Shown here: one piece after another, positions 1-43,858 of the stretch
Position numbering within the stretch: position 1 is the stretch's first letter
Layout: every line of letters begins with the position of its first letter
Assembly (NCBI GenBank): GCA_017446685.1
Contig: JAFSQI010000093.1
Span: forward strand, 1-43,858
Direction: 5' to 3'
Length of the DNA stretch: 43,858 bases
From: Butyrivibrio sp.
GTDB lineage: Bacteria > Bacillota > Clostridia > Lachnospirales > Lachnospiraceae
Notes under the pieces: model-generated
What the model was told of the DNA's origin: nothing
What the model saw: only the letters and a program-made list of their open reading frames with translations
The model's database searches: none
Made by a program: the position numbers and the translations under genes

Positions 1-1
1 A

Positions 2-61
2 AAATACAAGAACAAGCTGAATGCTTTGAACAACGTTGAAATGAAGCTTGTTCTTGTATTT
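2..61. repeat. Long perfect inverted repeat at the window edge
   Basis: Bases 2-18 are the exact reverse complement of bases 45-61, a 17-bp perfect stem around a 26-base loop. The loop holds the 8-bp palindrome CAACGTTG at 31-38. No clear T-run follows on the plus strand, so it is not a textbook terminator for that strand. It could end an upstream gene outside the window, be an mRNA-stabilising hairpin, or be a protein-binding site. Its function is unknown. Confidence 0.8.
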
Positions 62-120
62 GAATCTATATGAATTACGACGCAGACGAAAATAAGCATT
101 TATGTCCACTCATATATTGG

Positions 121-207
121 CTGACAACTGAATTGTAACCAACTATATTTCCCTCATAAGGTAAAGCTACAATCGAGTTGAAAGAGTACATTTTAAGGGT
201 GTATAAT
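121..207 (+). promoter_or_regulatory. Promoter region of the cpsB operon
   Basis: The best sigma-A-like promoter is TTGAAA at 178-183, an 18-bp spacer and TATAAT at 202-207, predicting a start near 214 and a leader of about 95 bases before cpsB. A second, weaker candidate is CTGACA at 121-126, a 17-bp spacer and TATATT at 144-149. Apart from these and the hairpin at 2-61, I see no gene in bases 1-309. Confidence 0.65.
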
Positions 208-309
208 TATTTTGTAATTCCATAAATATTTTTATGAAATGATGTAAAGATAAGCCCGCCGGACATTTTTTTGCAGGAGGGTGATCAATAACTCAAAATA
301 TGGAGGCTT

Positions 310-1035
310 ATGAGAGCATCTATTGATATACACTGTCACATTATGCCTGGAGTGGATGATGGTTCACCGGATGTTAATACCAGCATGGAAATGCTCAGGA
401 TTGCTAAGAAAAACGGAATTGAGCGCATAATATTAACTCCGCATCATAAACCTATGCATCATAATGTAAGTCCTTCACACAATAAGGAATATACTTTAAA
501 GCTGCAGGAGCTTGCTGATAAAGAAAACCTTGGAATAAAGCTTTATTCCGGAAATGAAATATACTATAGCGATGAGACTATGAGAGAACTTGAAGAAGGC
601 AAAATTTCCGCTATGGCAGATTCTGAATATGTTCTGGTGGAATTTCATCCGACAAATACGTATAAATCAATTCATAATGCGATATATCAGGTTCAATCTG
701 CAGGCTTTTTTCCGATAATTGCTCATGTTGAAAGATACAGTGATGTGTTGTCTCATCCGGTTTATGTAGAAGAACTTGCTGAAATGGGCGCATATATACA
801 GGTAAATGCCTCTAGTATAATGGGCAAATATGGATTTGGAATTTCTCATTTTACAAAAAAACTTTTGAAAAAGAGGCTGGTCAACTTTGTGGCAACGGAT
901 GCTCATGATTGTCATAAAAGAGCTCCGGAAATTTCAGATTGCAGAGACTATGTGGCACGAAAATTCGGAGATGATTATTCTGACAGAATTTTTTTTTCAA
1001 ACCCGATGAGTATCATAAATAAAGAAATAATATAA
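310..1035 (+). CDS. cpsB: PHP-family protein-tyrosine phosphatase (CpsB/YwqE type)
   Basis: This is the manganese-dependent phosphotyrosine phosphatase that removes phosphate from the BY-kinase of capsule and exopolysaccharide systems, in the cytoplasm at the membrane. The 241-residue protein has the usual family length. PHP metal-ligand motifs are visible: HCH at residues 8-10, a DDG at 16-18, TPHH at 43-46, GNE near residue 77, an AHVERY stretch, and a C-terminal ATDAHD. The start is set by GGAGG at 302-306, only 3 bases from the ATG. It is the first gene of the module and sits upstream of the co-polymerase and kinase it should regulate. Family assignment is firm; the target is inferred from context. 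Confidence 0.93.
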   Translation: MRASIDIHCHIMPGVDDGSPDVNTSMEMLRIAKKNGIERIILTPHHKPMHHNVSPSHNKEYTLKLQELADKENLGIKLYSGNEIYYSDETMRELEEGKISAMADSEYVLVEFHPTNTYKSIHNAIYQVQSAGFFPIIAHVERYSDVLSHPVYVEELAEMGAYIQVNASSIMGKYGFGISHFTKKLLKKRLVNFVATDAHDCHKRAPEISDCRDYVARKFGDDYSDRIFFSNPMSIINKEII

Positions 1036-1135
1036 GGACATGCGTTTACAGCGATAAAATATTAAAGATATAAATATACGATAAAACGCTAAAGAATAAA
1101 TATTTATCTGACGATTATTTTATTAGGGGAGTCTG

Positions 1136-1855
1136 ATGGGAAACAAAGATGATGTTCTTGAAATTAACTTAGGCGAGCTTTTTTCGGTATTACTCGGTAG
1201 AGCGTTTCTGATAATCAGTGCCGGAATATTTTTTGCACTTTCAGGGCTGTTTGTGAGTAAATTTGTCATTCCTCCGAAATATGAGTCAACAACAAAGATT
1301 TATATTTTAAATAAAGAGGAAAATCAGACGGTTACATATTCTGATGTTCAGATTTCCACACAGCTCACTCAGGATTATGCAGAGCTTATAAAATCCAGGC
1401 GAGTGCTTGAAGAGGTCATTCAGAGAGTTCATCTGACAGATGTGGAATATGAGGATCTCTATGATGTCCTTAGGGTGGATACCCCGTCAGATACGAGAAT
1501 AGTAGCCATAACTGTAAAAGACAAGGATCCGCTCATGGCAATGAAGATAGCAAACTGCATTCGAGAGGTTGCCAGTGAACATATCACCGACGTTATGGAT
1601 ATTGATGCCATTAACATCGCTGAGACAGCAAATGTTCCGACAGATAAAGCGAGCCCGAGCGTTGCTAAATGGACTGTTATATCCGGCCTTGCAGGAGCTG
1701 TGGTCGTGGCATTTTTTGCAATACTTGGATATCTTTTGGACGATACCATTAAGAGCAATGATGATATAGAGAGGTATCTGGGCGTAAGTACTTTGGCTCT
1801 CATTCCTTTAATGACAGATGAAAACGGCAAGAAAAAGAAGAAAAACAAATCATGA
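1136..1855 (+). CDS. cpsC: Wzz-type polysaccharide co-polymerase (CpsC/YveK, kinase modulator)
   Basis: This is a chain-length determinant membrane protein that in Firmicutes also activates the separate CpsD kinase. Its 239 residues match the short Gram-positive type with two membrane segments, at about residues 22-42 and 178-201, flanking an extracytoplasmic Wzz domain. The second segment is preceded by a proline-containing stretch (ASPSVAKW) and followed by a basic cytoplasmic tail ending in a KKKKKNK-like run, the part expected to contact the kinase. A GGGGAG ribosome site lies just upstream of the ATG. The 100-base gap after cpsB is AT-rich with no obvious gene. A second Wzz domain is fused to a kinase at 14699. 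Confidence 0.92.
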   Translation: MGNKDDVLEINLGELFSVLLGRAFLIISAGIFFALSGLFVSKFVIPPKYESTTKIYILNKEENQTVTYSDVQISTQLTQDYAELIKSRRVLEEVIQRVHLTDVEYEDLYDVLRVDTPSDTRIVAITVKDKDPLMAMKIANCIREVASEHITDVMDIDAINIAETANVPTDKASPSVAKWTVISGLAGAVVVAFFAILGYLLDDTIKSNDDIERYLGVSTLALIPLMTDENGKKKKKNKS

Positions 1856-1876
1856 CATAAGTGGAGCGGGGAGCAT

Positions 1877-2701
1877 ATGCAGAACGCAAAAATACATTTC
1901 AGTCAGTCTGAGAATAATTATCAGATAAAAGAAGCATACAAGACGCTTCGAAGTAACATTGAATTCAGTGGTCAGAATGTAAAAGTGGTTTCAGTGACAA
2001 GTTGTACTCCGGGAGAAGGTAAAACAACTGTAGCAATGGCACTTGCAAGAGCGTTTGCCGAGGCAGGTAAAAAGACTATTCTGGTGGATGCCGATATGAG
2101 AAAATCTGTACTTGTCGGAAGATATAAAACCGGTTCTGTACGACTTGGACTCACACATTGTCTTGTAGGAAGAGAAAGATTATCAAGCGTTATTTGCGAG
2201 ACGGATACGCCAAATCTCTATGTGATTTTCAGTGGTCCTGTCCCGCCAAACCCAAGCGAACTTTTGGGAGGCAGGATTTTTGGAAAAGCACTTGAGAATA
2301 TGAAGCAGGTCTTTGAATATATTATTATTGACACACCACCTCTTGGAAGCGTTATTGATGCGGCAGTTGTGGCAAAGCAGTGCGACGGCACGGTAATGGT
2401 AATAGAGAGCAATGCTATCAGCTACAGGTTTGCTCAGAGGGTAAAAGACCAGCTTGATAAGGCAGGCGCTAAAATCCTTGGGGTTGTTCTTAATAAGGTA
2501 GATATCAGCGGAAAAGGCTATTACGGAAACTACGGTCATTATTATGGCAAGTACTATGGCAAATATTATGGGAAGTATTATGGCAAATACGGCGAAGATA
2601 ACCTTAATGACCAGAGCAAACCGCCTGCAGCTACCGAAGAATCAAATGATGACGATCTTGATGAACTTAACTATCTTGCAGGAGTTATGAGGAAGGATTG
2701 A
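1877..2701 (+). CDS. cpsD: BY-kinase, polysaccharide biosynthesis tyrosine autokinase (CpsD/YwqD)
   Basis: This is a cytoplasmic bacterial tyrosine kinase that works with CpsC and autophosphorylates a C-terminal tyrosine cluster to control polymer length and export. Of its 274 residues, Walker A is SCTPGEGKT at 42-50, Walker A' is ILVDADMR at 68-75 and Walker B is YIIIDTPP at 148-155. The tail is unusual: residues 215-238 contain 12 tyrosines, largely four copies of YYGK encoded by four 12-bp units at 2540-2587. After the cluster come about 36 mostly acidic residues instead of an immediate end. The ribosome site is GGGGAGC. CpsB is the expected phosphatase. Confidence 0.93.
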   Translation: MQNAKIHFSQSENNYQIKEAYKTLRSNIEFSGQNVKVVSVTSCTPGEGKTTVAMALARAFAEAGKKTILVDADMRKSVLVGRYKTGSVRLGLTHCLVGRERLSSVICETDTPNLYVIFSGPVPPNPSELLGGRIFGKALENMKQVFEYIIIDTPPLGSVIDAAVVAKQCDGTVMVIESNAISYRFAQRVKDQLDKAGAKILGVVLNKVDISGKGYYGNYGHYYGKYYGKYYGKYYGKYGEDNLNDQSKPPAATEESNDDDLDELNYLAGVMRKD

Positions 2702-2706
2702 AATAA

Positions 2707-3159
2707 GTGAAAAGTAATATTTTGGGGATTGTTTTTACGATACTAAGTGGTGTACTTATCGTAATGATCATACTTGCATATGAAAGAAGTGACAGGGAAG
2801 AACCTGAATTCAGGTTTTCTGCTCTCAATCTTACATATGATTCTGATACCACAGATAACGATCTTATTGACGGAATAAATGCCTATGATGCAGTTGATGG
2901 GGATCTTACTTCAAGAATTGTGGTTGAAAAGGTTGTATTAAATAAAGATGCAAAAACTGCAGTGGTATATTATGCAGTTGCAGATTACAGCGGCAATGTT
3001 GCCAAGCAGTCGAGGGTTTTTCCTGCTGACATCAAAAGTATGGTAGTTGAAGCTGACGAATTGCAGAGCACTGAAGATATGAATTTTCCGCAGCTTAGTT
3101 TTGGTGAAGGCGAATCTTCATATGCAAGCAGTGGAGTAAGCGCTGAAGCAAATCCTTAA
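2707..3159 (+). CDS. Membrane-anchored protein with one Ig-like (DUF5011-type) domain
   Basis: This 150-residue protein starts at a GTG preceded by AGGAAG. It has one N-terminal membrane segment (residues 5-24), then an extracellular part. Residues about 53-105 follow the DUF5011/Cry22-like Ig pattern: a DGINAYDAVDGDLTSRI core and a later YYAVADYSGNVA strand. The C-terminus is acidic and low in complexity. Such domains are usually structural or adhesive and non-catalytic. It lies 5 bases after cpsD and before the LCP gene, so it probably belongs to the assembly or attachment machinery at the membrane surface, but its specific role is unknown. Confidence 0.72.
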   Translation: MKSNILGIVFTILSGVLIVMIILAYERSDREEPEFRFSALNLTYDSDTTDNDLIDGINAYDAVDGDLTSRIVVEKVVLNKDAKTAVVYYAVADYSGNVAKQSRVFPADIKSMVVEADELQSTEDMNFPQLSFGEGESSYASSGVSAEANP

Positions 3160-3223
3160 TAAAATGCTATTGTTCAGACAGTGGCAGTTGCGCTTATCAT
3201 TTTGTTAAAAGATGCAGGAGTGA

Positions 3224-4294
3224 ATGTTAATGGGCAGTAAGACCAAAATATTTCTCATAGTGTGGGCATCTCTTATGACCTTGATAGCAGGTGGTGTTAT
3301 TGGATTTGAGGTTGTAAGAATGGTTGGTAAAGCAAATCTTGACTCGAAATCTGTGACAAGTACCCCTATGATTGATCAGGCAGACGCTGCGCTATTGGCA
3401 TCTTCCTCAAATACACCTGAATGGCAGCCGGACTGGGTAAGGTTTGACGGTGACGTATATGATTACAACGAAGACATTATTACTTTCCTCATCATGGGAA
3501 TTGACAAGGATGACGAGGTGGTAAAAGAGGTAAAAGAGGGAACAGAAGGTGGACAGGCTGACGGTCTTTTTCTTCTTGTTTTAAATCCGCATAATGAGTC
3601 AATCAAAATAATAGGAATAAACAGAAATACAATGACAGATGTGGATATATATGATGAGTACGGAAGATATCAGACAACAGTGCTTGCTCAGATTGCGACA
3701 CAGCATGGATTTGGAAATGGAATGGAAGAATCCTGTGAATATCAGGTAAAAGCGGTGTCGAATCTATTTTACCAGCTCCCTATACATGGCTATGCAGCAA
3801 TAAATATGAGCGCTATACCAACGATAAATGATATGGTTGGAGGTGTTGATGTTACCGTGCTCGAAGACCTTACGAAGTGGGATAAGAAGCTGGTGGAGGG
3901 TGCCAAAGTACACCTTGAAGGCATGACTGCCTATCATTATGTAAAGAGCCGTGACATTACAAAGTTTGGTTCTTCTGACAGAAGGCTTGAAAGACAGCGG
4001 CAGTACTTGAATTCCTTTATTAAAGCAGCAAGAGATGCAAGTACTGAAAATACAAATGCAGCCGTTGAAATTTTTTCCGAAATAAGCAGCAAAATGGTGA
4101 CTAACATTTCAGCGGACGAGGTATCTTATCTTGCTCCCGATATGGCGAAGTATTCTTTTGATTCGACTGATTTTATGATGATAGACGGTAAGACCGAGAA
4201 AAATGGCGAGTTTGAAGAATTTCACATTGATGAGGATGACCTGTATAAAACCATAATAGATGTATTTTATGAAAAAGTTGAAAATTTGGACTAA
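3224..4294 (+). CDS. LytR-CpsA-Psr (LCP) family phosphotransferase
   Basis: LCP enzymes move lipid-linked glycopolymers to peptidoglycan on the outer face of the membrane. This 356-residue protein has a membrane segment at residues 8-30 and an LCP domain from about residue 84. Visible signatures are LIMGID at 89-94, the Asp of the QADG stretch at 113, the conserved Arg at 134 within GINRNT (Asn where the family usually has Asp), and the Arg-rich SSDRRLERQRQYL motif about 70 percent along. The start has GCAGGAG upstream; an in-frame ATG at 3230 is an alternative. It probably attaches polymer made by this or a neighbouring locus. Confidence 0.9.
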   Translation: MLMGSKTKIFLIVWASLMTLIAGGVIGFEVVRMVGKANLDSKSVTSTPMIDQADAALLASSSNTPEWQPDWVRFDGDVYDYNEDIITFLIMGIDKDDEVVKEVKEGTEGGQADGLFLLVLNPHNESIKIIGINRNTMTDVDIYDEYGRYQTTVLAQIATQHGFGNGMEESCEYQVKAVSNLFYQLPIHGYAAINMSAIPTINDMVGGVDVTVLEDLTKWDKKLVEGAKVHLEGMTAYHYVKSRDITKFGSSDRRLERQRQYLNSFIKAARDASTENTNAAVEIFSEISSKMVTNISADEVSYLAPDMAKYSFDSTDFMMIDGKTEKNGEFEEFHIDEDDLYKTIIDVFYEKVENLD

Positions 4295-4298
4295 AGAA

Positions 4299-5066
4299 AT
4301 GAAAACCACAAGCCGATATATAAGCATAAGATTGAAAACTATCAGTATAATCATGACACTTGCCCTTGTTTTTGCCGCTTTGCAAGGATGTTCCGGTGGA
4401 AAAAATGAATCGGCTCGTGGCGGTAATGGTGATTTAAGTTCTTATTTTGTGGACTTTGAGAAGTTAAAGAAAGAAAACAGCGATATATTTGGCTGGATAC
4501 ATATTCCTGACACAGATATAGATTATCCAGTGGTGCAAAGCTCGGACGGTGATGATTCTTTTTACAAGAATCACAATTCATTAAAAGAGTCCGATAGCAG
4601 AGGTGCGATTTATATAGAAGCAGCCAATATGAAGGATATGTGTGATTTCAACGAGGTTATTCACGGATCTTCTCCGGAAGATGGAAGCTTATTTGCCGGA
4701 CTGGAAAAGTTTCTGGATAGAAATTATTTTGATGAACACACATATATATATATTTATTTGGATGGTAACGCGCTTATTTATTATGTCTTTGCGGCATATA
4801 CAAGAGATGATGAGCGGCTTTTGGAACAGTATGATTTTTCATATGCTTCCGGATGTCAGGCATTTCTTGATGAGATATACGGAACCAAGACTATGGGAAA
4901 GATAGTAAGGAGCGGCTGGGAAGATGCGGTCAGGCCTGAAAACTTTCTCGTGACATTGTCGACAGTTGACCCTGCTTCTAAGAATCAGATTGTGGTTGTA
5001 GGGTGTCTTGTAGGGGACGTAGCAGGGAAAATTGACAGATTTGTGGATTATAGTGACCCTGAATAA
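4299..5066 (+). CDS. Sortase-B-fold lipoprotein lacking all three catalytic residues (pseudosortase)
   Basis: With this start the product has 255 residues and a lipoprotein signal: basic n-region, hydrophobic residues 14-28 and an LQGC lipobox ending at Cys31. Starts at 4260 or 4269 would overlap the LCP gene and give a long n-region; ribosome sites decide nothing. The body is clearly class B sortase: GWIHIPDTDIDYPVVQS, a DGSLFAGL strand and FLVTLST. The catalytic positions are changed. The His of the usual YGH is Ser124 (the text reads IHGSS), the Cys after TLST is Val223, and the Arg of the last strand is Cys236. It should not transpeptidate; a binding or scaffold role beside LCP is inferred. 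Confidence 0.85.
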   Translation: MKTTSRYISIRLKTISIIMTLALVFAALQGCSGGKNESARGGNGDLSSYFVDFEKLKKENSDIFGWIHIPDTDIDYPVVQSSDGDDSFYKNHNSLKESDSRGAIYIEAANMKDMCDFNEVIHGSSPEDGSLFAGLEKFLDRNYFDEHTYIYIYLDGNALIYYVFAAYTRDDERLLEQYDFSYASGCQAFLDEIYGTKTMGKIVRSGWEDAVRPENFLVTLSTVDPASKNQIVVVGCLVGDVAGKIDRFVDYSDPE

Positions 5067-5105
5067 TATAGTTTATAAAACAAGGAAAGATGGAGGCGGG
5101 AAAAA

Positions 5106-5840
5106 ATGAAAAGAATTCTAGCTCTCATGGTTGCCGGTGTGTTATTTGTTTCTTCATCTGTGTGCGTTTTTGCAACAGATACAGGTTCAAAGAGCATTAC
5201 TGCCGAAGATGTGCTCAAGGAAGAGGTTGATGCATTAAAAGGAATTGTTGAAAAGCAGAATGAATATATGGATAAACAGGCTGAACTTTTAGATAAGCAG
5301 TCTGGCCAGATTTCAACGCTTATAAATGCTGTAATTGCCTCAAAATCCAATTCGGGCACCTCATCCGGATCTTCAGGATCCTCAGGTGGAGGCGGCAGAA
5401 GCCAGGGCGCAGGAAGCGCAGCTACTGATGTGAGAACAATTATGCTTGCTAAAAATAATGCTGTTTCTTATGGTTCAAATATTGTTTCACAGGGTGGACA
5501 CGTTGAGATAAACGGTGGTAAGAGTAATGTTACATTCATGGTAAGTGTTCCTGACAGTGGAACAGTTTCTTCAGCAGCTTCGCTTGCAACAAGTGTCGGC
5601 GGCTCGCTTATAAACTGTGTGGCAGTAAGTTCAACCGTTGCTTTTAAGACTGCAAAAGTAAACTTCTATGTTACAGGTGTTAATGTAGGCGATAATGTTG
5701 CTGTATATCAGGCTCAGGGCGGAAAATGGGTACAGCTTCAGACTCCCGAAATTCGAAAAGATCATGTTATTGTAAATATGTCACAGACAGGAACAGTTGC
5801 ATTTATAAGAGTTCCGGTTCTCGCAGCTACTACAAACTGA
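5106..5840 (+). CDS. Secreted coiled-coil protein of unknown function
   Basis: This 244-residue protein has a signal peptide (residues 1-23, cut after VFA), an amphipathic probable coiled coil at about 33-77 rich in Glu, Lys and Gln, a Ser/Gly linker at 81-105, and a C-terminal beta-rich domain at about 108-244 with alternating hydrophobic strands and few charges. I do not recognise the C-terminal domain. There is no LPXTG or membrane anchor, so it is probably released or held by partners. A GGAGGCGGG ribosome site precedes the ATG. It is the last gene before a strong terminator and follows the LCP and pseudosortase genes, suggesting a surface-structure role. Confidence 0.7.
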   Translation: MKRILALMVAGVLFVSSSVCVFATDTGSKSITAEDVLKEEVDALKGIVEKQNEYMDKQAELLDKQSGQISTLINAVIASKSNSGTSSGSSGSSGGGGRSQGAGSAATDVRTIMLAKNNAVSYGSNIVSQGGHVEINGGKSNVTFMVSVPDSGTVSSAASLATSVGGSLINCVAVSSTVAFKTAKVNFYVTGVNVGDNVAVYQAQGGKWVQLQTPEIRKDHVIVNMSQTGTVAFIRVPVLAATTN

Positions 5841-5852
5841 ATCAGAGAATAA

Positions 5853-5897
5853 AAAAACGGCAAAGAGTCACTTGTGGCTCTTTGCTATTTTGTTTTT
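5853..5897. terminator. Bidirectional rho-independent terminator
   Basis: The stem 5860-5870 pairs with 5875-5885 (11 pairs including one G-T) around a CTTG loop. A T-rich run follows on the plus strand (to about 5897), and a run of seven A at 5851-5857 gives a U-tract for minus-strand transcripts. It ends both the cpsB module and the convergent glycosyltransferase gene, whose stop codon lies inside the stem. Confidence 0.85.
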
Positions 5898-6854
5898 TAT
5901 GTATCCGTATATTTTTAAATTCAGGCAAAATAATAAAAGTCTAAGTCTGTCTTTGAAATTAACATGCGCATAAAGTCTTGGAATTAATCTCTTGAAGGCT
6001 TTGTACAGACGTGTTATTTCTTCTTTGGATTTTTTATCTTTCAGGTTCTTATCAGCGTTTAGCAGTATCCTTGCTCCAAAAGAAAAAGTAGAGAAAGCTG
6101 CTTCATACAATTCTTTGCTTAATAGATAATCCATGCGATTTACTCTTGCCTCGGCGCCTATGAGGTTTTGGAATCTAAATGGTTTTCCACTGATACCTTC
6201 ACTTTTTCTGTGGATATATTGAATATAAAATGCATAATCAAGGAAATAAAAAGAGTTACAATTTGCGACATATTTGTCTAAAACGTATTCATCACCATTT
6301 ATGACAGCACTGTCATTAAATTTTACATTTTCCCAGACTTTGGCTTTATATAGCTTTGACCAGACAACTGAGCCTATATATATACCGGGAAGATTTACAA
6401 TCTCCCAAAACTCTTTTTCTGTTATCATTCTGTTACAGTATTTTGCTGGAACTACAACTTCTTTTAGCGTTTTATTATTATCATAATAGGTCGCGTATTT
6501 TCCTGTTACAAGATCAGCCCCACTTGTGACAGCAGCGTCAACAAGCTTTGAAATAGCTTCTTCGGCAAGTTGATCATCGCTGTCCATAAAAAGATAGTAA
6601 TCACCACTGGCTTTTTCCAAAGCAAAATTTCTTGCATGGGATACACCATGGTTTTCTGTATGGAATATGTGAATATTATTGTAATTTTCAGAAAAAGCAT
6701 TGATTACTTGTAAAGTATCATCTGTGCTTCCATCATCTACAATTATTATTTCAGTTTTTTTATAATCCTGATTTAAAATGCTTTTTATGCAATCAGATAT
6801 TGAATCTCTGCAGTTGTATACAGGTAGTATGATTGTTACAAGATTAGAAGACAT
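5868..6854 (-). CDS. GT2 family glycosyltransferase (EpsJ-like), orphan
   Basis: This 328-residue GT-A enzyme probably transfers a sugar from a nucleotide sugar. It starts with the family strand TIILPVYN, has IIIVDDGSTDDT near residue 36 and the metal-binding DSDD in FMDSDDQL near residue 92. A basic C-terminal region (residues about 265-328) may lie on the membrane. A GAAAGGA ribosome site precedes the ATG. It is alone on the minus strand between the cpsB module and hisC, with its own promoter. Its C-terminal layout resembles the other minus-strand GT2 at 39851. Acceptor and sugar cannot be predicted. Confidence 0.88.
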   Translation of the reverse strand: MSSNLVTIILPVYNCRDSISDCIKSILNQDYKKTEIIIVDDGSTDDTLQVINAFSENYNNIHIFHTENHGVSHARNFALEKASGDYYLFMDSDDQLAEEAISKLVDAAVTSGADLVTGKYATYYDNNKTLKEVVVPAKYCNRMITEKEFWEIVNLPGIYIGSVVWSKLYKAKVWENVKFNDSAVINGDEYVLDKYVANCNSFYFLDYAFYIQYIHRKSEGISGKPFRFQNLIGAEARVNRMDYLLSKELYEAAFSTFSFGARILLNADKNLKDKKSKEEITRLYKAFKRLIPRLYAHVNFKDRLRLLLFCLNLKIYGYIKNKIAKSHK

Positions 6855-6912
6855 AAAAATCCTTTCATCAATTCTGGATCAATTGTTGTTTGGACAAAAT
6901 CCCAATGCTTAA

Positions 6913-6941
6913 AATATACAATTAAAGAGCAGTACATACAA
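6913..6941 (-). promoter_or_regulatory. Promoter of the minus-strand GT2 gene
   Basis: Read on the minus strand, TTGTAT (6936-6941), a 17-bp spacer and TATATT (6913-6918) form a sigma-A-like promoter about 60 bases upstream of the ATG at 6854. It lies back to back with the hisC promoter. Confidence 0.5.
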
Positions 6942-6954
6942 TATTTTTTTATTA

Positions 6955-6983
6955 TTGCAGTAATTTTCTGCTTTGCGTATAAT
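6955..6983 (+). promoter_or_regulatory. Promoter of the hisC operon
   Basis: TTGCAG at 6955-6960, a 17-bp spacer and a perfect TATAAT at 6978-6983 predict a transcript start near 6990, about 40 bases before the hisC ATG at 7032. Confidence 0.65.
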
Positions 6984-7031
6984 GAAAAACGTGTAACTGT
7001 TTTGCGGCATTTTATACAGAGGAGTGAGTTT

Positions 7032-8087
7032 ATGAGCTATGAAGATAAAGTAAGGAAGGTAGTACCGTATACTCCGGGTGAGCAGCCTAAGATAAAGAAT
7101 ATTATTAAGCTTAACACCAATGAAAACCCATATCCACCGGCGCCCGGAGTTGAGAAGTTGTTAAAGGAGATGGACATATCTGAATTTAGAAAATATCCGG
7201 ATCCCTCATGCACTGTTTTAGTTGATGCCATCGCGGATTTTTATAATGTTGATAAAAATAAAGTTTTTGTGGGCGTTGGTTCAGATGACGTTCTGAGTAT
7301 GGCATTTCTTACATTTTTTAATTCTGATAAACCGATTCTTTTTCCTGATATAACATATTCATTTTATGATGTTTGGGCTAATTTATACAGAATCCCGTTT
7401 AGACAGATTCCTTTGAGGGATGATTTTACAATTAACTCCGAAGATTATTACATAGATAACGGAGGAATAGTAATTGCCAATCCTAATGCACCGACAGGTC
7501 TTGAGCTTCCTTTATCTGAAATAGAAGAAATTGTAAAAAGAAATCCGGATGTGGTTGTTATTGTTGACGAAGCATATGTGGATTTTGGAGGTGTCAGTGC
7601 GCTTTCTCTTATTGATAAATACGAAAATCTTCTTGTAGTACAGACCTTTTCAAAGTCGCGCTCAATGGCCGGAATGAGGATTGGTTTCGCTTTTGGCTGC
7701 CCAAAGCTTATAAAATATCTTTCCGATGCCAAGTTTTCTTTTAACTCTTATACGATGAATATGCCATCATTGTATTTGGGAGCTGCAGCAATTGCGGACA
7801 GAGAATACTTTGAAAAGACAACATCAATGGTTGTAGCAACAAGAGAACGTACAAAAAAAGAATTGAGTAATCTTGGATTTGTTTTTGGAGATTCAAAAAC
7901 AAACTTCATCTTTGCAATACACCCTGAAAGGGAAGGTAAGGAAATCTTTGATTATTTGAGAAGCCGTGGTATAATAGTGCGTCGCTTTGATTCTCCGAGA
8001 ATCAGCCAATATCTTAGAATATCGATAGGAACTGATGGGGAGATGGAACAGCTGATTGCTGTATTAAAAGAGTTTCTTGGCAAATAA
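7032..8087 (+). CDS. hisC: Histidinol-phosphate aminotransferase
   Basis: This is a PLP enzyme of histidine biosynthesis converting imidazole acetol phosphate and glutamate to histidinol phosphate. Its 351 residues match the fold-type I aminotransferase family: NTNENPYPPAPGV near the N-terminus, an ANPNAPTGL loop, VDEAYVDFGG, and the PLP-lysine motif TFSKSRSMAGMRIGF. The C-terminal RRFDSPRISQYLRISIG is typical of HisC. I chose the ATG at 7032 because GAGGAG lies upstream and the product begins at the usual place; a TTG at 7002 would also be open. Other his genes are absent nearby. The two downstream genes are probably cotranscribed. Confidence 0.9.
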   Translation: MSYEDKVRKVVPYTPGEQPKIKNIIKLNTNENPYPPAPGVEKLLKEMDISEFRKYPDPSCTVLVDAIADFYNVDKNKVFVGVGSDDVLSMAFLTFFNSDKPILFPDITYSFYDVWANLYRIPFRQIPLRDDFTINSEDYYIDNGGIVIANPNAPTGLELPLSEIEEIVKRNPDVVVIVDEAYVDFGGVSALSLIDKYENLLVVQTFSKSRSMAGMRIGFAFGCPKLIKYLSDAKFSFNSYTMNMPSLYLGAAAIADREYFEKTTSMVVATRERTKKELSNLGFVFGDSKTNFIFAIHPEREGKEIFDYLRSRGIIVRRFDSPRISQYLRISIGTDGEMEQLIAVLKEFLGK

Positions 8088-8105
8088 TTTTTTAGAGGAG
8101 TTTTT

Positions 8106-8624
8106 ATGTTAGCATTTTTTAAAGAGTCACTTATAGGTCAGTATTTTACAGTATTCTTTGTATCAATGGTGCCACTTATTGAACTTAGAGGAGCAATTCC
8201 TTTTGCATATGCTTTTACACACACCGGTACAGGATTCAATCTGCTTTTGGGATATATACTTATCGCAGTCGGAAACATGATTCCGGTACCACTTATTTAT
8301 TTCTTTGCAAGAAAGGTTCTGGAATGGGGCAAAGATAAACCGATTATCGGAGGTTTCTTTTCTTTTTGTCTTACCAAGGGAGAAAAGGGTGGTAAGAAAC
8401 TTCAGGCCAAGGCTGGACAGGGATTATTCATTGCACTGATGCTTTTTGTAGGAATACCTCTTCCGGGAACAGGAGCATGGACAGGTACTCTTGCGGCCAG
8501 CATCCTTGATATGGATTTTAAAAAGGCTATCACCGCAGTAATGTGCGGAATTGTTCTGGCAGCAGTAATTGTAAGTATTGTATGTGCTCTTGGATTTGGC
8601 GCATTGTTAGGAATCGCAGGCTGA
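8106..8624 (+). CDS. Small multidrug-export family membrane protein (Sm_multidrug_ex)
   Basis: This 172-residue polytopic membrane protein carries the family's VPLIELRGAIPFAYAF stretch near residues 20-35, then a hydrophobic segment, a basic KGEKGGKKLQAKAG loop at about 95-110, a GIPLPGTGAWTG hairpin at about 120-130 and further hydrophobic segments. It belongs to COG2426/PF06695, named after drug export although the transported substrate is unproven. The ribosome site is AGAGGAG. It lies 18 bases after hisC, so they probably share a transcript. Confidence 0.82.
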   Translation: MLAFFKESLIGQYFTVFFVSMVPLIELRGAIPFAYAFTHTGTGFNLLLGYILIAVGNMIPVPLIYFFARKVLEWGKDKPIIGGFFSFCLTKGEKGGKKLQAKAGQGLFIALMLFVGIPLPGTGAWTGTLAASILDMDFKKAITAVMCGIVLAAVIVSIVCALGFGALLGIAG

Positions 8625-8663
8625 TAATGTAAATAATGTGAATGCTTTGATGGGAGAATATAG

Positions 8664-9500
8664 ATGGAAGCTTACACAGATTTTGCAGTTGTATATGATA
8701 CTTTTATGGATGAAACCCCATACGATGTATGGGGTGATTTTGTAGATGAATTAATTAAAAAATACGGAATTTCCAAAGCTATAAGTCAAGAAGTAAAACA
8801 GGATGACAAAAATGTAAATGAGTCGGATGAAGAAGCGGCTCTTGAACAGGAAAAAAATCTTGTGGTTGAGCTTGGCTGTGGAACAGGAAGTTTTACGCTG
8901 GAGATGGCAAAGCGTGGTTATGACATCATGGGGATAGATTTATCTTCGGAAATGCTGGATATTGCGAGAAGAAAGAGCGTAGATGCAGGATTTGATCTTA
9001 TGTTTCTTGAACAGGATATGAGAGAGCTTGATCTTTATTGTACTGCGGGAACAATAGTGAGTGTCTGTGACAGCATAAACTATCTGACTGAGGACAGCGA
9101 TGTTATAGATTGCTTTAAGCTGGTCAACAACTTTTTATTCCCCGGAGGAATTTTTATTTTTGACTTTAATACTGTTTACAAATATAAAGAAGTGATCGGT
9201 GATACAACTATTGCAGAGAACAGAGAAGATTGCAGTTTTATCTGGGAAAACTACTATGATGAGGAAAGTCATATAAATGAGTATGACCTGACTATTTTCG
9301 CAAGATGTGACAAAAATGATGAAATTTTCAGACGTTCAATAGAAACTCATTATCAGCGTGGTTACACACTTGAAGAAATGAAGCACTTTATTGAAGTTTC
9401 AGGTCTTGAATTTGTCACAGCAATTGATGCTGACACTCATGAGGCACCTGTTCAGACTTCTGAACGAATTTATATCATAGCAAGAGAAATAACCAAGTAA
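8664..9500 (+). CDS. Class I SAM-dependent methyltransferase
   Basis: This 278-residue protein has a Rossmann methyltransferase domain. Motif I is VVELGCGTGSF at about residues 67-77, followed by the acidic end of strand beta2 in MGIDLSSEMLDIAR. The N-terminus (YTDFAVVYDTFMDETPYDVW) resembles methyltransferases often found in clostridial genomes with unknown substrates. Residues about 40-62 form an acidic low-complexity insert rich in Asp, Glu and Gln before motif I. The ribosome site is GGGAGA. It is the third gene of the hisC transcript, with no functional link to histidine synthesis that I can see. Confidence 0.82.
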   Translation: MEAYTDFAVVYDTFMDETPYDVWGDFVDELIKKYGISKAISQEVKQDDKNVNESDEEAALEQEKNLVVELGCGTGSFTLEMAKRGYDIMGIDLSSEMLDIARRKSVDAGFDLMFLEQDMRELDLYCTAGTIVSVCDSINYLTEDSDVIDCFKLVNNFLFPGGIFIFDFNTVYKYKEVIGDTTIAENREDCSFIWENYYDEESHINEYDLTIFARCDKNDEIFRRSIETHYQRGYTLEEMKHFIEVSGLEFVTAIDADTHEAPVQTSERIYIIAREITK

Positions 9501-9623
9501 TCAAGCAATCAAGCAGTAACTTCGCCCATGCCATTTGACTGGAAAAACGGCAACTTTAACTTCAGCAAAAAAATGAATGGTTGCGTGATCTTTCTAAGAC
9601 TAAATTTTTGGCATGGACGAAGT
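9500..9623. repeat. Imperfect inverted repeat and short tandem repeat between convergent genes
   Basis: Two tandem copies of ATCAAGCA lie at 9500-9515. Bases 9519-9533 and 9609-9623 form a 15-base inverted repeat with a single mismatch, bracketing 75 bases. It sits between the methyltransferase and dapF stop codons, so it may be a long-range terminator stem or the remnant of a small inverted-repeat element. I see no coding potential inside that looks real. Confidence 0.6.
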
Positions 9624-9630
9624 AAAATAA

Positions 9631-10542
9631 TTAAATTTCAATGGTACCTTCAAAGACTGTGGTGGCAGGTCCTTCCATTATCACGGAGCTGTCCTTTAGG
9701 CCTTGCCAGGTGCAGGTTATATCGCCGCCAAGTACGTGAACGGTGACCTTGTTATCGGTGAGACCGCCTAGAATGCAGGCTACGGCAGTTGCGCAGCATC
9801 CTGTTCCGCAGGCAAGAGTTTCCCCGGTTCCGCGTTCCCATACTCTCATGTGAACATTATTTCTGTCATCAATTTTTACAAATTCTGTATTTATCCGGTT
9901 TGGAAACAGATTATTGTTTTCAAATAAAGGTCCGGTATGTTCTATATCAAAGGTTTCAAGATCGATGTTACTGTCAAGGAATACTACAGCGTGTGGATTT
10001 CCCATTGATACACAGGTTACTTTCCATTTTTTTCCGTCGACATTGATTTCTGAATTAATTACAGCACTACCGCTTATTTCTGTATTAGGCAGCTTGCCAC
10101 AGACATTGGCACTTAAGCTTACCGGAATCTGTGAAGGTTCAAGTATTGGAGCTCCCATGTCAACCTTGACAGAGAGTACTTTTCCGTCTGAGCCAATTGT
10201 AAGATCGATGTATTTCTTTTTTCCGGCACTTACAATTACGATATTTTTCTTATCAGTAAGGCCCTTATCGTAAACATATTTGGCAACACATCTTATGCCG
10301 TTTCCACACATTTCTGAGCGGGAACCGTCGGCATTGTACATTTCCATTTCAAAATCGACATCATCTTCAGAAACAGGATTGATAAATATAAGACCATCAG
10401 ACCCTATTCCAAAGTGTCTGTCTGAGACCATGACAGCTAATTCGGATTTCTTTTCCTGAGGAATGATTTCTTTTCCGCCGTCGACGTAAACATAGTCATT
10501 TCCACATCCTTGCATCTTGGTAAAATGTAATTTCATAGACAA
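9631..10542 (-). CDS. dapF: Diaminopimelate epimerase
   Basis: This enzyme interconverts LL- and meso-diaminopimelate for lysine and peptidoglycan synthesis without a cofactor, using two cysteines. Both are visible in the 303-residue product: the DGSRSEMCGNGIRC motif near residue 75 and the ACGTGCCATAVA motif near residue 245. The N-terminal FTKMQGCGNDYVYV is also characteristic. An AAAGGAGT ribosome site precedes the ATG. It is transcribed divergently from dapL, whose product is the substrate for this enzyme, so the shared 165-base intergenic region may coordinate both. Confidence 0.95.
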   Translation of the reverse strand: MSMKLHFTKMQGCGNDYVYVDGGKEIIPQEKKSELAVMVSDRHFGIGSDGLIFINPVSEDDVDFEMEMYNADGSRSEMCGNGIRCVAKYVYDKGLTDKKNIVIVSAGKKKYIDLTIGSDGKVLSVKVDMGAPILEPSQIPVSLSANVCGKLPNTEISGSAVINSEINVDGKKWKVTCVSMGNPHAVVFLDSNIDLETFDIEHTGPLFENNNLFPNRINTEFVKIDDRNNVHMRVWERGTGETLACGTGCCATAVACILGGLTDNKVTVHVLGGDITCTWQGLKDSSVIMEGPATTVFEGTIEI

Positions 10543-10577
10543 GTTACTCCTTTAACGCACTAAAATATTTGTATACA

Positions 10578-10583
10578 ATTATA
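10578..10583 (-). promoter_or_regulatory. Extended -10 promoter of dapF
   Basis: On the minus strand the sequence TGG-TATAAT (hexamer 10578-10583) forms an extended -10 element, with no good -35 hexamer. The predicted start is about 30 bases before the dapF ATG. Confidence 0.5.
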
Positions 10584-10627
10584 CCAAAATATTGTATTAT
10601 TATCGATAACAATTAGATTGCACCATT

Positions 10628-10641
10628 ACTGTTTAAACAGT
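10628..10641. promoter_or_regulatory. Perfect 14-bp palindrome in the dapF-dapL intergenic region
   Basis: ACTGTTTAAACAGT is its own reverse complement. It lies about 67 bases before the dapL ATG and 86 bases from the dapF start, where a shared operator would be expected. No regulator is known from the window. Confidence 0.4.
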
Positions 10642-10707
10642 TTTGAAATACGCATTGAGCAGCGTTTTTCGCAATGTTGTACCCATTATACAGGAGGATT
10701 TAGCAAT

Positions 10708-11934
10708 ATGTACAGACCAAATGAAGACTATTTGAAATTACCGGGAAGTTATCTTTTTAGTACAATAGGGAAGAAAGTAAATGCCTACACTGAAGCCAAT
10801 CCGGACAAAAAGATAATCAGGCTTGGAATCGGTGATGTAACCCAGCCCTTGTGTCCTGCAGTTATAAAGGCTTTGCATGAAGCAGTGGATGAGCAGGCGA
10901 GCGCAGATTCCTTCAGAGGATATGCACCGGATCTTGGATATGAATTTCTTAGGCACGCAATGGCAGAAAATGATTTTCGTGCAAGAGGGTGCGATATTGC
11001 TGATGATGAAGTATTTATTTCAGACGGTGCAAAAAGTGATTCTGCAAATATACAGGAAATATTTGCAAGGAATTCAAAAATAGCAGTTTGTGATCCGGTA
11101 TATCCGGTTTATGTGGATTCAAATGTTATGGCCGGAAGATGTGGAGAATATGACGCAAATTCAGGTGTATGGAGCAATGTGATCTACATGCCCTGTACTT
11201 CAGAAAATGGTTTTGCACCTGATTATCCTACTGAAACGCCTGATATTATTTATCTATGCTTTCCAAATAATCCGACAGGAGCAGCTATTACAAAAGACAG
11301 ATTACAGGGCTGGGTGGATTATGCAAATAAAGTTGGAGCTGTAATTATTTTTGATGCAGCTTATGAAGCATATATTTCTGAGGAAGATATTCCACATTCA
11401 ATTTTCGAATGTGAAGGAGCAAGAACCTGTGCGATTGAACTTAGATCATTTTCAAAAAATGCAGGATTTACCGGGCTTAGACTTGCAGCAACAGTAATTC
11501 CGCACGATCTTAAAGTTAAGGTAGAAGGAACGGAAATTGAAATGCACAGCTTATGGGCAAGAAGGCATGGAACAAAGTATAATGGTGCTCCATATATTGT
11601 TCAGAAGGCTGGTGCAGCGTGCTATACAGATGAGGGAAAAGCTCAGCTTAAGGAAATGGTAGCTACTTATATGAAGAATGCTCATTTCATTTATGATGGT
11701 CTATCTGAGGCAGGCTATGAAGTGTATGGAGGCAAAAATTCTCCTTATGTATGGCTTAAAACACCAAATAATATGACAAGTTGGGAATATTTTGATTATC
11801 TTCTTGAAAAAGCAGGTGTTGTAGGCACTCCGGGGTCAGGATTTGGTCCAAGCGGAGAGCATTATTTCAGACTTACAGCATTTGGAAGCTATCAAAATAG
11901 TGTTGAGGCTATAGATAGAATTAAAAAAATTTAA
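10708..11934 (+). CDS. dapL: LL-diaminopimelate aminotransferase
   Basis: DapL converts tetrahydrodipicolinate to LL-diaminopimelate in one step, bypassing the succinylase or acetylase branch. The 408-residue product is a PLP fold-type I enzyme with IIRLGIGDVTQPL near residue 35, ISDGAKSDSANIQEIF, DPVYPVYVDSN, CFPNNPTGA and the PLP-lysine motif SFSKNAGFTGLRLA. The start at 10708 has AGGAGG upstream; the frame stays open to a TTG at 10618, but that extension has no ribosome site and no family homology. With dapF it supports a DapL route to the meso-DAP of the cell wall. Confidence 0.95.
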   Translation: MYRPNEDYLKLPGSYLFSTIGKKVNAYTEANPDKKIIRLGIGDVTQPLCPAVIKALHEAVDEQASADSFRGYAPDLGYEFLRHAMAENDFRARGCDIADDEVFISDGAKSDSANIQEIFARNSKIAVCDPVYPVYVDSNVMAGRCGEYDANSGVWSNVIYMPCTSENGFAPDYPTETPDIIYLCFPNNPTGAAITKDRLQGWVDYANKVGAVIIFDAAYEAYISEEDIPHSIFECEGARTCAIELRSFSKNAGFTGLRLAATVIPHDLKVKVEGTEIEMHSLWARRHGTKYNGAPYIVQKAGAACYTDEGKAQLKEMVATYMKNAHFIYDGLSEAGYEVYGGKNSPYVWLKTPNNMTSWEYFDYLLEKAGVVGTPGSGFGPSGEHYFRLTAFGSYQNSVEAIDRIKKI

Positions 11935-11994
11935 TTTTTTTTAAATCATGTATTCAAAAATTCTAACAAATATGATAGATTTTATGATTGGGTG

Positions 11995-12107
11995 TGGTAT
12001 AAATTTATTTTTAGTGAAAGTAGGTTAAAAGTTTTCTTAAATATTGGGAAAAAAATGGCTTTTTTGTCAATTATGGGGGATAAAAAGGTCATATAGGGGG
12101 ATAAGGT
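11995..12107 (+). promoter_or_regulatory. Promoter and leader of the main polysaccharide operon
   Basis: TGG-TATAAA (hexamer 11998-12003) is an extended -10 element with no clear -35 hexamer; the transcript would start near 12010 with a leader of about 97 bases. The leader carries two exact copies of GGGGGATAA at 12075-12083 and 12096-12104, 21 bases apart, the second at the ribosome site of the first gene. This is the only convincing promoter before the long run of closely packed genes that follows. Confidence 0.5.
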
Positions 12108-12578
12108 ATGGAAAAACATGCCATTAAAATTGCTTTCGTCGCTTCCTCCGGGGGACATTTGGAGGAAATATCCAGACTAAAAGCAATAGAAGAGAACTAT
12201 AACTGTTTTTTGGTTACAGAAAAAAGCGATTTTGAGGTGAAGGATTTCTGCAAAAAAAGGTATTATGTACCTATGATGAATAGGCGGCAGATGTCGTTTA
12301 TACCTAAGTTTATGTTGCTATTTTTGAAAACATGGATGATTCTTTTAAAGGAAAAGCCTGACTTTATCATAACGACAGGTGCGCTTGTTGCGTATCCGTT
12401 TTGTGTGGTGGGCAAGCTTTTGGGAATCAAGGTAATTTATGTTGAATCGTTCGCAAGAGTAAATGAGCCTTCACTCACCGGAAAACTTGTATATAACATG
12501 TCTGACCTTTTTATGGTGCAGTGGGAAGATATGCTTGAAAAGTATCCGAAGTCTATGCTTGGAGGTAGCATCTTTTGA
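12108..12578 (+). CDS. Alg14-like glycosyltransferase membrane subunit (PssD/Cps14F type)
   Basis: This protein resembles Alg14, the membrane subunit that recruits the Alg13-like catalytic partner. The 156 residues begin with KIAFVASSGGHLEEI, where the SGGHL motif is diagnostic. A hydrophobic stretch at about 63-80 and a YVESFARV motif near residue 112 follow. Together with the next gene it should form a two-part GT-B enzyme that adds a second sugar (beta-1,4-linked in Cps14F/G and PssD/E precedents) to the lipid-linked first sugar on the cytoplasmic side. It is the first gene of the long operon and overlaps the next by 4 bases. Confidence 0.88.
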   Translation: MEKHAIKIAFVASSGGHLEEISRLKAIEENYNCFLVTEKSDFEVKDFCKKRYYVPMMNRRQMSFIPKFMLLFLKTWMILLKEKPDFIITTGALVAYPFCVVGKLLGIKVIYVESFARVNEPSLTGKLVYNMSDLFMVQWEDMLEKYPKSMLGGSIF

Positions 12579-13054
12579 TTTTTGTAACTACCGGTTCGCA
12601 AAAATTACAAATGAACAGACTTGTTAAGGCTGTTGATAAATTGCAGACGACTATTTCAGAAGAAATATTTGTACAAAAAGGCTGGTCGGACTATATTCCG
12701 GTCAATTGCAGGTACACGGATTTTTTGGATTCAAATGAGTATGACAAAATGATTTCAGAGTGCAGTATTTTGATTACTCATGCGGGAGTGGGAACTATTA
12801 TAACCGGTCTAAATGCTAAAAAACCGGTAATAGTGGTTCCCAGAAGAAATAAATATTTGGAACATGTTGACGATCATCAATGTCAGATTGCTGAAGCATT
12901 TGCGTCGAAGCATTGTGTGCTAAGGTGTGATGATGTTGAAAAACTTAAAGAATATATTGAAAAGGCCGGAAAATTTGACTTTAAGCCATACAAGTTTAAG
13001 GTTGGAAATATTGAGAACACAATTATGAATTATATCAATATATTTGAGAAGTAG
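12575..13054 (+). CDS. Alg13-like glycosyltransferase catalytic subunit (PssE/Cps14G type)
   Basis: These 159 residues form the C-terminal half of a GT28/GT-B enzyme that binds the nucleotide sugar. They begin with MIFVTTGSQ, have ILITHAGVGTIITGL near residues 66-80 and a KPVIVVPRRNKYLEHVDDHQ segment, all typical of the Alg13 family. The start is a TTG at 12575 overlapping the previous TGA (TTGA), with GGAGGT at 12561-12566. It should complex with the Alg14-like protein, which supplies the membrane anchor. Confidence 0.9.
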   Translation: MIFVTTGSQKLQMNRLVKAVDKLQTTISEEIFVQKGWSDYIPVNCRYTDFLDSNEYDKMISECSILITHAGVGTIITGLNAKKPVIVVPRRNKYLEHVDDHQCQIAEAFASKHCVLRCDDVEKLKEYIEKAGKFDFKPYKFKVGNIENTIMNYINIFEK

Positions 13055-13094
13055 TATTTATAAGCTATAGTTTTTAGTGGTTAGGGCAGTAACA

Positions 13095-14378
13095 ATGAAT
13101 CGCAGTAACAAAGGGGCTAATACAAATATCATACAGATGTTTGAGGACATAGTTGTCCTTTTGTTGGTATACCTGATTGAGCGTAGGATATTTGAGAATG
13201 TTATCGGAAAAGAGACAAGTCTCAAATGTCTTGCGCTCGTTGTGGTTTTTTGCGCAATTTACATTCTGGCTAATAAAGAGGCGAGAATATACAATGTAAC
13301 ATTGTTTTTTTATATGGACAGGTTTTGGCGGATCCTTTCTAAATCATGGCTTTTAGCCGCTGTTATCACAATGGGACTTATGTATGTATACAATCCGCAG
13401 GATAATGTCAGAAGTTTTCATCTTCATTTTCTTGGAGCGACATATATCGCCATTTGTATAAACATGGTATTCAGCAGGTTTATTCAAATGGCACTGAACA
13501 ATTATCAGGCGCCCAGAGCTGCTTATGTGGGAACTTTTGAGGAATATGAGAAATTTCATTATTTTCTCAACAAGACAAGTCTTAAGGTTGCTGAACTAGG
13601 TTATATACTTGAAGGAAAAGTTCCGGAAAATAAGGTATTTAATGTTCTTGGTCAAATAGATGAACTGGAAAATATCATACGAAAGAATGAACTTGACCAG
13701 GTGTATTTTATCATGCATAGCGATGATAATATTGCCAGGATACAGCCATTTATTGATATATGCCTTGAGATGGGTATTACTGTCAGGGTAGTAATGGATG
13801 TTTCATATTCGCAGCAAATGTATTCGTCAAACAGTTATGTCAGTTCTATTGGAACTTTTCCTGTTATCACATATCATACTGTGGCACTTAACAGTTATGA
13901 ACAGTTTATAAAAAGACTGATGGATTTGCTTATTTCATTGACTTGTGGAGTGATTGTTTCTCCGATTATGGTTACCACTGCTGTGGTGGCTAAATTAGTA
14001 TCTAAAGGCCCGGTTATTTATAAGGAAAAACGGATTGGATTAAATGGCAGACAATTCGACCTCTACAGATTTAACGGGATTAAAACAAAGCTTGGCATAG
14101 AAAATCTCCCTCAACTTTTTAATGTTATTAAGGGAGATATGAGTCTTGTTGGAACAAGACCACCTACAGTAGCCGAACTTGATACTTTTGAGCGCAGTCA
14201 GTGGCGAAGAGTAAGTATTAAACCCGGACTTACCGGTTTATGGCAGACCGGCAATCAAATCGAAAGTAATTCTGTAGAGCTGGATCTTAGATATATAGAC
14301 AGCTGGTCTATATGGTCGGACATGATAATTCTTGTAAAGTCACTTGGAATTTGGATAACAGGAAGAACAGTTCATTAA
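13095..14378 (+). CDS. Phosphoglycosyl transferase homologue lacking the catalytic segment (probable pseudoenzyme)
   Basis: This is a WbaP/EpsL-like protein of 427 residues: five or so N-terminal membrane segments, a CoA_binding_3-like middle region and a C-terminal Bac_transf domain from about residue 270. I chose the ATG at 13095 because the intact paralogue at 41081 begins with the same MNRSN-GA; a GTG lies at 13077. In the paralogue the motifs are KFRSM and, 44 residues later, the catalytic DE of SIDELPQ. Here KFRSM reads RFNGI (325-329), 37 residues are missing, and DE reads EN (336-337). The flanking GRQF, VGTRPPT and IKPGLTGLWQ motifs remain. It is therefore probably not an active initiating transferase. 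Confidence 0.85.
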   Translation: MNRSNKGANTNIIQMFEDIVVLLLVYLIERRIFENVIGKETSLKCLALVVVFCAIYILANKEARIYNVTLFFYMDRFWRILSKSWLLAAVITMGLMYVYNPQDNVRSFHLHFLGATYIAICINMVFSRFIQMALNNYQAPRAAYVGTFEEYEKFHYFLNKTSLKVAELGYILEGKVPENKVFNVLGQIDELENIIRKNELDQVYFIMHSDDNIARIQPFIDICLEMGITVRVVMDVSYSQQMYSSNSYVSSIGTFPVITYHTVALNSYEQFIKRLMDLLISLTCGVIVSPIMVTTAVVAKLVSKGPVIYKEKRIGLNGRQFDLYRFNGIKTKLGIENLPQLFNVIKGDMSLVGTRPPTVAELDTFERSQWRRVSIKPGLTGLWQTGNQIESNSVELDLRYIDSWSIWSDMIILVKSLGIWITGRTVH

Positions 14379-14406
14379 AAAAGGGAAATTAGAGGAGTAA
14401 AGGAAA

Positions 14407-14670
14407 ATGGATATGAAAGAGACTGTAAAGTTAAAGAAAAATTTAAGTGTAACAGATTTATCCGGAGAAAAGGTTATGATTGATTTTGATTCCGGAAAAT
14501 ATTTCATGATCAAGGGTTCAGGCAATGATATATGGGATCTTATTCAGGAAGAAACTACTGTTGAGGAAATAGTGGATAAGCTTCTGGAAGAATATGATGT
14601 TTCAAGAGAAACTTGTACCGAGTCAGTTGTGTCATTCCTTGAAAAGCTTAAGGAGCTGAATTTTATTTGA
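14407..14670 (+). CDS. PqqD-like protein (RiPP recognition element fold)
   Basis: These 87 residues match PF05402: an N-terminal beta part with a FDSGKYFMIKGSGNDIWDLI core at about 26-45, then helices with TVEEIVDKLLEEYDV and a C-terminal SVVSFLEKLKELNFI. PqqD-type domains bind leader peptides of ribosomal peptides, or act as small partners in other clusters. No precursor peptide, radical SAM enzyme or cyclase lies next to it; gaps on both sides are 28 bases. AGAGGAG precedes the ATG. The operon also has a nucleotidyltransferase (23977) and an ABC exporter (27162), both seen with PqqD in lasso-peptide clusters. Its partner here is unknown. Confidence 0.82.
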   Translation: MDMKETVKLKKNLSVTDLSGEKVMIDFDSGKYFMIKGSGNDIWDLIQEETTVEEIVDKLLEEYDVSRETCTESVVSFLEKLKELNFI

Positions 14671-14698
14671 TCGGTATGAAAAAGGCGGGAGTTTTTTT

Positions 14699-16120
14699 AT
14701 GCTAAATATTATTCTACAGAATTTTCATCTGGAAAAACTATTTTGGATAATTAAATCAAAATTAAAATATATAGTTTTTTGTGGGCTGTTTACAGGATTG
14801 ATTATAGGAGCATTTACTTTTTTTACCAGGACACAGACATATATGGCTCAAATATCCTTGTATGTTTATACAAATCCTGACTATATAACAGATAATGGTA
14901 TAAACATTTCTGCAACAGATATTTCCAATGCCAATTCACTGCTTAGCAGCTATACTCAGATTCTTAAAAGCAACAGCTTTCTGAGCAGCGTAATAGAAGA
15001 TGCTGATCTTGATCCTGAGGTGTACTCGATTAAAGAGCTAAAGAGCAATATAACATCTTCTGCTGTGAGTGGAACTGCAGTTTTTAAAGTAAATGTTTTT
15101 GACGAGAATCCATATAATGCAATGCTGATTGCAAATACGATCGGCAAACTTGCACCTCAGAAAATTATTGATGTAGTTAAGTCAGGAGGCATAGAAGTTC
15201 TTGATGAAGCTACATTACCTACAGAACCTTATAAGTCCACAAGTGTTTCAATGATGATTCTGATAGGAATAGTGATTGGTGCCGGATTTACAATGGTCAT
15301 ATTTATTATTACGGGGCTATTGGATACCAGATACAGAAGGGTTTATGAAGTAGAGGATATGTTTAATATTCCCATACTTGGTAAGGTCCCTCAGATTACA
15401 GAAAAAAATGAAAACGGCACTAATAAAGTGATGCTCACAGAAGAGAGCCCTTTTGTTTTAAGGGAAGCCTATAACGATATCAGGACAAATCTTTTGTTTA
15501 TGGGACAGGGACAGAAGTGTCCGGTATTTGCGGTGACAGGGGCAGATTATGACGAAGGAAAAACTACAAATGCAATAAATGTTGCAATTGTATTTGCTAA
15601 TATGGGTAAGAAAACACTTCTTATCGATGCTGACCTTCGAAATGGCAATATCGCTTCGGAGTTTGGAATTGAGGCTGAGCCCGGATTAAGCGAGTACCTG
15701 GCAGAATTATCACCTTTTGTAAATCCAAGAAGACAGGTCAGGGAGAATCTTGATATTATCACTACAGGAAAAATCCCACCTAATCCAACAGATCTTTTGA
15801 TTAGTGAGCGATGGAAAAAGCTGATTGAGAGCAAAAAGAACGAGTATGATATCATTATTCTTGATACGCCATCTATAGGAGTTGTGGCGGATGGTATTGA
15901 GGTTGTAAATGTTGCTACCGCGTTTATAGTTGTTGTAAGGGAGTGGGTTTCAAGATTTGAGCGTGAAAACCTCATCATTGGGAGATTAGAGACTGTAGAT
16001 GCCAATATCTGTGGATTTATTTATAACGGAATTGACGTTAAGTCAGCAGATTTTAATCATAAAGACTATGTTAATGGTGGGGAGTATGGTAAGTATAGTA
16101 ATACCAGTGTACAACACTGA
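14699..16120 (+). CDS. Fused Wzz co-polymerase and BY-kinase
   Basis: A single 473-residue chain combines a Wzz domain (membrane segments at about 24-44 and 184-206) with a cytoplasmic BY-kinase domain, as in proteobacterial Wzc but shorter. Walker A is in residues 280-290 (GADYDEGKTT), where Tyr and Asp replace the usual Pro-Gly before EGK; Walker A' is LLIDADLR at 307-314 and Walker B is IIILDTPS at 385-392. The tail has only three tyrosines (457, 463, 466), against twelve in the separate kinase at 1877. It probably controls chain length for this operon. The 3' end overlaps the next gene by 35 bases. Confidence 0.9.
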   Translation: MLNIILQNFHLEKLFWIIKSKLKYIVFCGLFTGLIIGAFTFFTRTQTYMAQISLYVYTNPDYITDNGINISATDISNANSLLSSYTQILKSNSFLSSVIEDADLDPEVYSIKELKSNITSSAVSGTAVFKVNVFDENPYNAMLIANTIGKLAPQKIIDVVKSGGIEVLDEATLPTEPYKSTSVSMMILIGIVIGAGFTMVIFIITGLLDTRYRRVYEVEDMFNIPILGKVPQITEKNENGTNKVMLTEESPFVLREAYNDIRTNLLFMGQGQKCPVFAVTGADYDEGKTTNAINVAIVFANMGKKTLLIDADLRNGNIASEFGIEAEPGLSEYLAELSPFVNPRRQVRENLDIITTGKIPPNPTDLLISERWKKLIESKKNEYDIIILDTPSIGVVADGIEVVNVATAFIVVVREWVSRFERENLIIGRLETVDANICGFIYNGIDVKSADFNHKDYVNGGEYGKYSNTSVQH

Positions 16121-17072
16121 GAAATATTTAAGACGATGTATGGATGCACTTGTCGGACAGACAATATCCAGGGAACAATTTGAAATCATAGCTGTGAATG
16201 ATGGGTCAACTGATTCATCACCTGAAATTTTAAAGGAGTATGAAAAAAACTATCCGGGGATTGTGAGGGTTTTTAACAAATCTAATTCCGGACAGGCTGC
16301 TGCAAGAAATTTTGGTATAGAAAAGGCCAAAGGGGATTATATAGGCTTTGCCGATTCAGATGATTACATAGATGTGACATTATATGAGAAATTATATGAT
16401 CTGGCGCTTAAAGAAGATGCTGATATGGTGGAATGTCATTATCATAGTATGTTGGAAAAAACAGCTCAAGATGATAATCGGGAATATAAGGAAATACGCA
16501 CAAGAGGCACTATCAAAGAGCATGACAGCGTAAGAGAGCTTTTTATTGATCCACAGGTTTCGCCGTGGAACAAACTATACAGAAAGAGCATTCTTACTGA
16601 CAATAATATTTATTTTCCTGAAGGTATGGTATATGAGGATACTTCCTTCTATGTCAAAACACTTCCTTTTATTAAAAAACATGCATATCTTGATGAAAAA
16701 CTTGTTTACTACTGTGTGAGGGAAGGTTCAACTATGACTTCAAATCGCAGAGTTACTGATATTTTTAAAGTTTTTGATGATATTATGGATTTTTATTTAA
16801 GGAAAGGCATATTCAGGGAATATTATAAAGAACTTGAGTATTTTTGTGTGAAGATTGCCTTTTGCAGTAATTTTAGCAGAATCGGAAAAGTTTCCAACGG
16901 ATATATGAGAAAAGAGTTTTTTGATAAAACTTTTGATTTCATTCACAAAAAATTTCCGTATTACAGAAGAAATGAGTACTTCAAAGGAAAAACGGGTATG
17001 TATATAAAATCTGTAAACAGAATGAATTGTGGTTTTTATGCAAAAGTATTATCAAAAACAATGGTTGGATAA
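16086..17072 (+). CDS. GT2 family glycosyltransferase
   Basis: This 328-residue GT-A enzyme begins MVSIVIPVYNTEKYL, the normal start for this family, with IIAVNDGSTDSS and the metal motif FADSDDYID near residue 93. I chose the ATG at 16086, preceded by GGTGGGGAGT, instead of longer open starts at 16068 or 15999 that would lie deep in the kinase gene. It overlaps the kinase gene by 35 bases and is 6 bases before the next glycosyltransferase. Sugar and linkage are unknown. The C-terminal third is basic and aromatic, as in other membrane-associated EpsJ-type transferases. Confidence 0.88.
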   Translation: MVSIVIPVYNTEKYLRRCMDALVGQTISREQFEIIAVNDGSTDSSPEILKEYEKNYPGIVRVFNKSNSGQAAARNFGIEKAKGDYIGFADSDDYIDVTLYEKLYDLALKEDADMVECHYHSMLEKTAQDDNREYKEIRTRGTIKEHDSVRELFIDPQVSPWNKLYRKSILTDNNIYFPEGMVYEDTSFYVKTLPFIKKHAYLDEKLVYYCVREGSTMTSNRRVTDIFKVFDDIMDFYLRKGIFREYYKELEYFCVKIAFCSNFSRIGKVSNGYMRKEFFDKTFDFIHKKFPYYRRNEYFKGKTGMYIKSVNRMNCGFYAKVLSKTMVG

Positions 17073-17078
17073 TAAAGG

Positions 17079-18011
17079 ATGGAACCTGTAATTTCAGTGG
17101 CAATTGCTACTTACAATGGTGAAAAGTATATATTAGAGCAGCTTGAGTCAATATTGTCACAAACCAAAGAAGTTTCTGAGATAGTGATTACAGATGACAG
17201 GTCATCTGATAATACTGCCGAAGTTATAAGGAGTTTTATCAGCGAAAGAGGGCTGGATGGTCTTGTGAGTTTTTCTGTTAATGAGAAAAACCTGGGCTAC
17301 GGCTCTAATTTTATGAGAGCACTTAATAAAACAAGAGGTGATTTTGTTTTTTTCTGTGATCAGGATGATGTATGGATGCCTACAAGAGTCAGGGACATGC
17401 TTAACATAATGGAAAGTAATCCTGAAATTGGGCTTTTGGGATCAGAGTTTGAGTCATTTAAGAGTTCAGCGGATGCACCTGATGTACCTGCATGGGAATT
17501 AAGAAAGTTTACAGATGATGGCAGTGTACAAAAAATGGTATTTAACTCTCATAATATTTTTATAGGCTGTCAGGGCTGTACTATGCTTATGAGAAGAGAG
17601 TTTCTGGAGCAGATAAAGAATTACTGGTATGAAGGGTGGGCGCATGACGAATATGTATGGAAACTTGCGCTTGCCATGGATAAGCTTTACTTTTATCACA
17701 AAGTCACTCTAAAGAGAAGGCTTCATTCCGGAAATGTAACTCTTCATAAGGAGCATCAGAAGAATAAAAGATTAAAGTATCTTAAAGATTTGAAAAAGAG
17801 TCATGAAAAGACATTGGAATATATAGTTAACTGTAATGGCAGTAATTACAGGAGAAATCTTTTAAAAAGACATATTAGAGCTACAGAACTTAGAATTGAG
17901 CTTATCGAAAAAGGTAAGCTGGTAAATGCGTTTGTTTTGTTGGGGTATTTGGACTGTTATCATAAAAAAAGGTCCGTTCCGGTTGAACTGCTTATGGCAG
18001 TAAGAGGATAA
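17079..18011 (+). CDS. GT2 family glycosyltransferase (rhamnosyltransferase-like)
   Basis: This 310-residue enzyme has ISVAIATYNGEKYILEQLESILSQT at the N-terminus, IVITDDRSSDNT near residue 36 and FFCDQDDVWMP near residue 88. The DQDDVW form is typical of the rhamnosyltransferase-like branch of GT2, but the sugar is not proven. A later WAHDEYVW motif probably holds the catalytic acid region. Spacing to neighbours is 6 and 4 bases. AAAGG abuts the ATG, an unusually short spacing, so translation is probably coupled to the previous gene. Confidence 0.88.
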   Translation: MEPVISVAIATYNGEKYILEQLESILSQTKEVSEIVITDDRSSDNTAEVIRSFISERGLDGLVSFSVNEKNLGYGSNFMRALNKTRGDFVFFCDQDDVWMPTRVRDMLNIMESNPEIGLLGSEFESFKSSADAPDVPAWELRKFTDDGSVQKMVFNSHNIFIGCQGCTMLMRREFLEQIKNYWYEGWAHDEYVWKLALAMDKLYFYHKVTLKRRLHSGNVTLHKEHQKNKRLKYLKDLKKSHEKTLEYIVNCNGSNYRRNLLKRHIRATELRIELIEKGKLVNAFVLLGYLDCYHKKRSVPVELLMAVRG

Positions 18012-18015
18012 AGAT

Positions 18016-19389
18016 TTGCAGGCTATAACAGAAAATACAAGTAAATATTTTAAAGCTCCGAGGGAAAAAGTTATATTTTATCGTTGTGCAGTAGTATATA
18101 TATTTGCACTTTACATTATGCCACAGTATTTTGGTATTCCAAATCCTATTTTTGATCTTACTGCTGTCAGAATAATGATAATTGTGTTGTTAGGGCTGAT
18201 AGTGTGCGATTATGGGCGATTTAGAAGCTTTAACAGCCTGTTTTTAAAGGAAAAAGCTGCAATAGCGCTTTTGCCATATTTATTTGTGCTTGCGTATACC
18301 ATGTTTTTTAGAGCGGATATAAATGCTTTTTTAAATCCATTTATAGAGATATTAGAAATGTTTCTTATGGTATACGTCATAAAAGACAGTCTGGGAACGG
18401 ATAAAGTTATAAAAATGGTTACCGCATTTATTTATGCGCTGGTAATACTCGGAATAATTGAATTTTTTATCAAGGTTTCTCCGTTTTCCTTTATGGTTAA
18501 TCTTGAGGGAGTATATACCGGAGTATTTATAAGAGGCGGTCATTACAGAGTTATGAGTAATTGTGTGCATTCGCTTGGATACGGACTGCTTCTTACAACA
18601 GCTATGCCATTTTCGGGATATGATGTAAAAAACGGAGAGTACAATATCTTAAGACGTCCTTTACTTCTTATAGGTATTATTGTGAATATTTTTATGACAG
18701 GTTCACGTTCTACGCTGGGAATAATGTTTTTGGAATTATTCTTGATGTTCGTGATATCTGAAAAAAAATATCTGAAAAATAATACACTTATTCTGACAGC
18801 ATGCGTGGTCAGTTTTGCACTGTTTACTTTTCTGGCGCAAAAGACATCTATTGGAAATTATATTTTGCTTCAGCTTACAAGCGTTATAGATTCTATTTTT
18901 GATACAAAACTGGCTGAGAATTTTGGATCAAGTTCTATTTCCATGTCAAGCAGCACAGCATACAGGCATTATCTTTATAATATTTTCAGTGTGTCCTGGC
19001 TTAATCCTATTGTGGGAATTGGGAGAAAGAGATCTTTTCATGCAATGGTAAATGGTGTGCTGATAAGATCTGTTGATAATTTTTATATTGCAGAATATAT
19101 AAGATATGCTTATCCGGGAATGATAGCATATATCTTTTTCCTTCTGTTCATGTTAGGTAGCATGTTAAGGGATATTTTTATCACAAAATCATCTCTTATT
19201 AAAGCTCTTTTTGTAGGAGCATTTTGTTACGTGATGCATTTAACTGTTGTAGATTCACTGCAGACACTTAAATATTTATATGTTCTTTTTGCAATTTACA
19301 TTTGCTGTGACAAGGAGAAAAAACTACCAGAAGTTGAAGAAATCAGCTTATATAGAGGAAAAAGGAAATCAAAATATGCCAGGAAGTGA
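18016..19389 (+). CDS. wzy: Wzy-like polysaccharide polymerase
   Basis: This 457-residue integral membrane protein has about ten to twelve hydrophobic segments spread over residues 25-425 and a large loop in the second half (about 275-335) containing SSSISMSSSTAYRHYLY and GIGRKRSF. A TGSRSTLG motif near residue 233 resembles O-antigen polymerase/ligase proteins. It should join lipid-linked repeat units on the outer face after Wzx flipping. The start is a TTG with AAGAGGA upstream. It overlaps the next gene by 14 bases. The assignment rests on topology and context, as Wzy proteins are poorly conserved. Confidence 0.75.
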   Translation: MQAITENTSKYFKAPREKVIFYRCAVVYIFALYIMPQYFGIPNPIFDLTAVRIMIIVLLGLIVCDYGRFRSFNSLFLKEKAAIALLPYLFVLAYTMFFRADINAFLNPFIEILEMFLMVYVIKDSLGTDKVIKMVTAFIYALVILGIIEFFIKVSPFSFMVNLEGVYTGVFIRGGHYRVMSNCVHSLGYGLLLTTAMPFSGYDVKNGEYNILRRPLLLIGIIVNIFMTGSRSTLGIMFLELFLMFVISEKKYLKNNTLILTACVVSFALFTFLAQKTSIGNYILLQLTSVIDSIFDTKLAENFGSSSISMSSSTAYRHYLYNIFSVSWLNPIVGIGRKRSFHAMVNGVLIRSVDNFYIAEYIRYAYPGMIAYIFFLLFMLGSMLRDIFITKSSLIKALFVGAFCYVMHLTVVDSLQTLKYLYVLFAIYICCDKEKKLPEVEEISLYRGKRKSKYARK

Positions 19390-20323
19390 TAAAAAAATTG
19401 TCAATAGAATAAAGGACAGGATGCTTCTTGGAACTATATATGATCAGCTTATGCTAAAGCTTAGGTACAATGATGAAAAGACTCATTTTCTTTATTCTGT
19501 AATGGCTGGTCAGAAGCATAGAATGATTTATTATAAGCGACTGAAAAATAGATATCTTTCTAAAGCAACTTCAGACTGTCCATGGGAAAAGCTTCCTAAG
19601 ACTGATAATAAAGATACTGTATTTGTTATGTGGCTTCAAGGAATTGAAAACGCTCCTGAAATAGTCAGAAAATGTATCGACAGCCAAAAGAGAGCACTTC
19701 CTGATAAGAAGTTTGTAATTATAGATTCTGAAAACTATAGGGAATATGTGAGGCTTCCGGACTATGTTATATCAAAATGGGAAAAGGGAATAATAGGAAA
19801 CGCACATTTTAGCGATCTTATAAGAAATGAGCTTTTGATAAAATATGGAGGCTTTTGGATAGATGCAACAGTTTTCATGACAGATAATGAAATTGTTTCT
19901 TATGCACAGCGGTATCCTTTTTTTATGTTTAGTTTTTATTATTTTGGGTTTAATCCTGAAATAATGGAGCTTAATAACTGGTTTATTTATAGTTGTTCCA
20001 ATAATAATATGCTTTGTCTTTTACAAAAAATGCTTTATATGTATTGGGAGGATTATGACAGAGCAATAAATTATTATATTTATCAGATTTTTGAAACTAT
20101 AGTCAATGAGTTTTATGAAGAGGAGTATAGGGCTATTCCTATACTAAGCCAGGCTCAGAGCCATGTTCTTGCTACATATATTTATGATGATTTTGACAAA
20201 GAAAAATATGAGTTTTTGAAAAAGACATGTGGAGTCCATAAGCTCAGCACCGGATTTGACGCGGATAAGCTCTGTAGAAAGGGATCGTTTTATGACGTTG
20301 TCATCAATCAGGGAAACTACTGA
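19376..20323 (+). CDS. Capsular polysaccharide synthesis glycosyltransferase (Caps_synth, PF05704)
   Basis: The 315-residue product carries the Caps_synth core: VFVMWLQGIENAPEIVRKCIDS near residue 80, a HFSDLIRNELLIKYGGFWIDATVF stretch near residues 143-165, and an aromatic C-terminal half. The YGGFWIDAT motif parallels the DXD region of GT32-like enzymes. I chose the ATG at 19376 (AAAGGA upstream) over a longer frame open from 19280 that would lie inside the polymerase gene. It ends inside the next gene, which overlaps it by 32 bases. It probably adds one sugar of the repeat unit. Confidence 0.85.
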   Translation: MPGSDKKIVNRIKDRMLLGTIYDQLMLKLRYNDEKTHFLYSVMAGQKHRMIYYKRLKNRYLSKATSDCPWEKLPKTDNKDTVFVMWLQGIENAPEIVRKCIDSQKRALPDKKFVIIDSENYREYVRLPDYVISKWEKGIIGNAHFSDLIRNELLIKYGGFWIDATVFMTDNEIVSYAQRYPFFMFSFYYFGFNPEIMELNNWFIYSCSNNNMLCLLQKMLYMYWEDYDRAINYYIYQIFETIVNEFYEEEYRAIPILSQAQSHVLATYIYDDFDKEKYEFLKKTCGVHKLSTGFDADKLCRKGSFYDVVINQGNY

Positions 20324-21203
20324 CAAGAAAGTAATAGAAAAGATATTGCCGGAGGAAGGAAAACTCATTCCTAAAATCATTCATTACTGCTGGTTTGGGA
20401 AAAAACCTCTTCCGGATAATTTGAAAAAATGCCTTGAAACCTGGGAAAAGTTGGAAGGCTATACCATTATGAGATGGGATGAATCAAACTGTAGTTTTGA
20501 TGAGAATGAATTTGTCAGAAAAACTTACAGAGACAGACAACTTGGCTTTATTGGCGATTATTACAGACTTAAGGCGGTATATGAGTACGGTGGTATTTAT
20601 CTTGATACTGATGTCAAGATAAACAGAAGCTTTGATGAGCTTTTAAAACACAAAATGTTTCTTAATTACATATTCGACTGTTCTGTTGGTACGGCAATAA
20701 TTGGTGCACAAAAGAATAATCCGCTGGTCAAAGGCCTTTTGGATATGTATGATAAGACAAAATTCGCAGATGAGAAAATAAATTCATCAGATACGGACAA
20801 AGTCTTTGAGTGGAGCAATGGGGAACTGTTGGTTCACGGTTATGCAACAAGTAATTATTACTATACCTATTATATTTTAAAGAATTATCCTGATTTTAAA
20901 CTGGGTAATCATTATCAGGATATGGGGGATTTTGTAATATATCCCAAAGAGCTTTTTGAAATCGGTTCATTAACAGGAAGACATTATGCAGTTCATTTGT
21001 GTTCGGGTGAATGGAGAGAAAAAGAAGTAAATTCTTTTTCTGTAAAGGATATCTTAAAAAAATTACTCATAAAGAATCAGAGTGCTTATGATTTTATTCA
21101 GATATTGATAAGAAAGCAAAGATACAGGCATCTAAACAAAGGAATCCCTTTTTATCCGTATTACATTGCGCAAAAAAAGGGTATTACGGAGGTAGAACTG
21201 TAA
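20292..21203 (+). CDS. GT32-type glycosyltransferase (Gly_transf_sug)
   Basis: This 303-residue product has the OCH1/GT32 pattern: IPKIIHYCWFGKKPLPDNLKKCLETW near residue 24, then GFIGDYYRLKAVYEYGGIYLDTDVKI, with DTD as the nucleotide-sugar DXD motif near residue 110. The C-terminal HLCSGEW is also typical. The ATG at 20292 has AAAGGGA seven bases upstream and overlaps the previous stop by 32 bases; a longer frame from 20229 lacks this support. GT32 and Caps_synth enzymes often occur together in Gram-positive capsule loci. Confidence 0.9.
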   Translation: MTLSSIRETTDKKVIEKILPEEGKLIPKIIHYCWFGKKPLPDNLKKCLETWEKLEGYTIMRWDESNCSFDENEFVRKTYRDRQLGFIGDYYRLKAVYEYGGIYLDTDVKINRSFDELLKHKMFLNYIFDCSVGTAIIGAQKNNPLVKGLLDMYDKTKFADEKINSSDTDKVFEWSNGELLVHGYATSNYYYTYYILKNYPDFKLGNHYQDMGDFVIYPKELFEIGSLTGRHYAVHLCSGEWREKEVNSFSVKDILKKLLIKNQSAYDFIQILIRKQRYRHLNKGIPFYPYYIAQKKGITEVEL

Positions 21204-21206
21204 AGA

Positions 21207-21782
21207 ATGCAAAAATACTATTTGACTGTTTTTAAACAGATAATTATACAGGAAACCAGCGGAATATATTTATCAAGCGTGGAATTATGGATTATTATGT
21301 CAGCAATTATAACTCTGATAATGTGGTTCATTGTTCATAAAAGGCAGAATTATGCGCTGATTAAGCTTTTCCATTTCTTTTTGACCATAGTTTATGTTGG
21401 AGTAATATTATTCCTGACAATATTCAGACGTGAACCGGGGTCGAAATCGGGAGCTGTCTATACTGAGATTTATCTGGGATTTGGATTAAAAGGCATATAC
21501 AGCCCCAGAGTAGCAGTGTACAGCATTTTAAATATAGCATTGTTTGTGCCATGGGGCATACTTTTATATCTGTACAGAGTAAAAGATAATATTTTCAAGG
21601 GTATAGTCATGACAACACTTCTTGGTTTCTTATGTAGTTTTTGTATAGAGTTTACACAGAAGATGACTAAGACTGGCCTTTTTGAGATGACTGATATAAC
21701 AACGAATACTATGGGAGCTTTTATTGGAGCAACATTTACAGCTCTTATATATGTAATTATTAAAGGATTAAAGAAACAATGA
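21207..21782 (+). CDS. VanZ family membrane protein
   Basis: This 191-residue protein has about four to five membrane segments and the VanZ signature: FLTIFRRE, NIALFVPWGILL at about 110-121 and CIEFTQKMTKTGLFEMTDITTNTMGAFIGA near the C-terminus. VanZ proteins are linked with low-level teicoplanin resistance and with cell-surface glycan metabolism, but their activity is not established. It overlaps the CotH-like gene by 4 bases (ATGA), so the two are likely translated together. Confidence 0.88.
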   Translation: MQKYYLTVFKQIIIQETSGIYLSSVELWIIMSAIITLIMWFIVHKRQNYALIKLFHFFLTIVYVGVILFLTIFRREPGSKSGAVYTEIYLGFGLKGIYSPRVAVYSILNIALFVPWGILLYLYRVKDNIFKGIVMTTLLGFLCSFCIEFTQKMTKTGLFEMTDITTNTMGAFIGATFTALIYVIIKGLKKQ

Positions 21783-23956
21783 AAAAAGACGGTAGTAACA
21801 ATAAAACAAATATAAAAGATGTAATTATAGTTTTTTTGTCTATTGCAGCTCTTTTGATGCTGATAGTAATAATTTTGATGTCAAATAAAAAAGACAGGAC
21901 TGTATCGGAGGCACTTGCAAATGACAGCATGATGTCCTCGGATGATCTGGCTGTGGCTTTAAATGACAGCACTTCGATGTATCTGGAATTTACAGAGTTT
22001 AATGCTGATAAGTGGGTTGAAATCCATAATACAGGAATGGATCTTTTGGACATTTCCGGAATGAAGATTTATGTTGACGGAAAAGAGTGTGGAAGTGTAG
22101 AAAATGGAGTGTCTTTGGCTAAAGATGAATACTATGCCATAGATATAAATGAGAATCCGGGAAATACAGATAAAAATGTGGTTTCTCTATTGAATCAAAG
22201 TGGAAAGAAGGTAAAGTCTTTTCTTGTTCCAAAGCTTGCGCCTTCACAGAGTTATGGATTAGCGGACAGTGGTGCAAATATATGGGGGTATATCACTTCT
22301 TCAAAGAACTCAGCAAACAGTAAAAATGAAGTTGAATATGTGACCTACGACGGAATTTCTTTTTCTGCTCCCGGAGGATTTTACGATGAGTCATTTAGTC
22401 TGATACTTCAGGCAAAAGAAAATGTGAAGATTTACTATACCACAGATGGAACTACACCTACGACTGATTCAACACTTTATGAAAATGGCATAAAGATTTC
22501 CAACAAGTCAGGGACAGGATATAAATATGCGGCATTAGCTCTTGGCTATAAAAAAGGAACCAATTATTTCCCAAATTCAGTGGATACAGGGATGGTTATA
22601 AGAGCTATAGCTGTAAATAGCGCCGGAGAGACAGTAGCGGAGGCTACACAGAGTTATTTTATCGGACTTACAAGAGATACTGATTACTATAATGTTCCGG
22701 TACTTTCTATTACAACAGATCCGTCAAATCTTTTTGACTATGAAAGCGGAATCTATGTTGGCGGTAAGAGCTATGAAGATGCGCTTATACAGGGAATTAC
22801 ATCAGGCTATGGCAACTATTTCAACAAGTGGACCAAAGAGGCCAATATTGAGTATTATGAACCGGACAAGGGTAAATCATTCGAGGCAGAAGCTGAGATT
22901 CAGATAAGCCCGGATATTGAAGCAACTGATAAACAAAAAAATCTCATTCTAACTGTTAAGGATGAGTCATATGTTTCTTATTTTGGATCTTCAATTCTGG
23001 ATTATATTTCAGGAGCAGGAATTCTAAATGTATTTCAGGAGGGAGAAGATAATAAAATAAAACTTAGAAATTATCTGATCAATTCGATTGTGGCAGATAC
23101 AAGTGTCGGAGCGATGGATGCGCAGGCATGTGCGGTTTTTATTGATGGAGAGTATTTTGGGCTATATTCTATGAGATCTGTATATGATGCTGAATATGTT
23201 GCCCGTCGCTATAATGTATCCGGAGATAATGTGAATGTTCGATTTAATAGCATTTACAATGAGGCTTTCAGTAAGTTTTATGAATATGTGACTACTACAG
23301 ATTTTTCGGTAAAAGAGAACTATGAAAGCTTAAAGAAAAAACTGGATGTGGAAAACTATGCTGAATATATATGTATCAACATGTTTTTTGGCAATGCGTC
23401 GTTTTATCCGTATCAGGGTACTGCCTGGAGATCGATAAATACAAATCCGGATAACGAATATGAGGATGGAAGATGGAGATTTCTTTTGCCGGATCTGTCA
23501 GAGACTATGGGGCTTGATGCTTTACAGTCAACAACCATAAATACATTTCTTCAAAGAAGTGTTCAGAGCGATTTAATGTTTCAATCGATGCTTATGAGCG
23601 ATGAATTTTGTGAGACTCTTGAGAGTACAATGCAGAGGCTGATAAAAGAGAACTTTGCTGAGGAAAAGTGGAAGAGCGAGCTTGAAGAATTGACCTCGCT
23701 ACTTAAGAAACCGGTTAAAGCATCATATAAAAGATTTTATGGTGTGATGGAGGATACTTCATATGATTCGGCTGTTGGTATAATTGAAGGATTCTTGTCA
23801 CAACGCGGTGAGTATATTATGAAATATACGACTGAGCTTGCAGAAAAAGGAGGAGATCTTACAACCGCCAGAAAGATTCTTAGTGAAGAAGCGGAAAAGA
23901 AGGTTGAAAATAAGCAGGAGGACAGTACTGAGGCTGATTCTTCACAGAACCAGTAA
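21779..23956 (+). CDS. CotH-like protein with lamin-tail and chitobiase-C-type domains, divergent active site
   Basis: A 725-residue surface protein with one membrane anchor (about 13-34), a lamin-tail-like domain at about 66-150 (FTEFNADKWVEIHNTG), a chitobiase C-terminal beta domain at about 196-295 (VKIYYTTDGTTPT), and a CotH region at about 305-690. CotH kinases phosphorylate proteins using ATP. Here key elements differ from the usual pattern: the N-x-D segment reads GNASF (538-542), the final DxD reads PDLSETMG with Ser574 for the second Asp, and the early G-x-SR..K element is not recognisable. It may be inactive or use another substrate. The tail is Glu/Lys-rich. Confidence 0.75.
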   Translation: MKKDGSNNKTNIKDVIIVFLSIAALLMLIVIILMSNKKDRTVSEALANDSMMSSDDLAVALNDSTSMYLEFTEFNADKWVEIHNTGMDLLDISGMKIYVDGKECGSVENGVSLAKDEYYAIDINENPGNTDKNVVSLLNQSGKKVKSFLVPKLAPSQSYGLADSGANIWGYITSSKNSANSKNEVEYVTYDGISFSAPGGFYDESFSLILQAKENVKIYYTTDGTTPTTDSTLYENGIKISNKSGTGYKYAALALGYKKGTNYFPNSVDTGMVIRAIAVNSAGETVAEATQSYFIGLTRDTDYYNVPVLSITTDPSNLFDYESGIYVGGKSYEDALIQGITSGYGNYFNKWTKEANIEYYEPDKGKSFEAEAEIQISPDIEATDKQKNLILTVKDESYVSYFGSSILDYISGAGILNVFQEGEDNKIKLRNYLINSIVADTSVGAMDAQACAVFIDGEYFGLYSMRSVYDAEYVARRYNVSGDNVNVRFNSIYNEAFSKFYEYVTTTDFSVKENYESLKKKLDVENYAEYICINMFFGNASFYPYQGTAWRSINTNPDNEYEDGRWRFLLPDLSETMGLDALQSTTINTFLQRSVQSDLMFQSMLMSDEFCETLESTMQRLIKENFAEEKWKSELEELTSLLKKPVKASYKRFYGVMEDTSYDSAVGIIEGFLSQRGEYIMKYTTELAEKGGDLTTARKILSEEAEKKVENKQEDSTEADSSQNQ

Positions 23957-23976
23957 TAGTTGCATAGGGAAATTTG

Positions 23977-25137
23977 ATGGAAAAAGTAGTTTTTAGAACT
24001 TATTTACGAGAACTAATCACAGCCTCCTTTGAGAATAGATGTCCGAGCCCCTTACCTGATGGTATAACCACTGATATGATCATTGATGTGGCTAGAAGTA
24101 ATCATATGTTCAAGATGCTTTTAGAGTCGCTCATTAAGATTTCAGATGACAAAGAAAAAGTTGAGAAAATGCAACATATTTTAAAAATTTCACAGCATAA
24201 GGCTTTTTTTCAGAACATTGAAATTAGAATGATATCGCAGGCACTTGAGAATAATGGTATAAAGCATCAGATTTTAAAGGGCGGTGTACTTCGTTTTATG
24301 TATCCTGCTCCTGAATACAGAGAAATGAGTGATATTGATATCGTCGTGTATGATGATAGTCTGGAAAAGACCACGTCAGTTATGGAAGGTATCGGCTATG
24401 TCAATAAAGGTCTTATTAAGCATCATGCGATATTAAAAAAAAGAAACGGCGTTATTGCTGAAATACACTGGTGCTTATATGACAGGAATGTAGATAGAAG
24501 CCAGTATATTTACTACAAGGATACTTTCAGATCAAAGCTTTCAAAAGGAAAAAACTATACATATGAGTTTGGAAAAGAAGATTTTTATATTTATATGATT
24601 TCTCATATGGCAAAGCACTTCTTTGAGACAGGATGTGGAATACGTAATCTTGTTGATATTTACATATATTGGACTCGTTTTGAAAAAGATATGGACAAGG
24701 AATATTTGTCGGATGAGCTTAAAAAGTGCGGCACATTTGTCTTTGAAAAAAAGATGAGAGAGCTCTCTTTTATCTGGATGGAGCAAAAAGAATGTCCGGA
24801 GTTTTTTGAGAATCTTTTTTCTTACATGCTGGATAGTGGTATTTATGGAAAAAGTGAAAATGGAATCTGGAGCCAGCTTGCAAAAGAAACTGTCGATGGC
24901 AGCAGCAATCTGAAGATGCACTATTATTTTCCTTCTTTGAAATTTATGAGGGAAAAATATCAATGGCTTGAAAAAATGCCTTTTCTTCTGCCTGTTGCCT
25001 GGGGAGTCAGAGGAATATGCGGTATGTTCAGCAGGCAGTCCAGAGAGCACAAAAAAGAGTTTACAGGTGCAGATGCGGTGAAAACTAAGGAAATGTTGGA
25101 TATTTATCATGGATTACAACTTGATTTCAGAAGATGA
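23977..25137 (+). CDS. NTP_transf_5 family nucleotidyltransferase
   Basis: This 386-residue protein has the minimal nucleotidyltransferase core of PF14907: HQILKGGVLRFMYPAPEYREMSDIDIVV at about residues 90-117, where the KGG helix and the D-x-D of SDIDIVV are the nucleotide and metal sites. EIHWCLYDR supplies a third acidic residue. Family members occur in lasso-peptide clusters and polysaccharide loci; their targets are mostly unknown. The start at ATG 23977 has AGGGA upstream; a TTG one codon earlier is possible. It overlaps the Stealth gene by 4 bases, which suggests linked function. Confidence 0.82.
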   Translation: MEKVVFRTYLRELITASFENRCPSPLPDGITTDMIIDVARSNHMFKMLLESLIKISDDKEKVEKMQHILKISQHKAFFQNIEIRMISQALENNGIKHQILKGGVLRFMYPAPEYREMSDIDIVVYDDSLEKTTSVMEGIGYVNKGLIKHHAILKKRNGVIAEIHWCLYDRNVDRSQYIYYKDTFRSKLSKGKNYTYEFGKEDFYIYMISHMAKHFFETGCGIRNLVDIYIYWTRFEKDMDKEYLSDELKKCGTFVFEKKMRELSFIWMEQKECPEFFENLFSYMLDSGIYGKSENGIWSQLAKETVDGSSNLKMHYYFPSLKFMREKYQWLEKMPFLLPVAWGVRGICGMFSRQSREHKKEFTGADAVKTKEMLDIYHGLQLDFRR

Positions 25138-26168
25138 ATATGGAAGAGACGAAAATTGATATTATAGTTCCGTGGGTGGATGGAAGTGACCTGCTGTGGC
25201 TTGAAGAAAAAAGAAAATATGACAGGCTTGAAGTTGAAAGTGCCGGTAATTCCGCCCAGAGATTTAGAGATTGGGAGTTGATGCGGTATTTTTTCAGAGG
25301 CATCGAAAAAAATATGCCCTGGGTAAACAAAGTGTTTTTTGTGACATGGGGACATGTGCCGCAGTGGCTTAATACCGGATATGAAAAGCTTAGAGTAATA
25401 AAACATACTGATTATATTCCGGAAAAATACCTGCCTACTTTTAATTCAAATGTTATTGAGCTTAATTATCATCGCATAGAAGAACTTTCAGAAAATTTTA
25501 TTTTGTTTAATGATGATTTTTTTGTCATAAGAGAGAGCAGTCCGGAGTTATTTTTTCAGAATGGATTGCCATGCGATGAGCTTGTAGCAAAGACACTTGT
25601 GAATTATGACCCGTCATCATATATATGGCATATTGTTTTAAATAATATGGGAGTCATAAACAGATATTTTAGTGGTGGCAGAGCTATGTTCCGGAATTTT
25701 GATAAGTGGTTAAATCCTGTATATGACTTAAAAACCAATACAATGAATTTAAGTAAAATATTTGGAAAAAGGCTCTCGTCGTTTTATGATTTTCATACTC
25801 ATGTTTGTCATAAAAAAAGCGTATTTAAGAAATTGTGGGAATTAGAAGGAGATTACCTTGATAAAGTATGTATGAACAGATTTCGTTCTCCACTTGATTT
25901 AAGCCAATGGCTTATGAGATATTGGAATCTGGCTTCCGGGCAGTTTTTTCCTGTTGATATAAATAAAATCAGCAGATATTGTTGGTTTGATGATGTAGAA
26001 ACAAGCCTTGGTACGATACAGAGCGTGATAGCTGATAGTGATACCAGGATAATTGTGATAAACGACACTTTGGATGCCGAAGACGAATATGGATTTGAAA
26101 AATGCAAAGCGGGTGTCAGAGAATCTCTTGAGAATATTTTACCTGAAAAAAGTTCTTTTGAATTGTGA
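25134..26168 (+). CDS. Stealth family sugar-phosphate transferase
   Basis: Stealth proteins transfer a sugar 1-phosphate from a nucleotide sugar, making phosphodiester-linked glycans like some capsules and the human GlcNAc-phosphotransferase product. All conserved regions are visible in 344 residues: CR1 IDIIVPWVDGSD (7-18), CR2 with RFRDWELMRYFFRGIEKNMP and IEELSENFILFNDDFF (41-135), CR3 around HTHVCHKKSVFKKLW, and CR4 around NRFRSPLDLSQWL. This predicts a phosphodiester in the repeat unit. It overlaps the nucleotidyltransferase gene by ATGA. Confidence 0.92.
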   Translation: MNMEETKIDIIVPWVDGSDLLWLEEKRKYDRLEVESAGNSAQRFRDWELMRYFFRGIEKNMPWVNKVFFVTWGHVPQWLNTGYEKLRVIKHTDYIPEKYLPTFNSNVIELNYHRIEELSENFILFNDDFFVIRESSPELFFQNGLPCDELVAKTLVNYDPSSYIWHIVLNNMGVINRYFSGGRAMFRNFDKWLNPVYDLKTNTMNLSKIFGKRLSSFYDFHTHVCHKKSVFKKLWELEGDYLDKVCMNRFRSPLDLSQWLMRYWNLASGQFFPVDINKISRYCWFDDVETSLGTIQSVIADSDTRIIVINDTLDAEDEYGFEKCKAGVRESLENILPEKSSFEL

Positions 26169-26180
26169 GGAGAGTTTAGA

Positions 26181-27140
26181 ATGAGCAACAAGCTTATAAG
26201 TATTATAGTCCCTGCCCACAATGTGGAACGTTATATTGATAAATGTCTGACTTCGCTGGCACTTCAGACCTATAAAAATCTGGAGATTATTGTTATTGAT
26301 GATAATTCACCTGATGAGTCAGGAAAAATCGCAGACAAATGGGCTGAGCGGGATAATAGATTTAAAGTGATCCATAATCAGAAAAATATGGGACATTCCA
26401 CAGTCAGAAATATAGGACTTGATGTGGCAAAAGGAGACTATATCGGTTTTGTGGATCCGGATGATTATGTTGATCACAGGATGTTTGATAGATTGCTGGA
26501 ACTGTCGATAAATAATGATGCGGATATTTCGCTTTGTCTTGAAAAAGCATTTGAGGATGGCAAAGCAGAGCCGGATTTTTCTAATAAAGAAGATATTATT
26601 GTAAGGGTTGAGAAACATGAAGAATATATAGAGCATTTCATGGATCCGTTTACAGGTCCTATTGGATGGAGCTGGAATAAGCTTTACAGGTCACAGCTTT
26701 TTAAAGATGTTCGCTATAGAGATTATATGCTTGAGGATATTATATTAAATGCTGAAATTTCAAAAAAAGTGAAAAAAGCAGTATGGACAAATGAAAGAAT
26801 GTATGCATACAGAATAAGAACAGACAGTGAGACGGCAGCAGGAAAAAGGGATATTTCAGTACCTGCAGCAGAGTCGTTTTGGAAAACATATGAAATACTA
26901 CTTTATAATGATAGTTCATTTACTGACAGGTATTTGCTCGCAGTTTTGGGAAAAACGGCAAATTTATATGGAAACTGCAGGAAAACCCATGGCAAAAAAT
27001 CTGCCGGACCAATTCAAGCCGTATATTGTAAGAAGTTTGACATGTACAAAAATGTAATAAAAAATATGTCTTTTAAGGATTTTGTGAAACTTAATATGGC
27101 CAGGTATGTGGGATCATTATATAGTTATATGGCAAAATAA
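26181..27140 (+). CDS. GT2 family glycosyltransferase
   Basis: This 319-residue GT-A enzyme has ISIIVPAHNVERYIDKCL at the start, IIVIDDNSPDES near residue 34 and FVDPDDYVDHRMF near residue 92, where DPDD is the metal motif. GWSWNKLYRSQLF near residue 158 is the acceptor-side motif common to EpsJ-type enzymes. GAGGAGAG precedes the ATG. It follows the Stealth gene by 12 bases. The donor cannot be predicted from sequence alone. Confidence 0.88.
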   Translation: MSNKLISIIVPAHNVERYIDKCLTSLALQTYKNLEIIVIDDNSPDESGKIADKWAERDNRFKVIHNQKNMGHSTVRNIGLDVAKGDYIGFVDPDDYVDHRMFDRLLELSINNDADISLCLEKAFEDGKAEPDFSNKEDIIVRVEKHEEYIEHFMDPFTGPIGWSWNKLYRSQLFKDVRYRDYMLEDIILNAEISKKVKKAVWTNERMYAYRIRTDSETAAGKRDISVPAAESFWKTYEILLYNDSSFTDRYLLAVLGKTANLYGNCRKTHGKKSAGPIQAVYCKKFDMYKNVIKNMSFKDFVKLNMARYVGSLYSYMAK

Positions 27141-27161
27141 AGAAAATTATAGGGAAGAAAA

Positions 27162-28853
27162 ATGAGTGCAATCAATAAAGTAAAAAAGTATTGGAACAGA
27201 AAAGAAGATGCAGTTGTGTATTTTAAATGGGTACTTGGTTATACGAAACCATATATTCCACAACTGGCATTTTTGATGATAGTTGATCTTATATCGACAT
27301 TATTATCAGTTAGCATGGCTATTATAGGAAAGAGGATGATTGATAAGGCATCTATGGGAATGGTGTCTGATCTTTGGACAATAATTATAATGTATGTATT
27401 TGTTATTATTGGATCTGAAGGCCTGACAATGGTAAGCAATATGCTCTCCGTAGTAATAAACGAGAAATTTACTTTCGGCATTAGAAAAAAGGTATTTAGA
27501 AGAATACTTGATACAAACTGGCTTGATATATCAAAATATCATTCCGGTGATCTGATGACAAGGCTTACAAGTGACGTACAGTCAATATCAGAAGGAATTT
27601 CTAATACGATTCCTACAATTATCAGATTGATCATAGAGCTTTTAGTCACATTTGTTACATTATCATACTATGATATTCGACTGGCACTTTTTGCACTTCT
27701 TGTTGCTCCTATTGCTATGCTTGCAAGTTTCATACTTGGTAGACAGCTTAAAAAGCTACAGGTTAAGGTTCAGGAATCAGAATCTAAATATCGTTCATTT
27801 ATGCAGGAAAGTATAGCAAACATTCTTATTGCAAAGTCTTTTTGTCTTGAAGAATATTCCGAAAACAAACTTCAGACACTTAGAGATGAGAGAATGTACT
27901 GGGTGTTTAAGCGCAGTAAAGTTAATATGTATGCTTCTGCTGCTATTGGCCTTTCTTTTCAGCTTGGCTACGTAGTAGCTTTTGCATGGGGCGCGATATG
28001 TATAGCCAACAAAGCAATAAGTTACGGCACGATGACTGTATTTTTACAACTTGTTAACAGGATTCAGGGACCGATTATTTCATTGGCGCATTATGTTCCT
28101 TTAGTCATTTCGATGCTTGCTTCTGCAGGAAGAGTAATTGAGCTTCAGAAGCTTTCAAAGGAAAAGAGGACAGGAGAGAAAATTGAGCCGGAAAACATTG
28201 GAGTAAAGGTTAATGATATTACCTTCGGATATTCAGATGAAAATGTGTTTGAAAACGCAGATATTGAGTTTAAACCCGGAGATTTTACAGCTATAGTTGG
28301 TAAATCAGGAATAGGAAAGACTACTCTTGTAAGGCTTATTATGGCTTTCACGGACAAGTACAAGGGTGATATCACTTTTTACAACAATCAGGGCCAGACT
28401 ATGAAGGCAAGTCCGGATGCCAGAGAGTTCATTGCTTATGTTCCTCAGGGAAATACGCTTTTTAGCGGTACTATCAGAGAAAACATACTTATGGGTAAAA
28501 AGGATGCTACTGATGAAGAAATCATTGAAGCATTAAAAAGTGCAGCGGCCTATGATTTTGTCAAAACTTTCCCCAAGGGAATAAATACTGTAATTGGTGA
28601 AAAAGGTGTTGGCATTTCAGAGGGACAGGCTCAGAGAATTGCTATAGCAAGAGCGCTTGTAAAAAAAGCTCCTTTTCTTATTTTGGATGAGGCTACGTCA
28701 TCTCTTGATGAAAAAACAGAGCTCAGTGTACTTGAAGGAATTAGAAAATGGAATCCTTCGCCAACATGTCTTTTGATTACACACAGAAGATCTGTTTTAT
28801 CATATTGTGACAGAGAGATAGTTATTTCCGGTAAAAAAATGGAAATTGTATAA
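27162..28853 (+). CDS. ABC exporter half-transporter (fused permease and ATPase)
   Basis: This 563-residue type IV ABC half-transporter has six N-terminal membrane segments (to about residue 305) and a nucleotide-binding domain from about 340. Walker A is VGKSGIGKTT near 384-393, the Q-loop is YVPQGNTLF, the signature is ISEGQAQR instead of the common LSGGQ, Walker B is FLILDEATSSLDE, and the H-loop is LLITHRRS. It should work as a homodimer. Its cargo is unknown: a lipid-linked glycan, or a peptide given the PqqD-like and nucleotidyltransferase genes. A Wzx flippase is also present downstream. The two-component genes follow directly. Confidence 0.9.
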   Translation: MSAINKVKKYWNRKEDAVVYFKWVLGYTKPYIPQLAFLMIVDLISTLLSVSMAIIGKRMIDKASMGMVSDLWTIIIMYVFVIIGSEGLTMVSNMLSVVINEKFTFGIRKKVFRRILDTNWLDISKYHSGDLMTRLTSDVQSISEGISNTIPTIIRLIIELLVTFVTLSYYDIRLALFALLVAPIAMLASFILGRQLKKLQVKVQESESKYRSFMQESIANILIAKSFCLEEYSENKLQTLRDERMYWVFKRSKVNMYASAAIGLSFQLGYVVAFAWGAICIANKAISYGTMTVFLQLVNRIQGPIISLAHYVPLVISMLASAGRVIELQKLSKEKRTGEKIEPENIGVKVNDITFGYSDENVFENADIEFKPGDFTAIVGKSGIGKTTLVRLIMAFTDKYKGDITFYNNQGQTMKASPDAREFIAYVPQGNTLFSGTIRENILMGKKDATDEEIIEALKSAAAYDFVKTFPKGINTVIGEKGVGISEGQAQRIAIARALVKKAPFLILDEATSSLDEKTELSVLEGIRKWNPSPTCLLITHRRSVLSYCDREIVISGKKMEIV

Positions 28854-28865
28854 TGTGAGGCCATT

Positions 28866-29555
28866 ATGTACAAAATACTTATGATTGATGATGATCTTGA
28901 AGTGCTCAAAGTAAATAAAAAGTTTTTTGAAGAAAAAAGCTGCATAGTGGAAATATGTAGTGATTCTCGTGAGGCACTTAAAATACTTGATAACTTTAAT
29001 CCCGATTGTATACTTCTTGATGTCATGATGCCGGGGATAGATGGCATCTCTCTTTGCAGGAAAATCAGAAAAAAAACAGGGATTCCAATTCTTTTTCTAT
29101 CAGGAAAAGTTTCTGAGGATGATAAGATAGAAGGTTTGGAAGCAGGAGCAGATGATTATATTGAAAAGCCATACAGTTTAAAGGAAGTATATCTGCGCAT
29201 TGTTGCAAATGTTCGCAGATATACACAAAGTATGCCAGTGACAGCGCATAATATGTTGATAAAGCTTGGCTCATTTTCGCTTGATAAGGAGAATCATAAG
29301 CTTTTTTATCATAATGAAGAAATTGTCATATCCAATAAAGAATATCAGCTTATTTTGATTTTGGCAGAAAATGAGGGCAAAGAGCTGACTTTTGAAGAAA
29401 TCGGACGTGGTCTGTGGGGAACGTATATAGACACAGACAGGCGCAGTATTATGGTCAATGTGTCCAGACTTCGTAAAAAAATAGAAGAACAGACAGGTGT
29501 GGATAATCTTATAGAAACAGTGTGGTCTAAGGGATATAAGCTTGTTAAACACTAA
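28866..29555 (+). CDS. OmpR-family response regulator
   Basis: This 229-residue protein has a receiver domain with acidic pocket DDD at 8-10, phospho-acceptor Asp52 (CILLDVMMPG), switch Ser79 and Lys101 (YIEKP), followed by a winged-helix DNA-binding domain from about residue 130 with SNKEYQLILILAENEGKELTFEEI and the C-terminal RRSIMVNVSRLRKKIEE recognition region. It pairs with the next gene. It is inside the operon 12 bases after the ABC gene, so it may autoregulate the locus or couple it to exporter activity. Confidence 0.93.
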   Translation: MYKILMIDDDLEVLKVNKKFFEEKSCIVEICSDSREALKILDNFNPDCILLDVMMPGIDGISLCRKIRKKTGIPILFLSGKVSEDDKIEGLEAGADDYIEKPYSLKEVYLRIVANVRRYTQSMPVTAHNMLIKLGSFSLDKENHKLFYHNEEIVISNKEYQLILILAENEGKELTFEEIGRGLWGTYIDTDRRSIMVNVSRLRKKIEEQTGVDNLIETVWSKGYKLVKH

Positions 29556-29583
29556 TTTTTATTAAAACAATCAGAGGAAAATA

Positions 29584-30393
29584 ATGCCTAAAAAAAAATT
29601 CAAACAACCGTATGTTGACAGTAATACGGTTGCTGAGCTTTCCAAAAAGCTTCTTGAGGCAAACAGCAGGCTAAAAGAGGCGGAAAATGAAAGAAGGATC
29701 ATGCTTGAGAATATTTCGCATGATCTCAGAGCTCCTCTTACAGCCATGAGGAGTACAATTGATCTTTTGAAAGAGAGAAGTAGTGATGGAAAGTTTTCTT
29801 TTTCTTCAAAAGAAACGGATGAGCTTTTGAGCATTTTGGACAGGCGATCTCAAAATTTGGAGGAGCTTGTTCAGAATCTTTATTTTTTGACCAAGCTCGA
29901 AAATGGAAGTGAACGTCTTAATTTTGAAAAGGTTCCGGTTGATTTTTTCCTTGAGGATTATTTCTTTTCAACTGAGATTGATGATAAATACAAGGAAAGA
30001 GAGCTTGAACTTAAAATACAGGAAAACTCTGATGTGATGATATATATAGATGTAAATAAGTTTACAAGGGTACTTGATAATCTTTTTACAAATGCTTTGA
30101 AATACTCCGAAAAAGGAGCAAGTATCATACTCGGAGCCAGTTATTTTGAGGATAAAGTTGCTATTTTTGTCAAGGATACAGGAATAGGTATACCTGACGA
30201 TGCAATTGAGCATGTATTTGAAAGAACCTACAGAGTATCTAAGGCACGAACACCATCTACTGCGTCAGGAAGTGGCCTTGGATTGTCTATAGCCCAAAAT
30301 ATTATTTTACAGCATGGGGGCAATATATATTGTGAGAGTACGCTTGGAGAGGGAAGTACTTTTACAATTGAGCTGCCGATAGTTAAGGAATAG
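29584..30393 (+). CDS. Histidine kinase without membrane or sensor domain
   Basis: This 269-residue kinase contains only a short coiled-coil lead (about 12-40), a HisKA domain with His46 in NISHDLRAPLTA, and a HATPase_c domain with N-box FTNALKYSEKG, G1 DTGIGIP, the F-box in VFERTYRV and G2 GSGLGLS. No transmembrane segment or sensor domain precedes HisKA, and the 28 bases before the ATG leave no room for one. It must sense through a partner or a cytoplasmic signal; the adjacent ABC exporter is a candidate partner. AGAGGAAAA precedes the ATG. Confidence 0.9.
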   Translation: MPKKKFKQPYVDSNTVAELSKKLLEANSRLKEAENERRIMLENISHDLRAPLTAMRSTIDLLKERSSDGKFSFSSKETDELLSILDRRSQNLEELVQNLYFLTKLENGSERLNFEKVPVDFFLEDYFFSTEIDDKYKERELELKIQENSDVMIYIDVNKFTRVLDNLFTNALKYSEKGASIILGASYFEDKVAIFVKDTGIGIPDDAIEHVFERTYRVSKARTPSTASGSGLGLSIAQNIILQHGGNIYCESTLGEGSTFTIELPIVKE

Positions 30394-30399
30394 TGATAT

Positions 30400-31944
30400 A
30401 TGAGTGGTAGAGCTAAGAATTCAGCACATAATGCAGCAATGGGGTTTATTTACCATTTTTCGGGGACCTTGCTTAGTTTTGTTTCAAGAACAATATTTAT
30501 TAGTACACTCGGAAAAGAGTATCTTGGACTAAACGGTATTTTTTCAGATGTGTTGTCACTTTTGTCGATGGCAGACCTTGGCTTTTCAACAGCTATGGCG
30601 TACAGCTTTTACAAGCCTCTTGCTGATAAGGATGAGGAAAAAATTGCTTCGCTTATTGCTTTTTACAAAAAGATATATAATGTCATAGCAATGGTGGTTT
30701 TGGGACTTGGATTATTATGTATACCATTTCTTAAATTTATCATTAATACGCAGGAAGATATTCCTTATCTTGAGGTATATTATCTTTTTGCTCTTTCAAA
30801 TGTTGTGTTGTCTTATCTTTTTGTGTATAAGACAACACTTCTCACTGCAGATCAAAAGGATTACAAGGTCGTAAAAATTAGAAATATCATGCAGTGGGTA
30901 AGGACAATACTTAGAATAATAGTTCTTCTGGTGTGGAAAAACTACATCATTTATCTCGCGATAGGTACAGCGACAGTACTGATAAATAATTTTGCGGCAT
31001 CAAGTGCAGCAGAGAAGGAATATCCATACATAAAAAATATCAAAGGAAAGATTGGAGAAGAATTTGATATTAAAAAGAAGATAGTTGAGAATATGAAGTC
31101 TGTTTTTATTTATAAGGCTTCGGGCACGCTTTTCAACGCCACTGACAATGTGATAATCTCTAAGATAATCAGTACTTCAGCGGTAGGAGTATATTCAAAT
31201 TATCTTTTACTTAGCAGCAAGCTTCTTTTGTTTATTCAAATCATTTTTTCATCAATGACTGCCAGTATCGGAAATGTAATTGCTAAGGACAGTTCAAAAA
31301 AACGTTTTGAAGTTTTTGAGGCTCTTCAATCAATCAGTTTTATTTTTTGCGGCATTATTGCCACCTTGTTTTGTGTCATGGCAAATGATGTGATAAGAAT
31401 CTGGCTTGGAGATTCTTTTCTTTTGTCTAAAACAGTAGTAATTGCGATTACAGGTAATACATATCTGTCATGTGTGCTTCTTCCATTGTGGACTTACAGG
31501 GATGCTTCGGGGTTATATCTTAAAACCAAGTATGCAATGCTGTTTGGAGCAATAGAAAATGTTGTTTTATCTATTGTGCTGGGGCATTTTATAGGTCTTG
31601 CGGGAATAATATTTGCATCAGCTATTTCGCGAATAACCTCTTACTGCTGGTATGAACCAAAACTGTTATTTAAAGAGTATTTTGAAAAAGATTATAAGCC
31701 ATATTATTTTAGTATTTTAAAACATATTCTGTTGTTGACAATTGTAATAGCAGCCTTTGAATTTTGCTGGTCAAAATATGATGTTAATGGAATTGTCAGT
31801 CTTTTTATAAAGGGAATAACAACAGGAATGCTAAGCTGTTTTATATTTTTTATGGCATTTCGAAATACTGATGGAGCGAAGACTATAATATATAAGGCAA
31901 AGCAGGCATTGCAGGCAATTAAGAAAAAAATATCAGGTAAGTGA
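30400..31944 (+). CDS. wzx: Wzx-type lipid-linked oligosaccharide flippase
   Basis: This 514-residue MOP-superfamily protein has about twelve to fourteen membrane segments. The N-terminus (STLGKEYLGLNGIFSDVLSLLSMADLGFSTAMAYSFYKPLADKDE region, residues 33-80) is the typical start of Firmicutes polysaccharide flippases. It moves undecaprenyl-linked repeat units to the outer face. It lies 6 bases after the kinase gene and ends 9 bases before the ATG chosen for the next glycosyltransferase. With Wzy and the Wzz-kinase it completes a Wzx/Wzy pathway. Confidence 0.92.
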   Translation: MSGRAKNSAHNAAMGFIYHFSGTLLSFVSRTIFISTLGKEYLGLNGIFSDVLSLLSMADLGFSTAMAYSFYKPLADKDEEKIASLIAFYKKIYNVIAMVVLGLGLLCIPFLKFIINTQEDIPYLEVYYLFALSNVVLSYLFVYKTTLLTADQKDYKVVKIRNIMQWVRTILRIIVLLVWKNYIIYLAIGTATVLINNFAASSAAEKEYPYIKNIKGKIGEEFDIKKKIVENMKSVFIYKASGTLFNATDNVIISKIISTSAVGVYSNYLLLSSKLLLFIQIIFSSMTASIGNVIAKDSSKKRFEVFEALQSISFIFCGIIATLFCVMANDVIRIWLGDSFLLSKTVVIAITGNTYLSCVLLPLWTYRDASGLYLKTKYAMLFGAIENVVLSIVLGHFIGLAGIIFASAISRITSYCWYEPKLLFKEYFEKDYKPYYFSILKHILLLTIVIAAFEFCWSKYDVNGIVSLFIKGITTGMLSCFIFFMAFRNTDGAKTIIYKAKQALQAIKKKISGK

Positions 31945-31952
31945 AGAATATT

Positions 31953-32975
31953 ATGAGTGTTTTTGAAAAAAAGGTAAGCATTGTCGTTCCAGTCTATAAT
32001 GGGGAAAAGTATGTAGACAGATGCTTAAGGGGCATACTTGATCAGAAGTACAAAAACATAGAGTGTATAGTTGTTGATGATGGCAGTACTGATGGAACAG
32101 GAATGTTGTGCGACAGGTATGCTGCCTGTGATTTAAGAATAAAGGTTGTACATCAGGAAAATAAGGGACTTAGCGGTGCCAGAAATGTTGGGACCAGATA
32201 TGCTACAGGGGATTATGTTGTTTACTTTGATGTTGATGACGAGGTGACTGATTCACTGCTTTCTGAAAATATAGAAATTGCAGAACAAGAGCAGGCTGAT
32301 GTCGTTATGTATGGTTTTTGGTATTACAATGTTGAAACCGGAAAAAAAATACCAAATTTGATGCAGGAAAAGTTTGCGGGAGAAGATGAACTTTTTTTCA
32401 GAAACGCTCTCATTCCAGCCATCCGGCATGAAGTCTTTAATGCCCCGTGGAATAAAATATATCGCAGAGAGTTTTTGGTTGAGAATAAACTATGCTTTGA
32501 TGAAAACTATCCGATTTATGAAGATATTATTTTTGCATCTGAAATGCTCCAATATGCAAAAAAAATAGTGATAAATCCTTCAATGTACTATATATATAAT
32601 GTGAGATCTTCGGGAAGCCTTATTTCAAAATATGTTGATAAATACTTTGAATCAGTGACAAGGTTCTATCAAAATGCGATGAGATATTGTGATAGATATT
32701 CTGACAATAAAACTCAGGTTGAAAGCTTTAGTACTCTTTATATGAAGCTTGTCACAACAAATCTTAAGCAGATAAGCTGCAATGGAAATATGTCATTTGG
32801 CGCAAAATATTTGAAAATCAAGATGATATGTGCGTCAGAAGATGTGCAATCGGCGCTTTTACATGCAAATATGAGTCGGAAAAGGAAAATCACACATTTT
32901 CTGATCAGGAATAATATGATAGTTCTGATTATTTCCATGTATAGAGTTCTTGGCGGTGTAAAAAAATTCCGTTAA
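31953..32975 (+). CDS. GT2 family glycosyltransferase
   Basis: This 340-residue enzyme has KVSIVVPVYNGEKYVDRCL at the N-terminus, CIVVDDGSTDGT and YFDVDDEVTD near residue 90, so the usual DSDD metal motif reads DVDD. NAPWNKIYRREFL is the acceptor-side motif. A GTG at 31941 overlapping the flippase stop is an alternative start; the ATG at 31953 was chosen because the family fold begins just after it and AGTGAAG is suitably placed. Specificity is unknown. Confidence 0.87.
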   Translation: MSVFEKKVSIVVPVYNGEKYVDRCLRGILDQKYKNIECIVVDDGSTDGTGMLCDRYAACDLRIKVVHQENKGLSGARNVGTRYATGDYVVYFDVDDEVTDSLLSENIEIAEQEQADVVMYGFWYYNVETGKKIPNLMQEKFAGEDELFFRNALIPAIRHEVFNAPWNKIYRREFLVENKLCFDENYPIYEDIIFASEMLQYAKKIVINPSMYYIYNVRSSGSLISKYVDKYFESVTRFYQNAMRYCDRYSDNKTQVESFSTLYMKLVTTNLKQISCNGNMSFGAKYLKIKMICASEDVQSALLHANMSRKRKITHFLIRNNMIVLIISMYRVLGGVKKFR

Positions 32976-33008
32976 CGGTATTGCTCTATTTTTATGAAGG
33001 ATATTTTA

Positions 33009-34082
33009 ATGAAAACATTAAACAAGAAAGCCAGTAAGTTTTTTGAAAGAATCAAATTAAAGCCATATATTGATTATTATAGTGGAAAAAAGGATCATGA
33101 CAGATATGGAAAGAGCGATAAGAAACGAATCTTTTTAATGTTGGTCCCCGGTTATGGTAATATAGGAGACCAGGCAATAGCTCAGGCTACAATAAAGTAT
33201 TTAAAGGAGAATTTTAAAGAATATGAACTGGTGGTCATACCTCTTTATGCCAGATTTTATTGTGCCGGTGCTGTAAAAAGTGTAATTAGTAAAGATGACC
33301 TTATTTTTTTACAAGGTGGCGGGAATTTCGGAAATCTTTATATGTATATTGAGGAGAGCAGGAGGTTTATTGTTAAGCACTTTCCCGACAACAAGATAGT
33401 ATCTTTTCCTGTTACCATAACATATGAAAAGAGTAGAAAGGGAAAGAGGGAGTTTTTAAGATCAAAACGTATTTATGATGCGCACAAGGATTTTACCATA
33501 ATATCCAGGGATGAAAGATCATATGAGTTTGCGTTGAAGAATTTTGACAAAGCCAGAAATTTAATATGTCCTGACATGGTTTTTTATATGTGGGAAAAAG
33601 AAAAGGAATCAGTTCAGTTTGTGGAAAGAAGGGATATCGGAATATGCCTTCGAAGTGATCCTGAAAAATATAAAGGCATAAGCAGAGTAGATATTTTAAA
33701 GGCTATCTCAGAAAAAACGGATAATTGGAAAATAATTGACACTCAGCAATCAAGACCGATAGGAGAAGAAACACGAGACTATGAAATGATTTCTGTCAAA
33801 AGAGATTTTGCTGCTTGTAAGGTCATAATAACCGACAGGCTTCATGGAATGATATTATCGCTTATTACAGGTACACCCTGTGTTGTGCTCCCAACCAAAG
33901 ACCAGAAAACAAAAGAAACCTATAAATGGGTAAAAGAGCTTAATACAGTCAGGTATTGTGAGAATTGTAATGTGGATGACATTATTAAAAATGTGGATGA
34001 ACTAATGGCAGTTGAAGGGGAAAATTATATAGACTTTAAAACACTGTATTTTAAAGATTTAAAAAGTAAGATATTAATGTGA
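33009..34082 (+). CDS. Polysaccharide pyruvyl transferase family protein
   Basis: Members of PF04230 (CsaB/WcaK/Pvg1 family) add ketal-linked pyruvate from PEP to sugars, giving acidic polymers. The 357 residues show LVPGYGNIGDQAIAQATIKYL near residue 33, an IFLQGGGNFGNLY stretch and [21 protein letters not shown] near the C-terminus, the last being the family hallmark. I chose ATG 33009 because GAAGGAT lies upstream; an ATG at 32994 has no ribosome site. It is the last gene of the operon before a strong terminator. Confidence 0.9.
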   Translation: MKTLNKKASKFFERIKLKPYIDYYSGKKDHDRYGKSDKKRIFLMLVPGYGNIGDQAIAQATIKYLKENFKEYELVVIPLYARFYCAGAVKSVISKDDLIFLQGGGNFGNLYMYIEESRRFIVKHFPDNKIVSFPVTITYEKSRKGKREFLRSKRIYDAHKDFTIISRDERSYEFALKNFDKARNLICPDMVFYMWEKEKESVQFVERRDIGICLRSDPEKYKGISRVDILKAISEKTDNWKIIDTQQSRPIGEETRDYEMISVKRDFAACKVIITDRLHGMILSLITGTPCVVLPTKDQKTKETYKWVKELNTVRYCENCNVDDIIKNVDELMAVEGENYIDFKTLYFKDLKSKILM

Positions 34083-34083
34083 T

Positions 34084-34125
34084 AACTGATGCGCTTGTTT
34101 AGATTAGCGCATCAGTTTTATTTTT
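34084..34125. terminator. Terminator of the main polysaccharide operon
   Basis: Bases 34084-34094 pair perfectly with 34107-34117 around a 12-base loop, followed by TTTATTTTT on the plus strand. The convergent PP-loop gene has its TAA stop in the loop, so both transcripts end here. The minus-strand side lacks a strong U-run. Confidence 0.85.
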
Positions 34126-35378
34126 CTTAATATTTTTTTTATTCTGGGATGTGAGTACCTTTGCTTAAGTTTTAAAGACAATTGTCTGGAGTATTCTTCA
34201 AAGTCGAATTTGGTAAACCATTCATACCATTCGTAGTTTTTGATTTTATCTTTGTTTAGTTTCATTAACTTTTGAACAGGAACATAATAACGGCTGATTC
34301 CTGCATCATTAATCTCAAGGCTATAGCTTTTTAAGCTTTTTTCAAAGGCTTTTACAGATTCTATATTCCATTCGAAAGCAAAATCATTTGGATCGGCGCC
34401 TTCTGCTATAATTTCCAAAATGGTACGATAACATTTTTCGCAATGGCAGCAGTTCTTTCCTTCGGCTTGTTGAAAGCACACATGAACTTTTGCGAAGTGG
34501 TGAGTGTTGTTTCCCTGCTGACAAAGATAGTGTATTTTATTCTGCCGGTTAAGCTCATAGCCATCATGAACAATCTTTGTAAAACCAAATCGGATATGAT
34601 TATCTATTGTCGGATCGCTGGCGCAGGTATAAGTGTTTTTCTGGTCTTTTGAAAAGCTTGAAGCTATATAGATAGTTGATAAGTTGTACTTATAAGCAAC
34701 TGCGGCTCCGTGGCTTATTATTCCTATACCATGTTGGAAACCATGCCACCACCTGTCACCGGAGGGCTCGAGGAAACGAATAAGAGCCCCCTCGTTGAAT
34801 AATAATCTGAATTCACTGGAAATAAAAATATTTTCAAGTGAATATTCTGCGGAGGCAATTTTTGTCAAAGAGGAAAGGCTGTCCCATCCCTTTAAATCGT
34901 CAAGTTTTATATCCGCCCCGTGCAATGTCAAAAGAAAGGGCTTTTCATCCAGATGTCGAAAAAGAGTGGTGTATGCGTCAACTCCGCCGCTAAAAAATGA
35001 AGCTGTGTTTCGTAAGGCTGTTTCTTTTGGTGTTTGAAATTCATTATATAGTTTCTTAACAATTACATTTCCATTAAATGGCATTCTGGGATACATTTCC
35101 TGATAACCTTTTCGTACATCTTCTATGCAATAATAAAAGGCGCTGTCCAGTGCCGGGACAGTAAGTGTCACATTAAAAAGGAAAATAAAAGGCAGAAAAT
35201 TTCCTGCAAAGGTAACGTTTAAGATACTTTCCGGAATATCATTTATATCAAAAGGATATTTAACAGCAAAATTCCTCTTGGGATATAGATATTTTGCTAT
35301 ATCTCCTGATACTTCATAGATAAAGTTAACTAATTGATTGTTTTTTTCTGTTTTGACAAGTTGGATTGTATTGTTCAT
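34104..35378 (-). CDS. QueC-like PP-loop protein of unknown function
   Basis: This 424-residue protein has an N-terminal region of about 120 residues with no family I recognise, then a PP-loop ATP-pyrophosphatase motif FFSGGVDAYTT at 128-138 (Ala replaces the usual final Ser of SGGxDS). Cysteines at 301, 310, 313 and 316 follow exactly the C-x8-C-x2-C-x2-C zinc pattern of QueC, with CEKCYRTIL. Such enzymes adenylate a carbonyl or carboxylate before attack by a nitrogen or sulfur nucleophile. Queuosine genes are absent; it sits between two pyruvyl transferases, so a glycan-modifying role is inferred, not shown. Confidence 0.72.
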   Translation of the reverse strand: MNNTIQLVKTEKNNQLVNFIYEVSGDIAKYLYPKRNFAVKYPFDINDIPESILNVTFAGNFLPFIFLFNVTLTVPALDSAFYYCIEDVRKGYQEMYPRMPFNGNVIVKKLYNEFQTPKETALRNTASFFSGGVDAYTTLFRHLDEKPFLLTLHGADIKLDDLKGWDSLSSLTKIASAEYSLENIFISSEFRLLFNEGALIRFLEPSGDRWWHGFQHGIGIISHGAAVAYKYNLSTIYIASSFSKDQKNTYTCASDPTIDNHIRFGFTKIVHDGYELNRQNKIHYLCQQGNNTHHFAKVHVCFQQAEGKNCCHCEKCYRTILEIIAEGADPNDFAFEWNIESVKAFEKSLKSYSLEINDAGISRYYVPVQKLMKLNKDKIKNYEWYEWFTKFDFEEYSRQLSLKLKQRYSHPRIKKILRKIKLMR

Positions 35379-35474
35379 TTTTTTCTTGTGAGTATTTTAT
35401 TTAGATTAGTGGTAAATTGCAGCCGATAAACAGTAACACAACTATAATATAACAAAATACGTTATACAAACAGC

Positions 35475-35503
35475 TTGATTATTGATATTCGTTTTGATAT
35501 ATT
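35475..35503 (+). promoter_or_regulatory. Promoter of the second pyruvyl transferase gene
   Basis: TTGATT (35475-35480), a 17-bp spacer and TATATT (35498-35503) give a sigma-A-like promoter about 75 bases before the ATG at 35581. The rest of the 202-base divergent gap is AT-rich, and I could not define a convincing minus-strand promoter. Confidence 0.5.
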
Positions 35504-35580
35504 TCAATTATTGTTTATGTCAATTTATCAAATCGTATTATAACTATCATTGCAATGAATTGTTTTTTAATGGGGGAAAA

Positions 35581-36630
35581 ATGGGGCAGTTCAAGCAAAT
35601 ATATCATGCACTCTGTGGGAGTGTGTTTTCTGAAGTGATAAAGAATGAGGTAAGTAATCTTGATTTTATAATGATGAATACGCCGAGGCATGGTAATATG
35701 GGGGATCATGCCATTGCGTATGCAGAAAAACTTTTTTTTGAAAAGTATTTTCCAGATATCAGATATGGAGAAATTACAGGCCCATATTTATGGAAATATA
35801 TTGATATATATAAAAAATATATTTCGAAAGATACGGTGCTTGGAATAAGTGGGGGAGGATATCTTGGAAATATCTGGTTTAATGAAGAAGTCTTAATACG
35901 AATAATCTTTGAATATTTTCCCGAAAACAAAATCGTTTTTTTTCCCCAGACAGTTTTTTTTAATGCTGCTGAAAATCGTACTGAAGAAATTGAAAAAAGC
36001 AGAAAAACATATAGCGAACATAGAGCACCCGTCATGGCCTTTTTTAGAGATCGTTTATCCTTTGATTTTGGTTTAAATGAATATAAAAGTTTTGACAAAA
36101 TCTTTGAAGCACCTGACATGGCTCTTTTCCTAAAACCTGAATTTGATATTGAAAGAGAAGAGGAAGCAGTTATTATTTTCAGGCATGATGTTGAAAAGAG
36201 CGAAAGTACTCCGGGCGTAGATAAAATTGAAGATGAATTAAGATTAAAAAATGTCTCGTATAAAATTATAGATACTGTAGTAGGAAGACGAATCAGTACA
36301 AAAAAAAGAAATAAAGAATTTATCGATATACTGAAAAGATTTGCTTCGGCGAAATTTGTCATAACAGACAGACTTCATGGGATGATAATGTCTGCAATCA
36401 CGGGAACCCCATGCCTTGCTTTTGACAATCTTACCGGAAAGGTGTCAGGGTGCTATAAATGGATTGAAAACCTTGATTATATAAGGATTTTAAGAGATGA
36501 TTCAGAACTGGAAAGTGGGGTTGACTGGATTATAGATGCTGCTGAAAAAAAGTGGAATTATGATAATAAGCATCTTGAAAAATATTACGAAAAAATGGCT
36601 GATGAAATCCGGCTTTATTTACAATCTTAG
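35581..36630 (+). CDS. Second polysaccharide pyruvyl transferase family protein
   Basis: The 349-residue product shares the PF04230 layout with the protein at 33009: [20 protein letters not shown] near residue 24, [14 protein letters not shown] near residue 88 and [23 protein letters not shown] near residue 262. The two are clearly divergent paralogues, not copies. The start at 35581 has GGGGGAAAA upstream; the frame is open further upstream but that part has no ribosome site. It has its own promoter and stands outside the main operon. It could pyruvylate another sugar or act on a wall polymer as CsaB does. Confidence 0.9.
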
Positions 36631-36660
36631 GGAAATATTATAAAATATTGAATGCTTGTA

Positions 36661-36690
36661 TTGAAAAGCGCATTAATAAATTTTTATATA
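36661..36690 (+). promoter_or_regulatory. Candidate promoter of the SEC-C protein gene
   Basis: TTGAAA at 36661-36666, an 18-bp spacer and TATATA at 36685-36690 precede the gene at 36711. The start would leave only a short leader. The -10 match is moderate. Confidence 0.35.
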
Positions 36691-36710
36691 AGAGAAATGG
36701 AGTATTAATT

Positions 36711-37217
36711 ATGGCATTATTACAAGAGTGGCGTGAAAAGGCTTATTCTGAGACAGCCAACAAGGGCGATCTTCAGAGATTATGGACAGATTATTTCCAG
36801 AAGGAGCGTGATATCTATGCGCAGCTTCTTAAGACACCCGATGAAGTTGTAAAGGGAACTGTCAAGGAACTCGCTGATAAATTCGGAATTGATCTTATGT
36901 ACATGGTTGGTTTCCTTGATGGAATCAATGACAGCTTAAAAGAGCAGAACCCTATTGAAGAGATGGATGAGAATACAGAAGTTAACCTTGGCTTTGACAA
37001 GGAGCTTCTTTACAAGAACATGGTTGCAGCAGGTGCAGACTGGCTCTATGGTCTTGAAGAGTGGAAGTCTATTTTTGATGAGGAGAAGCTCAAGGCTCTT
37101 TACAAGGAAGAGAAGGCTTCACATACTGTAAGAAAAGAAAACAAGATTTATCCAAACGATCCTTGTCCATGCGGAAGCGGCAAAAAGTACAAGAAGTGCC
37201 ATGGTCGTAACGCTTGA
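36711..37217 (+). CDS. SEC-C zinc-motif protein
   Basis: This 168-residue protein has an alpha-helical body and a C-terminal SEC-C zinc-binding motif ([16 protein letters not shown], residues about 151-166), like the end of SecA. Such small proteins are common in Firmicutes with no defined activity; links to translation, secretion or nucleic-acid handling have been proposed. The ATG at 36711 has GGAGT upstream; earlier in-frame starts lack support. Codon use is richer in AAG and CTT-type codons than the polysaccharide genes, as in thrS next door, suggesting a well-expressed core gene. Confidence 0.85.
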
Positions 37218-37255
37218 TAATATATTAAGTAATAAGGATAAAAAATTTTTTAGTG

Positions 37256-37276
37256 GCTGAGCCCGGTTGGCTTAGC
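37256..37276 (+). promoter_or_regulatory. Hairpin in the thrS leader
   Basis: Bases 37256-37263 pair with 37269-37276 (8 pairs, one G-T) around loop CGGTT, ending 7 bases before the GGAAAGGA ribosome site of thrS. It has no U-run and no T-box motifs. It could modulate translation of thrS, but this is only a structural observation. Confidence 0.4.
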
Positions 37277-37292
37277 AGGAAAGGAAAATAAA

Positions 37293-39176
37293 ATGAACAG
37301 AGAAGAATTTTTGGAAGTATATCGTCATTCTATGGCGCATATACTGGCAAAGGCAGTTATTGAACTGTATGGAAAGGAAGTTCAGTATGCTATCGGACCA
37401 CAGATTGATGATGGATGCTACTATGATTTCGTACTTCCTAAGGCAGTAACAGCCGATGATTTCAAGACCATCGAAGACAAGATGCGTGAGATTATCAAGA
37501 GAAGAGAGGACTGGACAAGAAAAGAAGTTTCTAAGTCTGAAGCTCTTGAGATATTTAAAGATCAGAAGTTCAAGACAGAACTTATAAATGATCTTCCTGA
37601 AGATGAGATTATAACAGTTTATTATACAGGTGAAGATTACGTTGACCTCTGCAGAGGACCTCACGTTGCAAATTCACAGGAACTGATGAATGTTTCATAT
37701 CAGGTTAAATCTGTATCAGGCGCATACTGGAGAGGCGATGAGAAGAGAGATCAGCTTTCAAGAATTTATCTCTATGCTTTCCCAAGCAAGGATGAACTCA
37801 AGCAGCATATTAAACTGATTCAGGAAGCTATGGAAAGAGATCACAAGAAGATTGGTCCTGCTCTTGATCTGTTTATGTTTGATGAGACTGCTCCGGGAAT
37901 GCCTTACTGGCTTCCAAGAGGATGGAAGATGTATCAGGCACTTCTTAAGTACTCCAGAGAAGTGCAGGAGAGACATGGTTATACAGAAATTGCAGCTCCG
38001 CTTGTTAACAATAAAAAGCTGTGGCTTATCAGTGGACACTGGGCTCATTATGTAAACAACATGTTCATGGTTCCGGGTGTATCAGGCTGGCTTAAGGCTG
38101 ATGCAGAGATTCCGGGCGTTCTTGAGAACATCAATGACAATACAGAAGAACCTAAGAATATAAAGATTCAGGCTGGTTCAGTTGTTTATAATCGTGAACT
38201 TGATGATACAATGGCAGCTAAGCCAATGAACTGTCCAAATGCTATGATGACTTATAAGAGAACAAATCACTCTTATAAAGAGCTTCCTATTCGTTACAGT
38301 GAGTATGATGTACTTCACAGAAAAGAAAAGTCCGGACAGATGAATGGTCTTTTCCGTGTTCAGGAGTTCCGTCAGGATGATGATCACACATTCGTAATGG
38401 AATCACAGATCAAGGAAGAAATTGCTGATGTAATCTCAATTGCTGATGAAATCTATTCAACATTTGGTGTTACATACAGAGCTGAGCTTTCAACAAGACC
38501 TGAGGATTTCATGGGTGATATAGAGGTTTGGAACAGAGCTGAGACTGCACTTAAGGAAATTCTTGATGAGAAGTATGGTGAGGGCGGATATGAGATCAAT
38601 GAAGGTGATGGCGCATTCTATGGCCCTAAGATTGATCTTCAGATTAAGGATGCTCTTGGAAGAGAGTGGCAGTGTGGTACTGTACAGCTTGACTTCCAGC
38701 TTCCTCATAATTTTGGTTTGACATATCAGGCACAGGACGGAACAATGCAGATGCCTGTAGTTATCCACAGAGCTATCTATGGTTCACTTGAGAGATTTAT
38801 CGGTATCATTATCGAAAACTTCAAAGGTGTATTCCCATTCTGGCTCAGCCCATATCAGGTAGGCATTGTACCTATTCGTGTGGAACACAATGAGTATGCC
38901 AAGAAGGTTGAAGAAGCACTCATGGCAGCAGGAATCCGTGTTGAAGCTGATTATTCTGACAACAACATGAAGGAAAAGATTAAGAAATACAAGAACTACA
39001 AGGATCCCTATATTCTTGTTGTGGGTGATAAGGAAGCTGCTGAAGGAACTGTTTCCATCAATGTACGTGGTTCCAACAAGCAGATTCAGAATGTTCCTCT
39101 TGATGCGCTTGTTCAGATGTGCAAAAAAATGAATGAAGAGCATTGCCTTGAACTCATTGACAGCTATGAGGCTTGA
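37293..39176 (+). CDS. thrS: Threonyl-tRNA synthetase without TGS domain
   Basis: This enzyme charges tRNA-Thr. The 627 residues start directly with the editing domain: HSMAH at 12-16 (HxxxH) and DLCRGPHV (the Cys/His pair of the second editing motif). The class II core has HWAHYVNNMF, KPMNCP with the zinc Cys, FRVQEFRQDDDHTF with the zinc His, and HRAIYGSLERF, followed by the anticodon-binding domain. The usual N-terminal TGS domain of about 60 residues is absent. About 40 extra residues, containing PGVLENINDNTEEPKN, lie between MF and KPMNCP. The ATG has GGAAAGGA upstream. No second thrS is visible here. Confidence 0.95.
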   Translation: MNREEFLEVYRHSMAHILAKAVIELYGKEVQYAIGPQIDDGCYYDFVLPKAVTADDFKTIEDKMREIIKRREDWTRKEVSKSEALEIFKDQKFKTELINDLPEDEIITVYYTGEDYVDLCRGPHVANSQELMNVSYQVKSVSGAYWRGDEKRDQLSRIYLYAFPSKDELKQHIKLIQEAMERDHKKIGPALDLFMFDETAPGMPYWLPRGWKMYQALLKYSREVQERHGYTEIAAPLVNNKKLWLISGHWAHYVNNMFMVPGVSGWLKADAEIPGVLENINDNTEEPKNIKIQAGSVVYNRELDDTMAAKPMNCPNAMMTYKRTNHSYKELPIRYSEYDVLHRKEKSGQMNGLFRVQEFRQDDDHTFVMESQIKEEIADVISIADEIYSTFGVTYRAELSTRPEDFMGDIEVWNRAETALKEILDEKYGEGGYEINEGDGAFYGPKIDLQIKDALGREWQCGTVQLDFQLPHNFGLTYQAQDGTMQMPVVIHRAIYGSLERFIGIIIENFKGVFPFWLSPYQVGIVPIRVEHNEYAKKVEEALMAAGIRVEADYSDNNMKEKIKKYKNYKDPYILVVGDKEAAEGTVSINVRGSNKQIQNVPLDALVQMCKKMNEEHCLELIDSYEA

Positions 39177-39195
39177 AAAGTTTACAGGTAAAAAT

Positions 39196-39801
39196 ATGGC
39201 TAAAAAATTTGGAAGTTTTCTACTTTTGATTATGGCTGTTCTTTTGTCGGGAATAGCTGGAATGCTGTGCCTTGGTGGAATTAATTCTTATGCAAGGGAT
39301 AATCTTGATGATGCAAGCGGATGCGTATTTATTATTCCACCTGATTATGTTCCAAGTGATGAATCAGGGGTGTTTAAAAATAAAAGTTATCCGATGGAGT
39401 CTTCCAGTATAAGTTATAGTGTTTATTACAACGGTAAAGACAAGGTGATGACAAATAGGGAAGCAGCAGAATATAAAGCATCAGGAAGAGCAGATATTGT
39501 GGATGAATCCTTGAATCTTACCAAAGAAATTTACGAAAGCAATATGATTGCTGCATATAATAAAGAATACAGCGAAAATGTGGACTTTTCAGTAAACTCT
39601 TTTGATAAGATAACAGTTGACGGATATCCCGGATTTAAAATTGTTTCGGAATATAAGCCTTCTGATACGGAAAAAATCCATCAGACTGTTTATATGATAA
39701 TCTCAAAATACAGAACATTTACAATTTCTTTTCAGAGAGCTGATGATGACGATTGCCAGGAAATTTTTGAAAAAAGTGCAGCAACTATCCATATAAAGTA
39801 A
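39196..39801 (+). CDS. Secreted or membrane-anchored protein of unknown function
   Basis: This 201-residue protein has an N-terminal hydrophobic segment (residues 5-29) that may be a signal peptide cut near NSYA-RD or a membrane anchor. The exported part is mixed alpha/beta with a YPGFKIVSEYKPS segment and a final KYRTFTISFQRADDDDCQEIFEKSAATIHI stretch, which recalls PsbP/DUF1795-like domains, but I cannot assign it. The frame is open upstream into the thrS end; ATG 39196 was chosen because the signal sequence begins there and ACAGGT precedes it. It ends before a strong terminator. Confidence 0.65.
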   Translation: MAKKFGSFLLLIMAVLLSGIAGMLCLGGINSYARDNLDDASGCVFIIPPDYVPSDESGVFKNKSYPMESSSISYSVYYNGKDKVMTNREAAEYKASGRADIVDESLNLTKEIYESNMIAAYNKEYSENVDFSVNSFDKITVDGYPGFKIVSEYKPSDTEKIHQTVYMIISKYRTFTISFQRADDDDCQEIFEKSAATIHIK

Positions 39802-39834
39802 AATAATTAGAATTTTTAGTCTTGAAATTAAGAA

Positions 39835-39876
39835 GCATCATCCGGTAAAACTATTTGCCGGATGATGCATTTTCTC
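39835..39876. terminator. Bidirectional terminator
   Basis: Bases 39835-39849 pair with 39854-39868 (15 pairs, one G-T) around loop ACTA, then ATTTTCTCTT follows on the plus strand. The minus-strand glycosyltransferase has its TAG stop in the loop at 39851-39853. Confidence 0.85.
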
Positions 39877-40825
39877 TTAAATACGTGTAAAGAGTGAAGT
39901 TTGTTTTAAAAAGTAAAAAGCGAATCTTTGTCTTTAAATTGACATGAAAAAACATTTTTTCGCATAGTTTACAATAAACTTTGTATAATTTTTTTATATC
40001 TGCTTGTGATTGGACATCTTTTAACATTTTTTTTGCATAAATAAGTTTCCGTGTTCCTTGTCCAAATCTGTATAATGCTACGTCAAAGTACTGTCTGGAA
40101 ATCAAATATGCGATTTCGACAGTGTTTGATTCACTTGAGTCAATAATATTGTGATTGGGCTTACTGCGCGTGATACTATCAGTGGATAGAATCTGATTGT
40201 AGGTTATTTTGTCGAGTACAAATATTTTGTTGCTTTGATTCATTACCTGTGGCAGAACAAAACAGTCCTCGGATGTTTTACCGATTGGAAAACGCAGTTT
40301 TTCCCAAATAAATCTTTTGTATAGTTTTCCCCAGGCCACAACGAAAATTATTGAGTCAAGGTCGACGCACATGTGCCATGCCTTTTCTTCAGACAACAGT
40401 TTATTGCTGTATTTAGGTGAAAGCGGGATGTATTCTTTAGAAACACCATCTTCCGAGTATCGCTCCAAATTACCAATAACAAAATCTGCGTCATTTTCTT
40501 TTAATGCTTGTAAAAGGCTGCTTAGAGAATTTGCTGGTAAAAAATCATCACTGTCTAAAAAGAAAATATATTCGCCGTTGCATATATCAAGTCCGCAGTT
40601 ACGTGCATGACTTAGACCGTGATTCGAATTGTGAATTACAACAACATTATCATATAACGAACAATACTCATCACATATTTGAGGTGATTTGTCAGAACTT
40701 CCATCATCAATGAGGATTATTTCTGTGGACACTTCGCTTTGAGAAATAACACTCTCGATACATTTTTTTAAGAATTTTTCCCGGTTATATATTGGAATAA
40801 TAACTGATATAAGATCTTTTTTCAT
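39851..40825 (-). CDS. GT2 family glycosyltransferase (EpsJ-like), orphan
   Basis: This 324-residue enzyme has LISVIIPIYNREKFLKKCIES at the start, IILIDDGSSDKS and the metal motif FFLDSDDFLP near residue 90. The C-terminal end (VNLKTKIRFLLFKTNFTLY) matches the end of the other minus-strand GT2 at 5868 (VNFKDRLRLLLFCLNLKIY) in spacing and pattern. I chose the ATG at 40825 with GGGGAC upstream; a TTG at 40840 is possible. It points away from the next polysaccharide locus and shares the divergent gap with it. Confidence 0.88.
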   Translation of the reverse strand: MKKDLISVIIPIYNREKFLKKCIESVISQSEVSTEIILIDDGSSDKSPQICDEYCSLYDNVVVIHNSNHGLSHARNCGLDICNGEYIFFLDSDDFLPANSLSSLLQALKENDADFVIGNLERYSEDGVSKEYIPLSPKYSNKLLSEEKAWHMCVDLDSIIFVVAWGKLYKRFIWEKLRFPIGKTSEDCFVLPQVMNQSNKIFVLDKITYNQILSTDSITRSKPNHNIIDSSESNTVEIAYLISRQYFDVALYRFGQGTRKLIYAKKMLKDVQSQADIKKLYKVYCKLCEKMFFHVNLKTKIRFLLFKTNFTLYTYLRENASSGK

Positions 40826-40870
40826 ACGAAGTCCCCACAAATGATAGGATTTTACGGATAAACAAATATA

Positions 40871-40899
40871 ATTTTACATCATAAAAAAATATTGGACAA
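40871..40899 (-). promoter_or_regulatory. Promoter of the minus-strand GT2 gene
   Basis: On the minus strand TTGTCC (40894-40899), a 17-bp spacer and TAAAAT (40871-40876) form a plausible sigma-A promoter about 45 bases before the ATG at 40825. Confidence 0.45.
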
Positions 40900-40911
40900 T
40901 GCATTTGTTTT

Positions 40912-41016
40912 TTGACCAAAATGGTCGTTTGTGTATAATTTATGAATATAGTTTGAATGAAGTGTTATAAATACTATGTTTTTACTATTTTCAAAAGTGC
41001 ATAACTATGCTATAAT
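40912..41016 (+). promoter_or_regulatory. Two tandem promoters before the initiating transferase
   Basis: The upstream promoter is TTGACC (40912-40917), a 16-bp spacer and TATAAT (40934-40939). An inverted repeat GACCA-AAA-TGGTC (40914-40926) overlaps its -35 hexamer and could be an operator. The downstream promoter is the extended -10 TGC-TATAAT (hexamer 41011-41016) with only a weak -35. Both point to the gene at 41081, leaving leaders of about 135 and 60 bases. Confidence 0.6.
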
Positions 41017-41080
41017 TCCCAAGGATTTTACGTGGAATGGTAAATAAATAAGTATGTTATGGGTGTAGGAGAAAAAGAAA

Positions 41081-42475
41081 ATGAATCGTTCTAACACAGG
41101 TGCGTCTTTTGATAGTGTTCATATTATTTTGGACATTTTTATTTTGGTATTGGCATTTATTGTTTCATTTTCTTTTTGGGGAAACACAATAAATTCTACT
41201 TTGCAGCTTAGGGCTTTTGCATCAGTTTATTTGGTATGCATTATAATTTTCCTATTATCAAACAGGACTGCTAATATATATAATAATACAATTTTCTTTT
41301 ATATAGACAGGATTGTGAGGAGAGAAACCTTTTCTTTTATATTGGCGGTTGTTTCCGGCATTATATTGATTCTAAATGTTTCTGACATCGGCACTGCTAA
41401 AAGATTCCTTATAGGAATTGCATGTGTTTCTTATGGATTAATTATCTTGGAAATCTTGTTTTTCCGAAATATTATTGATCGTATTATTATGAGAAGACAT
41501 GTACCAAGAGTATTATATGTCGGAAGCAAGGATTCTTATAATAAGTTCAGATATTTTCTAAAAAAGACTTCAATTATTGTAAATGAAATCGGTTATATTA
41601 GTTTTGAAGAGGATGACTCTATTGAATATATTGGTAAACTTCAGGATTTAGAGAAAATCATCAGAAAGTATAACATTGATCAGGTATATATTCTTCAAAA
41701 AAGAGAAATGGATATTCCTTATTTACAGAAGTACATAGATATCTGTATCGAAATGGGTGTAACCTGTAGGGTTATTATTGATACTTTCAGACGTAGAAAG
41801 TCATATTCATATGTCAGCAGTATAGGTACATATCCGGTATTTACATTTCATACTGTCACTATGAATAATATGCAGAAGGTCATAAAGAGGATTTTCGACA
41901 TTCTATTTTCTATTTTTGCTATAGTGATTACTTCTCCAATCATGATTATTACTGCTATAGCAATCAGAATTGATTCTCCGGGCCCTGCATTGTTCAAACA
42001 GGTAAGAGTTGGTAAGAACGGACGTCATTTCAAAATATGGAAATTCCGTAGTATGTATCAGAATGCGGATGATATGAAAGCTCAACTTCAAGAACTCAAT
42101 CAGGTAAAAGATGGAATGATGTTCAAGATAAAGGATGATCCTCGTATCACAAAAGTTGGAAAATTCATTAGAAAAACGAGCATCGATGAATTACCGCAGT
42201 TCTTTAATGTGCTGGCAGGATCAATGAGTGTAGTTGGTACAAGACCACCGACAATCGATGAGGTTGAGAAATATTCTATGCATCAATGGCGTAGAATCAG
42301 TATTAAGCCAGGAATTACCGGAATGTGGCAGGCTAATGGAAGAAGTTCTATAACAGATTTTGATGAAGTGGTAGAACTTGATACAGAGTATATCGATGAA
42401 TGGAGTATGGGACTGGATATCAAGTTGCTGTTTAAAACAGTTTCAGAAGTGTTTGGACGTAGAAATTCATATTAA
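41081..42475 (+). CDS. Undecaprenyl-phosphate sugar phosphotransferase (intact polyprenol PGT)
   Basis: This enzyme starts repeat-unit synthesis by moving a sugar 1-phosphate onto undecaprenyl phosphate. The 464-residue protein has about five N-terminal membrane segments, a CoA_binding_3-like middle region and a complete Bac_transf domain: KFRSM at 321-325, the catalytic Asp369-Glu370 within SIDELPQ, VGTRPPT and ISIKPGITGMWQANGR. It is the intact paralogue of the protein at 13095, with which it shares the N-terminal MNRSN-GA start. GGAGAAAAAG precedes the ATG. It opens a second polysaccharide locus and may serve both. Confidence 0.93.
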   Translation: MNRSNTGASFDSVHIILDIFILVLAFIVSFSFWGNTINSTLQLRAFASVYLVCIIIFLLSNRTANIYNNTIFFYIDRIVRRETFSFILAVVSGIILILNVSDIGTAKRFLIGIACVSYGLIILEILFFRNIIDRIIMRRHVPRVLYVGSKDSYNKFRYFLKKTSIIVNEIGYISFEEDDSIEYIGKLQDLEKIIRKYNIDQVYILQKREMDIPYLQKYIDICIEMGVTCRVIIDTFRRRKSYSYVSSIGTYPVFTFHTVTMNNMQKVIKRIFDILFSIFAIVITSPIMIITAIAIRIDSPGPALFKQVRVGKNGRHFKIWKFRSMYQNADDMKAQLQELNQVKDGMMFKIKDDPRITKVGKFIRKTSIDELPQFFNVLAGSMSVVGTRPPTIDEVEKYSMHQWRRISIKPGITGMWQANGRSSITDFDEVVELDTEYIDEWSMGLDIKLLFKTVSEVFGRRNSY

Positions 42476-42496
42476 AACTAAGGGAATAGTGTTGTT

Positions 42497-43648
42497 ATGA
42501 AAATTGCGATGATTGGGCACAAGAGAATACCATCGAGAGAAGGCGGGGTAGAAATAGTAGTTGAGGAATTAGCTACACGTCTTGTCCAAATGGGACATTC
42601 TGTTACAGTATACAACAGAAAGGGAAAGAATGTTTCGGATAAGGATGCAGATCTCGAAGCACATAAGCTTAAGAGTTACAAAGGAATAAGGATAGTTCAT
42701 GTACCTACGCCGGATAAAAAGTCACTTAACGCAATAGTATATTCTTTTTTGGCTACAATATGTGCTCTTGTGGGTAATTATGATGTTATTCATTACCATG
42801 CAGAGGGCCCGTGCTCAATGTTGATAATTCCACATTTCTTCGGAATAAGGACAATTGCAACAATTCATGGATTGGATTGGCAGAGAGCGAAGTGGGGAGG
42901 ATTTGCGACCAAATTTTTGAAGTTTGGTGAAAAGTGTGCAGCAAAATATGCTGATGAGGTTATAGTTTTATCGACTAATGTTCAGCAATATTTTAAAGAT
43001 ACATATAACAGAGAAACAATTTATATTCCAAATGGAGTAAATAAGACTGAGTTTCGTGAACCGGAAATTATTACTCAGAAGTTTGGACTGGAAAAAGAAA
43101 AATATATCCTATATTTGGGGCGTCTTGTTCCGGAGAAGGGCATTACATATTTAATGGAGGCATACTCTAAGATTGATACAGACATTAAGCTTGTAATAGC
43201 AGGTGGAGCGAGTCATTCAAGTGATTATACAAAACAGCTTTATGACCTTGCTCAAAAAGATGACAGAATTGTTATGACAGGATTTGTCCAAGGCAATCTT
43301 TTGGCAGAACTATACAGCAACTGTTATCTATATTGTCTTCCGAGTGATATAGAGGGTATGCCGATAAGTCTTCTTGAAGCAATGAGCTTTGGACGTAAGT
43401 GCCTTGTTAGTGATATTCCGGAGAATGTTGAGGCATGCCGTGATTATGCCCATTATTTTCAAAAATCGAATGTGGAAGATTTAAGTAAAAAACTTAAAGA
43501 AGCACTTGAAAATCCGGATAGTTTTCATTCAATGGATGAGATCATGGATTATTGCTATCGCCGTTTTGACTGGAATAAAGTGACCGGAGCAAGTGCAAGA
43601 TTGTATATCGATGCAATTCTTAACGTTGAAAGAATTGATAAAGTATGA
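42497..43648 (+). CDS. GT4 family glycosyltransferase
   Basis: This 383-residue GT-B enzyme has an N-terminal acceptor domain with KIAMIGHKRIPSREGGVEIVVEELATRL (the GG loop near residues 16-17) similar to DUF1972-type rhamnosyltransferases, and a Glycos_transf_1 domain with YILYLGRLVPEKGI near residue 204 and EGMPISLLEAMSFGRK near residue 285, where the E-x7-E-like motif binds the nucleotide. AAGGGA lies upstream. It probably adds the second sugar after the initiating transferase, 21 bases upstream. No further genes follow before the hairpins at the window end. Confidence 0.92.
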   Translation: MKIAMIGHKRIPSREGGVEIVVEELATRLVQMGHSVTVYNRKGKNVSDKDADLEAHKLKSYKGIRIVHVPTPDKKSLNAIVYSFLATICALVGNYDVIHYHAEGPCSMLIIPHFFGIRTIATIHGLDWQRAKWGGFATKFLKFGEKCAAKYADEVIVLSTNVQQYFKDTYNRETIYIPNGVNKTEFREPEIITQKFGLEKEKYILYLGRLVPEKGITYLMEAYSKIDTDIKLVIAGGASHSSDYTKQLYDLAQKDDRIVMTGFVQGNLLAELYSNCYLYCLPSDIEGMPISLLEAMSFGRKCLVSDIPENVEACRDYAHYFQKSNVEDLSKKLKEALENPDSFHSMDEIMDYCYRRFDWNKVTGASARLYIDAILNVERIDKV

Positions 43649-43649
43649 C

Positions 43650-43700
43650 TTCTTGCGGGCAAAAGCGGAAATTTCCCGCAAGAATCTGGCTTCGCCAGAT
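43650..43700. repeat. Two adjacent hairpins after the GT4 gene
   Basis: Bases 43650-43659 pair perfectly with 43675-43684 (10-bp stem, 15-base loop). Immediately after, 43684-43690 pairs with 43694-43700 (7-bp stem, TTC loop). Neither is followed by a T-run. They may be mRNA 3'-end structures or part of an interspersed repeat. Confidence 0.6.
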
Positions 43701-43769
43701 ACGCTTTCATCTAAATACAAAAAGTTGTGTCAAGCATTTTTGAAAATGTCTCAAAAAATCTTTAACATT

Positions 43770-43803
43770 AGCCCTGGCTTTTATGCCGGGGCTTTGCTTT
43801 ATC
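43770..43803 (+). terminator. Rho-independent terminator
   Basis: Bases 43770-43778 pair with 43785-43793 (9 pairs, one T-G) around loop TTTTAT, followed by TTGCTTTAT. It is the likely end of the 41081-43648 transcript. Confidence 0.75.
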
Positions 43804-43823
43804 ATAGCCTTAACTCCGCTCTT

Positions 43824-43852
43824 GGAGACTGCCCTTTGAGAAGGGCATCTCC
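43824..43852. repeat. Bulged hairpin at the window end
   Basis: GGAGA-C-TGCCCTT pairs with AAGGGCATCTCC around loop TGAG, with one bulged C. It ends six bases before the window edge, so whether it is part of a longer element cannot be seen. Confidence 0.55.
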
Positions 43853-43858
43853 GCCGCT

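Follow-up and report, generated by a model that had tools for sequence, protein, structure and literature searches.

What does a polysaccharide locus do with a phosphoglycosyl transferase (PGT) that holds the place of the initiating enzyme and lacks the catalytic segment, and which enzyme then starts the polymer? The question is raised by a window of 43,858 nucleotides that makes up one whole contig (C46) of a draft genome (3.24 Mb, 137 contigs, 88.75% complete) from a Butyrivibrio-like gut bacterium. The gene concerned, an in-frame homologue of the large PGTs (Lg-PGTs), is open from its ATG at 13095 to its stop codon at 14378, as originally predicted, and its close relatives among named records come from Butyrivibrio isolates and bins. 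We refer to its product as the pseudo-PGT. It lies in the following locus:

12108-12578, plus strand: Alg14/PssD-like glycosyltransferase subunit
12575-13054, plus strand: Alg13/PssE-like glycosyltransferase subunit
13095-14378, plus strand: Lg-PGT homologue without the catalytic segment (pseudo-PGT), 427 aa from the ATG; a GTG start at 13077 is also possible and would give 433 aa
14407-14670, plus strand: PqqD-family protein, which adjoins this PGT in the loci of 11/11 other genomes
14699-16120, plus strand: Wzz plus BY-kinase chain-length protein
18016-19389, plus strand: Wzy-like polymerase (Wzy_C match under the curated cut-off)
30400-31944, plus strand: Wzx-like flippase

In the window the order is thus Alg14/PssD, Alg13/PssE, pseudo-PGT, PqqD-family protein, Wzz-BY-kinase, two GT2 genes and the Wzy-like polymerase. 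A comparison with twelve orthologous loci, drawn from 11 other genomes, shows the order Alg14-Alg13-PGT-PqqD in all 11 (G058 has a damaged alg13 and a damaged PGT); Wzz-BY-kinase comes next in nine of them and is absent from loci L029 and L108. The five other loci with long flanks continue with GT2, GT2, Wzy and Caps_synth, and L029 continues differently. This conserved order shows the window gene to be orthologous to the PGT that takes the initiating position in a locus conserved in the genus, and bears out the earlier statement that it holds the usual position of the initiating enzyme.

The PqqD-family protein lies inside a polysaccharide locus and passes the NCBIfam cut-off for lasso-peptide PqqD proteins (83.8 vs 80); a Pfam scan of 40 window proteins matched no radical SAM or lasso gene. 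The same stretch holds an uncharacterised nucleotidyltransferase (NTP_transf_5, 23974-25137) and an ABC transporter (27162-28853), a mix that, with the PqqD protein, resembles peptide-modification clusters. Between two pyruvyl transferases, a 424-aa open frame on the minus strand (34104-35378) has no Pfam match at E 1e-5.

The pseudo-PGT has membrane helices and a DUF ahead of its PGT domain, as WbaP-like large PGTs do, and can be divided as follows:

13095-13871, plus strand: N-terminal half with the helical membrane part, Rossmann-like DUF and hairpin, under the usual constraint (3/90 invariant sites changed)
13872-14375, plus strand: catalytic half with altered active site (26/95 remaining invariant sites changed, 17 more deleted)
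14067-14105, plus strand: junction RFNGI-KTKLG-I-EN, where orthologues have KFRSM, loop, RKTSI and DE; the E-N codons are 14100-14105
14247-14273, plus strand: second lost motif, TGNQIESNS, four residues shorter than the SGRN segment of orthologues

The predicted model places helices at residues 6-135 and an alpha/beta part at 141-260, and it retains the PGT fold, although the model leans on aligned intact relatives. The hairpin sequence of the DUF, SYVSSIGTFPVITYHT at 247, is present, so the protein may dimerise by a DUF hairpin swap as in the WbaP-like architecture. The Bac_transf domain is recognised in two stretches (134.2 bits, cut-off 27), and the TIGR03025 match is likewise split in two by the missing segment, its score of 233.5 falling below the curated cut-off of 295.55, compared with 372.1 for an intact paralogue at 41081 in the same window. 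The two proteins are 38% identical in an alignment spanning nearly their full length.

The damage lies mainly in one half of the protein. Among invariant sites, 26/95 are changed in the catalytic half vs 3/90 in the membrane/DUF half, so the deletion is not a fresh one; every other row was set against one sequence fewer than the window was, which slightly lowers the window's counts and makes the N half and the neighbouring genes look slightly more normal. Eight other genes of the locus are in or near the normal range of invariant-site change, the window Alg13 being slightly above the other loci (0.128 vs 0-0.113) in a locus-wide count that covered the window and the five orthologous loci whose flanks are long and whose gene order is complete (L029 left out). 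Codon fits, made without locus L017, rejected an omega of 1 over the whole branch for both halves, with synonymous sites saturated and the C-half fit at its bound. The window gene has no stop, an outcome seen in 2.5% of neutral runs, and both of its indels are in frame. These comparisons support the view that the protein has lost its catalytic site and kept the rest. We also considered that the dead half might have been imported from another PGT type, and rejected this, as the C-half tree groups the window protein with its orthologue in L009, apart from the 41081 type; the branch uniting the two carries a star, though the window protein itself sits on a long branch (1.51).

Orthologues, sought among 78 other same-genus genomes with matches listed at E 1e-60 or better, were found in 11, and all 11 keep both the segment and the dyad, so the loss in the window gene is lineage-specific. 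The original prediction had named orthologues with the segment, as a sign of a recent local deletion, among the findings that would refute it. By this test it is half refuted: the segment is indeed present in 11/11, but with 26 further invariant-site changes the loss is not recent. No other shortened copy of this orthologue was seen in the 79 genus genomes (E 1e-60 or better), nor in 397 family genomes among the matches listed at E 1e-22 or better; a few rows of the family search (e.g. G483 and G174) cross the junction ungapped, but their frames are of the usual length (493 and 489 aa). With the shortened form confined to one genome, there is no second sequence able to show selection after the loss. 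Locus L017 (G058:C41) is affected differently: around 1520-1535 on the reverse strand, a gap of ~570 bases has taken out the tail of alg13 along with ~85 codons at the start of the orthologous PGT. That PGT has an intact catalytic half and has lost its N-terminal start, the mirror image of the window case, unless the gap is an assembly fault.

Based on these observations, the window gene probably encodes a retained, non-catalytic pseudoenzyme. The main rival, slow decay of the catalytic half, is less likely. On that view the gene is en route to loss: with another PGT able to start the polymer, constraint on catalysis was lifted first, and the N half persists either because too little time has passed or because losing it would harm the membrane. 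The restriction of the shortened form to one genome fits such decay, as do the seven other PGTs in the genome and the G058 gene, whose different damage implies that this PGT may be dispensable; yet decay of the whole gene would strike the N half equally, which the counts for the two halves contradict, and the stop-free frame, the in-frame indels and, within the limits of saturation given above, the rejection of omega 1 also speak against it.

As the original prediction stated, 37 residues are missing relative to the paralogue at 41081, since KFRSM and DELPQ are 53 residues apart there and 16 in the window protein; KFRSM reads RFNGI, the Asp-Glu pair reads Glu-Asn, and GTRPPT and IKPGLTGLWQ are kept. 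Against the orthologues, 36 residues are missing between the end of the KFRSM strand and the dyad, and their DELPQ is ENLPQ. Two further changes had been overlooked: SGRN has become GNQI and is followed by a four-residue deletion, and residues of the C-terminal tail are altered. An alignment of 58 PGTs, six of them orthologues, was built from the two window proteins and 56 of 67 listed full-length frames. It shows that the difference is not chance: the D-E dyad is present in 57/57 others, and the interval from F to P is 12 residues in the window protein vs 20-61 elsewhere. The Bac_transf profile spans 444 bases of the window gene vs ~525 or more in 257/261 matches from 40 same-genus genomes (lengths taken from the listed rows).

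In the small PGT PglC, PMC10519829 describes a mobile loop (residues 61-81) that closes upon active-site occupancy, and two arginines, Arg88 and Arg145, that matter for UndP binding. We read the missing stretch as the counterpart of this loop, and RKTS and SGRN as the counterparts of the two arginines. By this match, made by eye, both UndP-binding positions are lost in the window protein: the RKTS-matched position is deleted, and the SGRN-matched arginine is R394Q (433 aa numbering). The re-entrant-helix motifs, also matched by eye, are kept, with KR at 273, SP at 289 and LDLRYID at 396 (427 aa numbering); the roles of the Lys-Arg pair, the Ser-Pro pair and the Asp that pairs with the Lys are those given in PMC6133551.

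Could the protein nevertheless be a working PGT with a rebuilt active site, in which Glu replaces the Asp nucleophile? The fold and many domain residues appear to be kept in the model, and a Synergistaceae PGT (L097, 4579-5988) has a loop interval of only 20 residues with its D-E dyad intact, so a short loop alone need not mean that catalysis is lost. But the dyad partner is Asn in the window protein, both UndP-arginine positions are gone, and no other aligned PGT departs from D-E, which makes a rebuilt site very improbable. An assembly or binning error, conceivable in a draft of 137 contigs, is hardly credible and is rejected as the sole cause, given 26 in-frame substitutions at the invariant sites of one domain and normal-looking flanking genes.

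Retention of a dead PGT domain also appears to have occurred elsewhere in the genus. In four of the 261 Bac_transf matches the domain is missing its first half. One of these is a stop-containing remnant; the other three are fusion frames of 675-695 aa, in which a GT2 domain and a membrane/DUF-like part are joined to a PGT-like domain that has neither loop nor dyad. A wider search of the 79 genus genomes added G116 and a copy in G114 that is cut by the contig end, the latter left out of the tree and the fits. The whole frames are:

L127 417-2501; L128 885-2909; L129 281-2365; L181 4489-6648 (minus strand): GT2-pseudo-PGT fusions in four same-genus genomes

In each of these genomes (G037, G041, G012 and G116) a dyad-intact PGT lies nearby on the same strand, directly beside the fusion in G037 and at ~0.7 kb in G116, ~11 kb in G041 and ~15 kb in G012. 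The dead domains of G041 and G012 share 67% identity (85-88% in the rest of the frame), and between these two the domain appears to be under purifying selection, omega 1 being rejected by 113 units with synonymous change (t) at its bound; for G012-G116, at 28% identity, omega was 0.12 (2dlnL 32.6, t at bound). The G041-G037 and G037-G116 fits, with omega at its bound and a negative likelihood gain, were excluded. The many two-gene GT2 and PGT pairs in the wider search were judged solely by their stops and the lengths of their frames; the search also listed frames of 1141 aa (G049) and 1073 aa (G052). The tree, which omits L017, gives the window case and the fusion family two separate origins, forced by starred branches and subject to a long-branch warning; under the same warning, it shows no common descent of the dead domains. 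That a PGT domain can be kept without catalysis in this genus raises the odds that the window case, too, is kept. A frame of another kind, 673 aa long (L130 329-2347, minus strand, G025), has a PGT domain followed by what by eye resembles a group-1 or group-4 glycosyltransferase.

If the locus works without catalysis by its own PGT, the first lipid-linked sugar has to come from elsewhere. The window itself offers one candidate:

41081-42475, plus strand: intact Lg-PGT paralogue with DELPQ
42497-43648, plus strand: group-1 glycosyltransferase with DUF1972, adjoining the intact PGT

Relatives of this paralogue adjoin a group-1 glycosyltransferase like that at 42497 in 13/13 other loci examined, and 13/13 keep DELPQ, which suggests that it starts a separate locus of its own; G055 carries intact copies of both PGT types in one genome. 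We therefore rejected it as a partner of the pseudo-PGT: the earlier idea of a regulatory or scaffold role dedicated to this copy is unsupported, and no tie between the two proteins was found beyond their common contig. The other half of that proposal, initiation in trans, fares better and is supported, if the locus works. Seven further Bac_transf proteins are encoded in the genome; the Asp-Glu dyad is intact in all of them, and any one could supply the first lipid-linked sugar. The genome also has one match to the polytopic MraY/WecA family (PF00953); at this genome's completeness an intact second copy could also be missing. We take the next enzymes of the two loci to be of the Cps14F/G type and the DUF1972 type, pointing to Und-PP-glucose. 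Judged from these types, both loci plausibly use Und-PP-glucose, and the 41081 PGT or another could then serve the window locus. A precedent has been described in which HfsE, PssY and PssZ supply Und-PP-glucose redundantly (PMC11340318).

The loss of the active site with the other half kept thus suggests, for this bacterium, a role as a non-catalytic partner, with another enzyme starting the polymer. The ancestor of the pseudo-PGT is the PGT that held the initiating position in a conserved Wzx/Wzy-type polysaccharide locus of Butyrivibrio. The sequence shows that its mobile loop, Asp-Glu dyad and UndP-arginine positions are gone, and that its helices, DUF, hairpin and re-entrant-helix motifs are kept under the usual constraint. 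It would still be seated in the membrane and dimeric through the DUF, either as a homodimer or paired with an active Lg-PGT, and would keep only a non-catalytic job of the N half, for example control of flux or chain length, or a docking function for the Alg13/14 pair; another PGT would make the first lipid-linked sugar, perhaps Und-PP-glucose.

In WcaJ, WbaP and Cps2E the C half alone is sufficient for activity, and middle-domain changes alter chain length, polymer assembly or the rate of initiation (PMC4361858), from which we infer that a protein with only the N half working could set flux or length, alone or in a mixed dimer with an active PGT. In WbaP the DUF accounts for most of the dimer contact and has been implicated in uridine nucleotide binding (PMC10942596). 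Both papers describe the function of the N-terminal half, which WbaP-type enzymes carry even though catalysis does not need it, as unclear. A non-catalytic natural protein that keeps this half, together with a second family seemingly under selection, would allow that job to be tested apart from catalysis. More broadly, and as a tentative generalisation only, the same catalytic stretch may have disappeared from large PGTs at least twice in this genus, leaving non-catalytic subunits that are retained to work with active PGTs in the same cell, so that assemblies of enzyme and pseudoenzyme, not a lone gatekeeper, would set surface polysaccharide initiation. A caution also follows for annotation: a PGT gene inside a polysaccharide locus need not encode the enzyme that starts the polymer.

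We found no earlier report of a natural dead PGT in the open-access literature searched, where the hits dealt with engineered mutants or with WbaP. Each of the known systems resembles the window protein only in part. The large monotopic PGTs or PHPTs (WbaP, WcaJ, CpsE; PF02397, TIGR03025) differ from it in that it has no mobile loop, reads E-N for D-E and has lost the UndP-arginine positions. The catalytic residues of the small PGT PglC (PDB 8e37, 8g1n) are absent from it, and it has an extra N-terminal half. The GT2-pseudo-PGT fusions come close, with the same segment and dyad lost, the membrane/DUF part kept and an intact PGT on the same strand nearby, but they carry a fused GT2 domain and have a separate origin. 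The N-truncated active PGTs WcaJ-CT and WbaP-CT (PMC4361858) show, like the window protein, that the two halves are separable; they keep the opposite, catalytic half and catalyse, whereas the window protein, judging from its sequence, should not.
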